DNA of 64,000 nt from a bacterium EF100-94H03 bin56. GTDB taxonomy: Bacteria > Pseudomonadota > Alphaproteobacteria > SP197. Of this stretch, positions 1 to 64,000 are shown one piece after another. Within the stretch, counting starts at the first letter, position 1; each line of letters starts with the position of its first letter. The translations under genes were made by a program, and so were the position numbers. Under the pieces are notes generated by a model. The model worked only from the letters and a program-made list of their open reading frames with translations, did no database searches and was not told the origin of the DNA. The stretch lies in contig MPMV01000001.1 of the NCBI GenBank assembly GCA_002238685.1, positions 124,001 through 188,000 of the forward strand. The letters run 5' to 3'.

Positions 1-9
1 TCAGATCAA

Positions 10-273
10 GTGCCTGCTCACAGCGAGATACTCAAGTCATACGGTTTGCCCGATCAGGAGACCTTCGAGATTCGGACGGAGCGTCCGGACTTTGAGGGTC
101 TCGAGGGACTATGGATGGTTGTTGTCAGTACCCGTAGCGCCGGCGCCAGGGTTATGTTTCATGAGGATGCAAAGCGCTTCGCCGACGCGGTCCGCATTGT
201 GGACCCAACATTAGCGGACCAACTGGATGAAGGTGTCGAACGGGCAAAGCGTTACGCCAGAAACAAGGACTAA
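10..273 (+). CDS. Small hypothetical protein
   Basis: An 87-residue ORF starting at GTG, with a plausible globular composition and no membrane segment or signal peptide. The middle has a hydrophobic strand (WMVVVST) and the C-terminal third is charged and probably helical. I do not recognise the family. The true start could lie left of the window, because the frame is close to the edge. It stands apart from the genes that follow, with more than 900 bases before the next convincing start. It may belong to the same accessory patch as the phospholipase D-like gene. Existence is moderately likely; function unknown. Confidence 0.5.
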   Translation: MPAHSEILKSYGLPDQETFEIRTERPDFEGLEGLWMVVVSTRSAGARVMFHEDAKRFADAVRIVDPTLADQLDEGVERAKRYARNKD

Positions 274-640
274 CTCTCCGACGGTCCAATGGAAGTTGGT
301 AGGCTTGGTCACCAAGCGGAACCTTCCCGGCCGTGACCTCTTCTATACGACGGGCGTGGTCACCCGCCAAATCAGCTATTGCCCCTTGGAGTGATGTGTC
401 GTTTGTTCCAAACACGCTCAGCAACGTCAACGCGCCTACCAGGACGGTCGCAAGTACGAAGCCCGCGAAATGCTGGAACCGAAAGGAATGATTGAGCCGC
501 GGCCGGCCTCGTTCCACACTCTTGAAACGCTCGCTCGTTTCGACAAGCGGTAGCGCGATCTCAAGGCTGTACCATAGAACCATCCACCGCGGAGCGTCGA
601 CCGCTCGCTGTGCTGTACAACGACGATGCGCCTTGAACAA
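152..640 (-). pseudogene. Possible remnant of a membrane-protein gene
   Basis: A minus-strand reading frame of 162 codons whose central part looks protein-like: a tryptophan-rich stretch (WMVLWYSLEIALP), then a charged segment, then a clear 20-residue hydrophobic helix (FAGFVLATVLVGALTLLSVF). The frame has no recognisable N-terminal part, its tail runs antisense to the small ORF at 10-273, and frames upstream to about 980 are broken. This is what a decayed 3' fragment of a membrane protein would look like. The family is not recognised. It could also be chance coding potential in GC-rich DNA. Confidence 0.25.
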
Positions 641-1201
641 TCAGCCATGTCCTGAATTCTGGGGCTGGCGAGACGGATCTCCCTGAAGACGCAACAGCTC
701 TCTGATCACATGGCGCTCGCCTGGGAGGTATCCGATCATGCAGTCGGTCATTCGTCGTGTGTGACTCCAGCCATTCCGATCTTGTTCTTCGGCGATCTCG
801 ACGCGTATCGCGCTTCGTGAAAGCCTGCACGTCGCCGGACGACTGCTCGGACATCGGCGCGCCCTCATCACCCGCCAACCGCCATGTGACATCTCGATGA
901 CACCACACTCAACGAGACCGTTGAACTGGTGACGGCAATTCAGCGGAAACTGTTCGCAACGGTTCCGTGGTGCATGCACACGGTCAGCAGAAGCCTAAAT
1001 TCGTTGGAATTACATATAACACACATCTAATATTCGATAGTTCACATATTATATTTATGGACAGCTTGCTGCACCACTGTGTAGAGTGACTTCGGGTCGC
1101 TCGCCGAAGCGAGGGCTTGGTCCAACTCGCCGGACACCGCGATGGACGCCAGGTTCTTACACCACGCCGCGGGACAAGATCCAAGCATCCCGGAGATTCC
1201 G
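274..1201. other. Long stretch without a convincing intact gene
   Basis: Apart from the possible minus-strand remnant up to 640, no frame here looks like a complete gene on either strand. The left two thirds are GC-rich with short interrupted frames. About 990-1065 is sharply AT-rich, unlike anything else in the window, and leads into the phospholipase D-like gene. The mix of broken frames and a composition jump fits an insertion or decay zone. Confidence 0.5.
1004..1033 (+). promoter_or_regulatory. Candidate sigma70-type promoter
   Basis: TTGGAA (1004-1009) and TAATAT (1028-1033) are spaced by 18 bases inside the AT-rich patch, about 170 bases upstream of the preferred start of the phospholipase D-like gene. 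Assigned by eye only; a nearby TATTATA at about 1048 could be an alternative -10 element. Confidence 0.35.
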
Positions 1202-2536
1202 ATGTATTTCCTGACGGGCGTCGACATTCAGACACAGGTGCGGACGATCGCGTCGCGCAGCGGCAAGGTCATGGTAGCTGTCGCATACTGGGGTAAAGGC
1301 GCCGCCGAGCGGACCGGCCTCAGCGGGCATGAAGACCCGGCGAGCGTCCGAATCATATGCGACCTGCTTAGCGGCGCCTGCAACCCGAACGAAATCAAGG
1401 CGCTCCAACAGTGCGGTTTCCGCGTCAGGACTCTGGACCGCCTTCACGCCAAGGTCTGGATCGGTGGCGACGATGTCATCGTAGGTTCCGCCAATGCTTC
1501 CCAGAACGGGCTTCTCGGCGAGGGCGAAAAGGCCGCCGATGCCAACGTGGAAGCAGCGGTCATATCGCACGACCCGGCCATGGCCCGTCGACTGGCGGCT
1601 TGGTTCGAACTGCAGTGGGACGCTTCGACCGAGATCGAAAGGCGGCATTTGGTCCGGGCGTGGCAGATTTGGAAACGGCATCGGCGGTCGGGCGGCCGCG
1701 GCTTCACCTCGACGCTTGGCGAGAAGATCCGCAATCCCGGACCGCTCGACCGATTTTCCGCTCTTCGCCTGATCGCATATCCATATCCCGACGAAGGCGT
1801 GAACCCGGAAGCTATAGAGCACGTCCATGAGAACGCCCGACGCTATTACACCGCTGAAGAATGGGACGAATTCGGCGCCGAACATCCCTGGTACGAGTGG
1901 CCGATTGGCGTTCCCGTATGGTCGCACAGGCCCGGGACCGTGTTCGCGGATTTCGACTGCCCAGTGGAAGGCGGTCAATTCAGGTTCAACGGTTTCTGGC
2001 AGATCCGCGACTGCCCGATCATTGAGCTGGAGGAGACCCGCATTACGCTGCTGACCAAGCTTCCAGATTTGGACGGCTACCCGTTTCCCCGGCCAGAGCA
2101 GACAGCCCTTGCCCGCAGCATTCGTGCGCATGTTGAGGAGCGCGGTTGTAAGACGGACAAATTCGGGTCCTACATCGACCAGAATTTTCTCGAGTTCTTT
2201 GATCCGGAACGTCCCGCCCTACACCGGCGCCTGGTCACTCAGGTCGCCGAAGCGGCCCGGGAACTGTGCCGCGCCGGCCGTTTCGGCCCCAAGATCATTT
2301 TGCACGCCATCCAGGCGTGCACAAGAGATCCCGAATGGCGCGCCGCCTACGCCAGATTTGTCGGCGGCGACATCTACCGGACCGATAACAAACTGAAGGA
2401 ACCGATCAACCGGGAGTTCGGGCGATCAGTCAGAGCCGCCACCCGGGCCCACGTCCAGACGGACGAACGCGGTCGTACGATCAGGGAGACGGTGGAAGGC
2501 GAGATAATCCAAAGTTATACACTGCTGAAAAAGTAA
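1202..2536 (+). CDS. Phospholipase D-like (HKD) domain protein
   Basis: A 444-residue protein with one phospholipase D-type signature near residue 90: the histidine and lysine of LHAKVWI followed by VGSANASQNG, the usual H-x-K ... G-S-x-N pattern. Such domains act in phosphodiester hydrolysis on lipids or nucleic acids and occur in nucleases, restriction and other defence proteins. Only one HKD motif is visible, so the active enzyme would have to be a dimer, as in Nuc-type proteins. The long C-terminal part (about residues 200-444) is not recognised. The ATG at 1202 is preferred over 1142 because GGAG lies 8 bases upstream. No signal peptide is seen. A broken ORF and a toxin-antitoxin pair follow, which fits an accessory island. 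A defence role is only inference. Confidence 0.75.
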   Translation: MYFLTGVDIQTQVRTIASRSGKVMVAVAYWGKGAAERTGLSGHEDPASVRIICDLLSGACNPNEIKALQQCGFRVRTLDRLHAKVWIGGDDVIVGSANASQNGLLGEGEKAADANVEAAVISHDPAMARRLAAWFELQWDASTEIERRHLVRAWQIWKRHRRSGGRGFTSTLGEKIRNPGPLDRFSALRLIAYPYPDEGVNPEAIEHVHENARRYYTAEEWDEFGAEHPWYEWPIGVPVWSHRPGTVFADFDCPVEGGQFRFNGFWQIRDCPIIELEETRITLLTKLPDLDGYPFPRPEQTALARSIRAHVEERGCKTDKFGSYIDQNFLEFFDPERPALHRRLVTQVAEAARELCRAGRFGPKIILHAIQACTRDPEWRAAYARFVGGDIYRTDNKLKEPINREFGRSVRAATRAHVQTDERGRTIRETVEGEIIQSYTLLKK

Positions 2537-2557
2537 AGCCCTACGGTTGCCACGACA

Positions 2558-3313
2558 TTGCTCTGCGGGACTTCTAGCTCATCTTGGGAATCCCAACTTT
2601 TTCCGACGCGGTCTTCGGACTTCCAAAGTCTCCCGGCCGCAGTTCATCAAGCCGGTCCTCCGAATGGGGAGAGGCCCCGACTGGAACCAGAGCCGACCCG
2701 CGCTCTCGCCCAGCCCAGAGCGAAGAACCGGCACTACAAGGGGTCGATCACCCCTTTCGAGCTCTGCCACGTCACGCTCAGTCTCGGCGTGGCGGACAGC
2801 CTCTGCCGCCAACTCGCCGGGGCGACCCTGCTCTTCGGAAACGGCCGGCGCGTTCCCGTGGAATTCGACTTGGCCACCTACCGGCGCCTTCTCGCCCTTC
2901 TCCCCGACTGCCGGAGGGACACCAACTGGAAGACCTACCAGGAAAACGCGTCCATCAACCTCCTCCACGAGGCCTTCACGTACGACATCTTTCGCAAGTT
3001 CCCCGAGGTTCCACGGGTAGGAACGGCGGGAGAGCCCCGCTTCGAACTCACCATGGAGGGGTCACTCCTCGCCTTTGCCCATTCCCGTGATCAGTCCGGC
3101 GCCACACATGATGGGGCCCACCTTCCATTCAAGACTGCAATGGCGATCATTCGCCGGGTTTCTCGCCGAGGAGAGACAGTGATCCTTGATCTGCTGGCAG
3201 CTGGCACACAAGCCGGGAATGCTTGTTGGTGGAGGCTGGCCAACTTTGTTGCGCATGACCTTGATCAGAGCCAGGTCATCATGTCCGGTTTGTTTCTGAA
3301 GTTGCAAATGTAG
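2558..3313 (+). pseudogene. Chimeric broken ORF with an oxygenase fragment
   Basis: An open frame of 251 codons made of unrelated pieces. Codons for about residues 120-190 match the catalytic-domain start of the oxygenase at 4370-5578 (NWKTYQENASINLLHEAF and onward). The preceding stretch (about residues 60-115, with LLFGNGRRVPVEFDLATYRR) is unrelated to that oxygenase and faintly recalls small accessory proteins of IS66-type elements. The last 60 codons are also unrelated. No sensible start signal is seen. I read it as debris from rearrangement rather than a functional gene. Whether the fused frame is expressed cannot be judged here. Confidence 0.6.
2919..3126 (+). repeat. Direct repeat, copy 1 (oxygenase fragment)
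   Basis: 208 bases align without gaps to 4998-5205 at a constant offset of 2079, with about 18 mismatches by hand count (around 91% identity). Both copies read in the same coding frame. The toxin-antitoxin pair lies between the copies. Confidence 0.9.
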
Positions 3314-3334
3314 ACTAAGTTTAGTAAACTTAGT
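3314..3334. promoter_or_regulatory. Perfect palindrome, likely toxin-antitoxin operator
   Basis: A perfect inverted repeat with two 10-base arms (ACTAAGTTTA / TAAACTTAGT) around a central G, ending 20 bases upstream of the antitoxin start. It is AT-rich in a GC-rich setting. Phd/YefM antitoxins bind palindromic operators next to their own start, so autoregulation is the natural reading. Confidence 0.7.
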
Positions 3335-3354
3335 TCAGGACAAGGGGGCTCTTC

Positions 3355-3594
3355 ATGCGCACCGTCAATATGCACGAAGCCAAGACGCATCTGTCGCGTC
3401 TTGTCGAAGCCGCCGCCAAGGGCGAGTCATTCATCATCGCGCGCGCCGGCAAACCGATGGTCAAGGTCGTCGCTCTCGACGCCCCGGATGCGCGGCATCG
3501 AATTGGTTTCCTGGCCGGGCAGATATCTGTACCGGACGATTTCGACAGCATGGGCTCGGATGAAATCCGCACCATGTTTTCGGGGCGCGGGTGA
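3355..3594 (+). CDS. Type II antitoxin, Phd/YefM family
   Basis: A 79-residue protein beginning MRTVNMHEAKTHLSRLVEAA, the typical N-terminal DNA-binding fold of Phd/YefM antitoxins, followed by the strand-rich IIARAGKPMVKVVAL core. The C-terminal tail (about residues 55-79) is the part expected to wrap around and block the toxin. AAGGGGG lies about 7 bases upstream of the ATG. The stop overlaps the toxin start by 4 bases, so translation is probably coupled. It should repress its own operon through the palindrome at 3314-3334. Length is normal for the family. Confidence 0.93.
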   Translation: MRTVNMHEAKTHLSRLVEAAAKGESFIIARAGKPMVKVVALDAPDARHRIGFLAGQISVPDDFDSMGSDEIRTMFSGRG

Positions 3595-3977
3595 AGTTCC
3601 TGCTGGACACGCACCTGTTGCTTTGGGCGGCACAGGGGTCGGCGAAGCTTCCGACTGAGGCGCACGATCTCATCGTAGAGCCCGGAACCGAACTGGTGGT
3701 GAGTGCAGCGTCACTCTGGGAGATCGCGATAAAGAACGGACTCGGGCGTGCCGATTTCCAGGTCGACCCGCATCTCCTGCGCCGTAGCTTGCTGGAAAAT
3801 GGCTATGCCGAGCTTCCCGTGACCGGTGCGCATGCAGTGGAAGTCGGCTTGCTGCCGTTGCTTCACGGTGACCCCTTTGACCGCATCCTGATTGCCCAGG
3901 CGCGCGTCGAGCGCATCTCCTTGCTGACCGCCGACAGGACGCTGGCGCGCTATTCAGGTCCCATCCACGCGCTGTAG
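3591..3977 (+). CDS. PIN-domain toxin, VapC-like ribonuclease
   Basis: A 128-residue PIN-domain protein. The N-terminal LLDTHLLLW carries the first acidic residue; SAASLWEIAIK contains the conserved glutamate; GDPFDRILIAQA supplies the aspartates of the metal site; LLTADRTL near the C-terminus gives the last. These residues bind the metal of a small RNA-cleaving site in VapC toxins, usually aimed at tRNA or rRNA. It overlaps the antitoxin gene by 4 bases and shares its operon. All acidic residues look intact, so the toxin is probably active. Pairing of a PIN toxin with a Phd-type antitoxin is common. Confidence 0.93.
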   Translation: MKFLLDTHLLLWAAQGSAKLPTEAHDLIVEPGTELVVSAASLWEIAIKNGLGRADFQVDPHLLRRSLLENGYAELPVTGAHAVEVGLLPLLHGDPFDRILIAQARVERISLLTADRTLARYSGPIHAL

Positions 3978-4369
3978 GCATGTCTTGCGGCCCGACGTCG
4001 CACGCGGGGGACAATGCGCCCGCCGGGAAGTCGAGTTCATCCCCACCACCGGCAACATTGTCCGGGCTATGGTTCCGAGAGCCTGGTGGCTGACTGCGGA
4101 AGGTCCTGTGATGTGTGTCCTGCCTGGTGTCAGGATGTCACTCACTGATGCGAGTGAAATCGCTCCGTGACGGCGTTGAACGTGGAAAATTTGTCCCCTG
4201 ACTGGCAGAGTGCGGTGTCTTTGCCGTTGCCGATTGCCGTCGTGTGGGCAGGTCTTCCGGATCAACAGGATGGGGTTGAACGATTTCCCAGCGGGACACG
4301 ATCCGGTCACGTTCCTGTCTCTGGTCGTGCGCATGCCGCGATGCCGAGTGTTGCCAGAGGATTTGAGGG
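3978..4369. other. Intergenic stretch without a gene
   Basis: 392 bases between the toxin and the Rieske-type gene. No frame looks protein-like and no RNA gene is evident. It should contain the promoter of the oxygenase homologue, but no clear -35/-10 pair was found by eye. Confidence 0.5.
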
Positions 4370-5578
4370 ATGGACAAGAGACTTCTTGAACTGATGACCC
4401 GCTCGGAACGAGACAGGGTGATGGCGCCGATCGGCGAGGCCATGACATTGCCTGCCAGTGCTTTCACGGACGGCGCATGGCATGCGCTTGAGGTGGAACG
4501 CGTCTTTGCGCGGAACTGGACCGCCGTCATGTTCGCCGTGGAGCTCCCGTGCGCCGGCGATGCACGGCCGTTCGATCTCTTCGATCAGCCGCTGCTGGCG
4601 GTCAGGGGGAGCGACGGGACGTTGCGTGTGTTTCACAACATCGTCCCTTATGACGGCTGCCTGGCCCTGCTGCGTCCGGCAAGGGGGCTGAAGTCCATCA
4701 ACACTCCCTACCATGGTCTTCGCTACGACCTGAGCGGCCGCCTCGTGGGCGCCCCCTACTGGGATGGCAATCCCCAGGCCGGCCCCGAGGCCCTGGACGG
4801 ATGGCCACGCGATCTCGTCGAGGTTCCCAGCGCCGAGCGGTTTGGCACCCTCTTCATCAATTCGCAAGGCGGAGCACCGGACATCGATGAGTGGCTGATG
4901 CCCTGGCGCCGCCTGGTGGGCGCCGACTTTGCCGTCGACCGTCTGGTTCCCGCCCGCGACAGCGACGGACAACCGCTCATCGAACAAAGATCCGTCAACA
5001 CCAACTGGAAGACCTACCAGGAGAACGCGTCCATCAACCTCCTCCATGAGGCCTTCACGCACGACATCTATCGCAAGTCCCCCGAAGTTCCGCGGGTAGG
5101 AGCAGCCGGAGAGCCCCGCTTCGAACTCACCATGGAGGGATCACTCCTCGCCTTTGCCCATTCCCGTGAGCAGTCGGGCGCCACCTATGACGAGGTCCAC
5201 CTTCCCTCGGCCGGTCACGACATCGGCATCGTGCCGGAACGGGGCTACTTCACGACGCTCTATCCCAATGTCAACATTCCGCTGCTCGACACCTTCGCCA
5301 AGATCAACATCGCCCTTCCGCGGGGGCCGGATGTCACCGAGCTCAGGCACCTGAGGTTCTATTCTCCCGAAGCGCTCGAGGATCCCGCCTTTCAGGACCA
5401 GGAACGGCAGGTGCAGCAATTGTTCGATGTCGTCCACGCGGAAGACAGGATCATGATCGAGGCCGTCCAGGCCGCCCGCCGCAGTCCGGTGTGCCGCCAG
5501 CATTACTACGCTCCGTTCTGGGACAGGCTCCACCATCGACTCAACCAACTCGTCATGGCGGATATGGAGCGTACCTGA
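4370..5578 (+). CDS. Rieske-type oxygenase homologue lacking cluster ligands
   Basis: A 402-residue homologue of the alpha subunit of ring-hydroxylating oxygenases. The N-terminal half has the shape of a Rieske domain, but the cluster ligands are mostly gone: the usual C-x-H-R-G reads VPYDG (V92, Y94), and the usual C-P-Y-H-G reads TPYHG (T112), leaving only H115. The catalytic domain starts at NWKTYQEN with H226 and H231 as likely iron ligands and D359 (AEDRIMIEAVQ) as the third. So the mononuclear iron site may persist while the 2Fe-2S cluster cannot form normally. No reductase or ferredoxin gene is adjacent. The substrate is unknown. AGAGG lies about 9 bases upstream of the ATG. A partial copy of the gene lies 2.1 kb upstream. 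Confidence 0.85.
   Translation: MDKRLLELMTRSERDRVMAPIGEAMTLPASAFTDGAWHALEVERVFARNWTAVMFAVELPCAGDARPFDLFDQPLLAVRGSDGTLRVFHNIVPYDGCLALLRPARGLKSINTPYHGLRYDLSGRLVGAPYWDGNPQAGPEALDGWPRDLVEVPSAERFGTLFINSQGGAPDIDEWLMPWRRLVGADFAVDRLVPARDSDGQPLIEQRSVNTNWKTYQENASINLLHEAFTHDIYRKSPEVPRVGAAGEPRFELTMEGSLLAFAHSREQSGATYDEVHLPSAGHDIGIVPERGYFTTLYPNVNIPLLDTFAKINIALPRGPDVTELRHLRFYSPEALEDPAFQDQERQVQQLFDVVHAEDRIMIEAVQAARRSPVCRQHYYAPFWDRLHHRLNQLVMADMERT
4998..5205 (+). repeat. Direct repeat, copy 2 (inside the oxygenase gene)
   Basis: The in-context copy of the 208-base segment also found at 2919-3126. Here it codes for about residues 210-279 of the oxygenase homologue, covering the two iron-binding histidines. 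Because it lies in the intact gene, this is probably the parent copy. Confidence 0.9.
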
Positions 5579-5605
5579 ACACCACCCGGGATGGCGCACG
5601 AGTTG

Positions 5606-7771
5606 TCAGGAAAGCCGGCGAAGACGACTTCCATCGGGGTCGGCCATCAGGAGGTGCGGGCTTGCGGATCCGATCCGCACCTCATGGCATGCCGGGTGCG
5701 GAGCAACGGAGCCGGTGAGGAGATTGATCGAAAGAACCGGGTGACCGGACCAGGGCACATCAAGGGCTGCCGACTGGTCCACCGGCACCACCAGCACCAG
5801 CGGGTTGCCGGCTTCCCTCATCTCCAGATGTCGCCCGCCCGCAAGATCCCTGGCGGTCCCGGGCACAATTCCGTCGTCGACGATGTCGAAGGCCGCATGC
5901 ATGTGGCGCACCACGTGGTAACCGGGACGCGGGTTGCAGAGACGATCGAGAACGCCTGACCGGGGGAAGTAGCCTCGGTCGATGTCAACCAGGGTATCGG
6001 CGAACACGGTGACATCGGCAAAGGTCATTGCAGCCGCCATTGCCTCGGCAATCCGCCTGACAGTAAGGGTATCGTCCATGACGGGGCTGGCCGGACTGGT
6101 TCCGGCCATGCGCATGTGGATGTGGGCCCTGAGGCCGAGGCCGGTCGCCACGGCGCTGGCCGCTGCCACCGTTTCCCAGACCGGCATGTCGAGGGTGAGG
6201 CGGAAGACTACGCCGGCGAGCACGCCATCGAGTTCGGGCAGCCTTGCGATCGCGGCGATTTCTTCCGTGTCGCGGACGAGAAATCCCTGGTTGATCGAAT
6301 GGTAGTACTTGCCGGCTTCGGCGCGTTGCTCGTCGATCGAGCGCAGGCGCGACAGCACGAGGGGGACGCCGGCACTGGTGGCCGCAGTGGCGATGGGGCC
6401 GATGTCTCGATCGATGACATCGGGATTGATGGCAACGTCCCACGTCCGGAAGAGGTCGCGGTGGGATTTGAGGCGTTCCATCAGTTCGCCGGTGGGGGCG
6501 CCGAACGACATGAGCGTGAAGAGGTGCCCGTGCTCCGCCAGAAGGTTCATGCGTGCGACATTCGCCTCGTTTACGAGATCGCGCACCGGCACCCTCAACG
6601 GCCGCACGGCCATGTCCCACAGGGCGAGCAGTGGGTAGTCGTTGCGCACGGTCTTGCGATCAAACTCGTCGAGGCCACCGGTGGGAGGTATCTCGACGAT
6701 CTCCATCCAGTTGTGGCGCATGTCGAACCCGAATGCGGCGCGCCGGTTCTGGCGCGGATGGATGGCGGCGAGACGATGCTCCGGCCGTGTTGCCGCCGCC
6801 GCACCGACGTCGAGAGTGTTCCCCCACGTGCGCACGATCTCGACCATGTGCCCGTCTTCGTGAACATGGCAGATCGCATAGCCGAGCTTGGGCCGGTCAT
6901 TGCGTCCGAATTCGGTTTCAGCGCCAGGCGAGGCCCTCAGCATCTCGGCGTAGTCAAAGCGCACGAAGGCGGTCGACGGCAGGATGTAGCAGTCGGTCGC
7001 GTCAAGCCGGAGGTACCAGAAGTTGTGGACATGTCCGGCGATCAGGGCTTCGACCTGGTGTTGCCGGGCGAGCTCGAGGAGCCATGAGCGACCGGGTTCA
7101 CCGATGTTGTCATAGGTCTCTTCCTCGTCTGCCTCCAGAAGACAGGGCGGATAGTGACTGAACAGGAAGATGCGCCGGCCGTGGTGGCTGCGGAGATCGG
7201 CCTCCAGCCAGGAGCGCTGGCGTTCCTCGGCCTCCAGGTGCGAGTTGATGACCTGGGCGTTGATAATGACGAAGTGGCACCCCTGATGATCGAACGACGT
7301 GTACTGGTCGCCGAAATGGTGTTGCCACAGGGAAAGATGATCCTCGTTGATCCGGGCAGCAGGTGCCCAGTCGTTCGGCTTGTCACCGACATCGTGATTG
7401 CCGGGCGTGAGCCAGGCAGGGTGGCGAAGGGTATCGAACACCTCGAAGAAGCGCCGGGCCGCATCGGCATAGAGTCCGGGGATCGCCGGAACCGGGTGGA
7501 CGATGTCGCCGACGTGGACGACAAAGGCGAGGTCCCGCGCATTGAGATCCCGGATGACGTGGCGCATGCGACGGTTGGCAAGGCGCCCTGATTCGAAGGG
7601 CGAATTCGTCTCGTCCTCACCCTGATTGACGTGGGTGTCGGTGATGATGCCGAAACTGAAGAGATGTCTGCCAGGGGCAGTGGATCGATTCCGGGGCCCG
7701 GTCAAGACAGTGCTCCAGTGAAGTTGGTAACGTGACGCGCCAATCTGAGTCGTTTTTTGACCGCCGGTCAA
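5606..7771 (-). CDS. Metallophosphoesterase with a large C-terminal extension
   Basis: A 721-residue protein. Residues 38-290 form a calcineurin-type phosphoesterase with all expected metal motifs: TDTH (D45, H47), VGD (88-89), GNHD (124-127), FSH (H206) and GHVH (246-249). Such domains hydrolyse phosphomono- or diesters with two metal ions. The remaining 430 residues are not standard: a region of alternating strands and helices resembling a TIM barrel (DVAINPDVIDRDI onward) and a final beta-rich part. This extension more than doubles the usual size. No signal peptide is visible. The ATG at 7771 lacks a good ribosome-binding site, so the start is uncertain; residues 1-36 may not be translated. 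It is divergent from the Upp-like gene. Substrate unknown. Confidence 0.85.
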   Translation of the reverse strand: MTGGQKTTQIGASRYQLHWSTVLTGPRNRSTAPGRHLFSFGIITDTHVNQGEDETNSPFESGRLANRRMRHVIRDLNARDLAFVVHVGDIVHPVPAIPGLYADAARRFFEVFDTLRHPAWLTPGNHDVGDKPNDWAPAARINEDHLSLWQHHFGDQYTSFDHQGCHFVIINAQVINSHLEAEERQRSWLEADLRSHHGRRIFLFSHYPPCLLEADEEETYDNIGEPGRSWLLELARQHQVEALIAGHVHNFWYLRLDATDCYILPSTAFVRFDYAEMLRASPGAETEFGRNDRPKLGYAICHVHEDGHMVEIVRTWGNTLDVGAAAATRPEHRLAAIHPRQNRRAAFGFDMRHNWMEIVEIPPTGGLDEFDRKTVRNDYPLLALWDMAVRPLRVPVRDLVNEANVARMNLLAEHGHLFTLMSFGAPTGELMERLKSHRDLFRTWDVAINPDVIDRDIGPIATAATSAGVPLVLSRLRSIDEQRAEAGKYYHSINQGFLVRDTEEIAAIARLPELDGVLAGVVFRLTLDMPVWETVAAASAVATGLGLRAHIHMRMAGTSPASPVMDDTLTVRRIAEAMAAAMTFADVTVFADTLVDIDRGYFPRSGVLDRLCNPRPGYHVVRHMHAAFDIVDDGIVPGTARDLAGGRHLEMREAGNPLVLVVPVDQSAALDVPWSGHPVLSINLLTGSVAPHPACHEVRIGSASPHLLMADPDGSRLRRLS

Positions 7772-7818
7772 TCGGCCAGAATCAATTTGGGGACGCCGGC
7801 GGCAGTAAGGAGGATCCC

Positions 7819-8445
7819 ATGCCAGGTGTCACCGTGATTGATCATCCCCTGGTTCAGCACAAGCTCTCCCTCCTGCGTTGCAGGGAGACTGGAACCCGCC
7901 CCTTCCGCCGGCTCATGCGTGAACTCGCAACGATGGTCGGCTACGAGGTCCTGCGAGATCTCGATCTCGTTCGGCGCACCATCGAGACGCCGCTTGCCAG
8001 AATGGAGGCGCCGTTTCTCAAGACGGGAGGACCGGTCCTGATTTCGGTCCTGCGCGCCGGCAACGGACTGCTCGACGGCATGCTCGAACTGGTGCCATCA
8101 GCTCCCGTCGGATACATCGGACTGGTACGGGACCCGCATACTCTTCAGGCAAGCGAATACTACTTCAAGGTGCCGTGTGATCTTGCCGACAGGCCGGTCG
8201 TCGTTCTCGACCCGATGCTGGGGACGGCCAATACTGCGTTGGCCGCCTTGTCACGGCTGAAAGGCGCGTCGGCCCGCAGCATCCGGCTGATGTCCCTGTT
8301 GGCCGCACCCGAGGGGATCGACGCTGTGGCGAGAGCCCATCCGGATGTCGCGGTCTTCACCGCCGCCATCGACCGGAGTCTGGACGATCATGGCTACCTG
8401 GTGCCCGGTCTCGGGGATGCCGGCGACCGGCTATGCGAAACATGA
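7819..8445 (+). CDS. upp: Uracil phosphoribosyltransferase-like protein
   Basis: A 208-residue protein of normal Upp length. Uracil phosphoribosyltransferase makes UMP from uracil and PRPP in pyrimidine salvage. Typical features are HPLVQHKLSLLR at the N-terminus, ISVLRAGNGLLDGML, AAPEGI and the uracil-site block HGYLVPGLGDAGDR. The PRPP loop departs from the norm: DPMLATGGS is replaced by DPMLGTANT, and the C-terminal FGT by CET. The ATG at 7819 has AAGGAGG 5-6 bases upstream, so the longer frame from 7732 is rejected. It may be an active salvage enzyme or a diverged paralogue. Confidence 0.85.
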   Translation: MPGVTVIDHPLVQHKLSLLRCRETGTRPFRRLMRELATMVGYEVLRDLDLVRRTIETPLARMEAPFLKTGGPVLISVLRAGNGLLDGMLELVPSAPVGYIGLVRDPHTLQASEYYFKVPCDLADRPVVVLDPMLGTANTALAALSRLKGASARSIRLMSLLAAPEGIDAVARAHPDVAVFTAAIDRSLDDHGYLVPGLGDAGDRLCET

Positions 8446-8511
8446 TCATGCTGGTGCGGCTTCCGGCGCGCTGATACAAGCCATGGCGTGATGCGAGCCT
8501 GGAGGGACGTC

Positions 8512-9432
8512 TTGGTAACGACGGGTTTCATCGGCCTTGGACGCATGGGATGTCCCATGGCCTCAAATCTCGTGCGCAAGGGCTTCGATCTGATGGTTCA
8601 CGACATTGTGTCGGGTCGGATCGACACTCTGGCACGCCTGGGTGCCGTGCCTGGTGCTTCACCGGCAGAGGTGGCGGCCCAGGCGGAGGTGGTGATCACC
8701 ATGCTCCCCGGCCCGGTCAGTGTCCGCGAGGTCGTCACCGGTGAGGAGGGAATTCTCGCCACGGCGCGGCGGGGCACCATCGTCATGGACATGAGCACCA
8801 TCGACCCAGAAACCACGGACGCCATGGCGGAACTCTGCCATGGCAGGGGGCTGGAGTTCATCGACGCACCAGTGGGGCGTCTCGCCTCCCATGCGGATGC
8901 CGGAGAGTCCCTCTTCATGGTGGGAGGCACGTCAGACAATCTCGAGCGCGTCCGGCCGCTTCTCGAGGCCATGGGGACGGCGATCTTCCACTGCGGTCCG
9001 TGCGGTGCGGGCACGCGCACGAAACTCGTCAACAACTTCATTTCCACGGCATCCTGCCAGATCAACGCCGAGGCGCTCGTTCTTGCGGCGGCCTTCGGCC
9101 TCGATCTCGACAGTACACTCGACGTGATCTGCGGCACGTCGGCCGTCAACGGGCAGATCAGTTCGGCCTGGCCTGTCAAGGTGCTGGCCGATGACACGTC
9201 CCCCGGGTTCACCATCGACCTGGCGCACAAGGATCTCTCTCTCGTGGTCGAGGCCGCCAACGCCACGGGCGTGCCGATGCCCATGGCCGCCGCTGCCCGG
9301 GAAGCCTACAGTGTGGCAAGGGTACGCGGATTTGGCGGCAAGGACTTTTCGGCGATGCTCGATGTGCACTGCGACATCACCGGCACCCCGCAGCCGCGGC
9401 TCATCGCCAATTCGAGGTATCGCACTGCGTAG
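8512..9432 (+). CDS. Beta-hydroxyacid dehydrogenase, sulfolactaldehyde reductase-like
   Basis: A 306-residue NAD(P)-dependent dehydrogenase of the 3-hydroxyisobutyrate dehydrogenase superfamily. It has the Rossmann motif GFIGLGRMGCPMASNL, the substrate-binding DAPVGR, the catalytic lysine in TKLVNNF, and C-terminal IDLAHKDLSLVVEAAN. From memory the nearest E. coli relative is YihU (3-sulfolactaldehyde reductase): DAPVGR, GTSA..G, WPVKVLADD.SP and AHKDL all fit it. No other sulfoquinovose gene is nearby, so substrate assignment is tentative; other short 3-hydroxyacids are possible. A TTG start at 8512 is chosen because GGAGGG lies 6 bases upstream; GTG at 8488 is less well placed. Confidence 0.85.
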   Translation: MVTTGFIGLGRMGCPMASNLVRKGFDLMVHDIVSGRIDTLARLGAVPGASPAEVAAQAEVVITMLPGPVSVREVVTGEEGILATARRGTIVMDMSTIDPETTDAMAELCHGRGLEFIDAPVGRLASHADAGESLFMVGGTSDNLERVRPLLEAMGTAIFHCGPCGAGTRTKLVNNFISTASCQINAEALVLAAAFGLDLDSTLDVICGTSAVNGQISSAWPVKVLADDTSPGFTIDLAHKDLSLVVEAANATGVPMPMAAAAREAYSVARVRGFGGKDFSAMLDVHCDITGTPQPRLIANSRYRTA

Positions 9433-9524
9433 GTCGCCACGAAAGTGCCGGAGCAACCGGCCCTTGTTGAGTTTGCCAGTATGATCTAAGTGAACGTGGG
9501 GCCACATTCCGGCGGGGCGAACGG

Positions 9525-10937
9525 GTGAAATCCGACATCAGGTATGTTTCGACCCGCGGCGGGACGGCCGAAGCAGACTTCGAGGAAATCCTGCTGGGTG
9601 GATTGGCTCCCGATGGAGGTCTGTGGCTTCCGAAGACCTGGCCCTGGTTCGCGGCTCAGGACTTTCGAGCCATGCAGGGCATGACATACGCCGAGATCGT
9701 CGCGCGTGTCGTCCAGCCATTCGTCGATGGCTGGATCAAGCCGGACGAACTGCTGGCCATGACACGCCAGGCCTACGCTCAATTCGACCATCCGGCCGTC
9801 ATTCCCATGGTGCAGACGGCGGACAACGACTGGCTCCTCGAACTGTTTCATGGCCCGACCTTTGCCTTCAAGGATCTGGCCCTTCAACTTCTCGCCCGCC
9901 TCATGGACCGGGCGCTCGAGCGGAGAGGAGAACGGGTCACCGTTCTCGGCGCAACGTCGGGAGACACCGGCTCGGCGGCCATCGCCGGGTGCGCCGGGCG
10001 GCGCAACATGGACATCTTCATCCTGTTTCCCAGGGGCAGGGTGAGCGACATCCAGCGGCGCCAGATGACCACCGTGGTCGCCGGCAATGTCCACTGCATC
10101 GCCATCGAGGGGACGTTCGACGACTGCCAGTCCCTGGTCAAGGCCATGTTCAACGACACGGCCTTTGCGACCTCCCGCAGACTGACGGCGGTCAACTCCA
10201 TCAACTGGACAAGGATCGTGGCGCAAGCGGCCTATTGCGTTGCCGCAGCCGTCCGCCTCGGTGCGCCGGATCGCAAGGTGGCCTTCTCCATTCCTTCCGC
10301 CAATTTCGGCGCCTGTCTTGCCGCCTGGTGTGCCGTCAAAATGGGGCTTGGCGTTGACCGTCTGGTGGTGGCGACCAATGCCAACGACATCCTGCACCGG
10401 TTCATCCAGACCGGACACTACACGCCCCGTGAGGTCGTGGCGACGTTGTCGCCAAGCATGGATATCCAGATCTCGAGCAATTTCGAACGGCTGCTCTTCG
10501 AGCTCTACGATCGTGACGGCAATTCCATCCAGCGCCTGATGGGACGCCTGCCACGACTGGGGTCGTTCGACGTGACGGCACGGGCCCTGATGCGGGCACG
10601 CTCAATCATCGCCAGCCATCGTCTTGACGATGACGGAATCATCGCCGAGATGCGACGCATGTGGCGCGAATATGGCGTCATGGTGGATCCCCACACCGCC
10701 TGCGGTACGGCGGCTGCACGTGGGGTCGGGATCGATGCGGATGTCCCGGTGATCATGCATGCCCAGGCCCATCCGGCAAAGTTCCCGGAAGCGGTCGCGG
10801 CTGCGCTTGGAGAACCGCTGAAAAGCCCCGCGAAACTCTCGAGTATCCAGGGGTTGACGGAGAACATGACGACCTTGCCAAACGACGTCGACATCGTGCA
10901 GGGTTACGTTCGCGACAACACGGAGGCGGACGGTTGA
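9525..10937 (+). CDS. thrC: Threonine synthase
   Basis: A 470-residue PLP enzyme converting O-phosphohomoserine to threonine. The N-terminus (YVSTRGG, LAPDGGLWLP) is the family signature; FAFKDLALQ holds the PLP-binding lysine; LGATSGDTGSAA and the later VNSINWTRI are conserved active-site blocks. Length matches the longer proteobacterial type. The start is GTG at 9525, with a G-rich stretch upstream. It is followed after 28 bases by the M16 peptidase and then a GNAT gene, an arrangement common in alphaproteobacteria, so the three are probably co-transcribed. Confidence 0.96.
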   Translation: MKSDIRYVSTRGGTAEADFEEILLGGLAPDGGLWLPKTWPWFAAQDFRAMQGMTYAEIVARVVQPFVDGWIKPDELLAMTRQAYAQFDHPAVIPMVQTADNDWLLELFHGPTFAFKDLALQLLARLMDRALERRGERVTVLGATSGDTGSAAIAGCAGRRNMDIFILFPRGRVSDIQRRQMTTVVAGNVHCIAIEGTFDDCQSLVKAMFNDTAFATSRRLTAVNSINWTRIVAQAAYCVAAAVRLGAPDRKVAFSIPSANFGACLAAWCAVKMGLGVDRLVVATNANDILHRFIQTGHYTPREVVATLSPSMDIQISSNFERLLFELYDRDGNSIQRLMGRLPRLGSFDVTARALMRARSIIASHRLDDDGIIAEMRRMWREYGVMVDPHTACGTAAARGVGIDADVPVIMHAQAHPAKFPEAVAAALGEPLKSPAKLSSIQGLTENMTTLPNDVDIVQGYVRDNTEADG

Positions 10938-10965
10938 TCGAGCGGCCGATGCGTAACGGGCAGCC

Positions 10966-12252
10966 TTGAGTCTGGATGTCACACGCCTCGCCAACGGTCT
11001 GAGGATCGTCACCGACAGGCTCGAAGGTGTCGGCTCTGCTGCGGTGGGTATCTGGGTCAATGTCGGTGCGCGCGACGAGCCTGACCATCTCCACGGTATC
11101 TCGCACCTTCTCGAACACATGGCGTTCAAGGGTACGGAACGGCGCAGTGCTCGCATGATTGCCCAGGAGATCGAGGATGTCGGCGGGTACGTGAACGCCT
11201 ACACCTCGCGCGAGAACACGGCTTACTATGCCCGCGTTCTGGGGAACGATGTGCCGCTGGCCATCGACGTTCTTGGAGATATCCTGCAGAACTCCATCTT
11301 CGACGAGAGCGAACTCGAAAAGGAGCGCTGGGTCGTCGAGCAGGAGATCGCCCAGGTCTTCGACACGCCGGATGATCTCGTCTTCGACCTCTTCCAGGAG
11401 TGTGCCTTCCCCGACCAGCCCATGGGGCGCTCCATCCTCGGCACGCCGGCAAGCATTGCCGGCATGACCCGCCAGACCCTGTTGGGGCACATGATCGGCC
11501 ACTACACCGCCGAAAGCATGGTGCTGTCGGCTGCCGGAGCCGTTGATCATGGGGAGATCGTGCGTCTGGCGGAGGACCAGTTCCGCGACCTGCCTCATTC
11601 CAACGGTCATGTCCCGCATGCTGCCGTCTATGCCGGCGGCTCCATCGACCGCAAGGATGACGTCGAGCAGGTCCATCTCGTCCTGGGATGTCCGGGGTTC
11701 GGTATTTGCGACGATAACTACTACCCGGTCCAGTTTTTCAGCAATGCTCTCGGCGGCGGCATGTCGTCGCGTCTCTTCCAGGAGATTCGCGAGGACCGGG
11801 GACTCGCCTATGCCATCTACTCGTTCCACTCGGCCTTTGAGGACAGCGGCCTCTTTGGCATCTATGCCGGGTGTGCCGAAGTCGATGCCCGGGAGGTGGC
11901 GAACCTGGTCATCGACGCGGTCGCGCGAACTGCAGACGGCCTCGCCGATGACGAGATTGAACGGGCACGCACACAGATGAAGGCGGGGCTCCTGATGGGG
12001 CGCGAAAGCACGGCTGCGCGGTGTGAGGCGCTGGCGCGCCAGATGCTCGTCTTCGGGCGCCCCATCGCGGAGGAAGAAATCATCGGGAAGATCGACGACG
12101 TGAGCGCGGCGGACATCCGCAGGTGTGCTGATACCCTGTTCCAGGGAACACGTCCCGCGATGGCCTGCATCGGGCCCGAGGAGGGCATCGTTCCTTACGG
12201 GAGAGTCCTGTCGGGCCTGGGCAAGGGAACAGGGACGTGTTCGCCTTCCTGA
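10966..12252 (+). CDS. M16-family zinc peptidase (processing-peptidase-like)
   Basis: A 428-residue single-domain M16 peptidase resembling the beta subunit of mitochondrial processing peptidase. The inverted zinc motif is intact: HLLEH near residue 46-50, with the downstream glutamate in ERWVVEQEI about 75 residues later. A C-terminal half with the glycine-rich GGGMSSRLFQEIREDRGLAY follows. No signal peptide is seen, so it is probably cytoplasmic. The start appears to be TTG at 10966; no better-placed ATG is near. It lies between thrC and the GNAT gene and overlaps the latter by 16 bases. Confidence 0.93.
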   Translation: MSLDVTRLANGLRIVTDRLEGVGSAAVGIWVNVGARDEPDHLHGISHLLEHMAFKGTERRSARMIAQEIEDVGGYVNAYTSRENTAYYARVLGNDVPLAIDVLGDILQNSIFDESELEKERWVVEQEIAQVFDTPDDLVFDLFQECAFPDQPMGRSILGTPASIAGMTRQTLLGHMIGHYTAESMVLSAAGAVDHGEIVRLAEDQFRDLPHSNGHVPHAAVYAGGSIDRKDDVEQVHLVLGCPGFGICDDNYYPVQFFSNALGGGMSSRLFQEIREDRGLAYAIYSFHSAFEDSGLFGIYAGCAEVDAREVANLVIDAVARTADGLADDEIERARTQMKAGLLMGRESTAARCEALARQMLVFGRPIAEEEIIGKIDDVSAADIRRCADTLFQGTRPAMACIGPEEGIVPYGRVLSGLGKGTGTCSPS

Positions 12253-12854
12253 GGAAACCGGCGTCGCGGCGGCAGGCGGCCTCTCTCGAGAGTGCCAGGC
12301 TGGTCCTCCGCCCTCCTGCCATTGATGACTGGCCGCAATGGGCCAGGTTGCGCAACGAAAGCAGGGAGTTCCTGCAGCCCTGGGAACCGACATGGCCGCG
12401 CAATGCCCTGACCAGGGGTTCCTTCACCCGACGCATCAGACTGCAGGCGCGCGACCATGAAGCCGGAACGGCCTTTAGCTGGTTTCTGGTCCGGCGCGAT
12501 GACGATGCGCTGATGGGTGGTGTGACGGTGAGCGACATTCGCCGGGGTGTGGCGAGTTCGGGGACCCTTGGATACTGGATTGGCCGCTCCTATTCCCGTC
12601 AGGGATACATGAGCGAGGCCGTGGAAGTGGTGATCGACCACGTCTTCGACGAGTTCGGACTGCATCGCCTGGAGGCAGCCTGCCTGCCGGCCAACGAAGC
12701 GAGCCGCCGGCTCCTAGTCTCCCGGGGGTTCAGTCTCGAGGGTATAGCCCGCAGCTACCTCAAGATCGACGGGGACTGGCGCGACCACCTGCTGTTCTCC
12801 CTGATCGACTCCGAATGGCGTCCATCGCACCGATCTCATGAGTCACAACCCTGA
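12237..12854 (+). CDS. GNAT acetyltransferase, RimJ/RimL type
   Basis: A 205-residue GNAT-fold N-acetyltransferase. The N-terminal SARLVLRPP and DWPQWARLR.ES..FL are typical of RimJ-like enzymes, which acetylate the N-terminal amine of ribosomal proteins using acetyl-CoA. The acetyl-CoA loop region is RSYSRQGYMSEAV, and the conserved HRLEA.CLPANEAS and GF..EG follow. The GTG start overlaps the M16 peptidase stop by 16 bases, indicating translational coupling. The true acceptor is not known; a ribosomal target is by family analogy. Confidence 0.88.
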   Translation: MFAFLRKPASRRQAASLESARLVLRPPAIDDWPQWARLRNESREFLQPWEPTWPRNALTRGSFTRRIRLQARDHEAGTAFSWFLVRRDDDALMGGVTVSDIRRGVASSGTLGYWIGRSYSRQGYMSEAVEVVIDHVFDEFGLHRLEAACLPANEASRRLLVSRGFSLEGIARSYLKIDGDWRDHLLFSLIDSEWRPSHRSHESQP

Positions 12855-12982
12855 AGCCTTGAGTTACAGATCAACCATGTGATGCTTGGCGAGCGTCACA
12901 AGCGAGGGCCGGGGACGGCAACGACGAGATCACCGTTGAACACGTCTTGCCCGGTGGCAAGAGCGACCTCGAGAGGGTCAGG

Positions 12983-13558
12983 TCAGTTCGGCTTGCCGGT
13001 GCTGCCCACGGCGGTGGCCAGCATGGCCGGGTCAATGCCGAGTTTCGTCAGCGCTCCCGTCCACTTGCCATCGAGGTCGCTGTTGAAGAGGAGCTCGGGG
13101 TCAGCGTCACAGACCAGCCAGCCGTTGTTCTGGATTTCGGCGTCGAGCTGGCCTGGCGCCCACCCGGCATAGCCGAGAGCCAGCAGGCTGTTGCGGGGTC
13201 CGTCTCCCCGGATCATGGCCTTGAGGACATCGACAGTGGCGGTCAGAGCAATGCCTCCGGAAATCTGCAACGTTCCATCACGCATGTAGTCGTCGGAATG
13301 CAGCACAAACCCTCGGCCTGTCTCCACGGGACCGCCGAAGTGCACGCGGATGCCATCGCCACTGTCGCCCGGATCGAGACCGAGCCGTTCGACGACGTCG
13401 CCGACCGTGATGCTTTCCAGCGACTTGTTGACCACCAGTCCCATCGCACCCTTGTCGCTGTGGGAGCACATGTAGATCACGGTCCGTTCGAATCGTGGAT
13501 CACCGATCGTCGGCATGGCAATCAGGCAGCGCCCCTCGAGCTGGCTGTTGTCGTCCAT
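12983..13558 (-). CDS. YqgE/AlgH family protein
   Basis: A 191-residue protein of the YqgE/AlgH (DUF179) family, matching the usual size of about 185-195. Recognisable parts are LIAMPTIGDPRFERTVIYMCSH near the N-terminus, GAMGLVVNKS, HFGGPVE..RGFVLHS and ALGYAGWAPGQLD.EI. The biochemical role of the family is not settled; AlgH was named from alginate regulation in Pseudomonas. The start at 13558 is preferred over upstream options because AAGGA sits 4-5 bases before it and the length then matches the family. It is divergent from the peroxiredoxin gene. Confidence 0.92.
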   Translation of the reverse strand: MDDNSQLEGRCLIAMPTIGDPRFERTVIYMCSHSDKGAMGLVVNKSLESITVGDVVERLGLDPGDSGDGIRVHFGGPVETGRGFVLHSDDYMRDGTLQISGGIALTATVDVLKAMIRGDGPRNSLLALGYAGWAPGQLDAEIQNNGWLVCDADPELLFNSDLDGKWTGALTKLGIDPAMLATAVGSTGKPN

Positions 13559-13712
13559 TGGTTCCTTCATGAATCCATGTTCACGGCCGAGGGTCATCAT
13601 AGCTGTTGCCGCAGACTTTTCCATTACCGGCACAGCAAGGGTTGAGGAAGGGTGCCGGCGGGTCCATATACCACGGCACAGGTCACCCAACCCGGACGAA
13701 AGGAAAGAGACC

Positions 13713-14195
13713 ATGACGATCAGTGTCGGCGACAACATGCCAACGGGAACACTTCACACAATGACGGCAGACGGTCCGGCGCCAGTTACAACCGACGAGC
13801 TCTTTGCCGGCAGGAAAGTGGTTCTGTTTTCCGTTCCCGGTGCCTTTACCCCCACCTGTTCGGCCAAGCATCTGCCGGGGTTTGTCACGCATGCCGACGC
13901 GATCAGGGCCAGGGGCGTGGACACCATTGCCTGCATGGCGGTCAATGACGCCTTTGTCATGGGGGCCTGGGGCGAGCACCAGAATGTCGGCGACAGCGTT
14001 CTCATGCTTGCCGACGGAAATGCGGACTACGCAAGGGCGCTGGGACTGGAACTCGATCTTTCCGGGGTTGCCTTCGGAATGCGCGGCAAGCGGTTTTCGC
14101 TCCTCGTCGAGGATGGAGTGGTCAAGCAGGTCAACGTTGACGAAGACGGCTTTTCATCGACCAGTGCGGAGACCATGCTCGAGCAACTGGGCTGA
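13713..14195 (+). CDS. Peroxiredoxin, Prx5 type
   Basis: A 160-residue thiol peroxidase of the Prx5 group. The active-site block GAFTPTCSAKHLPGF contains the peroxidatic cysteine, preceded by VVLFSVPG. MAVNDAFVMGAWG and GVAFGMRGKRFSLLVEDG are also typical. It reduces hydrogen peroxide and alkyl hydroperoxides in the cytoplasm, usually with glutaredoxin or thioredoxin. The ATG at 13713 has AAGGA 8 bases upstream; the longer frame from 13515 runs antisense to YqgE and is not credible. Confidence 0.95.
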   Translation: MTISVGDNMPTGTLHTMTADGPAPVTTDELFAGRKVVLFSVPGAFTPTCSAKHLPGFVTHADAIRARGVDTIACMAVNDAFVMGAWGEHQNVGDSVLMLADGNADYARALGLELDLSGVAFGMRGKRFSLLVEDGVVKQVNVDEDGFSSTSAETMLEQLG

Positions 14196-14359
14196 CCGGT
14201 CCGGATTGCATGTCCGGGCCTTCAACCGGCCCACAGCAGCCGATGACCTGGCCCCGGTGCTCCAGTGCCACACGGCAAGCTTGGGTTGTGGTTGGCCTGG
14301 CAAGTGGCATGCAGTAACCCGATCCTGTAGTATCTCCGTCATTTCCGGGAGATCGGATT

Positions 14360-16276
14360 GTGGCGGACACTCCTCTTCTCGACACGATCAGGGTTCCAGG
14401 CGACCTCAGGAAGTTGCCGGTTGATGCGCTCAGGCAGGTTGCCGACGAGCTGCGGGCCGAGACAATCGATGCAGTGTCGGTCACGGGAGGCCATCTGGGA
14501 GCAGGTCTCGGGGTGGTCGAGCTGACCGTGGCGCTCCACTATCTCTTCGATACGCCCGACGACCGGATCATCTGGGATGTTGGCCATCAAGTGTATCCCC
14601 ACAAGATTCTGACCGGTCGTCGAGACCGGATCCGCACCTTGCGCAAGGGCGGTGGTCTGTCAGGATTCACGAAACGCTCGGAGAGCGAGTACGATCCGTT
14701 CGGCGCGGCGCACGCGTCAACGTCGATATCGGCGGCCCTCGGCTTCTCCGTTGCCCGCGACCTCCAGGAGCGGTCGAACAGGGTGGTCGCCGTCATCGGC
14801 GACGGCGCCATGACCGGGGGCATGGCCTTCGAGGGCCTCAACAATGCCGGTGTGATCGCCAGGAAGCTGATCGTCATCCTGAATGACAACGACATGTCGA
14901 TTGCACCGCCCGTCGGCGCGCTGTCGGCTTACCTGTCGCGTCTCATTTCGTCGAAGTCCTACCGGTCCCTGCGCGACCTCGGCCTGCAGGTTTCGGAGCG
15001 GTTTCCCGATACTGTCAGGAAAACCGCGCACAGGGCGGAAAGCTATGTCCGGGGGATTTTGACCGGAGGCACGCTGTTCGAGGAACTCGGCTTCTTCTAT
15101 GTCGGGCCCATAGACGGTCACAACCTGGACCACCTGATCCCCGTCCTGCGCAATGTTCGCGACGATACAGCCGAGGGACCGGTCCTCATTCATGCGGTCA
15201 CCCGAAAGGGGAAGGGCTACGCACCGGCAGAAGGATCGAGCGACAGGTATCACGGGGTTGGCAAGTTCGATGTGGCGACGGGCAAGATTGCCAAGAGCAC
15301 CAGCAACAAGCCAAGCTGGACCGGGGTGTTCGCCGACAGCCTGATCGAACAGGCGCGGCGCGACGATTCGATCGTGGCGATCACGGCGGCCATGCCATCG
15401 GGAACCGGCATTGACCGCTTTGGCGACGTATTTCCCGAACGCACGTTTGATGTCGGACTGGCCGAACAGCACGCGGTCACCTTTGCAGCGGGTCTGGCGG
15501 CCGAAGGCATGAAGCCATTCGCGGCCATCTACTCGACCTTTCTCCAGCGGGCGTTCGACCAGATCGTCCACGACGTTGCCATCCAGAGCCTGCCGGTACG
15601 CTTTGCCATGGACCGCGCCGGATTTGTCGGCGCGGACGGACAGACCCACTGCGGCGCCTTCGACATCGCCTACATGGGCTGTCTTCCGGGCATGGTCGTC
15701 ATGGCGCCTGCTGACGAGGCGGAGCTGGTCCACATGGTGGCGACGGCCGTGGCCATCGACGACCGTCCGAGCGCCTTTCGCTATCCACGCGGCTCAGGGG
15801 TCGGAGTACCTCTGCCGGAACAGGGCCAACCTCTCGAACTCGGGCGTGGCCGGATCATGCGCGAAGGCACGCGCGTCGCGCTCCTTTCCTATGGTGCGCG
15901 GCTGCAGGACGCGCTGGAAGCGGCGGTGATGCTGGATGCCAGTGGTCTTTCGACGACCGTTGCCGATGCCCGTTTTGCCAAGCCAGTCGATGGCGAACTG
16001 ATCATGCGCCTGGCGACCAACCACGAGGTTCTCCTGACGGTTGAGGAGGGTTCGATCGGCGGCTTCGCTTCCCAGGTCATGCACGTCCTTGCCGGCGCAG
16101 GTCTCTTTGATTCCGGTCTGATTTTCAGGCCGGTGATCATGCCCGATGCTTTCCTTGACCAGGATGCGCCCGAGATTCAGGTACGCCAGGCGGGGCTCGA
16201 TGCATCGGCAATTGTCTCGACGGTCCTCGCTGCCGTGGGTCTGGAGGAGCACCAGCAGGCGAGGGGCAGTTCATGA
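14360..16276 (+). CDS. dxs: 1-deoxy-D-xylulose-5-phosphate synthase
   Basis: A 638-residue thiamine-diphosphate enzyme that joins pyruvate and glyceraldehyde 3-phosphate, the first step of the MEP isoprenoid pathway. Key blocks are [18 protein letters not shown] and WDVGHQ.Y.HK near the N-terminus, the ThDP/Mg motif [14 protein letters not shown] with ILNDNDMSI, and the transketolase-type centre with [15 protein letters not shown] and [13 protein letters not shown]. It starts at GTG 14360 with a GGGAGA upstream. Presqualene and squalene-forming genes hpnD and hpnE follow directly, so the operon supplies precursors and early enzymes of hopanoid synthesis. Confidence 0.97.
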
Positions 16277-16304
16277 GTCTCGTACCCTGAATGCCGAGAC
16301 CGTC

Positions 16305-17144
16305 GTGACCGACGACCCGTGGGATCATGTCAACGGTATCATCGCACGTTCCGGCACCTCGTTCCTTTGGAGCATGAAGGTGATTTCGCCGGCGCGCCGG
16401 CGCGCCATGTATGCGATCTATGCCTTCTGTCGGGAAGTCGACGACATTGCGGACACTCCGGGCGACGTGGCATCCAGGAAGGCCGCTCTCGACGCATGGC
16501 GCGAGGAGATCGGTCGCCTCTATGGCGGCTCTCCCACCATGCCAACCGCTCGTGCGCTCGATCAGGCCGTCAGGCGCTTTGAACTCCCCAGGGAAGAGTT
16601 CCTGGCGATCATCGACGGCATGGAAACGGATGTTGCCCCGGGAGTGGAAATGGCAGCCACCGAAGACCTCTTCGCCTACTGCCGCCGCGTGGCGGGAGCA
16701 GTCGGTGTGCTCATCATCCATGTCTTCGGTATTACCGGACACCCCGGGCCGGTCATGGCACAGACCATGGGAAACGCGTTCCAGATCACGAACATCCTGC
16801 GTGACCTTGAGGACGACGCGAAGGAAGGAAGACTGTATGTTCCGAGGGATATCCTGGCGAAGCACGGCATCGGGGCTGCCTCTCCGGGCGAGGTCCTGAT
16901 GCATCCGGCCTTTGCTGGCGTCTGCTCCGAACTGGCGTCGATGGCACGGCGCCACTATGCGGAAGCGGACCGGCTTCTGGGCGAGATCGGCCGGAGGCGC
17001 ATCAGGCCGATTGTGGCAATGATGAAGGTCTACAGCGAGATCCTCGATCTCCTGGAGCAGCGGGGTTGGAATCGGCTTGATGTCCCGGTAAAGCCGCCCA
17101 AGGCGCGTCTGGTATGGCTTGCACTCAGATACGGAATCCTTTGA
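16305..17144 (+). CDS. hpnD: Presqualene diphosphate synthase
   Basis: A squalene/phytoene synthase-family protein of about 279 residues. Two prenyl-diphosphate-binding acidic motifs are visible: EVDDIADTPGD and ITNILRDLEDDAKEGRLYVP. In hopanoid makers HpnD joins two farnesyl diphosphates to presqualene diphosphate. The annotated frame extends far into dxs; the GTG at 16305 just after the dxs stop is the most reasonable start, though the ribosome-binding site is weak. It is followed 12 bases later by hpnE. The companion hpnC is not present in this window. Confidence 0.9.
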   Translation: MTDDPWDHVNGIIARSGTSFLWSMKVISPARRRAMYAIYAFCREVDDIADTPGDVASRKAALDAWREEIGRLYGGSPTMPTARALDQAVRRFELPREEFLAIIDGMETDVAPGVEMAATEDLFAYCRRVAGAVGVLIIHVFGITGHPGPVMAQTMGNAFQITNILRDLEDDAKEGRLYVPRDILAKHGIGAASPGEVLMHPAFAGVCSELASMARRHYAEADRLLGEIGRRRIRPIVAMMKVYSEILDLLEQRGWNRLDVPVKPPKARLVWLALRYGIL

Positions 17145-17156
17145 AGGCCAGGCGCT

Positions 17157-18410
17157 GTGCCCGTGATCCATATTGTCGGTGCCGGTCTCGCGGGTCTGTC
17201 GGCTGCCGTTTCCCTGGCGGGCAGAGGGAAACGGGTGGTGCTTCACGAGGCAGCCGCACAGGCCGGAGGACGATGCCGGTCTCTTGTTGATTCCCGGCTC
17301 AAGTGCCGGATTGACAACGGCAATCACCTCTTGATGAGCGGCAACCGTCACGCCCTCCAGTACCTCGATGCCATCGGCGCGGCCGATCAGGTCAGGGGGC
17401 CGGTCCCGGCCGCATATCCATTCGTCGACGTGGGTGATGCACGGCAGTGGACCGTACGGCCGGGCAGGGGGCCGATACCGTGGTGGATTCTCGATCCACG
17501 ACGCCGTGTTCCACTGACCACGCCGGCCCAGTATCTCTCCGCACTTTCTGTCATCACCGCCGGGGCAAGCCGGACAGTGGGAGAGTGTGTGGGACAATCG
17601 GGAAGGCTCGTGACGTGTTTCTGGGAACCCATGACCGTGGCTGTTCTCAACACGCCGCTCGCGGAAGCTTCGGCGGGATTGTTGCGCCAGGCACTCAGGA
17701 GGACGCTCATGAAGGGGGAGGCCTGGAGCCGTCCTCTCATCGCCGGGCAATCGCTCTCGGCAGCCTTCATCGATCCGGCCTTGGAATACCTCGCGCACAA
17801 GGGTGTCGACATCAGGTTGTCCAGCCGTCTGTGCGGTCTGCAGACGACAGCCGGCAGGGTGGAAAGGCTGGACTTTACCTCGACCAGCGATACGCTGGTT
17901 CAAGGGGACAGCGTGATCCTTGCCCTGCCTCCGTCAATCGCCGGCGATCTCGTGGCGGGCCTTGAGGTTCCGCGCAAGCATCAGGGGATCGTCAATGTCC
18001 ATTTTCGCCTGTCCGGTCCAGCTGTGCTTCCCGGTGGCCATCCCTTTGTCGGATTGATCGGAGGCATGGTCCAGTGGATTTTCTTGCGGGACCAGATTCT
18101 CTCCGTCACGGTCAGTGCGGCAAACGACATGATTCGCCGGCCATTGGACGATATCGCCATGACGGCCTGGCGTGACGTGGCTGCAGTTCTCGAAGCCGAT
18201 CCGCACTCGCTGCCGCCCTGGCGTGTCATCAAGGAACGCCGGGCGACGATTTCGCAGGACCCCGACACCATCGCCATGCGTCCAGGAACCCGCACAATGT
18301 TCGACAACTTGTACTTGGCCGGTGACTGGACGGATACGGGCCTTCCGGCAACGATCGAGGGAGCCGTTCTCTCCGGCAAGCGTGCCGCCCGGGCCTGTGA
18401 GGAGGCATGA
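17157..18410 (+). CDS. hpnE: Hydroxysqualene dehydroxylase
   Basis: A 417-residue FAD-dependent amine-oxidase-fold protein. The N-terminal dinucleotide motif IVGAGLAGLSAAVSLAGRG and the following HEAAAQAGGRCRS are clear; the C-terminal LYLAGDWTDTGLPATIEGAV is the second FAD-contacting block. HpnE reduces hydroxysqualene to squalene, the substrate of the hopene cyclase. The start is GTG at 17157. It directly follows hpnD and overlaps the chromate-transporter start by 4 bases. Squalene-hopene cyclase is not in the window. Confidence 0.9.
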   Translation: MPVIHIVGAGLAGLSAAVSLAGRGKRVVLHEAAAQAGGRCRSLVDSRLKCRIDNGNHLLMSGNRHALQYLDAIGAADQVRGPVPAAYPFVDVGDARQWTVRPGRGPIPWWILDPRRRVPLTTPAQYLSALSVITAGASRTVGECVGQSGRLVTCFWEPMTVAVLNTPLAEASAGLLRQALRRTLMKGEAWSRPLIAGQSLSAAFIDPALEYLAHKGVDIRLSSRLCGLQTTAGRVERLDFTSTSDTLVQGDSVILALPPSIAGDLVAGLEVPRKHQGIVNVHFRLSGPAVLPGGHPFVGLIGGMVQWIFLRDQILSVTVSAANDMIRRPLDDIAMTAWRDVAAVLEADPHSLPPWRVIKERRATISQDPDTIAMRPGTRTMFDNLYLAGDWTDTGLPATIEGAVLSGKRAARACEEA

Positions 18411-19600
18411 CGTCCGGACGCAAGCGCGGTTCATCGCTTGAGGTCTTCCGTGTCTTCTTGATGCTGGGTCTCACCTCCTTCGGGGGACCTGTGGCCCACC
18501 TTGGCTACTTTCGCGAGGCCTTTGTCGTTCGGCTTCAATGGATGAGCGACAGGGCCTATGGCGATATCGTCGCCCTGGGGCAACTCCTTCCCGGTCCCGC
18601 CTCGAGTCAGGTCGGCATGGCGATCGGGCTCTTGCGCGCCGGTTATGGCGGACTGATTGCGGCGTGGCTTGCATTCACGCTCCCGTCAGCGCTCATTCTC
18701 ATCGCGTTCGCCTTTGGCGCGGGCGAACTCGAAGCGGCTCTGGGTGCCGGCTGGATCCATGGATTGAAGGCCGCCGCGGTTGCGGTTGTCGCCCACGCGC
18801 TCATCGGCATGGCGCGCAGCCTGGCGCCGGATCGCAAGCGGGCCACGATTGCGGTCGCCGGCATGATTGGCGCCATGCTGATTCCATTCACCGCCGGGCA
18901 GCTGATGGTCATCGTCGCGGGGGGGCTTGCCGGTCTCGTCTGGTTGAGGGATGAGCCGGTACCGGATGGGGAAGGGCCGATGGAGGTTCCCGTCGGCCGG
19001 CCAACTGCCATCCTGGCCCTGCTCGTCTTCTTCTTTCTTCTGGTGGCTCTTCCGGTGGTGTCCCGCCTCGTCGGTGATGGCCCATGGCCTCTCATCGATG
19101 CGTTCTATCGCGCGGGTTCGATGGTGTTCGGCGGCGGCCATGTCGTCCTGCCCCTTCTCGAGGCCGAGGTTGTCGACACCGGCATGGTCGACCGCGAGAC
19201 CTTCCTCGCCGGATACGGCGCGGCGCAGGCGGTCCCCGGACCGTTGTTCACCTTCGCCGCCTACCTTGGCGCCGTGATGGAGACGCCACCCTCGGCGCTG
19301 GCGGCACTGATGGCGCTGGTGGCAATTTTCGTTCCCTCGGCCCTTCTCATTGTCGGCGGCCTGCACTTTCAGGGGCTCTTGCGCCGTGCGCCTCCGGCCC
19401 GGCGCGCCTTTGCCGGCGTCAACGCCGCGGTCGTGGGACTCCTTGCCGCCGTGTTCCATGACCCGATCCTCTCGGCCGGTCTCATCTCAGTCCACGCGAC
19501 CGCCATCGCAGCAGCCTCCTTCGTGGCGCTCGCGGCATGGAAGGCGCCCGCCTGGGCGGTTGTGCTGCTCGCAGGTGTCGCCGGTTTCGTCGTTCTGTGA
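18407..19600 (+). CDS. chrA: Chromate transporter, CHR family
   Basis: A 397-residue membrane protein of the two-domain CHR family, with repeated halves. Each half carries a family motif: FGGPVAHLGYFREAFV with QLLPGPASSQVG near the N-terminus, and FGGGHVVLPLLE with AVPGPLFTFAAYLG in the second half. About ten hydrophobic segments are evident. Such proteins export chromate from the cytoplasm. The ATG overlaps the hpnE stop, so it is probably expressed with the dxs-hpnD-hpnE operon, although there is no functional link to hopanoids. Chromate resistance is by family analogy. Confidence 0.9.
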   Translation: MTSGRKRGSSLEVFRVFLMLGLTSFGGPVAHLGYFREAFVVRLQWMSDRAYGDIVALGQLLPGPASSQVGMAIGLLRAGYGGLIAAWLAFTLPSALILIAFAFGAGELEAALGAGWIHGLKAAAVAVVAHALIGMARSLAPDRKRATIAVAGMIGAMLIPFTAGQLMVIVAGGLAGLVWLRDEPVPDGEGPMEVPVGRPTAILALLVFFFLLVALPVVSRLVGDGPWPLIDAFYRAGSMVFGGGHVVLPLLEAEVVDTGMVDRETFLAGYGAAQAVPGPLFTFAAYLGAVMETPPSALAALMALVAIFVPSALLIVGGLHFQGLLRRAPPARRAFAGVNAAVVGLLAAVFHDPILSAGLISVHATAIAAASFVALAAWKAPAWAVVLLAGVAGFVVL

Positions 19601-19645
19601 GAAGGGATGCTCCGTGTCCCCCATGATCCCGACACGTACCTGATG

Positions 19646-21175
19646 TCAGTACCAGGCATCCTCCATCGATGCTTTGCGCCGGGTGACGAAGTCGCCGAGG
19701 GCCTCTGCAACCGCATCATCGATCGATGGCGCCTCGAAGGAATCAAGCATCCCTTTCCACACGGCGTTGGCCCGTTCCTCCACACGCCGTGATCCGTCAC
19801 CGGACCAGGCTTCCCAGGGGCCGGGTTCCGGTATCCCGGGCATGAAGTTCGCGCTTCGGTACTGGCGCAGTGTGTGGGCCGTCGCAAGGTGGTTCTGACC
19901 CGGGGCCGCCTCGAGATAGGCGTCGGCTGCCAGGCCTTCGGGTTCGGCGCGGAATCCCTGGAGCATGCGGAGCATCATGCCGCAGTGATCGGCATCCATC
20001 ACGAACTTCTCATAAGACATCGTGAGCCCGGCCTCGAGCCATCCTGCGGCATGCCAGACCTGGTGGGCGCCGGAGATCATTGTGGCCCACATGGCACTGG
20101 TGCTGTCCTGCATCGCCTGTCCGTCAGGCGTGTTGGAAGCCGTGATCTGGCCGCCGCCGGAGCGCACGGGAACGCGAAGCCTGCGGCCGAGCTGTGCCAG
20201 GGCGAATGTCACGAGGTTGGCCTCGGGTGTGCCGAAGGTCAGGGCGCCTGACTTCAGGTTCATGGTGGCGTGGAAACTTCCGAAAACACAGGGGCAGCCC
20301 GAGCGGACAAGCTGGGCGAGCGCGATTCCCGCCATGCCCTCTGCCAGCGTCTGGGCACAGATCGCCGCAGGAGTGAGCGGGCCCATGGCGCCGCCGATGA
20401 CCGACGGAGAGACCGCGACACACTGGTTGGCCTCGGCGTAGACCCTGAGAGCCCCCGACATGCTGGCGTCGTAGACCAGCGGGGAATTGACATTGATGTT
20501 GGCCTGGATGACGGCGTTCTCCTCCATCACCTGCGAAGAGAAGACGATGCGGGCCATGTCGATCGAATCACGCGCACGCTGAGGCGTGGTTACCGCCCCC
20601 ATGAAGGGTTTATCGGAGAGCGTGAGGAGGGCCAGCGTCATGTCGAGATGGCGTTTGTTGACAGGGATGTCGACAGGTTCGCACACGGTGCCGCCGGAAT
20701 GACCAAGCCACGGCGTCATGAACGTGAGACGGACGAAGTTCCTGAAGTCCTCGAGCGAGGCATAGCGCCGTCCGCGGTCAAGATCGGTGACGAAGGGGGA
20801 GCCGTAGCCTGGCATCAGCACCACGTGATCGCCGCCCAGCATGACATGTCGCTGCGGATTGCGTGCATGAAGCACGAAGGTCTCCGGTGCAGACGCGCAC
20901 AGTGCGCGCGCCTGACCCGGCTCCATCCTGACACGCTGGTTCCGGACGCGCGCTCCGGCCGACCGGAAGAGTGCCAGGGCAACGTCATCCCCGCGAAAGT
21001 CAACGCCGATGGTGTCGAGGATCCAGTCCGCCTGTCTCTCGATGGCTTCGAGTACGTCCTCGCCAAAGGGTTCAAAGGCGGGTATGCGCCGCCGCGCCGG
21101 CGTCACCACAGCCGTGGTCACGAAGGGTGTCCTGCCACGCCGCCCGGAACGCCGCCTTTCACCTGCTGTCGTCAT
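19646..21175 (-). CDS. Trimethylamine methyltransferase (MttB) family protein, non-pyrrolysine
   Basis: A 509-residue member of the MttB superfamily. Non-pyrrolysine members such as MtgB move a methyl group from quaternary amines like glycine betaine to a corrinoid protein. Visible family features are the glycine-rich barrel blocks GGAMGPLTPAA, GCPCVFGSFHATMNL.SGAL and SGAHQVWHAAGWLEAGL. No in-frame amber codon is present, so it is not the archaeal pyrrolysine type. No corrinoid protein gene is adjacent, so its partner must lie elsewhere. The start at 21175 is preferred; the 22 codons upstream are not protein-like. The substrate cannot be told from the sequence. Confidence 0.9.
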   Translation of the reverse strand: MTTAGERRRSGRRGRTPFVTTAVVTPARRRIPAFEPFGEDVLEAIERQADWILDTIGVDFRGDDVALALFRSAGARVRNQRVRMEPGQARALCASAPETFVLHARNPQRHVMLGGDHVVLMPGYGSPFVTDLDRGRRYASLEDFRNFVRLTFMTPWLGHSGGTVCEPVDIPVNKRHLDMTLALLTLSDKPFMGAVTTPQRARDSIDMARIVFSSQVMEENAVIQANINVNSPLVYDASMSGALRVYAEANQCVAVSPSVIGGAMGPLTPAAICAQTLAEGMAGIALAQLVRSGCPCVFGSFHATMNLKSGALTFGTPEANLVTFALAQLGRRLRVPVRSGGGQITASNTPDGQAMQDSTSAMWATMISGAHQVWHAAGWLEAGLTMSYEKFVMDADHCGMMLRMLQGFRAEPEGLAADAYLEAAPGQNHLATAHTLRQYRSANFMPGIPEPGPWEAWSGDGSRRVEERANAVWKGMLDSFEAPSIDDAVAEALGDFVTRRKASMEDAWY

Positions 21176-21428
21176 GTCCTGTCCGCCATGGATGCACCCA
21201 ACGCCAGTGTCCACCCATTCGGATGTTCCTGCCAAACCCACGCTTCAGGAAATGGGCATGACGAGCGAACCGGCGTCCTGACCATCCAGGTTCCGCGATC
21301 CTTGCCGGAAGGTTCCCGCAGTCGTCTGAGTGACCTGTCGTGGCAGGGCCGTGCCGGCAGCGAGCGTGATGGTGATGACCCAATGGAGTTCCGCACAAGG
21401 TGACCTGGCATCTTGGGACGCAGCCCGG

Positions 21429-22409
21429 TTACGGCGATCTGACCGGCGAAACGGAGATCAGGATGGGCCGGTGGTCGGAGCCGATGTCTGGACCGGTTTC
21501 GATGTCGAGGATGCGCAGGTTTCGGCTGACAAAGGCGTGATCAATCGGGATGCCGGCGAGACCGAACCAGGCGGGCCAGGTAGCCCGGGTGTTGAAACCG
21601 GTCAGGTCGTTGTCCGAGACGAACGCGCGCAGACCCGCCGACCACGGGGTAGCGTTGAAGTCCCCCACCACGAGTTTGGGCACATCGGTGTCGACCAGAA
21701 TGTCACCCGCGATGGCGAACTGCTCGTTGCGCCGGGCGAGACGCTGCGGCGTTATCGGCGGGAACGGATGCAATCCGGTGACGTGAAGCGTACCGGCGGG
21801 GGTTTCCACTCCCACCGTCACGATGATCGGAGCCGACGCCGGAGGTGTGTCCTTCACGAGTTCGGTGACGGCCTCGCCCGAGATCGGGTAGCGGCTGTAG
21901 ATGACCATGCCGTAGGGATGCCAGCGAGGCTGCAGCACTTGGAAGGGGTAGTTCCCCATGGCCTCGGCCACCTGCTGGACATGACCAGGCGAGAATTCCG
22001 TCGCCACGACAACGTCGGGATCGCTGCTCTCGATCCAAGCGACGAACTTGTCGGTGTCGTCGTTGACAATGAGGATGTTGGCAAAGACGACGCGGACGGC
22101 AGCATCACCGTTCCGACTGGCGCTCCTCGCTTCCGCCTGTGCGGAGTCCATTTCCGTTCGAGCGACGTCCGCGCCCAGCACGACGGCGAGCGCCACGAGC
22201 GAGCCGGCGAGGAGAAGGAAGCGCACGGCAAACGCCATTGCGGCGCAGATCAACGTCCCCAGGACAATGTGAGGACGCCAACTCGCCGCGAGTTCCCCGA
22301 TGAATCCATCCAGTCCAACCATCGGCGCCGCACACGCCGCACCGACGGCCAGCGCGCCAAGTCCGATCCCCCGCACGGGCGGACCCGGCCATCCACGTTT
22401 GCGCGTCAT
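21429..22409 (-). CDS. Membrane-anchored endonuclease/exonuclease/phosphatase-fold protein
   Basis: A protein of about 326 residues. The first 85 residues contain about three hydrophobic helices (GLGALAVGAACAAPMVGL, IVLGTLICAAMAFAVRFLLLAG and the following stretch). The rest is an EEP domain: RVVFANILIVN, VVATEFS, PYGMVIYSRYPI, VTGLHPFPP, VVGDFNATPWS, IDHAFVS and SDHRPILI give the metal and catalytic residues. The domain would face the periplasm. Such proteins are phosphodiesterases or phosphatases; the substrate is unknown. ATG at 22409 is preferred over 22439 because AAGG lies 8 bases upstream. Confidence 0.87.
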   Translation of the reverse strand: MTRKRGWPGPPVRGIGLGALAVGAACAAPMVGLDGFIGELAASWRPHIVLGTLICAAMAFAVRFLLLAGSLVALAVVLGADVARTEMDSAQAEARSASRNGDAAVRVVFANILIVNDDTDKFVAWIESSDPDVVVATEFSPGHVQQVAEAMGNYPFQVLQPRWHPYGMVIYSRYPISGEAVTELVKDTPPASAPIIVTVGVETPAGTLHVTGLHPFPPITPQRLARRNEQFAIAGDILVDTDVPKLVVGDFNATPWSAGLRAFVSDNDLTGFNTRATWPAWFGLAGIPIDHAFVSRNLRILDIETGPDIGSDHRPILISVSPVRSP

Positions 22410-22643
22410 CCGACACCCTTGCGTTGCCGCGAAGTTCATGCCGGCCGAACCCGGCAGACAGATGGCGGCGTGTCGGAGGGAACCGGGGCTGCCTTGCGTG
22501 GTTCACGGGCGGGCCTGGGTCATGGTCGCAAGTTCTCCCGCATCAGCGCATACGCGCATTGAAGACAGCATGACGTTGAAGGTCTGCTATCGTAAGGTGA
22601 AGGGGAGTCGGCAGCGCCTCTGTCGGCAGAAGGGATACAGGTG

Positions 22644-23711
22644 ATGATCAAGCCGGTATCGGGAATGCCGCGCCGATCGGCACTGGCGACGGGAGCCGGT
22701 GGCGTCGTGGCAGCACTGGTGCCGTCGGCACTTCTGGCTGAAGCCGACCTGAAGTTCTTCCGCATTGCAACCGGCGGCACAGCCGGGACCTTCTATCCGG
22801 TGGGCGCACTGGTGGCCACGGTGATTTCCGGTCCACCGGGCGTGCCGGATTGCGAAGAGGATGGTGGCAGCTGTGTTCCCGGACTTCTGGCGACTGCCCT
22901 GTCGTCGGAAGGCGCTGTCGAGAACGTCGGATCGGTCGTCTCGGGCGATGTGGAATCGGGATTCTCCCAGTCGGATGTCGTCTATTGGGCCTACACCGGG
23001 ACCGGCATCTTCGCCGGCAGCGACCCGCGGCGGAAGCTGCGATTGATCGGCAGCCTCTATCCCGAGGTCATCCACATCGTCGTCAGGCGTGATGCCGGCA
23101 TCACCTCTGTTCCGGACCTGGCCGGCAAGCGGATATCACTGGATGTCGAGGGATCGGGAACGCTGGTCGCCGCGCGAATCATCCTCGATTCCTACGGTCT
23201 CAGCGACGTCGATCTCGATGTCCGCTACATCAAGCACGGCCCGGCCGTCTCCATGATGAGAGCGGATGAACTCGATGGACTCTTCGTCATTGCCGGATAT
23301 CCCGCCAATTCCGTGTTCGACCTTGTCGAGGAAGGGATCGCGGATCTCCTGCCGATACCCGCGGAACATGCGCTTGGCCTTCTCGTCGATCACCCCTTCT
23401 TTTCCCTGTCTGTCGTTCCGGAAGGGTCCTATCCCGGTCTCTCCCATGTCACCACGCTGGCGATCGGAGTTCAGTGGATCGTGACACAAGCCGCGCCCGA
23501 GGATCTGGTCTATCAGATCACGCGGGCGCTGTGGCACCCCAACAACAGGGAGGAACTTGCCTCCGGGCATCCCGCGGCGCGCCAGATGAAACTCTCCAAT
23601 GCACTGCTTGGCGCCGCCGTGCCGTTGCATCCCGGCGCGGCCGCCTTCTACATCGAAGCCGGACTCGATCTTTCGGATGTCGCGGTCGCGGAATCTCTTC
23701 CCGTTCAGTAG
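22644..23711 (+). CDS. TAXI-family TRAP transporter binding protein
   Basis: A 355-residue periplasmic binding protein of the TAXI type. The N-terminus has a twin-arginine-like signal (PRRSALATGAGGVVAALVP) ending near ALLAEA. The mature start KFFRIATGGTAGTFYPVGA is the family hallmark, and GKRISLDVEGSGT with the later IPAEHALGL also fit. TAXI proteins deliver solutes, often glutamate or other carboxylates, to TRAP permeases with fused membrane subunits. No TRAP permease gene is next to it, so it is an orphan here. The stop overlaps the ghrA stop on the other strand by 7 bases. Confidence 0.9.
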   Translation: MIKPVSGMPRRSALATGAGGVVAALVPSALLAEADLKFFRIATGGTAGTFYPVGALVATVISGPPGVPDCEEDGGSCVPGLLATALSSEGAVENVGSVVSGDVESGFSQSDVVYWAYTGTGIFAGSDPRRKLRLIGSLYPEVIHIVVRRDAGITSVPDLAGKRISLDVEGSGTLVAARIILDSYGLSDVDLDVRYIKHGPAVSMMRADELDGLFVIAGYPANSVFDLVEEGIADLLPIPAEHALGLLVDHPFFSLSVVPEGSYPGLSHVTTLAIGVQWIVTQAAPEDLVYQITRALWHPNNREELASGHPAARQMKLSNALLGAAVPLHPGAAAFYIEAGLDLSDVAVAESLPVQ

Positions 23712-24507
23712 CCGCGGTCGAGGTCCACGATATTGATGAAGGGCTCGCCGGTGTGCAGCCGCCGGCAGTTCTCGGCAATCTGGGGAGCGCTGGTTTCCGG
23801 CACTGTCAGGGCCGCGATGTGCGGAAAGGTCAGGATCTTCGGGTGATACCAGAACGGGTGGTCGTCAGGCATGGGTTCCTGGCGCTGGACATCGAGCGCG
23901 GCCCCGGCGAGACGGCCATCATCGATCGCCCGAACGAGGTCCTCTTCCACGACATGGCCACCGCGTGCCGCGTTGATGAGAAAGGCACCCTTCTTCATCC
24001 AGGACATGGTGCGGGCATTCAGGATGCCTTCGGTTTCCCTGGTGAGCGGCAGCAGGCAGATCACGACGTCACAGGGGGCAAGAAATCTCTCAAGGGCCTC
24101 AAGCCCCGACTGGCAGGTCACGCCATCGATGTGACGCGGTGACCTGCTCCATCCCATGACCTGGTAGCCCATGCCCCCGATGACGCGGGCACAGTCGCCG
24201 CCCAGCACACCGAGTCCCAGGATGCCCACCGTGACATCACGCGGCAGCGGAACCTCGAGCTCCTCGTAGCGCCGCTCCCGGTGGAGCCGGCGGTAGTCTT
24301 CCATCCGGCGCAGGTGGTCGAGCATCACCATCAGGCACCAGCAGGTCATCTGCGCGGTCATGGCTGGATCCACAATGCGTGTGAGCACCACGCCGTCGGG
24401 AACGAGATGACGGAACGCCATGACATGGTCGACGCCGGCACCAAGGGACATGACGAGCCGGAGGCGGGGAAAGCGCGCCAGATCGTCAAGAGGGTGGTTC
24501 CAGACCA

Positions 24508-24552
24508 GCGCCGCATCGATGTCCTCGGACGAGCCGCTGTCAGGGTGAATGC
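24508..24552. repeat. Short direct repeat in ghrA, unit 1
   Basis: 45 bases repeated at 24587-24631 (offset 79, no gaps, 4 mismatches by hand count). It encodes the HPDSGSSEDIDAA segment of the intact reading. Confidence 0.85.
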
Positions 24553-24631
24553 CGCCCCAGACGGAAAGGGGGGGGGTCCAAGCCCGGCGCCGCATCGTTG
24601 CCCTGGGAGGAGCCGCTGTCAGGGTGAATGC
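24553..24631. repeat. 79-bp insertion with direct-repeat unit 2 and nine-G tract
   Basis: Contains the second repeat unit (24587-24631) and a run of nine Gs at 24568-24576. The net 79 bases shift the ghrA frame by one; with eight Gs the frame would be open. Confidence 0.8.
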
Positions 24632-24748
24632 GAAAGTCGAGTCCGGGCGCATGGGGCGCGAGGCATGCCTGCCACACCGGACCGTCGCTGCGTCCGCTCA
24701 TGTAGAGAAGTGCCATTGTGCTTCCTCCGGGAACTGGTCGACCATGGA

Positions 24749-26367
<1,619 letters not shown>

Positions 26368-26371
<4 letters not shown>

Positions 26372-27411
26372 GACGGCAGCTTCCGGGGATCGAAGGCATC
26401 GCGTACGGCTTCTCCGGTGAAGGTGAGGAGAGAGAGCATCAGTGCGACGACGGCAAATCCCGTCAGCCCGAGCCACGGCGCCTGAAGGTTGTTGCGTCCC
26501 TGGTTCAGCAGCTCTCCAAGCGAAGGCGAGCCCGGCGGCAGGCCGAATCCGAGAAAGTCGAGAGCGGTGAGTGTGGTGATCGAACCATTGAGGATGAAGG
26601 GCAGGAAGGTCAGGGTCGACACCATGGCATTGGGCAGCACATGGCGAACCATGATGACGCTGTCCGCCACCCCCAGTGCCCGCGCCGCCTTGACGTAGTC
26701 GAAGTTTCTGGTGCGCAGGAATTCCGCCCGTACCAGGCCCACGAGAGCTGTCCATGAGAACAGGACCAGGAGACCAAGAAGGGTCCAGAATCCAGGAACG
26801 ATGACGCTCGCCAGAATGATGAGGATGTAGAGCACCGGTATGCCGCCCCATACCTCGAGGGCGCGTTGCGCCAGAAGGTCGATCCAGCCTCCGTAGTAGC
26901 CTTGAACGGCACCGGCGGCGATGCCGATGACGGACGAAACGAGCGTCAGGGCGAGACCGAAGAGGACCGAGAGACGGAAGGCGTAGATGACCCGTGCCGC
27001 GACGTCGCGGCCCTGATCGTCCGTTCCCAGCCAGTTTTCGGTTGTCGGAGAGGAGGGCGCCGGACTTGGAAGGTCGTAGTTGATGGTGCGGTAGTCGTAG
27101 GCGATGAGCGGCCAGACGATCCACCCGCCTCCAGCATGGATGAGATCCTTGACGAAGGGATCGCGATAGTCTGCCTCCGTCTCGAAGTCGCCACCGAAGG
27201 CCGTTTCGGGATAGACCGTCAGCACTGGCACGTGGAGAGCACCGTCAAACCAGACCGCCAGCGGCCGGTCATTGGCAATCAACTCTGCCGGCAGTGTAAA
27301 GGCGAAAAGGATGAGGAAGATGTGGAACGACCAGTAGCCGCGCTTGTTGGCCCGGAAGTTGGCTACGCGCCGCCGCGTGATGGGATCCAGCCTGTGGCTG
27401 CTGAACCTCAT
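26368..27411 (-). CDS. yejE: Peptide ABC transporter permease (YejE type)
   Basis: A 347-residue inner-membrane permease. It has an N-terminal helix after RGYWSFHIFLILFAFTLP, a periplasmic loop with TENWLGTDDQGRDVAARVIYAFR typical of DppC/YejE permeases, and the cytoplasmic EAA-type loop EFLRTRNFDYVKAARALGV near residue 230. About six membrane helices are expected. The ATG overlaps the yejB stop by 4 bases and its stop overlaps the yejF start, so the three are translated together. Confidence 0.95.
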
Positions 27412-28490
27412 CCGACATCCCGGCTTTCGAAGTCGATGCGCGGGTCGACGATGACGTACATCAGGTCGCCGACGAGATTCATGAGGAGACCCAAGAGGGT
27501 GAATATGTAGAGAGTCGCGAACATGACCGGATAGTCCCGGTCAATGGCCGCCTCGTAGCCGAGCAGGCCGAGGCCGTCGAGCGAGAAGATGATCTCGATG
27601 AGAAGTGCGCCCGTGAAGAGGATGCCGATGATGGCCCCGGGAAAGCCGGCAATGATGATCAGCATGCCGTTGCGGAACACATGGCCGTAAAGGACTCGCC
27701 GCTCGCTCAGCCCCTTGGCGCGTGCTGTCGTGACGTATTGACTCCGGATCTGGTCGATGAAGGAGTTCTTGGTGAGCATTGTCAGTGTGGCGAAGCTGCC
27801 GATGATAAGGGCCGTCAGGGGCAGTGCCAGGTGCCAGAAGTAGTCCGCTATCTGGCCCAGGGTGCTCATGTTCTCGAAACCCGGGGAAACGAGACCGCGC
27901 AGCGGAAAGAGCTTCCAGTAGGAGCCACCGGCGAACAGCACCACGAGAAGGATCGCGAACAGGAAACCCGGGATGGCGTATCCCAGGACAATGGTGCCGC
28001 TTGTCCACACGTCGAAGGCGCTGCCGTCACGCCTCGCCTTGGCGATTCCCAGAGGGATGGAGACGATGTAGACGACAAGCGTCGTCCAGAGACCCAGGGA
28101 AACAGAGACGGGCATCTTCTCGACAATGAGATCGACGACGCGCCGGCTCCGGAAGGCGCTCTCCCCGAAGTCGAAGGTAAGATAGTTCTCCATCATCAAC
28201 AGGAAACGTTCGACCGGCGGCTTGTCGAGGCCATACATCCTTTCGAGTTTCTCGACGAAACCGTCCGGCAGTCCCTGGGCCCCTCGGTAGAGCGATTCAC
28301 CTGCGGTCTGGACGTCACTGCCGGAGCCTGCGACCCTTGCCGTGGCGCCGACAGCCGTGCCTTCGAGTTCGGCGAGGATACGTTCGACAGGCCCGCCCGG
28401 CACGAACTGCACGATGACGAAGTTGACCATCATGATGGCCAACAGCGTCGGGGCTATGAACAGCAGGCGCCGTACAATGTAGGCGAACAT
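27408..28490 (-). CDS. yejB: Peptide ABC transporter permease (YejB type)
   Basis: A 360-residue permease starting MFAYIVRRLLFIAPTLLAI, the normal N-terminus of DppB/YejB proteins. A long periplasmic loop (about residues 35-140) precedes five further helices; the EAA loop is SQYVTTARAKGLSERRVL near residue 250. The start at 28490 is chosen because the longer frame upstream is antisense-like and would overlap yejA. yejA ends 14 bases before this start. Confidence 0.95.
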   Translation of the reverse strand: MFAYIVRRLLFIAPTLLAIMMVNFVIVQFVPGGPVERILAELEGTAVGATARVAGSGSDVQTAGESLYRGAQGLPDGFVEKLERMYGLDKPPVERFLLMMENYLTFDFGESAFRSRRVVDLIVEKMPVSVSLGLWTTLVVYIVSIPLGIAKARRDGSAFDVWTSGTIVLGYAIPGFLFAILLVVLFAGGSYWKLFPLRGLVSPGFENMSTLGQIADYFWHLALPLTALIIGSFATLTMLTKNSFIDQIRSQYVTTARAKGLSERRVLYGHVFRNGMLIIIAGFPGAIIGILFTGALLIEIIFSLDGLGLLGYEAAIDRDYPVMFATLYIFTLLGLLMNLVGDLMYVIVDPRIDFESRDVG

Positions 28491-28504
28491 GACGCTGCCT
28501 TCGC

Positions 28505-30328
28505 TCAGTCGTTCTGCGCTCCGGTCCGCGCCTTGAGGGCCGCATCCCTCCCGGCATCGATCCACCAGGTGTCGAGAACGATGCCGTCGTCGGATACGAT
28601 GTCGGGTTGCCCGAACCTGTCCCACCAGGCCACCCGGTCGTACGTGATGTGCCAGTTGGGAATGACATAGTGGCCGTGGCGCAGCACCCGGTCGAGAACC
28701 CGCGCTGCCGTCACGAGTTCCGCACGGGTGCCGGCATAGATGAGCTCCTCGATGAGGGCATCGATCGCCGGACTCCTGATGCCCGCAAGGTTGTCGCTCC
28801 CGGGGATGTCGGCGGATGCCGAGCCCCAGTAGTTTCTCTGTTCATTGCCCGGTGAGCGCGACTGGCCAAACCCGGTCACCACCATGTCGAAGTTGAAGTT
28901 GTCGAGGCGTTCCTTGTACTGGGCGGCATCGATGGACCGGATCTCCAGGCGGGCTCCGAGGCGTTCGAGCTGGGCACGCAACGGCTGGAGAATGCGTTCG
29001 AATGCGGGCTGGACCATGAGGAACTCGATTTCCATGGGTGTGCCGGCGGGACCGGTCAACACGCCGTCCTCAACCGTCCACCCAGCCTCCGCGAGCAGCG
29101 CCTTTGCCTTGCGCAGATTGGTTCTGTTGTTGCCCGACCCGTCGGTGACCGGCGGTACGGCGACCTCGCCGAAGACGTCGTCCGGAAGGTCCTCGCCAAG
29201 GCGTTCCAGCAGGGCGCGTTCGGCATCATCCGGGGCGCCGCTGGCAGCAAGCTCCGAATTGGAAAAATAGCTCACCGACCGCACATACTGACCATAGAAG
29301 AGATTCTGGTTGGCCCATTCGAAATCGAAGGCCAAAGCGAGTGCCTGGCGGACCCTCGGATCGGCGAACTTCTCGCGGCGAAGGTTGAAGACGAACCCCT
29401 GCATGCCCTGGGGACGGCTGTGTGCGACCTTCTCGACGATGACCAGACCGTCGTCGAAGTTGCTGCCGCTGTAGGACGTTGCCCAGCGCTTGGAGTTGTT
29501 CTCCGAACGGAAGTCGTACTCGTTCGCCTTGAAGGCTTCCATGGCGATGTCGAGATCGAGATACTCGTCGTAACGAATCCGGTCGAAGTTGTAGAAGCCG
29601 GCGTTGACCGGAAGATCGGCCCCCCAGTAACTCTCATCGCGCTCGTAGGTGATGGAGCGACCCGGGTTGACATCGACGACCCTGTAGGGTCCGCTCCCCA
29701 TGGGGAATTCGAGGCTGGCTTCCTCGAAATCCCGTCCCTCGTACCAGTGGCGCGGCAGCACCGGAAGTTCACCCAGAATCAGCGGCAGTTCGACATTCCC
29801 TGGTCCATCGAACGTGAAGCGAACCCAGCCGCCGTCCTCCACGACCGCTTCGGTGACGTTGGCATAGTAGGCAGCATAGAGCGGCAGACCGCTCTCGCGC
29901 AGGGTTTCGAGACTCCAGACCACATCGTCCGCCGTGACCGATGTGCCATCGTGCCAGCGTGCTTCGGGGCGCAGGTGGAAAGCGACCCAGGAGTGGTCCT
30001 GCGGAAGCCGCACGCGGTCGGCCAGCAGTCCGTAGGCCGCGGTCGGCTCGTCATTCGAGGCTTTCAGCAGGGTGTCGTAGAGCCTTGAGAGACCGGCCGC
30101 CTTGCGCCCCCTGAGGCTGTAGGCGTTGAGGGTGTCGAAGCCGCCGAAGCCGAAGAAGCGAGCCTCGCCGCCCTTTGGTGCGTCAGGATTGACGTAGTCG
30201 AAGTGACGGAAGGTCTCGTCGTACTTGAGGTCGCCGTACCGCGAGATTCCGTGGGTTTCCCGAACCGTTTCGGCCAGCGCGGACCCCACTGTCAGCACCA
30301 GGACAGCAAGAATGGACACGAGACGCAT
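28505..30328 (-). CDS. yejA: Peptide ABC transporter binding protein (YejA type)
   Basis: A 607-residue family 5 extracellular solute-binding protein with a standard signal peptide (MRLVSILAVLVLTVGSALAET). Typical blocks are FRHFDYVNPDAPKGGE and RFFGFGGFDTLNAYSLRG near the N-terminus, the SBP5 signature around WHDGTSVTADDVVWSLETL, and DPRVRQALALAFDFEW. YejA in enterobacteria binds oligopeptides such as microcin C. It is the first gene of yejABEF-ghrA. The frame upstream of 30328 to 30874 is not protein-like and is rejected. Confidence 0.95.
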   Translation of the reverse strand: MRLVSILAVLVLTVGSALAETVRETHGISRYGDLKYDETFRHFDYVNPDAPKGGEARFFGFGGFDTLNAYSLRGRKAAGLSRLYDTLLKASNDEPTAAYGLLADRVRLPQDHSWVAFHLRPEARWHDGTSVTADDVVWSLETLRESGLPLYAAYYANVTEAVVEDGGWVRFTFDGPGNVELPLILGELPVLPRHWYEGRDFEEASLEFPMGSGPYRVVDVNPGRSITYERDESYWGADLPVNAGFYNFDRIRYDEYLDLDIAMEAFKANEYDFRSENNSKRWATSYSGSNFDDGLVIVEKVAHSRPQGMQGFVFNLRREKFADPRVRQALALAFDFEWANQNLFYGQYVRSVSYFSNSELAASGAPDDAERALLERLGEDLPDDVFGEVAVPPVTDGSGNNRTNLRKAKALLAEAGWTVEDGVLTGPAGTPMEIEFLMVQPAFERILQPLRAQLERLGARLEIRSIDAAQYKERLDNFNFDMVVTGFGQSRSPGNEQRNYWGSASADIPGSDNLAGIRSPAIDALIEELIYAGTRAELVTAARVLDRVLRHGHYVIPNWHITYDRVAWWDRFGQPDIVSDDGIVLDTWWIDAGRDAALKARTGAQND

Positions 30329-30926
30329 GGCCGACACTCCACAGGACGAAAGGGACGGGGAGTATGGCACGCCGTCATGTCCCGATGAAGGCAAGCAGTT
30401 GAACCACATCTCTCCTTCGACTCCGGTGCTGGGAGCGGCCTCTCCCGGTCGGATGATGCAAATGAAACCCCCCTCACATTCCATGAAGGCGTTCTGATTC
30501 CCCGGGGGTTCCTGATTCACAATGCTCAGCCTTTCCGGCGTGCTCCCATGTTCCGCTTCGGTCTTCACTGTTGTCATGTTTCCCGAGGGCTTGCGCGTGG
30601 GAGAGTCTGGCCCGGTAGCAACCGGGCTTCCATCCTCTTCCCCCGACGGCACAACTCGACTGTCGGCTAAACCGAAGGGAACCGACCCCCAGTAGAGGCA
30701 TACACAGTTGTCTCGAACGTCATCGCATTCAAAATGTTGTGCCTGAGCGCGGCTGGAACTTCGGGTTAATCGCCGTTTTGGTCCACAAGGCACGGCTTTC
30801 CTTGAAGGACTGCTTGATGAGCGAGTGCCTGTCGTCCACAAGAAGGCAACTTCGTACGCCACCGGGTCTGGCATTCCGAATTCACCACCTGGCAGAAGGT
30901 CTGGCAGACCGGTGCCGATGCTCTCT
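30329..30926. other. Intergenic stretch, no gene seen
   Basis: About 600 bases upstream of yejA and downstream of the SDR gene. No credible frame or RNA gene. A 7-bp hairpin with loop AGCA lies at 30610-30627 (GCCCGGT / ACCGGGC) but has no T-run, so a terminator role is unsure. The yejABEF promoter should be here. Confidence 0.5.
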
Positions 30927-31715
30927 TCAGCCGCCTATGACCGCCTGGCGTGCGCACATGCCGCCGTCGATGGTCAGTACGACCCCACTGATGAAACGCG
31001 CCCGGGGGCTGGCGAGAAAGACGATGGCATCGGCCATGTCCGCGGAGACCGGAAGTGACCCGCCAGGCATGCCGGACATCAGCTCGCGCCACCTGTCGCT
31101 GTCACCGAATCTCTTCAGGGCATGATGCTTTAGAGCCATGATGCCGCGGTCGTTTTCCATGTCGCCTGGACTGATTCCAAGCACCCGGATTCCATCGTCG
31201 AGGCTTGTTCCACCGAGCGCGCGGGTCAGTGTGACAAGCGCACCATTGGCCGTCACCCCTGCGGCGTAGCCGGACGGCTTCTGGTCGCCCGCCGTGCCGA
31301 TGTTGTTGACGATGACACCGCGGCCGCGCGCCTTCATTTCAGCGTACATGGCGCGGATCATGGTGATGTAGCCGAAGAGCTTGAGATCCCAGGCGGTACG
31401 CCAGGTTTCGTCGTCAACATCGAGTAACGTGCCGAGGGGAATGGCGCCGGCATTGTTCACCAGAATGTCGGCGTCGGCACAGGCATGCGCCACCGCGAGT
31501 ATCTGCTCCCCGCTCGAGAGATCCGCGACGTGAATGTCGACGGCCACCGGAAACTCGCTCCGGATGGCATTCCTGGCGCGTTCCAGATCCTCTCTTGTCC
31601 TCGAGACCAGGTGGAGGTCCGTTCCTTCCGATGCAAAGACACGTGCCGTGGCATAGCCGATGCCGCGCGATCCGCCGGTGATCAGGACCGTCTTGCCACC
31701 AAGTCCCAGATCCAT
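30927..31715 (-). CDS. Short-chain dehydrogenase/reductase family protein, atypical
   Basis: A 262-residue SDR-fold protein. The cofactor motif TGGSRGIG (13-20), the NNAG motif (87-90) and the C-terminal GVVLTIDGG are present. The catalytic set is not canonical: the YxxxK position reads Y150...V154, and the usual serine block reads NNIG, so serine and lysine are missing. Some SDR subgroups share a GN-rich replacement here, so this is probably a subfamily trait, not damage. It may have unusual chemistry or none. TGATG overlap with the pip stop indicates coupling. Confidence 0.87.
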   Translation of the reverse strand: MDLGLGGKTVLITGGSRGIGYATARVFASEGTDLHLVSRTREDLERARNAIRSEFPVAVDIHVADLSSGEQILAVAHACADADILVNNAGAIPLGTLLDVDDETWRTAWDLKLFGYITMIRAMYAEMKARGRGVIVNNIGTAGDQKPSGYAAGVTANGALVTLTRALGGTSLDDGIRVLGISPGDMENDRGIMALKHHALKRFGDSDRWRELMSGMPGGSLPVSADMADAIVFLASPRARFISGVVLTIDGGMCARQAVIGG

Positions 31716-32686
31716 CACCGGAAGCCGTCCGTGGCGCCCACGAGTTCGTGAACGTTGCCCGGTTCGAGGGCCGTGTGCCCCGTATCGGGCACCAGGCGAA
31801 AATCGGCTTCGGGCCAGGCGCGGTGAAGGTCCCACGCCGTTCTTGCGGGCGTACAGATGTCGTATCGTCCCTGGACGATGACCGCGGGAATGTGACGGCA
31901 CCGGTCGATGTTGCTGATCAGATGGCCGTCACGGGGGAAGAACCCGCGATTGACGAAGTAGTGGCATTCGATCCGGGCAAATGCCCTGGCGAAGTCGTCG
32001 CTGGCGAACCTCTTCTCGCGTCGCCGGTCAGGGTAGAGCGAAAGGATCGACCCCTCCCAGACACTCCATGCCCGCGCCGCCACGCTTTCCACATCGGAAT
32101 CGCCGGACATCAGGAGCTCCATGTAGGATCCCATCATGTCGCCCCTTCCGGTTTCGGGAACGGGGGTAACGAAGTCCTCCCATGCCTCGGGGAAGATGTG
32201 GCTTGCCCCGTCCTGGTAGAGCCAAAGGAGTTCCGAGCGGCGCAGGGTGAAGATGCCGTAGAGAACGAGTTCACTGACACGCTCTGGATGGGTCTGGGCG
32301 TAGGCAAGCGCCAGCGCACTTCCCCAGGAACCGCCGAAGACAAGCCAGGAGGAGATTCCGAGGTGCCTGCGCAAGGCCTCCATGTCGTCAACCAGGTGCC
32401 AGGTGGTGTTGGCCTCGAGCGAGGCCCATGGCGTGGAGCGGCCACAGCCCCGCTGGTCAAAGAGGACGACCCGCCAGGCCTCGGGATCGAAGTACTGCCG
32501 GTAGTGCGGCCTGATTCCCCCACCCGGCCCGCCATGAAGGAACACAGCAGGTTTTCCCCGCGGGTTGCCGCACTCCTCGAAATGAAGCTCGTGGCCGTCC
32601 CCGACCGCCAGGCGGCCGGATCCAAAGGGCTCAATCGGCGGATAGAGGTGGCGAAGGGTTTCTGTATTTTCGCTTGCCATGCTCAT
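31715..32686 (-). CDS. pip: Proline iminopeptidase
   Basis: A 323-residue alpha/beta hydrolase of peptidase family S33, which removes N-terminal proline from peptides. Signatures are LHGGPGGG (oxyanion region), FDQRGCGRS, the nucleophile elbow GGSWGS, and QGRYDICTP with the catalytic aspartate and DTGH with the histidine. Length is normal. Either ATG (32686 or 32680) could be the start. The SDR gene follows with a TGATG overlap. It is cytoplasmic, with no signal peptide. Confidence 0.95.
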   Translation of the reverse strand: MSMASENTETLRHLYPPIEPFGSGRLAVGDGHELHFEECGNPRGKPAVFLHGGPGGGIRPHYRQYFDPEAWRVVLFDQRGCGRSTPWASLEANTTWHLVDDMEALRRHLGISSWLVFGGSWGSALALAYAQTHPERVSELVLYGIFTLRRSELLWLYQDGASHIFPEAWEDFVTPVPETGRGDMMGSYMELLMSGDSDVESVAARAWSVWEGSILSLYPDRRREKRFASDDFARAFARIECHYFVNRGFFPRDGHLISNIDRCRHIPAVIVQGRYDICTPARTAWDLHRAWPEADFRLVPDTGHTALEPGNVHELVGATDGFR

Positions 32687-32955
32687 GCGCCGCTTGCCTT
32701 CACGGAAGGCGCGGGAGCGGGTTTCCCGATCCAGGGGCCAGACCTTGCCGGATTCGCGATGACGCGAAGGCCGAAAGGTTCGCGGCGGTCGCGCGCTCCA
32801 CGATAACCGGTCGGCGCTTCGCCTTGCAGGGTGTCCCCTGGACACCGTCGTCGCTGACATTCACGACGTGCAGCCCTTCTCCATCCCTCTTTGGGGCCAT
32901 GGTGCACATGAGGTGTCGGTGACACAATCTCGGTCATTCACGGGCGATCTCTCGT

Positions 32956-33765
32956 TCAGGATGCGTCCGGGCGTGGCAGATGGCGTCTCCAGACGACGGG
33001 GAATCGGCCGCAATCAAGGCATGCGCCGTCGGCAAGGTCCGGCAGAACAGTAGGCACGGAAATCTCTCCTGGACGCCGGTGAAAACGCGCATCGTCTCCG
33101 GTCCACCGGGTCGAGAGCGCCCGGCGGCGATGATGCCCGGTGTTGCCAGGGGCGCCGTGAACGATCATGCCGTGAAACATGAGCGCGTCCCCGGGCTCCA
33201 TGGGAAAGCGAAGGATTTCGTAGTGTTTGCGGTGTGATTCAATGTCCGGCAGGGGAGGGAGTCCGGCCCCTTCATAGAGGCGTCCGTCCTCGAAGTGATA
33301 GGGATTGAAAGCCTGCCAAGTGTGGGAGCCCCTGACGAACTCGACGGCAACGTCGCGGCTGACGGGATCGAGCGGCAGCCACAGGGAACAGACCTGGCGC
33401 CCGGCGACGGCCCAGTAGGGCTGGTCCTGATGCCACGGAGAGGGCTTGGTGGTTCCTGGCTCCTTGACCAGGAGATGATCGTCAAAGTAGTTGACCTTCG
33501 AGGAGCCCATGATGAGGCCGGCGTAGCCGGCGGCAGGCGACTCACACACGAAGCGCATGAACGCCGGCAGGCGATGGGCGAGTTCAACATCGCCGAAGAA
33601 GCGACCTTCCCTGGCATACTCCATGGCATGGGGCCCCGGGTTGGCCATGGCCTCGTCAACGGCCTCTTGGAGAAAGGTGATCCATGCCTCATCGAAGGCC
33701 CCGTGCAGCAGCACGACGCCGTCTTCCTCGAACACGGCACGGTCCTGATCAGTCACCTCACGCAC
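32956..33765 (-). CDS. Phytanoyl-CoA dioxygenase (PhyH) family protein
   Basis: A 269-residue Fe(II)/2-oxoglutarate-dependent dioxygenase. The iron triad is visible as H and D in SPWHQDQPYW and the distal H in IVHGAPGN; the arginine binding 2-oxoglutarate is probably in RRRALSTRWTGDD. PhyH-family enzymes hydroxylate small molecules, from phytanoyl-CoA to ectoine and betaine-like compounds. The GTG start at 33765 is 3 bases after the stop of the TMADH-like gene, with GGGAGGTGA spanning that stop, so the two are coupled. The substrate is unknown; context suggests a methylated amine or its acyl derivative. Confidence 0.9.
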   Translation of the reverse strand: MREVTDQDRAVFEEDGVVLLHGAFDEAWITFLQEAVDEAMANPGPHAMEYAREGRFFGDVELAHRLPAFMRFVCESPAAGYAGLIMGSSKVNYFDDHLLVKEPGTTKPSPWHQDQPYWAVAGRQVCSLWLPLDPVSRDVAVEFVRGSHTWQAFNPYHFEDGRLYEGAGLPPLPDIESHRKHYEILRFPMEPGDALMFHGMIVHGAPGNTGHHRRRALSTRWTGDDARFHRRPGEISVPTVLPDLADGACLDCGRFPVVWRRHLPRPDAS

Positions 33766-33768
33766 ACG

Positions 33769-35859
33769 TCACCTCCCGTTCCCGGTGAACTGGAAGTGCG
33801 CAGGCACCTGTTCGACCCGGAAAGGAAGGTCCCCGGGGTCGGTTTCGTCAAGCGAGCGCGCCGCCAGATGTCCACTGAAGACGGCCTCCGAAATCAGCCC
33901 CGGGGCGTGGCAATCCCCCACGGCAACGACATTTTGGATGGTGCCGGCCGCGCCGTTCTCCATGGCCCTGCCGAGGTCGTCGGCCAGCTCGGTCTGCGGG
34001 TGGCGCATCGTGACCAGAACGACGCTCGCCGCCTCCCGGATGGAGGGAGGCTCGCCGAACATGCCGGCAACGCTCACCGAGCCGTCCCGGATGGCCACGA
34101 GATTGTGGTTGAGGAGCACGTCGACACCACACGAGACCAGGCGACGATGAATGTCCGCCTGGTCGGTGGCGAAGCGGGTCCAGGGCGACACCATGGCACC
34201 GGTGCTCACGAGAAGCACCCGATGTCCATCACAGGCCAGTCTCTCTGCCAGGGCACCGCCAATGACGTAGGGGTCGTCGTCGAAGATCACCACAGGCGAC
34301 TGGAGCCGGGCGTCACCGGGAACATCATCGGGGGACAGGACATGACCGCATTCGTGACCCTGGACGGGATCGATGTTGGTGCGCCCCACTCCGTCACGTC
34401 GCCAGAGCGATCCGGCGGCCACGATGACGTGTCCGAAGCCCCAGCCGGTCACGTCGGATGCGTTCAGCCTGCTGTTCCGGTACACCTCGACATTGTTCAG
34501 CCGGTCGATCTGGCCGATGCGCCAGTCCCGCACCCGGATCCACTCCTCAAGGCCCGGCAGGCGTGCCATCCGGTTGAGATGACCGCCGGGTTCCGGACCG
34601 GCTTCTGCCAGGGTCACCTCGTAGCCCCGCTCTCCGGCAGTCCGTGCCGCCTCCAGGCCGGCCGGACCGGCGCCAACCACCAGGACGCGTGCGCTGCTGC
34701 CCCGCCTGGGCAGCCGCTCGGGGTGCCATCCACGGCGCCACTCCTCCGACATGGTGGGATTCTGGGTGCAGCGTATGGGCACGGACATCATGTCGGAGGC
34801 CAGGCACACGTTGCAGCCGATACACTCGCGAATGTCGTCAATGCGGCCTTCCTCGATCTTGCGGGGCAGGAATGGATCGGCGATCGACGGTCGTGCCGCG
34901 CCGATGAAATCGACAACGCCACGTCTGACCATGGCCGCCATCGTGTCCGGGCTGGTGAAGCGGCCGACACCAACGACAGGTCTGGAGGTGAGTGCCTTGA
35001 CAAAGGCCATGGACGATTCCTGCCAGCCCTCCTTGCGGAAACGGGAGGTCAGCATGTCGTTCGGCCCGCCGATGTTCACATCCCAGAGATCAGGAACTTC
35101 GGCCAGGCTCTCGACGACAGCCCGGCACTCCTCGTCTCCCAGGTGAACCGGTCCATCCTTTTCGTCGACGCCGAAGCGCAGGGCCACGGCACACCTTCCC
35201 TGAGCCTCTTCCATGACCTCCTCTAGGGTCTCGCGCAACAGGCGCAGACGATTCTCGAAACATCCTCCGTACTCGTCCGTTCGCCGGTTGATCCGCGGTG
35301 ACAGGAAATCCGTGAAGACCGTGATGCCATGGCTGGCGTAGACGTAGACAAGGTCGAATCCTGCCTCCAGGGCACGTCTGACACCCTCGCGGTGCCAGCG
35401 CCGGATATTGCGAATGTCGTCGCGTGTCATGGCCCGGCCATGACCGGGAAAATCCTGGGGTGGCATCGGCCGGGCGGACGGCCCCATGGCCGTCAGCCGG
35501 CTGTAGGAATTGTGCGATGTGAGGCCTGCGTGGGCGAGTTCGCACCCGGCCAGTGCGCCGTGGCGATGGACGGCCTCGACCATCAGGGCGTGAACGCGCA
35601 CGTCCTCCCGGCTCCACAGCCTCGTGCCCTGGGCCGCCGGAATATCCATCGAAGGGTGGACTGAACACCACTCGGTGTTCACCACCGCCCAACCGCCCTC
35701 GGCCTTCATGCCGCGCATGGCGGCCTGTCCGTGGGGAAACTGGATACCGGCGCCGTTGCAGTGGGGGACCTGGTAGAACCGGTTGCGCGCAATGACGGGG
35801 CCGATGCGTACCGGCTCGAAGAGAATGTCGTATCGCGGGTCGCGCGCCACGCTCGTCAC
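33769..35859 (-). CDS. Trimethylamine dehydrogenase-like flavoprotein
   Basis: A 696-residue iron-sulfur flavoprotein matching trimethylamine dehydrogenase along its length: an FMN barrel (residues 1-340), a 4Fe-4S cluster motif CIGCNVC ... RCTQNP, and FAD/ADP-binding folds (VLVVGAGPAGLEAA). C34 in VPHCNGAG corresponds to the cysteine covalently holding FMN. YVYASHG and RINRRTDEYGG also fit. Two residues of the aromatic substrate bowl seem changed: the TMADH tyrosine in NTEYC is W here, and the tryptophan after CNVC is absent. So the substrate is likely another N-methyl amine; N-methylproline or dimethylamine types are alternatives. Operon with CaiD and PhyH. Confidence 0.9.
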   Translation of the reverse strand: MTSVARDPRYDILFEPVRIGPVIARNRFYQVPHCNGAGIQFPHGQAAMRGMKAEGGWAVVNTEWCSVHPSMDIPAAQGTRLWSREDVRVHALMVEAVHRHGALAGCELAHAGLTSHNSYSRLTAMGPSARPMPPQDFPGHGRAMTRDDIRNIRRWHREGVRRALEAGFDLVYVYASHGITVFTDFLSPRINRRTDEYGGCFENRLRLLRETLEEVMEEAQGRCAVALRFGVDEKDGPVHLGDEECRAVVESLAEVPDLWDVNIGGPNDMLTSRFRKEGWQESSMAFVKALTSRPVVGVGRFTSPDTMAAMVRRGVVDFIGAARPSIADPFLPRKIEEGRIDDIRECIGCNVCLASDMMSVPIRCTQNPTMSEEWRRGWHPERLPRRGSSARVLVVGAGPAGLEAARTAGERGYEVTLAEAGPEPGGHLNRMARLPGLEEWIRVRDWRIGQIDRLNNVEVYRNSRLNASDVTGWGFGHVIVAAGSLWRRDGVGRTNIDPVQGHECGHVLSPDDVPGDARLQSPVVIFDDDPYVIGGALAERLACDGHRVLLVSTGAMVSPWTRFATDQADIHRRLVSCGVDVLLNHNLVAIRDGSVSVAGMFGEPPSIREAASVVLVTMRHPQTELADDLGRAMENGAAGTIQNVVAVGDCHAPGLISEAVFSGHLAARSLDETDPGDLPFRVEQVPAHFQFTGNGR

Positions 35860-35883
35860 ACCTCCTTCTGGACCGGAACCCGG

Positions 35884-36693
35884 TCAGCGCCCCTTCCAGA
35901 CCGGCTTGCGCTTTTCCTGGAAGGCACGGGGCCCCTCCTTGCGGTCCTCGCTGGGAATCATGATCTCGACCGTGCGGTACTGTCGCGCGTTGACCTTGTT
36001 GAGAGCGTCCTGGAATTTCTTGTCCTCAGCATCGCGCACGATTTCCTTGGTGGTCGCCTGGACGAGAGGTGGTCCGTCGGCAAGGAGCCGTGCCATTTTC
36101 CATGCTTCGTCCATGAGGTCCGCTGATGGCACCACGCGATTGACCAGACCCCAGCGGTGTGCCTCGGCGGCATCGAACCACCTTCCGGTGAGCAGGAGTT
36201 CCATGGCGATGTGATAGGGAATGCGCTTGGGCAAGGCGATGCAGGCCGCTGGTGCATAGGTGCCGACGGTGATTTCGGGGAGCGCGAAGGTGGCGTGTTC
36301 GGCTGCAATCAGGATGTCGGCGTCAAGGGCGACTTCGAGTCCGCCACCGCAACAGATGCCGTTGACCGCGCTGATGATGGGTTTGTTGAGATCGAGCAGG
36401 TCCTGCATGCCGCCAAACCCGCCAGGTCCGTAATCCTCCTCGAGCACCTCGAGTTCGGCCGAAGCGGCCTTGAGGTCCCAGCCGGCCGAGAAGAACTTCT
36501 CGCCGCCACCGGTCAGGATGGCCACCCTCAGGTCAGGATCGTCACGAAATCCGAGGAACACCTCTCCCATCCTGCGGCTGGTCGCAGTGTCGATGGCGTT
36601 GGCCGGAGGGCGATCAAGGGTGACGAGCAGCACGCCGTCCTCCCGGTGGACAGTCACACCCTGGCTGTCATTGTCTTCGGCAGGCAAGGTCAT
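35884..36693 (-). CDS. caiD: Enoyl-CoA hydratase, carnitinyl-CoA dehydratase-like
   Basis: A 269-residue crotonase-fold protein closely resembling E. coli CaiD as remembered: LDRPPANAIDTATSRRMGEVFL, FRDDPDLRVAILTGGGEKFFSAGWDLKAA in spaced blocks, NGICCGGGLEVALDADI forming the oxyanion hole, and the C-terminal KR.PVWKGR. CaiD interconverts carnitinyl-CoA and crotonobetainyl-CoA. The start at 36693 is chosen because the upstream codons are not family-like. It heads an operon with the TMADH-like and PhyH genes and is divergent, by 137 bases, from an NDP-forming CoA ligase that could supply its CoA thioester. Substrate identity is inference. Confidence 0.88.
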   Translation of the reverse strand: MTLPAEDNDSQGVTVHREDGVLLVTLDRPPANAIDTATSRRMGEVFLGFRDDPDLRVAILTGGGEKFFSAGWDLKAASAELEVLEEDYGPGGFGGMQDLLDLNKPIISAVNGICCGGGLEVALDADILIAAEHATFALPEITVGTYAPAACIALPKRIPYHIAMELLLTGRWFDAAEAHRWGLVNRVVPSADLMDEAWKMARLLADGPPLVQATTKEIVRDAEDKKFQDALNKVNARQYRTVEIMIPSEDRKEGPRAFQEKRKPVWKGR

Positions 36694-36830
36694 GGATTGC
36701 TCCCGCTGTTCCGACTCAACCAATCTCTCAGTTAACGCCTGAGCGCGTCCTCCTGCAAGGCGGCCGAGTCCTTCTTGACACACCCCATGACCGGACCATG
36801 ATTTGCCGGCGGTCTGGCGAGGGGTTCACG

Positions 36831-38984
36831 ATGACGGCACGCACCCACTGGCTTGCGCCTCTGCTGGCGCCCCGATCCATTGCCCTTGTCGGTGGGTCGC
36901 CGCGGCCCGGCTCCGTCGGAAACCTCATGGTGAAGAGCCTTCTGGCGGGTGGTTACCCTGGCAGTCTTGTCGTGGTGAATCCGAGGCATTCCGCCGTCGA
37001 AGGAATCGAGGCCAGGGCTTCCATGGCGGAGCTCCCGGGCCCGGTCGATCTAGCCGTCCTGTCGGTGGCCGCGCATCGCATGGAAGGGGTTTTCGATGAG
37101 GCGATCTGCGCCGGAATCCGGGCAATGGTCATCTTTGATGCCTGTCTCCCGGATGACGACCGGAAACCTCGACTTCTCGAACGCCTGAAGGCGATGGCCC
37201 GCGAGGCGGGTGTCCCGGTGTGCGGTGGCAACGGCATGGGATTCTACAACTTTGACGCCCGGACCTTCGCGAGTTTCCAGGAACCCCTCGATACCGTGCC
37301 CGGCCATATCGCGGCCTTCTGCCACTCGGGATCGGTGTTCGGCATGCTGGCCAACGAGTCACGCCGGTTGCGCTTCAATCTTCTGGTGTCACAGGGACAG
37401 GAGATCAACGCATCAGTCGCGGACTACATGGACTACGCCCTGGAGCAGCCGACAACCCGTGTTCTGGCGCTCTTTGCCGAGGCGATCCGTGATCCGGACG
37501 CCTTTGTGCGGGCCGTTGCCAGGGCGCGTGACCGGGGGATTCCGGTTGTGGTCACGAAGGTCGGAAGAACTCCGGAAAGCGCCCGGCTTGCCCGGACACA
37601 CTCAGGGGCCCTTGCCGGAGACGACACGGCATTCGATGCAGTGTGCCGCCGCTACGGCGTGTTGCGCACGGACGATCTCGACGGACTCATGGCCGCGGCC
37701 CAGATCCTCGGTCTCGGAAAGACCGTGGGCGAGGGGGGATTTGCCGCGATTCTCGATTCGGGAGGATTGCGCGAACAGATGATGGATCTCGCCAGTGATA
37801 TGGGGCTTGAGTTTGCGCCACTGTCCAGGGCCACAATCAGCGCTCTCGAGTCCTGTCTCGACATTGGACTTGAGGCGGTCAATCCCCTCGATGCGGCCGG
37901 TCGTTACAACGAACGTCTCGGACCCGTGATGATCCAGTGTGCCGGCATTCTCGAACGGGATCCCGGAGTTGCGATCCTTGCCCATGAGTACTTCCGCACG
38001 GACCGGCACGAGGGCCTGCCTGAAATCGGCGCGGCGGCGCGGCGGATTGCCGGTGAATCGGAAAAGCCCTACATACTCACCAACTCCCTTGGTATCGCGC
38101 ATAACGGGGCCTTCGCCAGCGACATGCTCGACAGCGGCGTGCCGGTGATCAACGGTGTGAAGCCGCTTCTCACGGCCGTGAAGTGCGCTCTCGCCTATCG
38201 CGATCGACGGGTGCCTGACGATGGCGTGGCGCAGGTCGTGGACCCGGATCTCGTCCGGCTCTGGAGGGAACGTCTTGCCGGGGGTGATTCCCCTGGCGAA
38301 ACCGAAGTCCTCTCCATGCTGGGCGCTTTCGGCATCCCGGTCGCCGCGAGCCGGTTTTGCCGATCCCCCGACGAAGCCGCCGCGGCGGCCCGCGACATCG
38401 GATATCCGGTGGTGCTCAAGACGGCGGTCCCGGAACTCCATCACAAGTCCGACGGGGGCGGCGTTCGTCTCGACTTGAAGGACGAGGCCGCGGTGCGCGC
38501 TGCCGCCACCTCCCTGATGTCTCTTGGACCGGAGTTATGTGTCGCCGAAATGATCCACGGGCAAACCGAAGTGGCCTTCGGCATGGTGAATGATCCCCAA
38601 TGGGGCCCTGTGGTAATGGTGGGCGCCGGAGGCACCCTGGTGGAACTGCTTGACGACAAGGCCTCTTCACTGGCGCCATTCGGCGCCGACGAGGCCCGAC
38701 ATCTCATTGACGGACTCAGGATCCGGCGCCTGCTTGACGGCGTACGCTCCCGTCCGCCATGCGACGTTGCCCTGCTCTGCGTCGTGCTCAGCCGCTTTTC
38801 GGCCGTCTGCCACGCGCTGAAGGACGTGATTTCGGAGATGGACGTCAATCCGCTCATCGTCGGCGATGACTTCGTGAGGGCCGTTGATGCCGTGCTGATT
38901 CCCCGGCCGGCAGTCAAGCATTCCGACAGGCCCATTCCGCCGCCGGCGGCTGCCGGGCATCGGGCGCACACGGTCCCCGCATAG
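36831..38984 (+). CDS. NDP-forming acyl-CoA ligase
   Basis: A 717-residue protein of the ADP-forming acyl-CoA synthetase superfamily. Order: CoA-binding Rossmann domain (RSIALVGGSPRPGSVGN), succinyl-CoA-ligase-like domains with the phosphohistidine in THSGALAGDD (about H257), then an ATP-grasp domain from about residue 490 (GYPVVLKTAVPELHHKSDGGGV). It would activate a carboxylic acid to its CoA ester. It is divergent from caiD, which suggests the acid may be carnitine or a related betaine; that is inference. The start at 36831 is preferred to 36798 because GAGGGG lies upstream. The DenV-like gene follows after 2 bases. Confidence 0.9.
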   Translation: MTARTHWLAPLLAPRSIALVGGSPRPGSVGNLMVKSLLAGGYPGSLVVVNPRHSAVEGIEARASMAELPGPVDLAVLSVAAHRMEGVFDEAICAGIRAMVIFDACLPDDDRKPRLLERLKAMAREAGVPVCGGNGMGFYNFDARTFASFQEPLDTVPGHIAAFCHSGSVFGMLANESRRLRFNLLVSQGQEINASVADYMDYALEQPTTRVLALFAEAIRDPDAFVRAVARARDRGIPVVVTKVGRTPESARLARTHSGALAGDDTAFDAVCRRYGVLRTDDLDGLMAAAQILGLGKTVGEGGFAAILDSGGLREQMMDLASDMGLEFAPLSRATISALESCLDIGLEAVNPLDAAGRYNERLGPVMIQCAGILERDPGVAILAHEYFRTDRHEGLPEIGAAARRIAGESEKPYILTNSLGIAHNGAFASDMLDSGVPVINGVKPLLTAVKCALAYRDRRVPDDGVAQVVDPDLVRLWRERLAGGDSPGETEVLSMLGAFGIPVAASRFCRSPDEAAAAARDIGYPVVLKTAVPELHHKSDGGGVRLDLKDEAAVRAAATSLMSLGPELCVAEMIHGQTEVAFGMVNDPQWGPVVMVGAGGTLVELLDDKASSLAPFGADEARHLIDGLRIRRLLDGVRSRPPCDVALLCVVLSRFSAVCHALKDVISEMDVNPLIVGDDFVRAVDAVLIPRPAVKHSDRPIPPPAAAGHRAHTVPA

Positions 38985-38986
38985 GC

Positions 38987-39478
38987 ATGCGCTTGTGGAG
39001 TCTGCATCCTTGCCATCTTGATGCGAGCGGTCTGGTGGCCCTGTGGCGTGAGGGTCTTCTTGCCCAGGCCGTTCTTGCCGGAAGGACCAGCGGATACCGC
39101 CATCATCCCCAGTTGATCCGGTTCCGCAACGAGACCGCACCGGTGGCGGTGATCGGGAGCTATCTGTGGGCCGTCCATGTCGAAGCGGTGTCACGGGGAT
39201 ACCGGTTCGACGGCGCCAAGATCGAGGCCTGTGCAGAGACAGTCGTGATTGACGTATCCCGGCGCCAGGTCGACTTCGAGTGGCGTCACCTCATGGCGAA
39301 GCTGGCGCGCCGCTCGCCCGCGTGGCGGCAATGGAATGAAACGGCCACGCGGCGGCTCCATCCGCTGTTCCGCATCGTCGATGGCAGAATTGCCGACTGG
39401 GAAGCAAGCAAGCCCGGCTTTCCGGACCCCGAACTGAGGCAAGCCACCGCTCGACCGCGCGCATCGACGCGGGCGTAG
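38987..39478 (+). CDS. Pyrimidine dimer DNA glycosylase (DenV/endonuclease V-like)
   Basis: A 163-residue protein with the look of the DenV family, after T4 endonuclease V: MRLWSLHPCHLDASGLVALWREGLLAQAVL, then the GYRHHPQLIRF block. These enzymes excise UV-induced cyclobutane dimers by combined glycosylase and lyase action. In T4 the catalytic amine is the N-terminal threonine; here the start is MRLWSLH, as in the bacterial branch. It lies 2 bases after the CoA ligase stop, so it may be co-transcribed, with no evident functional link. Confidence 0.83.
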   Translation: MRLWSLHPCHLDASGLVALWREGLLAQAVLAGRTSGYRHHPQLIRFRNETAPVAVIGSYLWAVHVEAVSRGYRFDGAKIEACAETVVIDVSRRQVDFEWRHLMAKLARRSPAWRQWNETATRRLHPLFRIVDGRIADWEASKPGFPDPELRQATARPRASTRA

Positions 39479-39565
39479 CAGGGTGATTCGCTCGATGCGG
39501 GACGTGCCGGTCAGAACCGATGTGCCGTTTCGGTGACCGGCGCGATTCAACTGCCGGGGAACGCG

Positions 39566-40162
39566 TCAACTGGCGTTGGTGTCGTCGATCCCTGACACGA
39601 TATGGCTGACAATGCCGTAGTCGCGGGCTTCTTCCGGCGTGAGCCAGTGGTTGCGGTCCGTGTCCCGCGCCACCTGCTCGAGAGACTGTCCTGTTTCGCC
39701 GGCAATGATCTGATTGAGGCGGTCGCGCATCTTCAGGATCTCCCGGGCCTCGATCTCCATGTCGACGGCACTGCCACCGATGCCGCCCATGGGCTGGTGA
39801 AGCAGGAAACGGGTGTTGGGCGTGCAGTAGCGCCTTTCCCGTGCCGCGGCGAGGTAGACATGCACACCCGCACTGGCCACCCAGCCGGTTCCGATGACCG
39901 TCACGGGAGCGCCGATGAAGCGGATCATGTCGTGAATGGCATCGCCCGACTCGACATGGCCTCCCGGTGAGCTGATCACCATGCGGACGGGTTCATGCGA
40001 GATCTCGCTCAGCGCAAGGAGCTGTCCGGTCGTCTCGCGCGCCACTTTTTCGTTGATCTCGCCGAAGAGCAGGATCAGGCGGGAGTCGAAGAGGATCTTC
40101 GCCGCTGCGGCAGTCTTGTCGCGGGGGTCCCGCTCGTCTTCAGACAGCACCGGTGTTGTCAT
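39566..40162 (-). CDS. ClpP-like protease subunit
   Basis: A 198-residue serine peptidase of the ClpP family. The catalytic serine is in WVASAGV, the histidine in FLLHQPMGG, and the aspartate in ARDTDRN. ClpP assembles into a tetradecamer that degrades proteins fed by ClpX or ClpA. It differs from housekeeping ClpP, where the serine block reads AASMG, and no clpX or tig is nearby, so it is probably a second paralogue. It follows ftsY by about 50 bases on the same strand and could be the end of the dapF-mtaB-ftsY operon. A GTG at 40168 is an alternative start. Confidence 0.9.
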   Translation of the reverse strand: MTTPVLSEDERDPRDKTAAAAKILFDSRLILLFGEINEKVARETTGQLLALSEISHEPVRMVISSPGGHVESGDAIHDMIRFIGAPVTVIGTGWVASAGVHVYLAAARERRYCTPNTRFLLHQPMGGIGGSAVDMEIEAREILKMRDRLNQIIAGETGQSLEQVARDTDRNHWLTPEEARDYGIVSHIVSGIDDTNAS

Positions 40163-40213
40163 GCGCACCGTATCCGGTTGAATGGAGGCTGACGAATAGC
40201 AGTCCCGGGGTGG

Positions 40214-41137
40214 TCAGGAAAGCCCCATGAGAGAGCGGGCGTACTCGCGCGCCTCGAAGGGCTTGAGATCATCGGTCCCCTCGCCAACGCCGATGGCGTG
40301 CAGGGGAAGCTGGAATCGTTCGCCCAGACCGACGACGACTCCGCCCCGCGCCGATCCATCGAGCTTGGTGACGATCAGTCCGGTAATGTCGCACGCATCA
40401 CGGAAGGTCTCGACCTGGGCGTGGGCGTTCTGGCCGGTGGTCGCGTCGACGACAAGAACCCGGTCGTGTGGCGCACTGGCATCCAGCTTGCCCAATACCC
40501 GTCGGATCTTGACCAGTTCGTCCATCAAATGGCGCTTGTTGTGGAGACGGCCGGCAGTGTCGACGAGAAGGAGGTCCGCATTGTGCGATTGCGCCGTCTG
40601 GTAGGCGGTGTAGGCAAGGGCTGCGGGATCGCCTCCCTCCTTGCCGCTCACCACGATGGCGCCGGTCCTGCGGCCCCAGATCCCGAGCTGTTCGATGGCT
40701 GCCGCCCGAAAGGTATCGCCGGCGGCCAGCACCACGGCGAGACCGTTTTCGCGGTGCTGCCGCGCGAGTTTGCCGATCGTCGTGGTCTTGCCTGTCCCGT
40801 TGACTCCCATCACCAGGACGACATGGGGACGATTGGCGGGATCAGGACACAGGGGCACGGCGAGCGGCTCGAGAATGCGGGTGATGTGTTCGGCAAGATC
40901 GCCGCGCACTTCCTCATCCGTCACCTGCCGGTTGAACCGCTGGCGCGAGAGTTCCGCCACCAGGGTGGCCGCCGTGGTCACTCCGATATCGCCCTCGATC
41001 AGCACGTCCTCGAGGTCCCCGAGAGCTGCACTGTCGAGCTTTCTGGCGTTGACGATCGCTCCGATCGATTCCTTCAGCCTGTCCGAAGAGCGCGTGAGAC
41101 CGGAACGCAGCCGGGCGAACCAACCGTCTCTGCTCAC
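40214..41137 (-). CDS. ftsY: Signal recognition particle receptor FtsY
   Basis: A 307-residue SRP GTPase. The N domain covers residues 1-100; the G domain has GVNGTGKTTTIGKLA, DTFRAAA, the closing DTAGR and TKLDGSARGG. It docks ribosome-SRP complexes to the inner membrane together with Ffh, which lies 2.6 kb away on the other strand. The long acidic N-terminal domain of E. coli FtsY is absent, as usual in alphaproteobacteria. Its ATG overlaps the mtaB stop by 4 bases. Confidence 0.97.
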   Translation of the reverse strand: MSRDGWFARLRSGLTRSSDRLKESIGAIVNARKLDSAALGDLEDVLIEGDIGVTTAATLVAELSRQRFNRQVTDEEVRGDLAEHITRILEPLAVPLCPDPANRPHVVLVMGVNGTGKTTTIGKLARQHRENGLAVVLAAGDTFRAAAIEQLGIWGRRTGAIVVSGKEGGDPAALAYTAYQTAQSHNADLLLVDTAGRLHNKRHLMDELVKIRRVLGKLDASAPHDRVLVVDATTGQNAHAQVETFRDACDITGLIVTKLDGSARGGVVVGLGERFQLPLHAIGVGEGTDDLKPFEAREYARSLMGLS

Positions 41138-42330
41138 GGGCCGGGTCCCGTGAGAAGCCTGTCACCGTCGCGGCCGGTGAGGACGAGTGCATGGATGCTG
41201 CCCGTTGCGAGTTCCACGGGCGTCGCCACCGGGGCATAGTGTTCCGTGCGGCCTGTGCCCGGGGATTCGACGAGAACGGCAGACGTGGAGCCAACAAGAG
41301 AGTCAAGACAGGCGACGGCAGCGGCCGCGCCGGCCTGCCGCAGCCTCGCCGCACGCTCCTTTCTCACCTGGCGCGGAAGGGACGGCATCCTTGCTGCGGG
41401 TGTTCCGGGCCGCTCGGAATAGGGAAAGACATGGAGCCATGTCAGGCCACAATCGTCCACGTGGGCCAGGGTATTGGCAAACATGCCTTCCGATTCGGTG
41501 GGAAACCCGGCAATCAGATCGGCGCCGAACACGATGTCGGGACGCAGCCGGCGCACGCTCCGGCAAAAGCGGACAGCGTCAAGCGGTGTGTGCCGGCGTC
41601 TCATTCGCTTGAGAATCATCGGATCACCCGCCTGAAGTGACAGGTGAAGGTGGGGCATGAGGCGCTCCTCGCACGCAATCGCATCGAGGAGTGTCCCGTC
41701 GACTTCTGCGACATCGAGGCTGGTCAACCTCAGTCGCGGCAGTTCGGGTACGCCGGCGAGGATGGCGCGGACAAGGTCGCCGAGGCGGGGCCGGTCCGGA
41801 AAATCCTGACCCCATGCCGTGATGTCGACGCCGGTCAGCACCACCTCGTTGCACCCGGATGAGACGATGTCTCCAACATCGTTGATGACATCCTCAGCCG
41901 GACGGCTTCTCGAGGCGCCGCGACCGCGGGGGATGATGCAGAACGTGCAATGATGATCACACCCGTTCTGCACCTCAACGGGTGTCCGGGCCTTCGCTGC
42001 CGGGGGTACGGTCCGCGATGGGGCGGGCGCCGTGGTCCACGTCTCGCGGCGGGTCTTGAGGCCGTTGGCCACGACACGATCGATCTCCGGCATGGCGGTC
42101 CACGCCTGGTGGTCGATCTCGCTGGCGCAGCCGGTGGCGACGATGGTGGCCGACGGATGCTCTCGGCGCAGCCGGCGCACCATCTGGCGCGCCTGACGCT
42201 CGGCCTCGGCCGTCACGGCGCAGGTGTTGACGACAATCGTGTTCTCCACACCGCCCGATTCCAGGTGACGGGACATGATTGCCGCCTCCCGGGAGTTGAG
42301 CCGGCAGCCGAAGTTCACCACATGGCTCAT
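41134..42330 (-). CDS. mtaB: tRNA t6A37 methylthiotransferase MtaB
   Basis: A 398-residue radical-SAM methylthiotransferase that converts t6A37 to ms2t6A37 in tRNAs. The N-terminal domain has three cluster cysteines (NFGCRLN, VNTCAVT, ATGCAS); the radical-SAM motif is CDHHCTFCIIPRGRG; a C-terminal TRAM-like segment follows (VLVESPGTGRTEHYAPV). The start at 42330 (MSHVVNFGC) overlaps the dapF stop by 4 bases; the longer frame to 42363 is unneeded. Co-translation with dapF and ftsY is likely. Confidence 0.96.
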   Translation of the reverse strand: MSHVVNFGCRLNSREAAIMSRHLESGGVENTIVVNTCAVTAEAERQARQMVRRLRREHPSATIVATGCASEIDHQAWTAMPEIDRVVANGLKTRRETWTTAPAPSRTVPPAAKARTPVEVQNGCDHHCTFCIIPRGRGASRSRPAEDVINDVGDIVSSGCNEVVLTGVDITAWGQDFPDRPRLGDLVRAILAGVPELPRLRLTSLDVAEVDGTLLDAIACEERLMPHLHLSLQAGDPMILKRMRRRHTPLDAVRFCRSVRRLRPDIVFGADLIAGFPTESEGMFANTLAHVDDCGLTWLHVFPYSERPGTPAARMPSLPRQVRKERAARLRQAGAAAAVACLDSLVGSTSAVLVESPGTGRTEHYAPVATPVELATGSIHALVLTGRDGDRLLTGPGP

Positions 42331-43154
42331 GCCGTGATCTCCGGCATGAGCGTTCCCCTGCACACCAGGCTGGCGGGTCCGGTCATGTGAACATGTCCGT
42401 TCTCGCGCCAGTCGAGGTCGAGGGCACCGCCCGGCAGGGCCACGGTCACATGGCGCAGGGTAAGGCCGAGCCGGTGTCCGGCGACGGCGATGGCGCAGGC
42501 CGCGGAACCGCAGGCACGTGTTGCGCCAGCCCCCCGCTCCCAGACCCGCGCCCGCACTCTCGTGACCGTCTCGACCGAGGCAAAGCTGATGTTGGCCCGT
42601 CGCGGGAAAAGAGGGTTTTCCTCGAGCAGCGGTCCGGTCGCCGCAAGATCAACCGCATCGCAGTCCTCGACGAAGAGGACGGCATGTGGATTGCCGATAC
42701 TGACACAGGTGGCGGGCGAAGGTGCGGCATCGCCGAGATCCACCTGAAGCGTGTCCGATGGCCTCGCCAGCGGGATGTCCTGCCAGCCGAGCCGGGGCTC
42801 GCCCATGTCGACGTCGAACATCCCGACTCCACGCCGGCGTGCCTTCAACAGGCCGGACTCCGTTTCGATGCCGGCGTCATCCCTCCCGGTCTCTTCCATG
42901 AGCAGCCGGGCGACGCAGCGGGTTCCGTTGCCGCAGGCTTCGGCCTCGCTGCCGTCCGGATTCCAGATGCGCATGAAGGCATCGCCCGTGATCGAAGGCT
43001 CGAGACGGATGAGCTGGTCGCATCCCACACCGACACGGCGGTCGGCAATGGTGCGGATCGCGCATGAGGGCAGGGGTGCGGCACGTTCCCGGGCGTCAAT
43101 GATGACGAAGTCATTGCCCAGGCCGTGCATCTTGACGAAACTGACAGGATCCAT
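42327..43154 (-). CDS. dapF: Diaminopimelate epimerase
   Basis: A 275-residue cofactor-independent epimerase that turns LL-DAP into meso-DAP for lysine and peptidoglycan. The two catalytic cysteines are in ACGNGTRC and RACGSAAC. SFVKMHGLGNDFVIIDAR is the standard N-terminus, and GNPHAV is conserved. The start at 43154 is preferred, because upstream codons do not belong to the family. It leads the dapF-mtaB-ftsY operon and is divergent from the ATC-hydrolase-like gene by 66 bases. Confidence 0.97.
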   Translation of the reverse strand: MDPVSFVKMHGLGNDFVIIDARERAAPLPSCAIRTIADRRVGVGCDQLIRLEPSITGDAFMRIWNPDGSEAEACGNGTRCVARLLMEETGRDDAGIETESGLLKARRRGVGMFDVDMGEPRLGWQDIPLARPSDTLQVDLGDAAPSPATCVSIGNPHAVLFVEDCDAVDLAATGPLLEENPLFPRRANISFASVETVTRVRARVWERGAGATRACGSAACAIAVAGHRLGLTLRHVTVALPGGALDLDWRENGHVHMTGPASLVCRGTLMPEITA

Positions 43155-43220
43155 GGCTGTTGCTATATAGGGGCGGACGCCACGGGCGTCCATGCCCTCC
43201 CGGCAGACGAGGTGACTCCA

Positions 43221-43703
43221 ATGACAACGCTCAATCGCCTGCCGGTTCTCGAAAGGCGGCGAATTCAGGCCGAAGTTGTCAAGCCGCTCTGGCAGGCCAT
43301 GAAGGCCGAGGTCGGCGAGGCGCGCGCGCGCCGCATCCTTTCATCGGCGATTGTCGAGGCGGCCATCGCCGAGGGACGCGAGTTCGCCGAGAAGAACGGA
43401 GGTCCCGGGGGAATCCGCGGATTCTTGTCCTTCCAGCATCTCTGGGATGCCGATGGCGCCCTTGAGACCGAGGTCTCGCGCAGCACGGATGACGAACACG
43501 TTTATCGCGTCACGCGGTGCCGCTATGCGGAAATGTACCGGGCGATGGGGCTGGCAGACATCGGTTTCGAGCTTTCCTGCAATCGGGACGCGACATTCGC
43601 GACAGGTTATGATTCGCGTATCCGCCTCAGCCGTACGCAGACCATCATGCAGGGTGCCGACCACTGCGATTTCCATTATCGGATGGCCCGGGAAGAGACC
43701 TGA
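43221..43703 (+). CDS. L-2-amino-thiazoline-4-carboxylic acid hydrolase family protein
   Basis: A 160-residue protein of the ATC hydrolase family. The C-terminal block CNRDATFATGYDS and MQGADHCDFHYR is characteristic, following a helical N-terminal half (RRIQAEVVKPLWQAMKAEVG). In Pseudomonas an ATC hydrolase opens the thiazoline ring to S-carbamoylcysteine in L-cysteine formation, but many family members occur in other settings. ATG 43221 has GAGGTGA about 8 bases upstream. ffh follows after 18 bases, so the two are probably co-transcribed. The true substrate is unknown. Confidence 0.82.
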   Translation: MTTLNRLPVLERRRIQAEVVKPLWQAMKAEVGEARARRILSSAIVEAAIAEGREFAEKNGGPGGIRGFLSFQHLWDADGALETEVSRSTDDEHVYRVTRCRYAEMYRAMGLADIGFELSCNRDATFATGYDSRIRLSRTQTIMQGADHCDFHYRMAREET

Positions 43704-43721
43704 GTCCCCAGGGGAGTCTCC

Positions 43722-45122
43722 ATGTTCGACAGGCTTACCACCAACTTTGAGGAAATTTTCACCCGGCTGCGGCACAAGGGCTCCCTGCGCGAGAGCGACA
43801 TAGACGCTGCTCTGCGTGAGGTGCGTGCCGCCCTGCTGGAGGCCGACGTCGCACTCTCGGTTGCCAGGGAATTTGTCGAAACGGTCCGCGAGCGGTCACG
43901 TGGTGCGGAGAGGCTGCGGGGCGTCAATCCGGCCCAGCAGGTCATCAAGCTCGTGCATGACCACCTGGTGGAAACGCTCGGTTCCGAATCCACCGGACTT
44001 GATCTCGCAGGCAATCCCCCCGTTGCCATGATGCTGGTCGGTCTCCAGGGCTCAGGCAAGACCACGACCACGGCCAAGATCGGGCGCTGGCTCCAGGATG
44101 GGGAGGGGAGGAGGAAAGTCCTGATGGCCTCCCTCGATGTCCGCCGTCCGGCGGCCCAGGAGCAGTTGGCGGTTCTCGGTGAACAGGCGGGGGTTGCAAC
44201 CCTGCCGATCGTAGTCGGAGAAGGCCCCCTTGCCATTGCCCGGCGCGCCCTCACGGCAGCGCGACGCAGCGCCACCGATGTCGTTCTCCTCGATACCGCG
44301 GGGCGACTCCATATCGACGATGAACTGATGGAGGAACTGGCAAGCGTCAGGGCGTTGGCATCGCCTCGCGAAGTGTTGTTCGTGGCGGATGCCATGACCG
44401 GGCAGGATGCGGTCAACAGCGCCCGGTCATTTCACGAGAGCGCCGGTGTTACCGGAATCGTCCTGACCCGGATTGACGGCGATGCCCGCGGCGGAGCTGC
44501 CCTCTCGATGCGGCAGGTCACCGGGTGTCCCATCAAGCTGTTGGGAACCGGTGAACAGCTCGACCAGCTGGAGTCCTTCCACCCCGACCGCCTCGCCGGC
44601 CAGATTCTCGGCATGGGCGACGTCGTCAGCCTGGTGGAAAAGGCTGCCCGGGTCGTGGAAGAGGAGGATGCGCAGAAACTGGCAAGGAAGATGGAGTCCG
44701 GGCAGGGACTCGACTTCGACGATCTGCGCCTGCAGATATCGCACCTGCGTCGGATGGGCGGCATGCAGGGGCTTCTCGGAATGCTGCCGGGCGTCGCCCG
44801 GGCGCGCCGGGAGATGGAGGCCTCGAAACTCGACGAGGCCGCGCTCGGCCGCATCGAGGCCATCCTCTCGTCGATGACCCCGGCCGAGCGCCGTGATCCG
44901 CGCATCATTCACGCGAGCCGCAAGAAGCGCATCGCCGCCGGTTCGGGCACCCGTATCCAGGATGTCAACAGAGTCATGAAAATGCATGCCCAGATGAATG
45001 GCAGCATGAAGAAGGTCCGCAGGATGGCGAAGCGGGGCCAACTTCCGCCCGGCTTCGAGATGCCTGAATCCGGGAGCCCGTTGTCCGGCATCGACATGCC
45101 GGGCGGACTGAAGTTCCCCTGA
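43722..45122 (+). CDS. ffh: Signal recognition particle protein Ffh
   Basis: A 466-residue SRP54 homologue. N domain (residues 1-95), GTPase domain with GLQGSGKTTTTAKI, DTAGR and TRIDGDARGG, then a methionine-rich M domain (about 320-440) that binds 4.5S RNA and signal peptides. It works with FtsY, encoded nearby. The usual downstream neighbours rpsP-rimM-trmD are absent here; a strong hairpin and a convergent gene follow instead. Confidence 0.97.
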   Translation: MFDRLTTNFEEIFTRLRHKGSLRESDIDAALREVRAALLEADVALSVAREFVETVRERSRGAERLRGVNPAQQVIKLVHDHLVETLGSESTGLDLAGNPPVAMMLVGLQGSGKTTTTAKIGRWLQDGEGRRKVLMASLDVRRPAAQEQLAVLGEQAGVATLPIVVGEGPLAIARRALTAARRSATDVVLLDTAGRLHIDDELMEELASVRALASPREVLFVADAMTGQDAVNSARSFHESAGVTGIVLTRIDGDARGGAALSMRQVTGCPIKLLGTGEQLDQLESFHPDRLAGQILGMGDVVSLVEKAARVVEEEDAQKLARKMESGQGLDFDDLRLQISHLRRMGGMQGLLGMLPGVARARREMEASKLDEAALGRIEAILSSMTPAERRDPRIIHASRKKRIAAGSGTRIQDVNRVMKMHAQMNGSMKKVRRMAKRGQLPPGFEMPESGSPLSGIDMPGGLKFP

Positions 45123-45158
45123 ACGGGACCAGGACCACAACCACCTCGTCCGGATCAC

Positions 45159-45194
45159 CAGACAGTGCCGGGGCTGGCGTCCCGGCACTGTCTG
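45159..45194. terminator. Strong bidirectional hairpin between ffh and the betaine-binding gene
   Basis: Perfect 14-bp inverted repeat (CAGACAGTGCCGGG / CCCGGCACTGTCTG) with a 7-base loop, 36 bases after the ffh stop and 16 bases after the stop of the convergent gene. No T-run follows on either strand, so it may act as a two-way hairpin terminator or 3'-end protector. Confidence 0.75.
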
Positions 45195-45210
45195 TCTGGT
45201 CAATAGGTGA

Positions 45211-46131
45211 TCAGGAGCCTGCCATGGCGGCGTCGACCATCGGCTGCCAGACGTCGACGTTGTCGTCGAGCCACCGGTTCGTCACTTCGATGAGATCCTG
45301 CTGCTGGTTGTCGATCAGATCCATCATGACTTCCTGAGGCCCGTTCGCGAGCGTGAAGCTCTCGAGGAACCGGGCCGCCACTGGCCATTCGTCGTGAGTC
45401 CCGGGCCAGGCGACCTTGAAGATGCGCGGCTTGTGCAGGCTGTACTGGTTCACCAGGTCCTCCGGAATGTCGATCCATCCGGTCTCGTGAACGGACAGGA
45501 CCCAGTGGGGGGCCCAGAACATCATGACGAGCGGCGCCTCGCGATCCACCGCCGAATTGAGCTCCGCGATCATCGTTCCTTCACTGCCCGCGGGAACAAC
45601 ATCGAACGGCAGCTCCTGCTCTCGAATGAGATCGCCGGCACGACTGCGCCATTCTGACGGGTAGTCAAGGAAGCGGCCGTTGGGAATGGTCTCGGTGGTG
45701 GCAAAGAGCTCGTGGCAATCGAGGAAGGCTTCCCATGCGGGCAGGCCCGGGCACTCCTCCTCGACATAGAGTGGATAGAGCCAGCCTTCCCGGGCATCGA
45801 GTCCCAGGTCACCGATGTCGACGATGTCGCCGTTCTCGATCATGACCGGATAGACATCACCCAGGTTGTTGCTCCACATCTCGGGCGAATAGGTGATCTC
45901 GCCGTCGGCGATTCCCTGAGGCGCGGCCAGCGCGGAGATCGCCACGTACTCGACATTGTAGCCCATGCGCCTGAGAATCTCTCCCGAAACGGTCGAGGAG
46001 ATCTGGGCGCCGGTCCAGTTGTGCAATGGAACGATGATAGGCCTCTCCGATTCGGGGACGTCCGCCCCGGCCGGTACCGTGAACAGGAGGGCCGCGCCGG
46101 CGGCGAACAACAACTTCCTAGCAGTTTCCAT
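45211..46131 (-). CDS. Betaine/choline-type ABC binding protein (ProX/OpuAC family)
   Basis: A 306-residue periplasmic protein. A signal peptide (about residues 1-23, ending PAGADV) precedes an OpuAC-type domain: PLHNWTGAQISSTVSGEILRR, YSPEMWSNNL and MMFWAPHWVLS. The family binds quaternary amines such as glycine betaine, choline or carnitine in an aromatic cage; several tryptophans here fit. No permease or ATPase gene is adjacent, so it is an orphan. Two small hairpins lie in its leader (46181-46220). A strong hairpin follows its stop. Confidence 0.9.
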   Translation of the reverse strand: METARKLLFAAGAALLFTVPAGADVPESERPIIVPLHNWTGAQISSTVSGEILRRMGYNVEYVAISALAAPQGIADGEITYSPEMWSNNLGDVYPVMIENGDIVDIGDLGLDAREGWLYPLYVEEECPGLPAWEAFLDCHELFATTETIPNGRFLDYPSEWRSRAGDLIREQELPFDVVPAGSEGTMIAELNSAVDREAPLVMMFWAPHWVLSVHETGWIDIPEDLVNQYSLHKPRIFKVAWPGTHDEWPVAARFLESFTLANGPQEVMMDLIDNQQQDLIEVTNRWLDDNVDVWQPMVDAAMAGS

Positions 46132-46180
46132 GACATCAAACTCCAGTCGTCAATTCACATGTGATGGTGAGTCTGCCCTG

Positions 46181-46220
46181 TCGCATCAGCCAATGCGAGT
46201 CGCACCCTCTCGCCTGAGAG
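46181..46220 (-). promoter_or_regulatory. Paired small hairpins in the leader of the betaine-binding gene
   Basis: On the minus strand a 5-bp stem CTCTC-AGGC-GAGAG (46207-46220) is followed by a 6-bp stem TCGCAT-n6-ATGCGA (46181-46198), 50-90 bases before the ATG. Could be a structured leader or a binding site. The CTCTCAGGC string recalls a piece of the glycine riboswitch, but the rest of that aptamer is missing. Confidence 0.3.
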
Positions 46221-46261
46221 TGTAATGATCCTGCGGCTGACACGACGGAGTTGATGAGGAC

Positions 46262-46651
46262 ATGGGCCGGACGACGATCAATGCGATGTGCGCTGTCTTT
46301 CCGGGTGCCGTGGATACGGACCCCTGGGGAGACGGCCATGACGCCTGGAAAGTTGGCGGCAAGATGTTTGCCTGCATGGGGGCATCCGATGACGGCGTTT
46401 CCGTCAAGACCGACAGTATCGAGACGGCGACGATGCTGATCGATGCTGGTGTCGGGAGAAAAGCGCGGTACTTCCACCGCTCATGGATCAACCTGCCTCT
46501 TGACTGTGCGGAAGACCAGCTGTGGCAGCGCCTTGTCGTGTCCTATCGCATCGTGCGTTCCGCACTCCCGGCCCGGGTGCGGGCGGAACTCCCCCCTGAA
46601 GAGGACCCGGCGCTCCTGCATTCAAGATATCGGGCCGCAAGGACGGGTTAG
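46262..46651 (+). CDS. MmcQ/YjbR family protein
   Basis: A 129-residue protein of the YjbR fold (double-wing DNA-binding-like): FPGAVDTDPWGDGHDAWKVGGKMFACMG at the start, then RSWINLPLD and DQLWQRLVVSYRIV. The family's function is poorly known; a nucleic-acid role has been proposed from structure. ATG 46262 follows GAGGA closely. It lies alone between two minus-strand genes. Confidence 0.85.
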   Translation: MGRTTINAMCAVFPGAVDTDPWGDGHDAWKVGGKMFACMGASDDGVSVKTDSIETATMLIDAGVGRKARYFHRSWINLPLDCAEDQLWQRLVVSYRIVRSALPARVRAELPPEEDPALLHSRYRAARTG

Positions 46652-46675
46652 GGCCTCTCCCGGGATGTCGGGGAA

Positions 46676-47899
46676 TCAGGAGGCGATGCGGTCAAGGTAC
46701 CAGTCGGTGAAGGCTGCCGTGTAATCCTCCAGGGTCGCATAGGGCCCGGGTGCGTAGCGCGTGGAGTTCACGCCCTTCTGGTTGTCGATGATGATCTTCG
46801 TGTCCTCGACGGTGGTGACGTCCCACATCCAGATCAGGCGCTTGAGGTCAACGTCCCGGTCCAGGTCGGCATCGGCGCGAACGTGCCAGGTCACGAGCAC
46901 CTCGCTGAATTCCGGCGTGACCGGCGTGAAACGGAACATCGCGAGATGATCGGCACACAGGTAGGCATAGGACAGCGGGCCGAGTGTGAAGGCGGTCTCT
47001 CCACCATCCCAGTGTTCCAGGGCGCCAAGCAGGGGAGCGACGGGTTGTCCGTCCTCCGAAAGCGTGAGATAGCCCTCCCTGATGGGCTGGCGCCATACGC
47101 TGTGGGGCTGGCGCGGGTCACCGATGTCGCCATTTGTCCAGCCCACGGGGTGGCCGAGCTCTTTCGTCTTCTCGGCCCAGGCATCAATCACCGGACGGTA
47201 GGTCTCCGGGTCGCGGTCGTGCGCCTTCACGTAGGCATTGACCATCGTGTACTCGGGGTGTGCCGGTGAGCAGTGATAGCACTCGCGGAAGTTGTCGACG
47301 ACGAGTTTCCAGTTGGCGTAGGTCGGATAGATCTTGCGGTGCACGATCTTCGTGTCCCTCAGGTGATGCAGTCCGGCGTAGGTGTCGAGCAGGTCGGCAA
47401 CTCCGCTGAAATCCGCGACATTCGGATCATCGGCGCCGGCCAGACAGATGAAGATGAGACCGTGGGCCACGCGGACCGAGCATCCATGAAGCGGGTAGTC
47501 CGTCTTGTTGAATCCCTCTGGCATGGAACGTGCGGCAATGAGTCGGCCGTCGAGATCGTAGGTCCAGGCATGGTAGGGGCACACGAGCTTGCCGGCATTG
47601 CCGCGTTCCTCGAGGCAGATGTGGCTGCCGCGATGACGGCAGACATTGAAGAAGGCGCGGACCATGTGATCACGGCCGCGTACCAGGATGATCGATTCCT
47701 CGCCGACCCGGTAGACAAGGTAGTCACCCTTCGAGGGAATCTCGCTCTCGTGGGCGACATAGAGCCAGGACCTGGAAACGACCTTCTCCATGTCCCGTCT
47801 GAAGATCCCGGGGTCCCGGTAGAACGGCTGTTCCAGGGTGAAACCGGATCGTTGCCGGGCGATCAGGTCATCCACCGCAGGGATGTCGTGTGGCTGCAT
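46676..47899 (-). CDS. Rieske oxygenase alpha subunit, glycine betaine/quaternary amine type
   Basis: A 407-residue Rieske non-heme iron oxygenase. The cluster motif is intact: C87-x-H89 (CRHRG) and C107-x2-H110 (CPYHAW). The catalytic domain has VDNFRECYHC..AHPEY (H209, H214). It resembles GbcA-like and other quaternary-amine demethylases more than aromatic dioxygenases; stachydrine demethylase is an alternative. Start at 47899 with GGGAGGTGAC just upstream. The required reductase gene (gbcB type) is not adjacent. The nearby ProX-like binding protein supports a betaine link, by inference. Confidence 0.88.
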   Translation of the reverse strand: MQPHDIPAVDDLIARQRSGFTLEQPFYRDPGIFRRDMEKVVSRSWLYVAHESEIPSKGDYLVYRVGEESIILVRGRDHMVRAFFNVCRHRGSHICLEERGNAGKLVCPYHAWTYDLDGRLIAARSMPEGFNKTDYPLHGCSVRVAHGLIFICLAGADDPNVADFSGVADLLDTYAGLHHLRDTKIVHRKIYPTYANWKLVVDNFRECYHCSPAHPEYTMVNAYVKAHDRDPETYRPVIDAWAEKTKELGHPVGWTNGDIGDPRQPHSVWRQPIREGYLTLSEDGQPVAPLLGALEHWDGGETAFTLGPLSYAYLCADHLAMFRFTPVTPEFSEVLVTWHVRADADLDRDVDLKRLIWMWDVTTVEDTKIIIDNQKGVNSTRYAPGPYATLEDYTAAFTDWYLDRIAS

Positions 47900-48060
47900 T
47901 GTCACCTCCCGCCAATGCTGCAATCTACCCCAACTCGCGCCGGGACGTGAAGTCCGCTGGCGCACCATGATGGGAACATCCGGGAGCGGAGCGATTCGCA
48001 GAGCAGCGTTTCGGGACAGGCGTGGCTCACGTCATTCCCGACAGGATTGAAGAAGGGAGC

Positions 48061-49365
48061 TTACTCGATAGCAAGGGGCGACCATGCGGGTGGCCCGGTC
48101 ACGAGGTCCATGGCTCTTTCCCTGGCCCGTGCGAGGCCAGTCTCATCGAGCCTGGAAGAGAGATCGGCCAGAAGCTGCCGGGAATAGATGTAGTCTGCCC
48201 CGGGACCGGTGTTCTCCAGGGCCACGATGGCCCAGGCGCAGGCCTCTACCGCGTCGGAGGCGACGCCGTCACCTCTGGCGTAGCGGTCGGCGATGTCGTG
48301 TTGCGCCGCCAGCAGTCCCCATCGTGCCGCCTCCAGGATCTGGTCGCTGGCCGAAACACCAGGTGGACGCACGTAGTTCACGCCAGGGGCGGTGCGGCCG
48401 AGAAGAAGGAGGGCGTCCGCCGAGCCGGCGGCTTCGGCCCGCGCCAGGAGCTGACCCTTCAGGTTGTTGAGAAAGAAGGTCCCCCATCCCTCGGTGAGCA
48501 TTGCTGCCAGGGCCCAGATGGCCCGGGGATGGCGATGGCGTGCCGCGACGAGATACCAGTCGGTTGCATCCTCGATGTGCGGGATGCCGATCCTGCCGAA
48601 CCTCGCCATGTCCCCCATGAGCAGGGCAGCCTGAGGATCACCGCCTTCGGCCAGCGGTCCCAGGAGGTCGCGGGCGGCCTGATACTCGCCCTGGCGAATG
48701 AGTTGACGAGCCTCTGTCACGCCGGGGGTGTCGGACCCGGACCACGCACCAGGCCAGGTCGTGTCCGGATAGTTTCGGTCGACGGCCAGTGTCATGATCC
48801 ATGTTTCCGGCGGTGTGCCTTCCATGGTGACGGCGACATCATCGCGCACCCGCACCAGCCTCTTCCCGGAGCCGGGCCAGCCGAGCCACGACTCGTAGAA
48901 GAGGCTGTAGAGCCAGGACGCCATGGGCGTCAGGTTTGCCGGGCCGGCTTCCATGGGTGGCATGGGCGGCAGGTATGATGGCAGGGTCACGACAAGACCA
49001 GCGATGCTGGCAGCGAGTTCAAGGCGATCACTGAGGCCTTCCCAGGGGGCGGACATGACGAACTGGATCTGTGTCAGTCCTGTCGAATCGCTCCCGAACA
49101 AGATGATGCTGAAGGTCCGTGCCGGGTCACCCGGTACTCCGGGCCGGCCAACAAGGAGCGGACCCACATGGGGATCGTCAATGGTTTCGAAATCCGCCTC
49201 ACCGATCAGTCCGCTGGCGACAGCGGCATGGATCACCTGGGAGCTCGACACCTCGAGCGCCAGGGCGTCATCTGCGGCAGGGCAAAGGGCCGGTCCGAGA
49301 ACGAGCCCGAGGAGGGCGACAAGCCCCCGGGTCGTGGAACCGGACGGTGGAAAGAGACGGGTCAT
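48061..49365 (-). CDS. Secreted protein with SEL1/TPR-like repeats
   Basis: A 434-residue protein with an N-terminal signal peptide (hydrophobic GLVALLGLVLGPALC, cleavage near PAADDA). The first half is unique and beta-rich. From about residue 225 there are helical repeats resembling SEL1/TPR units (ARQLIRQGEYQAARDLLGPLAEGGDPQAALLMGDMA, given here as successive repeats, and ALAAMLTEGWG, ADRYARGDGVASDAVEACAW). Such repeats mediate protein contacts. It probably sits in the periplasm. A lipobox is conceivable around the cysteine but not convincing. Function unknown. Confidence 0.75.
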   Translation of the reverse strand: MTRLFPPSGSTTRGLVALLGLVLGPALCPAADDALALEVSSSQVIHAAVASGLIGEADFETIDDPHVGPLLVGRPGVPGDPARTFSIILFGSDSTGLTQIQFVMSAPWEGLSDRLELAASIAGLVVTLPSYLPPMPPMEAGPANLTPMASWLYSLFYESWLGWPGSGKRLVRVRDDVAVTMEGTPPETWIMTLAVDRNYPDTTWPGAWSGSDTPGVTEARQLIRQGEYQAARDLLGPLAEGGDPQAALLMGDMARFGRIGIPHIEDATDWYLVAARHRHPRAIWALAAMLTEGWGTFFLNNLKGQLLARAEAAGSADALLLLGRTAPGVNYVRPPGVSASDQILEAARWGLLAAQHDIADRYARGDGVASDAVEACAWAIVALENTGPGADYIYSRQLLADLSSRLDETGLARARERAMDLVTGPPAWSPLAIE

Positions 49366-49433
49366 GGTTCCCCGGCAGGTGGAAAGTCATGCATCTGGAC
49401 CACCGACGCCCTCTGCCGTTTGTGAGAGGCGTT

Positions 49434-49461
49434 TTGATAATGCGCGCAACTGTTCTAGTCT
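49434..49461 (+). promoter_or_regulatory. Candidate promoter of the polyamine transporter operon
   Basis: TTGATA (49434-49439) and TAGTCT (49456-49461) are spaced by 16 bases in the divergent gap, about 160 bases upstream of the ATPase gene. Weak match, assigned by eye. Confidence 0.25.
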
Positions 49462-49618
49462 AGTGCCTCGGAATTCACTTCCTTGCGGAGGTGGACTCCG
49501 GTATTTGGGCTTGGCAACGTGCTTGTGGGCAAGATGGACCGTGGTGTGTGGTGTCTCGGAGGGAAGAAGTGATCAGGATGGAGTACCAGATATCGGCGAA
49601 ACGTTCGGGACCGGGTGA

Positions 49619-50740
49619 ATGACGGACAGCATGCACAGCCGGGACCAGGGGAGCAACGAGCCCCAGGTCCGGTTCGAGAACGTCCAGAAGACCTATGATG
49701 GTGAGGTTCTCGTGGTGAAGGACCTCAACCTGGCGATCGAGAAGGGCGAGTTCCTCACGCTCCTCGGACCATCCGGATCGGGCAAGACAACGACGCTCAT
49801 GATGCTGGCCGGGTTTGAATCCACGACCCATGGCGACATCGTGCTCAACGGACGCTCGTTGCGCCTGGTGCCCCCGCACAAGCGGGATATCGGCATGGTC
49901 TTCCAGAACTACGCCCTGTTTCCCCACATGACGGTTAACGAGAACCTCGAGTTTCCGCTGCAGTGCCACAAGGTCGAAAAGTCTGCCCGGGAGACGAAGA
50001 TCGCCGAAGCTCTCGCCATGGTGGAACTCACCGGTTTCGAGAGGCGCCGCCCGGCCCAGCTTTCCGGTGGTCAGCAGCAGCGCGTCGCTCTGGCGCGCGC
50101 CCTCGTCTTCGAGCCCCAGATCGTCCTCATGGACGAGCCGCTTGGCGCTCTCGACAAGAAGCTGCGCGAGCAGATGCAGATCGAGATGAAGCACATTCAC
50201 CAGAACGTGGGCCTGACATTCGTCTACGTCACCCATGACCAGAGCGAGGCGCTGACCATGTCGGACCGCATTGCGGTCTTCGATGACGGAATCATCCAGC
50301 AGCTCGACGCGCCCGAGGAACTCTATGAACGGCCGAAGAACGCCTTCGTTGCCCAGTTCATCGGAGAGAACAACCGGCTCAGGGGGACGATCAAGGAGTT
50401 CGCCGAGGATGTTTGCCTTGTCGAACTTCCCAGTGGGCATGCGATCAGGGCCCTGCCTGTCAATGTTTCCGGGGTGGGGCAGCAAACCACCCTGTCACTG
50501 CGTCCAGAGGTGGTGGTGGTTGGTGCCGTGGAGAGTGATGGTTGCGATGACATCTTCACGGCGGTGGTGCAGGAGCAGATCTACATGGGCGACCACGCGA
50601 GAGTGCGCCTGGAGGTTTTCGGCGACGACGATTTCGTCGTCAAGGTGCCGCGCGGTTCGGGCCATGGCGGCCTTGAACCGGGACAGGAAATCAGAATCGG
50701 CTGGCGGTCGGGCGACTGCCGGGCGCTGGATGCCGCCTGA
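49619..50740 (+). CDS. potA: Polyamine-type ABC transporter ATPase
   Basis: A 373-residue ABC ATPase with the PotA layout: Walker A GPSGSGKTTT, signature LSGGQQQRVALARAL, Walker B IVLMDEPLGALDKKL, switch histidine in VTHDQ, then a C-terminal TOBE-like domain (about residues 280-370). It powers uptake of spermidine/putrescine-class substrates. It is first in an operon of ATPase, binding protein and two permeases. The class III aminotransferase further on fits putrescine use. The exact ligand is not proven. Confidence 0.93.
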   Translation: MTDSMHSRDQGSNEPQVRFENVQKTYDGEVLVVKDLNLAIEKGEFLTLLGPSGSGKTTTLMMLAGFESTTHGDIVLNGRSLRLVPPHKRDIGMVFQNYALFPHMTVNENLEFPLQCHKVEKSARETKIAEALAMVELTGFERRRPAQLSGGQQQRVALARALVFEPQIVLMDEPLGALDKKLREQMQIEMKHIHQNVGLTFVYVTHDQSEALTMSDRIAVFDDGIIQQLDAPEELYERPKNAFVAQFIGENNRLRGTIKEFAEDVCLVELPSGHAIRALPVNVSGVGQQTTLSLRPEVVVVGAVESDGCDDIFTAVVQEQIYMGDHARVRLEVFGDDDFVVKVPRGSGHGGLEPGQEIRIGWRSGDCRALDAA

Positions 50741-50843
50741 CATGACGGGAGGTGTCCTCAAGGCCGCGTGACGCGGCACATGAAGCACGGTCCTAGCGAC
50801 CTTGCACGACATGAACAACGTCCTTTGAAGGGAGACGACAATC

Positions 50844-51917
50844 ATGAAGGGAATATTGAGAGTTTCAGCTGCGGTCCTTGCCGGCGCCGCGTTGGCGGGC
50901 CTGCAGGCTCCGTCAGCCGTCCTGGCCCAGGACACGGTTACCGTGGCTTCCTGGGGCGGCGCCTATTCCGCCAGCCAGCGCGAGGCCTACTACAAGCCTG
51001 CGGCCAAGGAAATCGACATGACCGTCCTCGAGGACGAGTGGGGCGGCACCCTGTCGGAGATCCGTGTCCAGGTCGAGACTGGCGAATACAAGTGGCACGT
51101 CATCGACGGGGAGTCGGGAACTGCCATGGCTGGTTGTGATGAAGGCCTTCTCGCCGAACTCGACTGGGAGATGCTCGGCGGCATGGACCGCTTCTTCCCG
51201 GGTGCTGCTCTCGACTGCTCGGTGGGCACCATCTCATGGGCGACCATCTATTCCTATGATGGCGACGCCTACTCCGGCGACAACGTTCCGACCACGATCG
51301 CCGACTTCTTCGATCTCGAGGCGTTCCCGGGCAAGCGTGGCCTCTATGCCAACAGCCCGGCCGCATCGCTCGAAATGGCGCTTATCGCTGACGGTGTCGC
51401 CGCGGATGATGTCTACACCTACCTCTTGGAGAATGAGGAAGAGGGCCTTGATCGTGCCTTTGCCAAGCTCGAGACGATCAAGGACGAGGTCATCTGGTGG
51501 GATGCCGGCTCCATGGCGCCGCAGCTTCTTGCCGACGGCGAAGTCGCCATGACCACCGCCTGGAACGGCCGCATCTACAATGCGATCGTCAAGGAAGGAA
51601 AGAACTTCGTCATCGTCTGGGATGGACAGATCATTGACTATGATCACTGGGTCATTCCGGCCGGGCATCCGGAATTCGATCTCGGCATGAAGTTCATCGA
51701 GTATGCCAGCCGTCCTGAAGTCATGGCGCGTCAGTCCCAGTACATCTCGTACGGCCCGACGACCGCCGAGGCGGGCGCGCTCATCAATCCGGACATTCTG
51801 CAGCACTTGCCGACAGCTGCGGCCAATCTCGCGAATGCCCTGTGGGTAGACACCGTGTGGTGGGCGGATCGGGAAGAGGAGCTGACAGAGCGCTTCCAGG
51901 TCTGGCGTTCACAGTAA
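50844..51917 (+). CDS. Polyamine-type ABC binding protein
   Basis: A 357-residue family 1 extracellular solute-binding protein. A signal peptide ends near SAVLAQD. The mature N-terminus TVTVASWGGAYSASQREAYYKP is typical of PotD/PotF-like and related proteins. Acidic and tryptophan residues in the middle (EVIWWDAGSMAPQLLADGE) may contact a cationic ligand. The operon and a strong hairpin just after the stop suggest high expression relative to the permeases. The ligand is inferred to be a polyamine or similar amine. Confidence 0.92.
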   Translation: MKGILRVSAAVLAGAALAGLQAPSAVLAQDTVTVASWGGAYSASQREAYYKPAAKEIDMTVLEDEWGGTLSEIRVQVETGEYKWHVIDGESGTAMAGCDEGLLAELDWEMLGGMDRFFPGAALDCSVGTISWATIYSYDGDAYSGDNVPTTIADFFDLEAFPGKRGLYANSPAASLEMALIADGVAADDVYTYLLENEEEGLDRAFAKLETIKDEVIWWDAGSMAPQLLADGEVAMTTAWNGRIYNAIVKEGKNFVIVWDGQIIDYDHWVIPAGHPEFDLGMKFIEYASRPEVMARQSQYISYGPTTAEAGALINPDILQHLPTAAANLANALWVDTVWWADREEELTERFQVWRSQ

Positions 51918-51928
51918 CGAGCCAGTTC

Positions 51929-51966
51929 CAGGGAAAGCCGGGGCGTCACAGCCCCGGTTTTCCCTG
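51929..51966 (+). terminator. Long hairpin between binding-protein and permease genes
   Basis: A 16-bp inverted repeat (51929-51944 with 51951-51966) closed by a 6-base loop, with one G-T pair and followed by CTTTTC. It starts 12 bases after the binding-protein stop. It may attenuate transcription into the permeases or protect the upstream mRNA end. Confidence 0.75.
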
Positions 51967-51999
51967 TCTTTTCTATCATCGGTGCGGAGACACCAGGAC

Positions 52000-53262
52000 A
52001 TGGTGGCAACGACAGGCAGCCATGACGTGATGCGCACAGCCGATGGCGTGCCGCTGAAGATCAAGCTCAGGCGCGCCGAGCGCATGCGCAAGGTCTGGGC
52101 AATCGCCCTCGTTGCACCGCTCTTCCTGTTTCTCGTTGTCGGGTTCATCCTGCCGATCATTTCGCTGCTGGCACTTTCCGTCGAGGATCCGGATCTCACG
52201 TCGGGGTTCCCGCGCACAGCGGAGGTGTTCCAGGAGTGGGACGGCGAGGGATTTCCTTCGCCGGAAGCCATGGCCACCTTTGCCGAGGAACTGTCCGTTG
52301 CCGAACGCGGACAGTTCGGCCGCGCGGCCAAGCGGCTCAACTATGACATCAGCGGCTTCAAGTCGATGGTGAAGAAGACAGCGCGCCAGTCCGAACAGCT
52401 GGCGCTGCTTCCCCTGGACCAGATCCACGATGGCTTCATCAAGATCGACAAGGACTGGGGTGACCCTGCCTACTGGTATGCCATCAAGAACGCCTCCAGC
52501 TACTACACCGATTACTACCTCCTGTGGTCACTCGACCTGCAGCGCGACCAGGAACGCGAGATTGTCGGCGTCTCCCCGGACAGGGCGATCTACGTGGACG
52601 TTCTCCTGCGGACCATCGAGATCAGCTTTGCCGTCACCCTGCTGTGCTTCCTGCTCGGTCTGCCAATTGCCTATCTTCTGGCGACATTGCCGACACGCAT
52701 CAGCAACCTGCTGCTGATTCTCGTTCTTCTGCCGTTCTGGACATCACTGCTGGTGCGGACAACCTCCTGGCTCGTGTTGCTGCAGAACGAGGGGCTGATC
52801 AATGACCTGGCGTTGTGGCTGGGCCTGTGGAATGAGCCTCAGGAACTGATCCGCAACCGGTTCGGTGTCTACGTGGCGATGGTGCACATCCTCCTGCCGT
52901 TCATGGTGCTGCCCATGTACAGCGTGATGAAGACCATCAACCCATGGCACATGCGGGCCGCGGCGTCCCTTGGTGCGCCGGGCTGGAAGGCCTTCCTGAA
53001 GGTCTACTTTCCGCAGTGCATGCCCGGCGTGGCGGCGGGAACACTGCTCGTCTTCATTCTCTCACTGGGGTACTACATCACGCCGGCGCTGGTTGGCGGA
53101 CCGGGCGATCAGATGGTCAGCTACTGGATCGTCCAGAACATGGGGCAAACAGCCAACTGGGGGCTCGGGGCGGCATTGTCCTGCGTGTTGCTCCTGCTCA
53201 CTCTTGTCATGTTCTTCATCTACAACCGTTTTGTCGGTGTTGACCGGCTCAAGGTGAACTGA
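52000..53262 (+). CDS. potB: Polyamine-type ABC permease 1 with large loop
   Basis: A permease of about 420 residues. TM1 (KVWAIALVAPLFLFLVVGFI) is followed by an unusually large external segment of about 140 residues, then five more helices from VDVLLRTIEISFAVTLL. The EAA loop is MRAAASLGAPGWKAFLKVYFPQ. PotB-type permeases are normally nearer 280-300 residues, so the loop is the main extra. ATG at 52000 is chosen; GTG at 51982 is an alternative. The second permease starts 2 bases after its stop. Confidence 0.92.
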   Translation: MVATTGSHDVMRTADGVPLKIKLRRAERMRKVWAIALVAPLFLFLVVGFILPIISLLALSVEDPDLTSGFPRTAEVFQEWDGEGFPSPEAMATFAEELSVAERGQFGRAAKRLNYDISGFKSMVKKTARQSEQLALLPLDQIHDGFIKIDKDWGDPAYWYAIKNASSYYTDYYLLWSLDLQRDQEREIVGVSPDRAIYVDVLLRTIEISFAVTLLCFLLGLPIAYLLATLPTRISNLLLILVLLPFWTSLLVRTTSWLVLLQNEGLINDLALWLGLWNEPQELIRNRFGVYVAMVHILLPFMVLPMYSVMKTINPWHMRAAASLGAPGWKAFLKVYFPQCMPGVAAGTLLVFILSLGYYITPALVGGPGDQMVSYWIVQNMGQTANWGLGAALSCVLLLLTLVMFFIYNRFVGVDRLKVN

Positions 53263-53264
53263 CC

Positions 53265-54092
53265 ATGGCGATGCCGTCCTACGCCACGACGCTCGACAGG
53301 ATCTGGTATGTCACGTTCCGCGTGATCTGCTGCCTGATCTTCGCCTTCCTGATCATTCCGATCATCGTGATCATGCCGCTCAGCTTCAATTCCGAGCCCT
53401 ATTTCACGTACCCCATGCCAGGCTTTTCGCTGCGCTGGTACGGCGATTTCTTCTCGAGCCCGCAGTGGTTGCTGGGCCTTCAGAACAGCATCATCGTCGG
53501 TGTCTTCGCGACCCTGGTGGCGACGGTGCTGGGAACCCTGGCAGCGCTGGGTCTCAATCGTGCCGAGTATGCGGGAAAGTCCACGATCCTTGCAGTCCTC
53601 ATCTCTCCCATCATCGTGCCGATCGTCATCACGGCGGCCGGCATGTTCTATTTCTATGCCAAGGTCGGACTGACCGGGACGCTTGCCGGCCTCGTCTTCG
53701 CCCACGCGACCATCGGTGTGCCCTTCGTCGTCATCACCGTTTCGGCCACCCTGGCCGGATTCGACTACAATCTCATCCGGGCCGGTGCGAGCCTGGGTGG
53801 CGACCCCTTGCGCGTCTTCTTCAAGATCACGCTTCCCCTCATTCTGCCAGGCGTCGTGGCCGGTGCGCTCTTCGCCTTCATCACGTCGTGGGATGAACTG
53901 GTCATCGCGATCTTCCTGGCCAGCACCGAGGAGCACACGCTCCCAAGGCGCATGTGGTCGGGCATCCGCGAGCTTCTTTCGCCGACCATCATGGCGGTCG
54001 CCACCATGCTCATCTTGACATCGATCGGATTGATGATCGTGATGGAACTCCTGCGCCGCCGAAGCGAACGGCTTCGCGGCATCACGCCCTGA
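53265..54092 (+). CDS. potC: Polyamine-type ABC permease 2
   Basis: A 275-residue permease of the PotC type with six predicted helices. Recognisable are IPIIVIMPLSFNSEPYFTYP.PGFSLRWYG near the N-terminus and the EAA loop IRAGASLGGDPLRVFFKITLP. It pairs with the preceding permease to form the channel. It begins 2 bases after the previous stop. No aberration is seen. Confidence 0.94.
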   Translation: MAMPSYATTLDRIWYVTFRVICCLIFAFLIIPIIVIMPLSFNSEPYFTYPMPGFSLRWYGDFFSSPQWLLGLQNSIIVGVFATLVATVLGTLAALGLNRAEYAGKSTILAVLISPIIVPIVITAAGMFYFYAKVGLTGTLAGLVFAHATIGVPFVVITVSATLAGFDYNLIRAGASLGGDPLRVFFKITLPLILPGVVAGALFAFITSWDELVIAIFLASTEEHTLPRRMWSGIRELLSPTIMAVATMLILTSIGLMIVMELLRRRSERLRGITP

Positions 54093-54246
54093 CGGCCAGT
54101 TACCCGGCTGCCGACGGGCAGGACACCTGTTCGCCATCATTTCCGATCATTGTCGTCCGCAGACGGGCGGCGTGACTGTTCATGAATGTTCCGTTTTGTG
54201 GGATGAAGCGTGATCACGGGCTTTCCGGCGACGCTGTGAGAGGGGA

Positions 54247-55806
54247 ATGAATCTCTCCAGGGCTTTCCTGACGGTCAGCGGACTGACAGCCGCGAGCAGG
54301 GTTCTCGGATTTGTGCGAGACGTGCTGTTCGCAGCAGCCCTGGGGACGGGCTGGGTGGCGGACGCCTTCCTTGTCGCCTTCAAGCTCCCCAACTTCTTCC
54401 GCCGACTTCTGGCGGAGGGCGCCTTCAACACGGTGTTCATTCCTCTTTTCGCCCGCAGCCTCGAGGGTAATGGCGAAGTGGCCGCAAGACGGCTGGCCGA
54501 CGAGGTCCTGGCGGTTCTCGCCGTGGTTCTTGCCGTGCTTGTCGCAGTCTTCGAGGTGGCGATGCCGTGGGTGGTCACGGCCCTGGCGCCCGGGTTCGTC
54601 GACGAACCCCGAAAATTCGACCTGGCCGTCGATCTCACCCGCATCACCTTTCCCTACATCCTCCTGATCTCGCTGGTGGCGCTCTTCGGCGGCATGCTCA
54701 ACTCGACCGGGCGATTTGCCGCCTATGCCGCCGCACCCATTCTGCTCAATCTCAGCCTCATAGGCGCAGCGCTCCTGATTCATGTGCTCGACGATGTGCA
54801 CGCAGGCAGGGCCGTCTCCTGGGGCGTGACGTGCGGCGGAATCCTGCAGCTGGCACTTGTCCTCCATGCAGTCAGGCGTGCCGGCATGATGCCTCGCCTT
54901 CTCCTGCCGCGCCTGACGGCAGGTGTGAGGGAACTGCTCCGCCGCTTCGTTCCCGCGGCCCTTGGTGCCGGCGTCGTGCAGGTCAATCTTCTCATCGATC
55001 TGTGGGTCGCCTCGTTTCTTTCCACCGGGGCCATTTCGTGGCTCTACTATGCAGACCGGGTCAATCAGTTGCCGCTGGGAGTTGTCGGCATTGCCGTGGG
55101 CAGTGCACTGCTGCCTCTGTTGTCGAGGCAGATCGAGGCTCGTGACGAGACCGGGGCCAACGAAAGTCAGAGCCGCGCCATCGAACTTGTGATGGTTCTC
55201 ACCCTGCCCGCGGCGGCCGCTCTCATGGTCATCGCGCATCCGGTGATCGCCGTGCTCTTCGAGCGCGGCGCCTTCAAGGCGGTCGACAGCGAGGCGAGTG
55301 CCGCCGCTCTCAGGGCATTCGCCGCCGGGCTTCCTGCCTATGTGCTGATCAAGGTGCTGGCACCTGCCTTCTTTGCGCGCAAGGACCCCGGGACCGTGCT
55401 GAAGATTGCCGTGGTCGGTCTCGTGAGCAACATTGCCGTCATGCTGGCCCTGGTCTGGTCTCTGGGTCATGTCGGCATTGCCCTCGCGACCGCCACGGCG
55501 GCGTGGGTCAACGCCATCATCCTCTATGTGGTCCTGGTCCGCCGGAACCACCTCATTGCCGATCAGCGCCTCAAGCGGCGCCTGCCCCGCATGGTCGCGG
55601 CCACAGCGGTGATGGCGGCCGCGCTGGCAGCACTCCACTACACACGCTACCACTGGTGGCCTGCCAGCGGCGATCACATTGCTGCTTATCTCGTGGTTCT
55701 GGTGGCCCTCGGTTTCGTCACCTATGCCGTTTCAGCCCGTTACCTGGGTGCGTGGGCCCTCTCGGACCTCCGCGCCATGGTAAAGCGAACGCAAGCCCGA
55801 GAATGA
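54247..55806 (+). CDS. murJ: Lipid II flippase MurJ
   Basis: A 519-residue protein with about 14 membrane helices. The N-terminus (TVSGLTAASRVLGFVRDVLFA) and NFFRRLLAEGAFNTVFIPLF are the MurJ signature, with the arginines needed for flipping lipid II. LPAYVLIKVLAPAFFARKDPGTVLKIA is also typical. It moves the peptidoglycan precursor across the inner membrane. ATG 54247 follows GAGAGGGGA. Confidence 0.96.
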   Translation: MNLSRAFLTVSGLTAASRVLGFVRDVLFAAALGTGWVADAFLVAFKLPNFFRRLLAEGAFNTVFIPLFARSLEGNGEVAARRLADEVLAVLAVVLAVLVAVFEVAMPWVVTALAPGFVDEPRKFDLAVDLTRITFPYILLISLVALFGGMLNSTGRFAAYAAAPILLNLSLIGAALLIHVLDDVHAGRAVSWGVTCGGILQLALVLHAVRRAGMMPRLLLPRLTAGVRELLRRFVPAALGAGVVQVNLLIDLWVASFLSTGAISWLYYADRVNQLPLGVVGIAVGSALLPLLSRQIEARDETGANESQSRAIELVMVLTLPAAAALMVIAHPVIAVLFERGAFKAVDSEASAAALRAFAAGLPAYVLIKVLAPAFFARKDPGTVLKIAVVGLVSNIAVMLALVWSLGHVGIALATATAAWVNAIILYVVLVRRNHLIADQRLKRRLPRMVAATAVMAAALAALHYTRYHWWPASGDHIAAYLVVLVALGFVTYAVSARYLGAWALSDLRAMVKRTQARE

Positions 55807-56343
55807 CCGGGCAGGCTCGCCTTTCCGGTGACTGCCGTTGAGGGATTCGCGCCTGGAAACGTCCCCGATTGGAATGGCGAAAGAGGTCAGGCGATCACCG
55901 CGAAACCTCATGCTGACAATGTGCGACAGCAGCTTCAACGACACGTCCCGAAGGCGAACTTCCACTGGCCTTGTGCCAGGGACAGTTCGGAACAGGCAGG
56001 TCGGATTGGAGCCCACGGATCACGCTCCGCATGGCGGTCACCGACAAGGACCCCGGCCAGTGCCTGGGGGATCCACGGGCTGACATTCGGCGGCGAGCAA
56101 ACCTGAGGAAGTTGTTCCGAACGTGGTCGAGGTGCCGCTCCGATGATGATCCTTGGGTTCCCGGAGCGAAAGCGCCGTCGTGCGCGTCAATTCCGGTCTT
56201 GGAAGGGGTCTCGCTGACAAGGGTGGACAGGACAGCACATATGTGGGGCATGACGCGCCTGGTCCTTGTCGGACAGGCGGCGGGAGATTCTCGACCCGGC
56301 TTGATCGAGCCGTGGCGGTGCGTTCGGGGTCAGCTGCAACGTC
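55807..56343. other. Intergenic stretch without a gene
   Basis: 537 bases between murJ and the two-TM protein. Frames on both strands are short and lack protein-like character; no tRNA T-loop or strong terminator was found. It may hold decayed sequence. Confidence 0.5.
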
Positions 56344-56889
56344 TCAGGCCGCAGGCTCCCCTGGCAGGCGCCGCCGCATGGATAGTGTGATGATGGCGAG
56401 ACCGAAGATCGCTATGGCGCCAGGCAGCCACATCTGCCGTCTACGGACGTCCATCAGCGCCTCGATGGTGTCATCAACCGAGATCAGGGTTGTTCCCCCG
56501 CTGTCGAGCTGCCAGACAAGAGTGGCATCGTCGGGGTCGGACGCATCGATCCACAGATGAAAGACATGAGCTCCTGACTTCAGGGTTTGCTTGAGTTCCC
56601 GGTAGTGTGGAAGGTCATTGCGATAACGCACGATCCTCCTGTCTCCTTCGAGAACTGCCTGCAGTTCGACGGGGTCGGGAACGAGGAAGCGGATGACGGC
56701 GCCGCGCCGCTTGCGGATTTCGACAGCCTCCACGACGCCCGCCTCGACTGCGACGAGGTCTTCCGCCATGGGGTAGTCGTGACGCAACGGCTGGAAGAAG
56801 AACCAGACACCCACAATCGTGAGGATCGTTCCGGCCACCATTTGCCCCGGAAGACGGCGTCCCAGCCTTGCCGCGAATCGTCCAATCAA
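56344..56889 (-). CDS. Two-helix membrane protein of unknown function
   Basis: A 181-residue protein with a helix near the N-terminus (MVAGTILTIVGVWFFF) and one at the C-terminus (WLPGAIAIFGLAIITLSM), framing an extracytoplasmic domain of about 110 residues. The layout resembles DUF3592-like proteins but no clear family was recognised. It ends the minus-strand pair with the aminotransferase, 11 bases apart. Confidence 0.7.
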   Translation of the reverse strand: MIGRFAARLGRRLPGQMVAGTILTIVGVWFFFQPLRHDYPMAEDLVAVEAGVVEAVEIRKRRGAVIRFLVPDPVELQAVLEGDRRIVRYRNDLPHYRELKQTLKSGAHVFHLWIDASDPDDATLVWQLDSGGTTLISVDDTIEALMDVRRRQMWLPGAIAIFGLAIITLSMRRRLPGEPAA

Positions 56890-56900
56890 GGCTCAGAACC

Positions 56901-58235
56901 TCATGCGGCGGGCTGTGATTCGACGGCGTCGAGTGTCGCTAGGAGCGTGTCTGCCAGCACGTCGACCTCGTCCGCCGTGATGATGAGGGGCGGTGACAGG
57001 ATGAGCGATTCTCCGGTCGCGCGGACGAGAAGGCCGCGTTTCCATGCCTCTTCGCGAACCATGGCGGCGGTGCCCTTCTTGCCGCGGAGTTCCACCGCTG
57101 CCATCATGCCCACGCCGCGCACCTCGCCGACGAGAGGACGATCGACAAGATCCTGCAGGCGCTGTTGCATGTGTGGCGCGGTCACGTTCCGGCATGTCTC
57201 GATGATGGCTTCGCGCTGGAGAATGTCGATGTTCTCCAGCGCCACGGCGGCGGCAACAGGATGGCCCGACCACGTGAATCCATGTTGAAACTCCCCACCT
57301 TCTTCAACCATCACGCCGGCAATCCGATCGTGCACGAGTACGCCGCTGATGGGCTGATAGCCTGACGAGAGTCCCTTGGCGATGGTCATGATGTCGGGTT
57401 CGATGCCGAAGGTGTTGCTGCCGAACCATTCGCCCGTCCGGCCAAACCCGCAGATCACCTCATCGGCTATGACGAGGATGTCGTATCGGCGGCAGATTCT
57501 CATGATTTCCGGCCAATAGCTTGCCGGAGGCACGATGACCCCACCGGCGCCCATCACCGGTTCGCCGATGAACGCGCCGATGTTCTCCGGGCCGTTCTCG
57601 GTAATCAGCCGTTCGACCGAGCGGGCCGTGGCGATACCGAAGTCTTCCGGGTCCATCCCGCGGCCGTAGCGGTACCAGTATGGACAGTCCGCGTGGATGA
57701 ATCCGGGAAGGGGCAGGTCGAACTGGGGGTGCATCTCCTCGAGCCCGCACATGCTCGCCGCCGCCATGGTGACACCATGGTAGGCATGGCGGCGGGAAAT
57801 GATGGTCTTGCGGGATGGCTGCCCCTTCGTGTGCCAGTACCAGCGCACCATCTTCGCCGCCGTGTCGTTTGCTTCCGATCCGGAATTGGCGAAGAAGACA
57901 TGGTTGAAGCCCTCCGGAGCAATCTCCGCGAGGCGTCCGGCGAGGCGGGTGGTGGGCACGGTCGATGTCTGGAAGAAGGTGTTGTAGTAGGGCAGAGAGA
58001 GGAGTTGGTCATGGGCTGCACGGGCAAGTTCCGGGCGCCCGTAGCCGATGTTCACGCACCACAGACCCGCCATGCCATCGAGTACGCGGTGACCGCGCGA
58101 GGTGGTGAGATAAACGCCCTCGGCTCCGGTGATGACGCGTACGCCGGCGTCATTGAAGACGCGGGCATCGGTAAAGGGATGCAGGTGGTGATGACGGTCG
58201 AGATCCTGAAGTGACTGCGTGAGTCGGTCGTCCAT
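56901..58235 (-). CDS. spuC: Class III aminotransferase, putrescine-pyruvate type
   Basis: A 444-residue PLP-dependent omega-aminotransferase. Features are VFFANSGSEANDTAAKM, SRRHAYHG, EPVMGAGGVIVPP, ADEVICGFGRTG and the PLP lysine in AKGLSSGYQP. It resembles SpuC (putrescine:pyruvate aminotransferase), which would start breakdown of putrescine imported by the adjacent transporter; beta-alanine or other amines are possible. The start at 58235 is preferred to the longer frame to 58397, which is not family-like. Confidence 0.87.
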   Translation of the reverse strand: MDDRLTQSLQDLDRHHHLHPFTDARVFNDAGVRVITGAEGVYLTTSRGHRVLDGMAGLWCVNIGYGRPELARAAHDQLLSLPYYNTFFQTSTVPTTRLAGRLAEIAPEGFNHVFFANSGSEANDTAAKMVRWYWHTKGQPSRKTIISRRHAYHGVTMAAASMCGLEEMHPQFDLPLPGFIHADCPYWYRYGRGMDPEDFGIATARSVERLITENGPENIGAFIGEPVMGAGGVIVPPASYWPEIMRICRRYDILVIADEVICGFGRTGEWFGSNTFGIEPDIMTIAKGLSSGYQPISGVLVHDRIAGVMVEEGGEFQHGFTWSGHPVAAAVALENIDILQREAIIETCRNVTAPHMQQRLQDLVDRPLVGEVRGVGMMAAVELRGKKGTAAMVREEAWKRGLLVRATGESLILSPPLIITADEVDVLADTLLATLDAVESQPAA

Positions 58236-58743
58236 GGTGTCATCCCTCTCCCGGACCCCCGGAGTGTCAGGAGATCGTTCTACCATACCCGGGTCCAGGG
58301 CAACCACGGTGTCGGTGACGTTGTCTGCCCGACAACGAGCCTGCTGCGTTTGCCGAAGATGCAGAGGGGCCGCAGCCTGGCCCGGTCCATGCGCCACCGA
58401 TCATGCTCGTTCGTTCGCTGCCTGGTTTGGCCCGTCGGTGGAGTGCGATGTCTCCGCCGAGGCCGGCAAGCACGGGACGGCTGGAAGGGATGGCTGTCTC
58501 GTGTGTGGTATCAGGACGCAAACTATGAAACATTGATCTCAAGACCGATGAAAGGAAGTTTCCCCGGATTTCGGACACGCGGGGAACCACCACACAGCGG
58601 ACAACCGTCCCCAGGTTCCTGTATTCAGGGGAAACCAATTCGTCCGAATATTCCGTGAACGTTGCGGTGACGTGGGCGACCATTGAAGTCATGCCGTGTC
58701 CCGTTGCAGGCACCGCATAGAGAGGAAAGCGGACACAAGCGTC
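58236..58743. other. Divergent intergenic stretch
   Basis: 508 bases between divergent genes for the aminotransferase and the alpha/beta hydrolase. No protein-like frame or RNA gene. Promoters for both are expected, but none stands out. Confidence 0.5.
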
Positions 58744-59739
58744 ATGACGGAAGCAACGATGTGGACGATACCCGAGCCTCTTGCCACGTTCGACGTCCGG
58801 ATCGACGCGAGCACCGTGACCACCGTGCGGCGATACGGCAACCCGTCCGGTCCACGGCTTGTTCTGACCCACGGCAACGGTCTCGCGGCCGACCTTTACT
58901 ATCCGTTCTGGTCGTTGCTCGCCGATGACTTCGACCTGATGGTCTACGACCTCAGGAACCACGGCTGGAACGAGGTCGGTTCCCAGCGGGACCACAACAT
59001 TCCGACACTGATATTTGACCATGACATCATTCTCGATGCCATCGTCCGCGAGTACGGCGAAAAGACGACGGTCGGAGTGTTTCATTCATTGTCGACGCTT
59101 GTCGCCCTGCTGTCATTCAATGACGCCTATTCCGCGCTGGTCCTGTTCGATCCGCCGCTCTGCAAACCCGCCTCAAGCGAACTGGAGTTCATCGAGGCGG
59201 CGGAGAGGACGGCCGCCATGACCCGGCGCCGGACGGAGCGGTTCAAGTCTGAAGAGCAGTATGCGGAAGTCCTGGCCATCGTTCCCGGATTTGCCCGGGT
59301 TGTACCGGGTGTGCGCGATCTCATGGCACGATCGACTCTTCGCGAGAGCGCCGACGGAAACGGGTACGAACTGCGCTGTCCTCGCGACTACGAAGCCCAG
59401 ATCGCGGAGTACGTGAGGAGCTTCTCGCCGTTGCTGGATCTGTCGATTCTGATCTGCCCGACCAAGGTCATCGGCGCCGATCCGACGCTGCCATACGCGT
59501 ATCTCCCCACCTTCGACCTCAGTCATGCGTCGGCTGTCGACTACGACTTCGTGCCACAGGCGTCGCACTTCCTGCAACTGGAACAACCCGCGCAATGCGC
59601 GGCGATGGTGCGCGAGTACCTGACAGGACTTGGCTTCCGAAAGGCCGCGCACGGGGATCCGGAAGACGAAACCCGCGCTCGTGGTCCCGCCTACCGTTCG
59701 CGCGACACGAGCCAGTGGCTTCGGCGCTGGAACGGGTAG
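58744..59739 (+). CDS. Alpha/beta hydrolase
   Basis: A 331-residue alpha/beta-hydrolase-fold protein. The oxyanion motif is LTHGNGLAADLYYPFW; VYDLRNHGWN follows; the nucleophile elbow reads VFHSLSTLVAL, a departure from the usual GxSxG; a late QASHFLQLEQP supplies the histidine. Substrate unknown. ATG at 58744 is better placed than 58696. Its last 49 bases overlap the 3' end of the polyketide synthase gene on the other strand. Confidence 0.88.
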   Translation: MTEATMWTIPEPLATFDVRIDASTVTTVRRYGNPSGPRLVLTHGNGLAADLYYPFWSLLADDFDLMVYDLRNHGWNEVGSQRDHNIPTLIFDHDIILDAIVREYGEKTTVGVFHSLSTLVALLSFNDAYSALVLFDPPLCKPASSELEFIEAAERTAAMTRRRTERFKSEEQYAEVLAIVPGFARVVPGVRDLMARSTLRESADGNGYELRCPRDYEAQIAEYVRSFSPLLDLSILICPTKVIGADPTLPYAYLPTFDLSHASAVDYDFVPQASHFLQLEQPAQCAAMVREYLTGLGFRKAAHGDPEDETRARGPAYRSRDTSQWLRRWNG

Positions 59740-62700
59740 CCGGGAAGCGCGATCCGGCGCCTGGCCTCGCCCGCAAAGAGACCCTCGAAGGACACCGCAA
59801 GGCCCGCCTCGTAGGCTGCGGCGACCGCAGCGATGAAGCCGCCGTCCTCGTCTCCGCCTGATCGCCGCAGGGTCTCGATCGAAACCGCCACGCCGCTGTC
59901 GGCAGCCGCCCTCGAGGCACGGGCGAGCATCGATCCGAATTCGGTTCCTGGGCCGATCTCGATCATCGCGTCGACGTCCAGTTCCGCCAAAGTGCCGGCG
60001 CAACGCTCCAGGGCCGCCCGGACGTGCGTCTGACGACTCCAGCGAGCTCCGTCCGGCATGTCGCCTGGATCGACCAGCCGCCCTGTGGCGCTGCTGACGA
60101 GGCTGATCGATGGCGGGGATGGCATGATAACTTCGGGTGCATCGTCCGGTTCCGTCGCAAGCGTGAGCCCCTGCTCCAGATCGAAGACGCCGGCGGCCTG
60201 GGCTGCCGCCAGTTCGCCGGCTCCCCAGCCGATCGCCACGCCTGGACGGATGCCGATGCTCGACCAGAGCGCCGTGAGCGCACATGCCAGGGAACAGACC
60301 ATGGGCCGCGCCCATGCCGGATCAACCGGTTCGCTTCGGCGGAACAGTCTTTCGAGCAGCGACTCGTTCCACCGGTCGTGCATGGCGGCCTCACAGCGGT
60401 CGAGTACCGCCCGGACCACCGGTTCGGTCTCGTAGAGTGTCCCCGCCAGGGCAGTCCAGTTGCCTAACTCCTCCGGGTAGGCGAATGCAACCTTCGCAGG
60501 TGTCCCGGGTTCCGGGAGGTCCCGGGATGCCACCAGAGCCTTCAAACCCGCCCGCAGCGCCGCGGCGTCACGGAACACGAGGCCGGCGCGATGTGCAAGA
60601 TGGCTCCTTCCCACTCCGGCCGTCCATGCCATGTCGGACAGCAGGGAACCGGATGCAGCTTCTCCCGGCGCCAGTTCGTCGGACCGCTCGTCAAGCCATC
60701 CAAGGTACCGCTCGGCGAGCGCTCTCAGCGCGTCATCCGACTTGGCCGAAAGCGGCAAGAGACGCATGGTGCGCGCTGCGAGCGCAATCTCTTCCTGGGG
60801 TTGAGAGGCAATCGGTTTCGGCAGGGAGACTGCGGTCGGCAGCGCCGGCCCCACGGGAACAGGGCCCTCGGCAGCATATCCCTCCAACACGACATGGGCG
60901 TTGACTCCCGAGATTCCGAAGGCGCTGACCCCGGCCCTCGGCGGTCGGGCGGTATCGCATGGCCAGGCGGTCGCTTCCTCCGTCACCCGCACCGGCAACC
61001 GGTCCCACTCGATGAGCGGATTCGGGGTCCGGAAGTTCAGGTGGCGGGGAATGGCGCCCCGGTTCATGGCCAGCACGGTCTTCATCAGTCCGGCGATGCC
61101 GGCCGCCGACTCGAGATGTCCGATACTGGTCTTTACCGAACCGATCAGTAGCGGGCGGTCGCTGGCTCTCTCCCTTCCATACACCGCCGCCGCTGCCTGT
61201 ACCTCGATGGGATCGCCGAACGCCGAGCCGGCGCCGTGCGCCTCCAGGTAGTCCACTTCGCCGGGGGCGAAGCCGGCCTGCGAGAGCGCCTGCTCGATCA
61301 CCCGCTCCTGAGCCGGGCCGTTTGGCACCGTTGCACCGGCGGCCGCGCCGTTCTGGTTGACCGCAGAGCCGCGGATCACCGCCCAGATCCGATCGCCGTC
61401 AGTTTGCGCGTCTGCAAGACGCTTGAGGATGATCACGCCACAGCCCTCGCCCCGCACAAACCCGTCCGCTTTCGCATCGAAGGTCCGGCATGCACCGCCG
61501 CGCGACAGAAGGCCCAGATCAGCCATTTCGCGCGTCACCGGCGCAGACAGGACGGCGCTCACACCGCCGGCCAAGGCCATGTGCACCGTGCCCAGGCGCA
61601 GGTCCGTGACGGCATGGTGCACCGCAACCAGCGACGAAGCGCAGTTGAGTTCCACGGGCATCGCGGGCCCGCCAAGACCGAAGCGGAACGAAAGCCGGCC
61701 AACCGCCATGCTCGCAGCGGTGCTGAGATAGCCGATACCGTAATCGTCGTTCCTCATCAGGTCGCGGTATTCGCTGCTCGCTATGCCGGCATAGACCCCG
61801 GTGCGACTGCCCTTGAGCCGGTCGGGGTCGATCCCTGCGTCCTCCAGGGCCTGCCAGGTCGTTTCCAGCAGCATCCGTTGCTGTGGATCGACCAGCCGTG
61901 CCTCGATCGGCGAGATACCGAAGAAGCGGGCATCGAACTGATCGATCCCGTCGATGAAGCCTGCGTTGCCGAATTCCGCGTATTGCGGGGGCAGATGGTC
62001 GATGTAACCACTCCAGGGGCCTGTCTCGGGACGCTCCCCGGTGACGGCACTCGAGCCGGAATCAAGGTGACGCCAGAAAGCCGGCAGATCTGGTGCTCCC
62101 GGGAATCGGCAGGCCATGCCCACAATGGCGATGCCGTCCGAAGCGTCGTCGTGATCGCGCACGGCTGCCGGCACGGTTCGCGCGGCGGGCGCGTCGGCGC
62201 CCACGACTTCGGCGAGCTCATCCGCGAGAAAGGCGGAGAGTGCGGCGATGTCGGGGTAGTCGAACACCACCGTATTGGACGCCGTGTAAGCGCCTGCGAA
62301 GGCGCGGTTGAGCCGATTGCGGAACTCCACCGCCATCAGGGAATCCATACCCAGGTCGAAAAACCCGACCGTGGGCGCCGGTGGTCTGGGAAGCCTGAGT
62401 ACAGCCTTGATTTCTCCCTGGATAAACGACGCCATCACGTCTTCGCGCATTGCCGCGGGCGCATCCTGCAGGCGGGTGAACAGATCGTCGGCCAGGGAAT
62501 CATCGGCGCCGTCGTCGGCACCGTCCGACAACAGGTCCTCCAGCAGGGGCGGACGGCTCTCGAGCGATTCTCCAAACGCCGTCCAGTCACGCGCGAGCAC
62601 CACGGACGCCGTGGCGTCCTCGCGCACCAGCCGGTCGAAGGCCCTCATGCCCTGTTGCGGATCGATCCACTCGAGCCCGCCCGACGCGGAGCGCCGGGAC

Positions 62701-64000
62701 ATCCGCTCCCGCTGTTCCTCAGCCTCCCCGATCTCCGACCAGGCGCCCCAGGCAATGACCTGGCCGGCAAGCCCGAGGGAGCGACGGTGCGCGGCGAGCT
62801 GGTCGAGGAACGCATTCGCCGCCGCATGGTTGGCCTGGCCCGGATTACCAAGAACGCCCGCGACACTCGAGAAGAGAACGAACATGTCGAGATCGCGATT
62901 TTCGGTCGCCCTGTGCAGATGCCATGCTCCCAGAATCTTGGGCCAGAGCACCGTTTCGAAGTTCTCCCAGCCCTGATTGCCGATCGCGGCGTCCGAAAGG
63001 ACACCGACGCTGTGGATCACGCCCGCGAGTGGCGGCAGGTCCTCGTCGATCCGCGCCATCATGGCGTCCATCGCGGGCGGATCGGTCATATCGGCTATCT
63101 CCACCCGCACCTCGGCTCCCCTCTTGCGGAGTGCCTCGATCACCCGCTCGACGTCGGGGTCGGGAGACCGTCGGCCGTTGAGCACGATGGAACCGGCGCC
63201 GCGGTCTGCCAGCCATTCCGCCACCGCGCAGCCGATGCCGCCAAGTCCACCGGTGACGAGATAGCTCCGGTCACCCCGCAGGGCTCCCCTGGCGAGCGGC
63301 GAGTTGGTGAAGACGATCTTGCCGATGTGCCGGGCGCCCTGCATGCACTTCATCGCAGCTCCCACTTCGGCCACGGGCCATCGCGCGTGGAGCAGCGGAG
63401 TCACCTCTCCGGCGGCAAGCCGCGCCATCACGCCGCGCAGGATGTCACCGGCGCGTGCGGGTTCGTCCTCCTTGAGAGCGTCGATCATGAGGATGGCATA
63501 GGACACGTCCGGACGCGCAGCCGCCATCTCGTCGTCGCTCAGGATGCCGACCCGGCCCATTTCGACGAAGCGCCCGCCTCGGGCGAGGCATGACAGGCTG
63601 GCCTCGATGAAGCCCTCGCCGGTCAGGCTGTTCAGCACCATGTCGACGCCGGCGCCGTCTGTCACCTCCAGGATATCCTGGCCGAAGGCCGTCGTGCGGC
63701 TGTCGAACACATGAGTCACGCCCAGCGATCGGAGATGGTCCCGCTTGCGCGCACTCGCCGTGGCGAAGACCTCCGCGCCCGCCGCCTGCGCCAACTGGAT
63801 GGCCGCAAGGCCTACCCCGCCTGCCCCGGCGTGGATGAGCACGCGATCGCCCGCCTTCAGCCCCGAGAGCTCGAACGACAGCGCGGCTGAAACAAACGCC
63901 GTCGGAAATGTCGCAAGCTCGCTGACCGAGAAACCCGGTGGTGCGGCGACGATCATCTTTTCCAGAGTCACGGTCTCGGAGCCGTAGTTGCGGAACGTCA
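59691..64000 (-). CDS. Modular type I polyketide synthase, 3' part
   Basis: Open to the right edge, so the N-terminal part is missing. Numbering from a GTG at 63971: enoylreductase (1-225, NADPH motif HAGAGGVG), ketoreductase (236-415, TGGLGGIG), acyl carrier (about 505-585, phosphopantetheine serine S544 in LGMDSLMA), ketosynthase (612-1030: C777, EAHGAG, KTSIGHLE), then a degenerate acyltransferase (1160-1400) and a post-AT end YPFQRRSHWL. The KR tyrosine reads H382 in GQANHAAANA. The AT lacks GQGxQ and GHSxG (GWGAG at 1249-1253) and is shortened. It thus carries the end of one module plus an unusual terminal KS. The product is unknown. Confidence 0.93.
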   Translation of the reverse strand, partial: TFRNYGSETVTLEKMIVAAPPGFSVSELATFPTAFVSAALSFELSGLKAGDRVLIHAGAGGVGLAAIQLAQAAGAEVFATASARKRDHLRSLGVTHVFDSRTTAFGQDILEVTDGAGVDMVLNSLTGEGFIEASLSCLARGGRFVEMGRVGILSDDEMAAARPDVSYAILMIDALKEDEPARAGDILRGVMARLAAGEVTPLLHARWPVAEVGAAMKCMQGARHIGKIVFTNSPLARGALRGDRSYLVTGGLGGIGCAVAEWLADRGAGSIVLNGRRSPDPDVERVIEALRKRGAEVRVEIADMTDPPAMDAMMARIDEDLPPLAGVIHSVGVLSDAAIGNQGWENFETVLWPKILGAWHLHRATENRDLDMFVLFSSVAGVLGNPGQANHAAANAFLDQLAAHRRSLGLAGQVIAWGAWSEIGEAEEQRERMSRRSASGGLEWIDPQQGMRAFDRLVREDATASVVLARDWTAFGESLESRPPLLEDLLSDGADDGADDSLADDLFTRLQDAPAAMREDVMASFIQGEIKAVLRLPRPPAPTVGFFDLGMDSLMAVEFRNRLNRAFAGAYTASNTVVFDYPDIAALSAFLADELAEVVGADAPAARTVPAAVRDHDDASDGIAIVGMACRFPGAPDLPAFWRHLDSGSSAVTGERPETGPWSGYIDHLPPQYAEFGNAGFIDGIDQFDARFFGISPIEARLVDPQQRMLLETTWQALEDAGIDPDRLKGSRTGVYAGIASSEYRDLMRNDDYGIGYLSTAASMAVGRLSFRFGLGGPAMPVELNCASSLVAVHHAVTDLRLGTVHMALAGGVSAVLSAPVTREMADLGLLSRGGACRTFDAKADGFVRGEGCGVIILKRLADAQTDGDRIWAVIRGSAVNQNGAAAGATVPNGPAQERVIEQALSQAGFAPGEVDYLEAHGAGSAFGDPIEVQAAAAVYGRERASDRPLLIGSVKTSIGHLESAAGIAGLMKTVLAMNRGAIPRHLNFRTPNPLIEWDRLPVRVTEEATAWPCDTARPPRAGVSAFGISGVNAHVVLEGYAAEGPVPVGPALPTAVSLPKPIASQPQEEIALAARTMRLLPLSAKSDDALRALAERYLGWLDERSDELAPGEAASGSLLSDMAWTAGVGRSHLAHRAGLVFRDAAALRAGLKALVASRDLPEPGTPAKVAFAYPEELGNWTALAGTLYETEPVVRAVLDRCEAAMHDRWNESLLERLFRRSEPVDPAWARPMVCSLACALTALWSSIGIRPGVAIGWGAGELAAAQAAGVFDLEQGLTLATEPDDAPEVIMPSPPSISLVSSATGRLVDPGDMPDGARWSRQTHVRAALERCAGTLAELDVDAMIEIGPGTEFGSMLARASRAAADSGVAVSIETLRRSGGDEDGGFIAAVAAAYEAGLAVSFEGLFAGEARRRIALPGYPFQRRSHWLVSRER

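Follow-up and report, generated by a model that had tools for sequence, protein, structure and literature searches.

A conserved family of Rieske-oxygenase-fold proteins predicted to lack the Rieske cluster and to retain the mononuclear metal site

The window analyzed here, a 64,000-nucleotide stretch of a bacterial contig, carries at positions 4370–5578 of the plus strand an open reading frame that begins with ATG and encodes 402 amino acids followed by a stop codon, in keeping with the initial annotation of the gene as intact. Residues 209–398 of the protein match the Pfam family Ring_hydroxyl_A above its cut-off, and residues 49–130 give a match to the Pfam Rieske family that is weak, yet also above cut-off. 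The features of the locus are as follows.

4370–5578, plus strand: gene of the Rieske oxygenase (RO) fold, predicted to be cluster-free, 402 aa (intact open reading frame, Pfam, AlphaFold2 (AF2) model)
4643–4660, plus strand: first former ligand loop, V92-P-Y94-D95-G-C97, canonically C-x-H-R-G (alignment, codons)
4703–4714, plus strand: second former ligand loop, T112-P-Y-H115, canonically C-x-x-H; Cys lost at 112, His115 kept
5036–5038, plus strand: Asn223, where canonical ROs have the bridging Asp/Glu (E205 in CntA) (alignment)
5045–5047, plus strand: His226, predicted mononuclear metal ligand (alignment, 44/44)
5060–5062, plus strand: His231, predicted mononuclear metal ligand (alignment, 44/44)
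5444–5446, plus strand: Asp359, predicted carboxylate ligand of the facial triad (alignment, 44/44)
46676–47968, minus strand: canonical RO with all four ligands (internal contrast)
2915–3130, plus strand: debris left by another copy of the cluster-free gene, aa 209–280 (85% protein identity)

Residues were assigned from an alignment of the family with canonical sequences, namely CntA, the other RO of the window, and paralogues from the same genome. Three of the four residues that ligate the [2Fe-2S] cluster in ROs are replaced, as had been proposed, and the codons can be read in the DNA: Val92 is GTC (4643–4645), Tyr94 is TAT (4649–4651), and Thr112 is ACT (4703–4705), with His115 (CAT, 4712–4714) alone retained. 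The residues of a 2-His-1-carboxylate site, also reported earlier, are present as His226, His231, and Asp359. We found one loss that had not been described, that of the bridging acid: the residue three positions before the first triad His is Asn223 rather than Asp or Glu. A shifted alignment was considered and rejected, as the alignment is free of gaps around both loops and the AF2 model can be superposed on CntA.

The other Rieske gene of the window, previously placed at 46676–47899, does encode all four ligands, but it is on the minus strand, with an open reading frame extending to 47968. The genome (4.53 Mb in 102 contigs) holds about 30 further RO genes. All 30 distinct further genes that we retrieved keep the C-x-H ... 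C-x-x-H arrangement, making the window gene the single full-length exception among the Rieske genes found. A set of about 31 canonical RO genes in 4.5 Mb looks unusually large.

Conservation was counted over 44 full-length family members. Position 92 is Cys in 26, Val in 17, and Gly in one. Position 94, the first ligand His of canonical ROs, is Tyr in 42 members and position 95 is Asp in all 44, figures that, like that for Pro93, are inflated because the patterns used to scan the genome collection (FHN[IV][VC]PYD and [ATS]NWKT[YV][QY]E) partly select for P93-Y94-D95; Thr112, His115, Asn223, His226, His231, and Asp359 lie outside these patterns. Cys97 is found in 40/44. No member has the second ligand Cys at position 112 (0/44), where Thr, Val, Ala, Ser, or Gly stands instead, which disposes of the concern that homologues might all retain the ligands. 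His115 is present in all 44. Position 223 is Asn throughout the family (44/44) and Asp or Glu in CntA and every aligned canonical paralogue. The triad of His226, His231, and Asp359 is invariant, and so are eight other residues of the catalytic domain (Glu227, Tyr234, Arg242, Tyr273, Glu358, Gln367, Trp384, and Asp385). The marks of the family as a whole are Tyr94, Asp95, loss of the second Cys, and Asn223.

The initial annotation had suggested looking for the Val/Tyr/Thr set in homologues. Two orthologues, at 92–93% identity, have the identical set together with His115, but Val92 is not diagnostic of the family. The window gene is under purifying selection, with an omega of 0.11–0.22 over its length in comparisons with one partial and five full-length orthologues. 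Since these close orthologues match, omega is low, and the second Cys is gone from every family member, the substitutions are not sequencing errors. Omega is similarly low in the Rieske half (0.10–0.26) and the catalytic half (0.10–0.19), and because the structural model also matches over the whole chain, the former Rieske domain is most simply seen as still folded and constrained. Broken copies and gene debris, nearby and in relatives, could be taken as signs of a decaying gene or of a sequencing or assembly error. We give this explanation practically no credence: intact orthologues, the omega values, and identical substitutions in independent genomes all speak against it, and the conserved clade and omega together rule out the pseudogene or error reading.

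The debris within the window is 91% identical in DNA (2919–3126 versus 4998–5205). A second fragment of a broken copy, aa 1–95, lies just upstream of the window (G000 C48:123275-123549), and both fragments are 85–88% identical to the window gene. Upstream DNA occurs in two contexts, one shared by this fragment, G007, and G006 and the other by the window and G001 (the side of the PIN gene), with the changeover between the two about 5 bp ahead of the ATG. At a contig end (locus L100, G000 C58:15666-15791), 127 bases are identical to window positions 4369–4495 with different upstream sequence, and this match may therefore represent a third copy, or a variant from another strain that was dropped where the assembly branched. 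Tandem or additional copies in relatives are broken by frameshifts or stops (L011/L020/L027 in G004 C10, L021 in G005 C8, and L016/L039 in G011 C8). The family gene appears to have been repeatedly duplicated and lost.

The AF2 model, computed with the family alignment as input, has a pLDDT of 94.2 and a pTM of 0.92. In the PDB it is closest to CntA and stachydrine demethylase, with matches that cover nearly the entire chain. For CntA, Foldseek gives an E value of 8e-27 and VIA a Z of 35.5 with an rmsd of 2.9 over 344 residues, spanning residues 6–400. The model, VIA, and Pfam thus agree on the two-domain fold of an RO alpha subunit. CntA and the stachydrine demethylase Stc2, both group V ROs, share with the window protein the full-length fold (Z 33–35), the facial triad, an NWK...N motif, and a size of about 400 aa. 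Unlike them, it lacks three of the four cluster ligands and the bridging Glu, is only about 19% identical, and belongs to a family with no reductase neighbor among the best 25 of 78 neighboring families or in a crude motif screen. The curated GbcA model for group V ROs scores it at 46.7 bits against a cut-off of 670. Alpha subunits of ring-hydroxylating dioxygenases (biphenyl, naphthalene, benzoate, HcaE) resemble it in their two domains and mononuclear site but differ in having cluster ligands and a bridging Asp, and its NCBIfam scores fall far below the respective cut-offs. It would be misleading for genes like this one to be annotated automatically as ordinary alpha subunits of this kind.

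A search of 60 related genomes with the protein, made without motif selection, returned orthologues at 93, 92, 67, and 65% identity, together with remoter relatives at 34–38%; all full-length relatives translated from this search have the same losses. Scanning GTDB genomes gave 53 loci, two of them canonical (L075, L076), leaving about 51 in the family. These are labeled Alpha- and Gammaproteobacteria, Nitrospinaceae, Myxococcota, Chloroflexi, Latescibacterota, Neomarinimicrobiota, Acidimicrobiales, and Nostoc, although some labels may be wrong because most of the genomes are metagenome bins: a ‘Chloroflexi’ locus (L044) and a ‘Gammaproteobacteria’ locus (L047) have identical motifs and matching adjacent genes. 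Isolates with the gene are Leucothrix arctica, Pseudomaricurvus alkylphenolicus, and Nostoc sp. CHAB 5844. A tblastn search of plasmids gave only matches below 30% identity, whose annotations read ring-hydroxylating dioxygenase or ferredoxin.

In a PMSF tree of 44 family and 26 canonical sequences, the family occupies one side of a single branch with a support of 100/100 and a stem length of 1.13. Profile searches of 398 Pseudomonadota genomes and the 16-genome taxonomic family, again made without motif selection, revealed no intermediates between the family and canonical ROs. Intact full-length members scored 553–578 bits and the best other matches up to 248 bits; the next-class matches listed (including L134, L135, L139, L140, L141, and L143) keep the cluster motif and a bridging Asp or Glu. 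None of the 397 further Pseudomonadota genomes in this even sample has the gene, but most genomes of the window organism's own taxonomic family have an intact, partial, or broken copy. The family is rare, widely scattered, and conserved. Our search of the open-access literature found no description of a cluster-less RO clade.

Electron transfer in Rieske oxygenases runs between subunits: an electron leaves the cluster of one, crosses the bridging acid, and arrives at the iron of its neighbor. The CntA variants E205A, E205D, and E205Q are inactive (PMC7948474). Given that the cluster ligands and the bridging acid are both missing, the cluster and its electron route have almost certainly been lost in the family. 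The earlier proposal that the protein cannot take electrons in the normal way is strongly supported, indeed beyond what was then stated, as the bridging acid is Asn in every member as well. The cluster ligands have been called an identifying feature of ROs (PMC10952381). The window protein would be an RO by descent and predicted fold and not a functional one by its defining electron-transfer features.

Could the protein instead act through a partner, as a non-catalytic or substrate-binding alpha-type companion of a canonical RO subunit? In five loci, four Pseudomonadales and one Myxococcota, the family gene lies directly against a canonical Rieske gene or shares 4 bp with it (L051, L054, L056, L058, and L053), and in two others the genes are one gene apart (L046, L064). 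A canonical gene lies within two genes in just 8 of about 50 loci, however, most of them in one clade, and none adjoins the window gene. This distribution makes the partner role, an option raised in the initial annotation, less likely. In addition, a purely structural subunit would not need an invariant catalytic triad and pocket, and Asn223 would block electron uptake from a neighbor's cluster by the known route. We therefore regard a partner function as improbable; the abutting genes could reflect a complex in those lineages or successive pathway steps, and not a general arrangement.

An oxygenase whose mononuclear iron is fed directly by some other external donor, such as a flavin reductase, a ferredoxin, or a small reductant, seems more doubtful still. 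Flavin enzymes of the FAD amine-oxidase or luciferase type are immediate neighbors in several loci, but they are neither conserved nor more than weakly enriched (p 0.04 and 0.23), and to our knowledge such enzymes do not donate electrons to iron sites of this kind. The best 25 of 78 Pfam families among 94 same-strand neighbors include no RO-type reductase, and a crude motif screen for linked reductases, run without a positive control, found no match among same-strand neighbors. RO reductases are often unlinked to their oxygenase genes.

The former Rieske site might also hold a different metal or cluster. Cys97 (40/44), Asp95 (44/44), and His115 (44/44), with Cys92 where present, would be the candidate ligands. 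Cys92 is absent from 18/44 members including the window protein, however, Cys97 is missing from 4/44, and few soft ligands are left, so that we consider this very unlikely. That His115 is invariant while position 112 varies fits a structural contact with Asn223 of the neighboring subunit rather than iron binding.

The invariant triad and the further invariant residues of the catalytic domain argue for catalysis, and the window protein is probably an active metalloenzyme. The reading that we favor, with some reserve as it draws on alignment and model, is a cluster-free mononuclear metalloenzyme that uses no electrons from a Rieske center and probably relies on substrate electrons or performs non-redox chemistry. 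Two options of the initial annotation, a metal-binding non-oxygenase and a different electron source, are compatible with the present evidence. The protein would fold as the usual head-to-tail alpha3 trimer and bind Fe(II) or another divalent metal at His226, His231, and Asp359, and the reaction would need no electrons from a reductase. The former cluster loops (Tyr94, Asp95, and His115) should face Asn223 of the neighboring subunit and may have taken on a structural or second-sphere role in the active site.

Extradiol ring-cleavage dioxygenases use a metal held by a 2-His-1-carboxylate site without a cluster or reductase, and an alpha/beta hydrolase is often encoded alongside them. Their folds are unrelated to that of the window protein, which in the model has the RO fold from end to end and neither a VOC nor a LigB fold, and a functional likeness is conjecture. 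Alpha/beta hydrolases account for 13/180 genes within two genes of a family gene, always on the same strand, and for 2/467 genes further away (Fisher p 2.6e-6, in a test that ignores shared ancestry). In 8 loci a metallo-beta-lactamase (MBL)-fold hydrolase is encoded within two genes of the family gene, and just one of these loci also has an alpha/beta hydrolase. Hydrolase co-location is limited to about 40% of family loci; neither type neighbors the window gene. Such neighbors would suit an enzyme whose product is hydrolyzed, as when extradiol cleavage is followed by a C-C hydrolase, although this too is conjectural.

Within the favored reading of a cluster-free metalloenzyme, the most likely reaction would be O2-dependent cleavage or oxygenation with the substrate supplying electrons, as in extradiol dioxygenases, and the product would then be processed by the hydrolase of either fold encoded beside many family members. 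Substrate-driven O2 chemistry in particular has perhaps somewhat less than an even chance of being correct. A non-redox metal-dependent reaction would be the next most likely, with a hydrolase, lyase, or isomerase built around the former iron site. An enzyme of this kind would fit a family that has shed every electron-transfer component and kept the triad, and it would also fit the invariant acid/base candidates Glu227, Tyr234, Arg242, and Tyr273. Hydrolases are already encoded beside the family gene in many loci, however, and we know of no Rieske-fold enzyme with hydrolase, lyase, or isomerase chemistry; both points count against a non-redox enzyme, which we hold to be rather unlikely. More tentatively, the whole scattered branch may have shed its electron-transfer parts and turned into a self-sufficient Fe(II)/O2 enzyme powered by its substrate, in which the cluster loops, through Tyr94, Asp95, and His115, were recruited in trans to the active site of the neighboring subunit.

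Possession of the cluster and of the bridging acid is regarded as defining a Rieske oxygenase, and here a stable clade appears to have lost both and kept the catalytic iron site. The clade could serve as a natural experiment on the chemistry open to the mononuclear site without external electrons, a matter of general mechanistic interest.

Two further neighborhoods deserve mention. A calcineurin-like phosphoesterase of 721 aa with a long unannotated C-terminal part is encoded at 5606–7771 of the window (minus strand), and such a gene is also found near the family gene in L025, L062, and L074, even beside 35%-identical members. In Leucothrix and in a bin of Methylobacter, the family gene is followed by one and the same two-gene arrangement (162 aa and 423–426 aa; L043 11239-13011 and L038 2452-4229), of which the L043 pair has no Pfam match.

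Follow-up and report, generated by a model that had tools for sequence, protein, structure and literature searches.

Dephasing in Illumina sequencing has been described as the lagging of some of the fragments, and a correction is routinely applied for the call of base i-1 or i+1 in cycle i (PMC3622629). The rise of errors toward read ends has been assumed to result from accumulated phasing and pre-phasing (PMC4381044). GGC appears as an error context in both of these reports, and both note that errors do not reliably follow it. At the assembly level, PMC7111523 describes scaffolds whose overlapping flanks remain as duplicate sequence with Ns between the copies, and PMC2884544 describes low-quality overhangs at contig ends, derived from capillary reads, in the context of gap closing. 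Homotype false duplications arising from sequence errors have been reported for vertebrate assemblies, with totals in the megabase range (PMC9516828). Here, we compare with these cases a 79-nt tandem repeat that apparently shifts the reading frame of a bacterial dehydrogenase gene.

The dehydrogenase gene and its 79-nt repeat

The window, which is the whole 64-kb stretch of DNA analyzed here, corresponds to positions 124001-188000 of contig C48 in a genome assembly of 4.53 Mb and 102 contigs, listed with a completeness of 98.45% and a contamination of 4.2%. The gene matched PF02826 (D-2-hydroxyacid dehydrogenase, NAD-binding domain) with 160.3 bits, above the gathering score of 25.1, and its start position was set by comparison with the frame start in the relative G007. 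A preliminary description had named the gene ghrA. The closest NCBIfam model for the frame was indeed GhrA (NF012013), but the score of 220.3 bits was below the curated cut-off of 403 bits, as was that of the open gene of G007 (234.5 bits), and the safe name is therefore "GhrA-like". The features of the locus are as follows.

23705-24716, minus strand: GhrA-like D-2-hydroxyacid dehydrogenase gene (PF02826), frame apparently shifted by copy B
24474-24552, minus strand: copy A, the putatively genuine 79-nt dehydrogenase segment, with identity to G007, G001, and G006 above that of copy B
24553-24631, minus strand: copy B, the putatively false, error-laden second copy, missing in three close relatives
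24568-24576, plus strand: nine-G run within copy B, with lag-type changes at 24568, 24570, and 24574
24552/24553, no strand: putative false junction of copies A and B; the flanks plus one copy are contiguous in G007, G001, and G006

Copies A and B adjoin head to tail at an offset of 79 and are identical without gaps at 63 of 79 bases. All 16 differences lie within the 57 positions of copy B nearest to the junction, and the last 22 positions are identical. The preliminary description had recorded a 45-bp segment repeated at offset 79 with 4 differences; this was correct, and the segment proved to be the cleaner part of the longer repeat, whose final 45 positions contain four of the 16 differences. 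The repeat is far above chance: its best-duplicate score was 48.6, whereas three samples of random 612-bp pieces, 40 in each, had median scores between 12.1 and 12.6. Tandem Repeats Finder, at a score of 40, did not include the 79-bp repeat in its output.

The nine Gs noted earlier among the inserted bases lie at 24568-24576, inside copy B, and form the only run of G or C longer than seven in the 64-kb window. The second-longest G run in the window consists of seven Gs at 18919-18925; a direct repeat around that run was looked for and none was found. Copy B is traversed in different frames by two open frames, that from the start side of the gene (24540-24782, 80 aa) and that from the opposite side (23705-24652, 315 aa). 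From this, and because 79 is not divisible by three, the earlier calculation that one G fewer would re-open the frame holds.

The neighboring genes were also annotated. The minus-strand cluster at 24749-28625 encodes two ABC-transporter ATPase domains, an oligopeptide-type C-terminal match, and two permeases, and looks like an ordinary peptide-type importer. A gene of the NMT1-like family (PF16868, 228.7 bits) lies at 22641-23711 on the plus strand.

Single copy in relatives and neighbor-base pattern of the differences

The preliminary description had proposed a comparison of the gene with those of relatives. In three close relatives of the same genus (G007, G001, and G006; 89-90% identical), a single copy joined the left flank directly to the right flank, and this orthologous copy had no nine-G run in any of the three. 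The gene was open over its full length in G007 and G001 (310 and 318 aa) and truncated by the contig end in G006. Alignment ends were also compatible with a single copy in G005, G009, and G014, which are more distant.

We then compared each copy with the relatives. Copy A was identical to G007, G001, and G006 at 70, 71, and 73 of 79 positions, and copy B at 56, 55, and 57. Copy A carried the base of all three relatives at 15 of the 16 differing sites; copy B matched any of them at one. Five bases were common to copies A and B and present in none of the three relatives; copy B therefore derives from copy A of its own genome after the split, with the excess change lying on copy B. Copy B might instead be chimeric, stemming from the corresponding gene of a different organism or strain of the sample; a divergence of approximately 20% would suit a separate species, and contamination is listed for the genome. 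This origin was rejected because copy B scored under copy A against all eight relatives compared and because of the five bases private to the two copies; only two of the 16 changes, moreover, fall on third codon positions. We regard it as extremely unlikely.

The differences themselves followed a simple rule. At 15 of 16 differences, the letter in copy B was the next base of copy A on the plus strand, and at only three was it the previous plus-strand base; the sixteenth difference (24486/24565) corresponded to the +2 neighbor rather than the +1 neighbor. The chance of at least 15 next-base matches was 8e-7 under uniform substitution and 1e-5 with base weights like those of copy B. Within the first 57 positions, all 16 differences fell among the 46 sites whose next base differs, and none fell at the 11 sites with the same next base, at which a lag would be invisible. 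Counted from the clean end of copy B, the initial 22 bases were error-free, and the differences numbered one, six, and nine per third toward the junction. When the segment is read on the minus strand, the next plus-strand base is that of the previous cycle, so that each lag error amounts to a call of the previous base, with errors rising along the read. As far as can be judged from the letters, next-base substitution is the signature of Illumina phasing. A GGC directly precedes the first error in the read direction, a context that would be consistent with phasing and is no proof of it. The nine-G run itself was produced by three lag-type changes (24568, 24570, and 24574).

The differences were distributed over codon positions one, two, and three as 4, 10, and 2, a distribution unlike that of a diverged coding homologue. 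Adenine-specific change, the mark of diversity-generating retroelements, was considered and rejected: the changed bases of copy A comprised five T, five C, five A, and one G.

Two explanations that take copy B as real DNA were weighed against this pattern. Recent gene decay would consist of a true 79-bp tandem duplication in the strain followed by substitutions. In its favor, the assembled gene has a broken frame, and head-to-tail duplication is a common mutation. However, copy B carries 16 changes in 79 positions, whereas copy A differs from its close relatives by only 6 to 9 and shares private bases with copy B, which would require copy B to have evolved far more rapidly than the gene itself since the species split. 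The changes also track the neighboring base, and degraded duplicates occur at many loci (see below); decay is thus very improbable. In dislocation mutagenesis, a polymerase inserts the neighboring template base, and a real duplicate could have been altered by repeated events of this kind at many loci of the organism; we consider this extremely improbable as well.

Degraded duplicates elsewhere in the assembly

A scan of 652 kb of the assembly, the window included, detected 18 adjacent degraded duplicates, ten of which, including the 79-bp one, had a lag fraction of at least 0.55. For control, 725 kb from G008, G005, and G007 were scanned in the same way and yielded 32, of which one reached this fraction; 30 of these 32 came from G008, and 31 had offsets that were multiples of three, as expected for repeats inside proteins. 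Without the filter, lag outnumbered lead at 14 of the 18 duplicates in this genome (one tie) versus 14 of 32 in the relatives (three ties). When the ten lag-type duplicates were pooled, 101 of 140 differences were lag-type and 45 lead-type, figures that are biased because all ten were chosen by the lag filter.

The lag pattern and the gradient were weaker at several of these duplicates than at the 79-bp one. The duplicate at offset 61 had nine lag-type and nine lead-type differences of 13, and the differences per third were 7, 6, and 7 at offset 68 and 5, 2, and 2 at one site of offset 54. The wrong copy was the left one in eight and the right one in two of the ten lag-type duplicates, a mixture that fits tips of either neighboring piece.

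Four further duplicates were searched in G007, G001, G006, G005, and G008. The 109-bp duplicate corresponded to an absence of exactly 109 bp in all five relatives. For the 61-bp duplicate, exactly 61 bp were absent in G007 and G006, the only two of five that aligned across the site, and for the 54-bp duplicate exactly 54 bp were absent in G007, G001, and G006 (three of five aligning across). The 68-bp duplicate showed an absence of exactly 68 bp in G001 and G007, the two of five that matched, under a permissive alignment with other gaps upstream; in a first, poor alignment, the outer anchors had given net differences of approximately 10 and 6, not 68. Extra copies missing in close relatives thus recur within this assembly.

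Next, we focused on nine-G runs, for which 20 other sites were taken from at least 25 clusters outside C48, with sites on C43, C66, C67 (two), and C76 left out. A duplicate scoring at least 25 was found at 15 of 20 sites in this genome and at 5 of 20 nine-G sites of five relatives; the remaining five sites here had no duplicate at a score of 25. When the copies were also required to be adjacent, the counts were 12 of 20 versus 5 of 20, and with G and C runs masked in addition, 11 of 20 versus 1 of 20. Among random pieces, duplicates at this score were present in 2 of 40 for this genome, 0 of 40 for G007, and 1 of 40 for G005; the resulting contrast of 15/20 with 3/120 is tilted toward the artefact reading, as the random pieces contained no G runs and adjacency was not required, and the stricter contrast is that of 11/20 with 1/20. 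Lag exceeded lead in 13 of the 15 duplicate-bearing sites and was tied in two. Among the 15, L127 (offset 33, 63 mismatches) probably represents low-complexity sequence rather than such a duplicate, and it was dropped under the adjacency rule.

These results bear on the suggestion that the nine-G run is a contingency switch, in which slippage would vary the length of the run and turn the enzyme on and off. The run does lie within overlapping open frames. It sits, however, in the extra copy, and the orthologous single copies of the three close relatives lack it; of the 20 other nine-G sites of the assembly, 15 stand beside degraded duplicates, or 11 after masking and with adjacent copies. A literature search on poly-G phase variation in sponge-symbiont Alphaproteobacteria found no paper that combined three of its four terms. 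A switch at this locus is vanishingly unlikely.

Nine-G runs alone were rejected as a marker of the artefact, since they were frequent in G007 and G008 too. Overlapping matches on the forward and reverse strands numbered 102 and 72 in G007, 55 and 8 in G008, and 100 and 33 in this genome; G001, G005, and G006 had 5, 3, and 1 matches in all.

Several further observations were made outside the window. On C48, adjacent degraded duplicates were also found at contig coordinates 6884, 11031, 101260, 226891, and 235898, all except that at 6884 passing the lag filter, and one of them contains a 23-G run (C48:101296); they are likely of the same artefact kind. Duplicates on other contigs of the assembly include those at C8:34583 and C52:29258. 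In G007, a degraded adjacent duplicate of offset 146 (L141; C1:39341-39951) lies beside an 11-base run, and 22 of its 41 differences were lag-like; this may be an instance of the artefact in another assembly. Clustered runs of at least eight G or C, several within approximately 200 bp, were also observed at several places in G007 (e.g., C16:37913-38020 and C51:110353-110568; L143 and L147).

Proposed origin of the second copy

The single copy in relatives, the derivation of copy B from copy A of its own genome, the lag pattern with its increase toward the junction, and the recurrence of degraded duplicates together argue that copy B is almost certainly a sequencing-plus-assembly artefact rather than gene biology. 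The weight of this argument is carried by the duplicate, by the lag pattern, and by the comparison with relatives, and not by the G run. Among the three possibilities raised in the preliminary description, an assembly or sequencing error was strongly supported, whereas gene decay and a slippage switch were unsupported; copy B, the only lesion seen in the gene, bears the marks of the artefact.

The artefact may have arisen as follows. Minus-strand reads over the gene would have lost phase, with a fraction of each cluster running one cycle behind, resulting in many calls of the previous base. The error-filled stretch would then have become the tip of one assembled piece, while a neighboring piece carried the same 79 nt correctly. 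With approximately 20% of the tip wrong, the overlap would have gone unrecognized, and the two pieces would have been set end to end, giving the segment twice and breaking the frame. The platform was presumably Illumina. The window contains no N bases, from which we infer a gap-filling or concatenating step; the exact joining step would have been scaffolding or gap filling.

This reading removes a false call of a pseudogene or of phase variation. It also shows that such an artefact can be recognized from the assembled sequence alone when an adjacent degraded duplicate carries lag-type substitutions, and that other apparent frameshifts and G runs of the same assembly merit equal suspicion.

The 79-nt repeat resembles the Illumina phasing and sequence-specific errors described in PMC3622629 and PMC4381044 in its previous-base calls and in errors that grow along the read; unlike the cases treated there, the errors appear here unfiltered and turned into assembled consensus. 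As in the local assembly error of PMC7111523, flanking pieces would overlap without being merged, so that the overlap is present twice, but the window has no N and one of the copies is error-laden. The blocking of a correct join by low-quality read ends in the consensus is a feature of the cases in PMC2884544 as well, although the low-quality ends described there are those of capillary reads. Finally, sequence errors make one locus look double here as in the homotype false duplications of PMC9516828, which were described in vertebrate assemblies and amount to megabases in total, in contrast to the present bacterial case.
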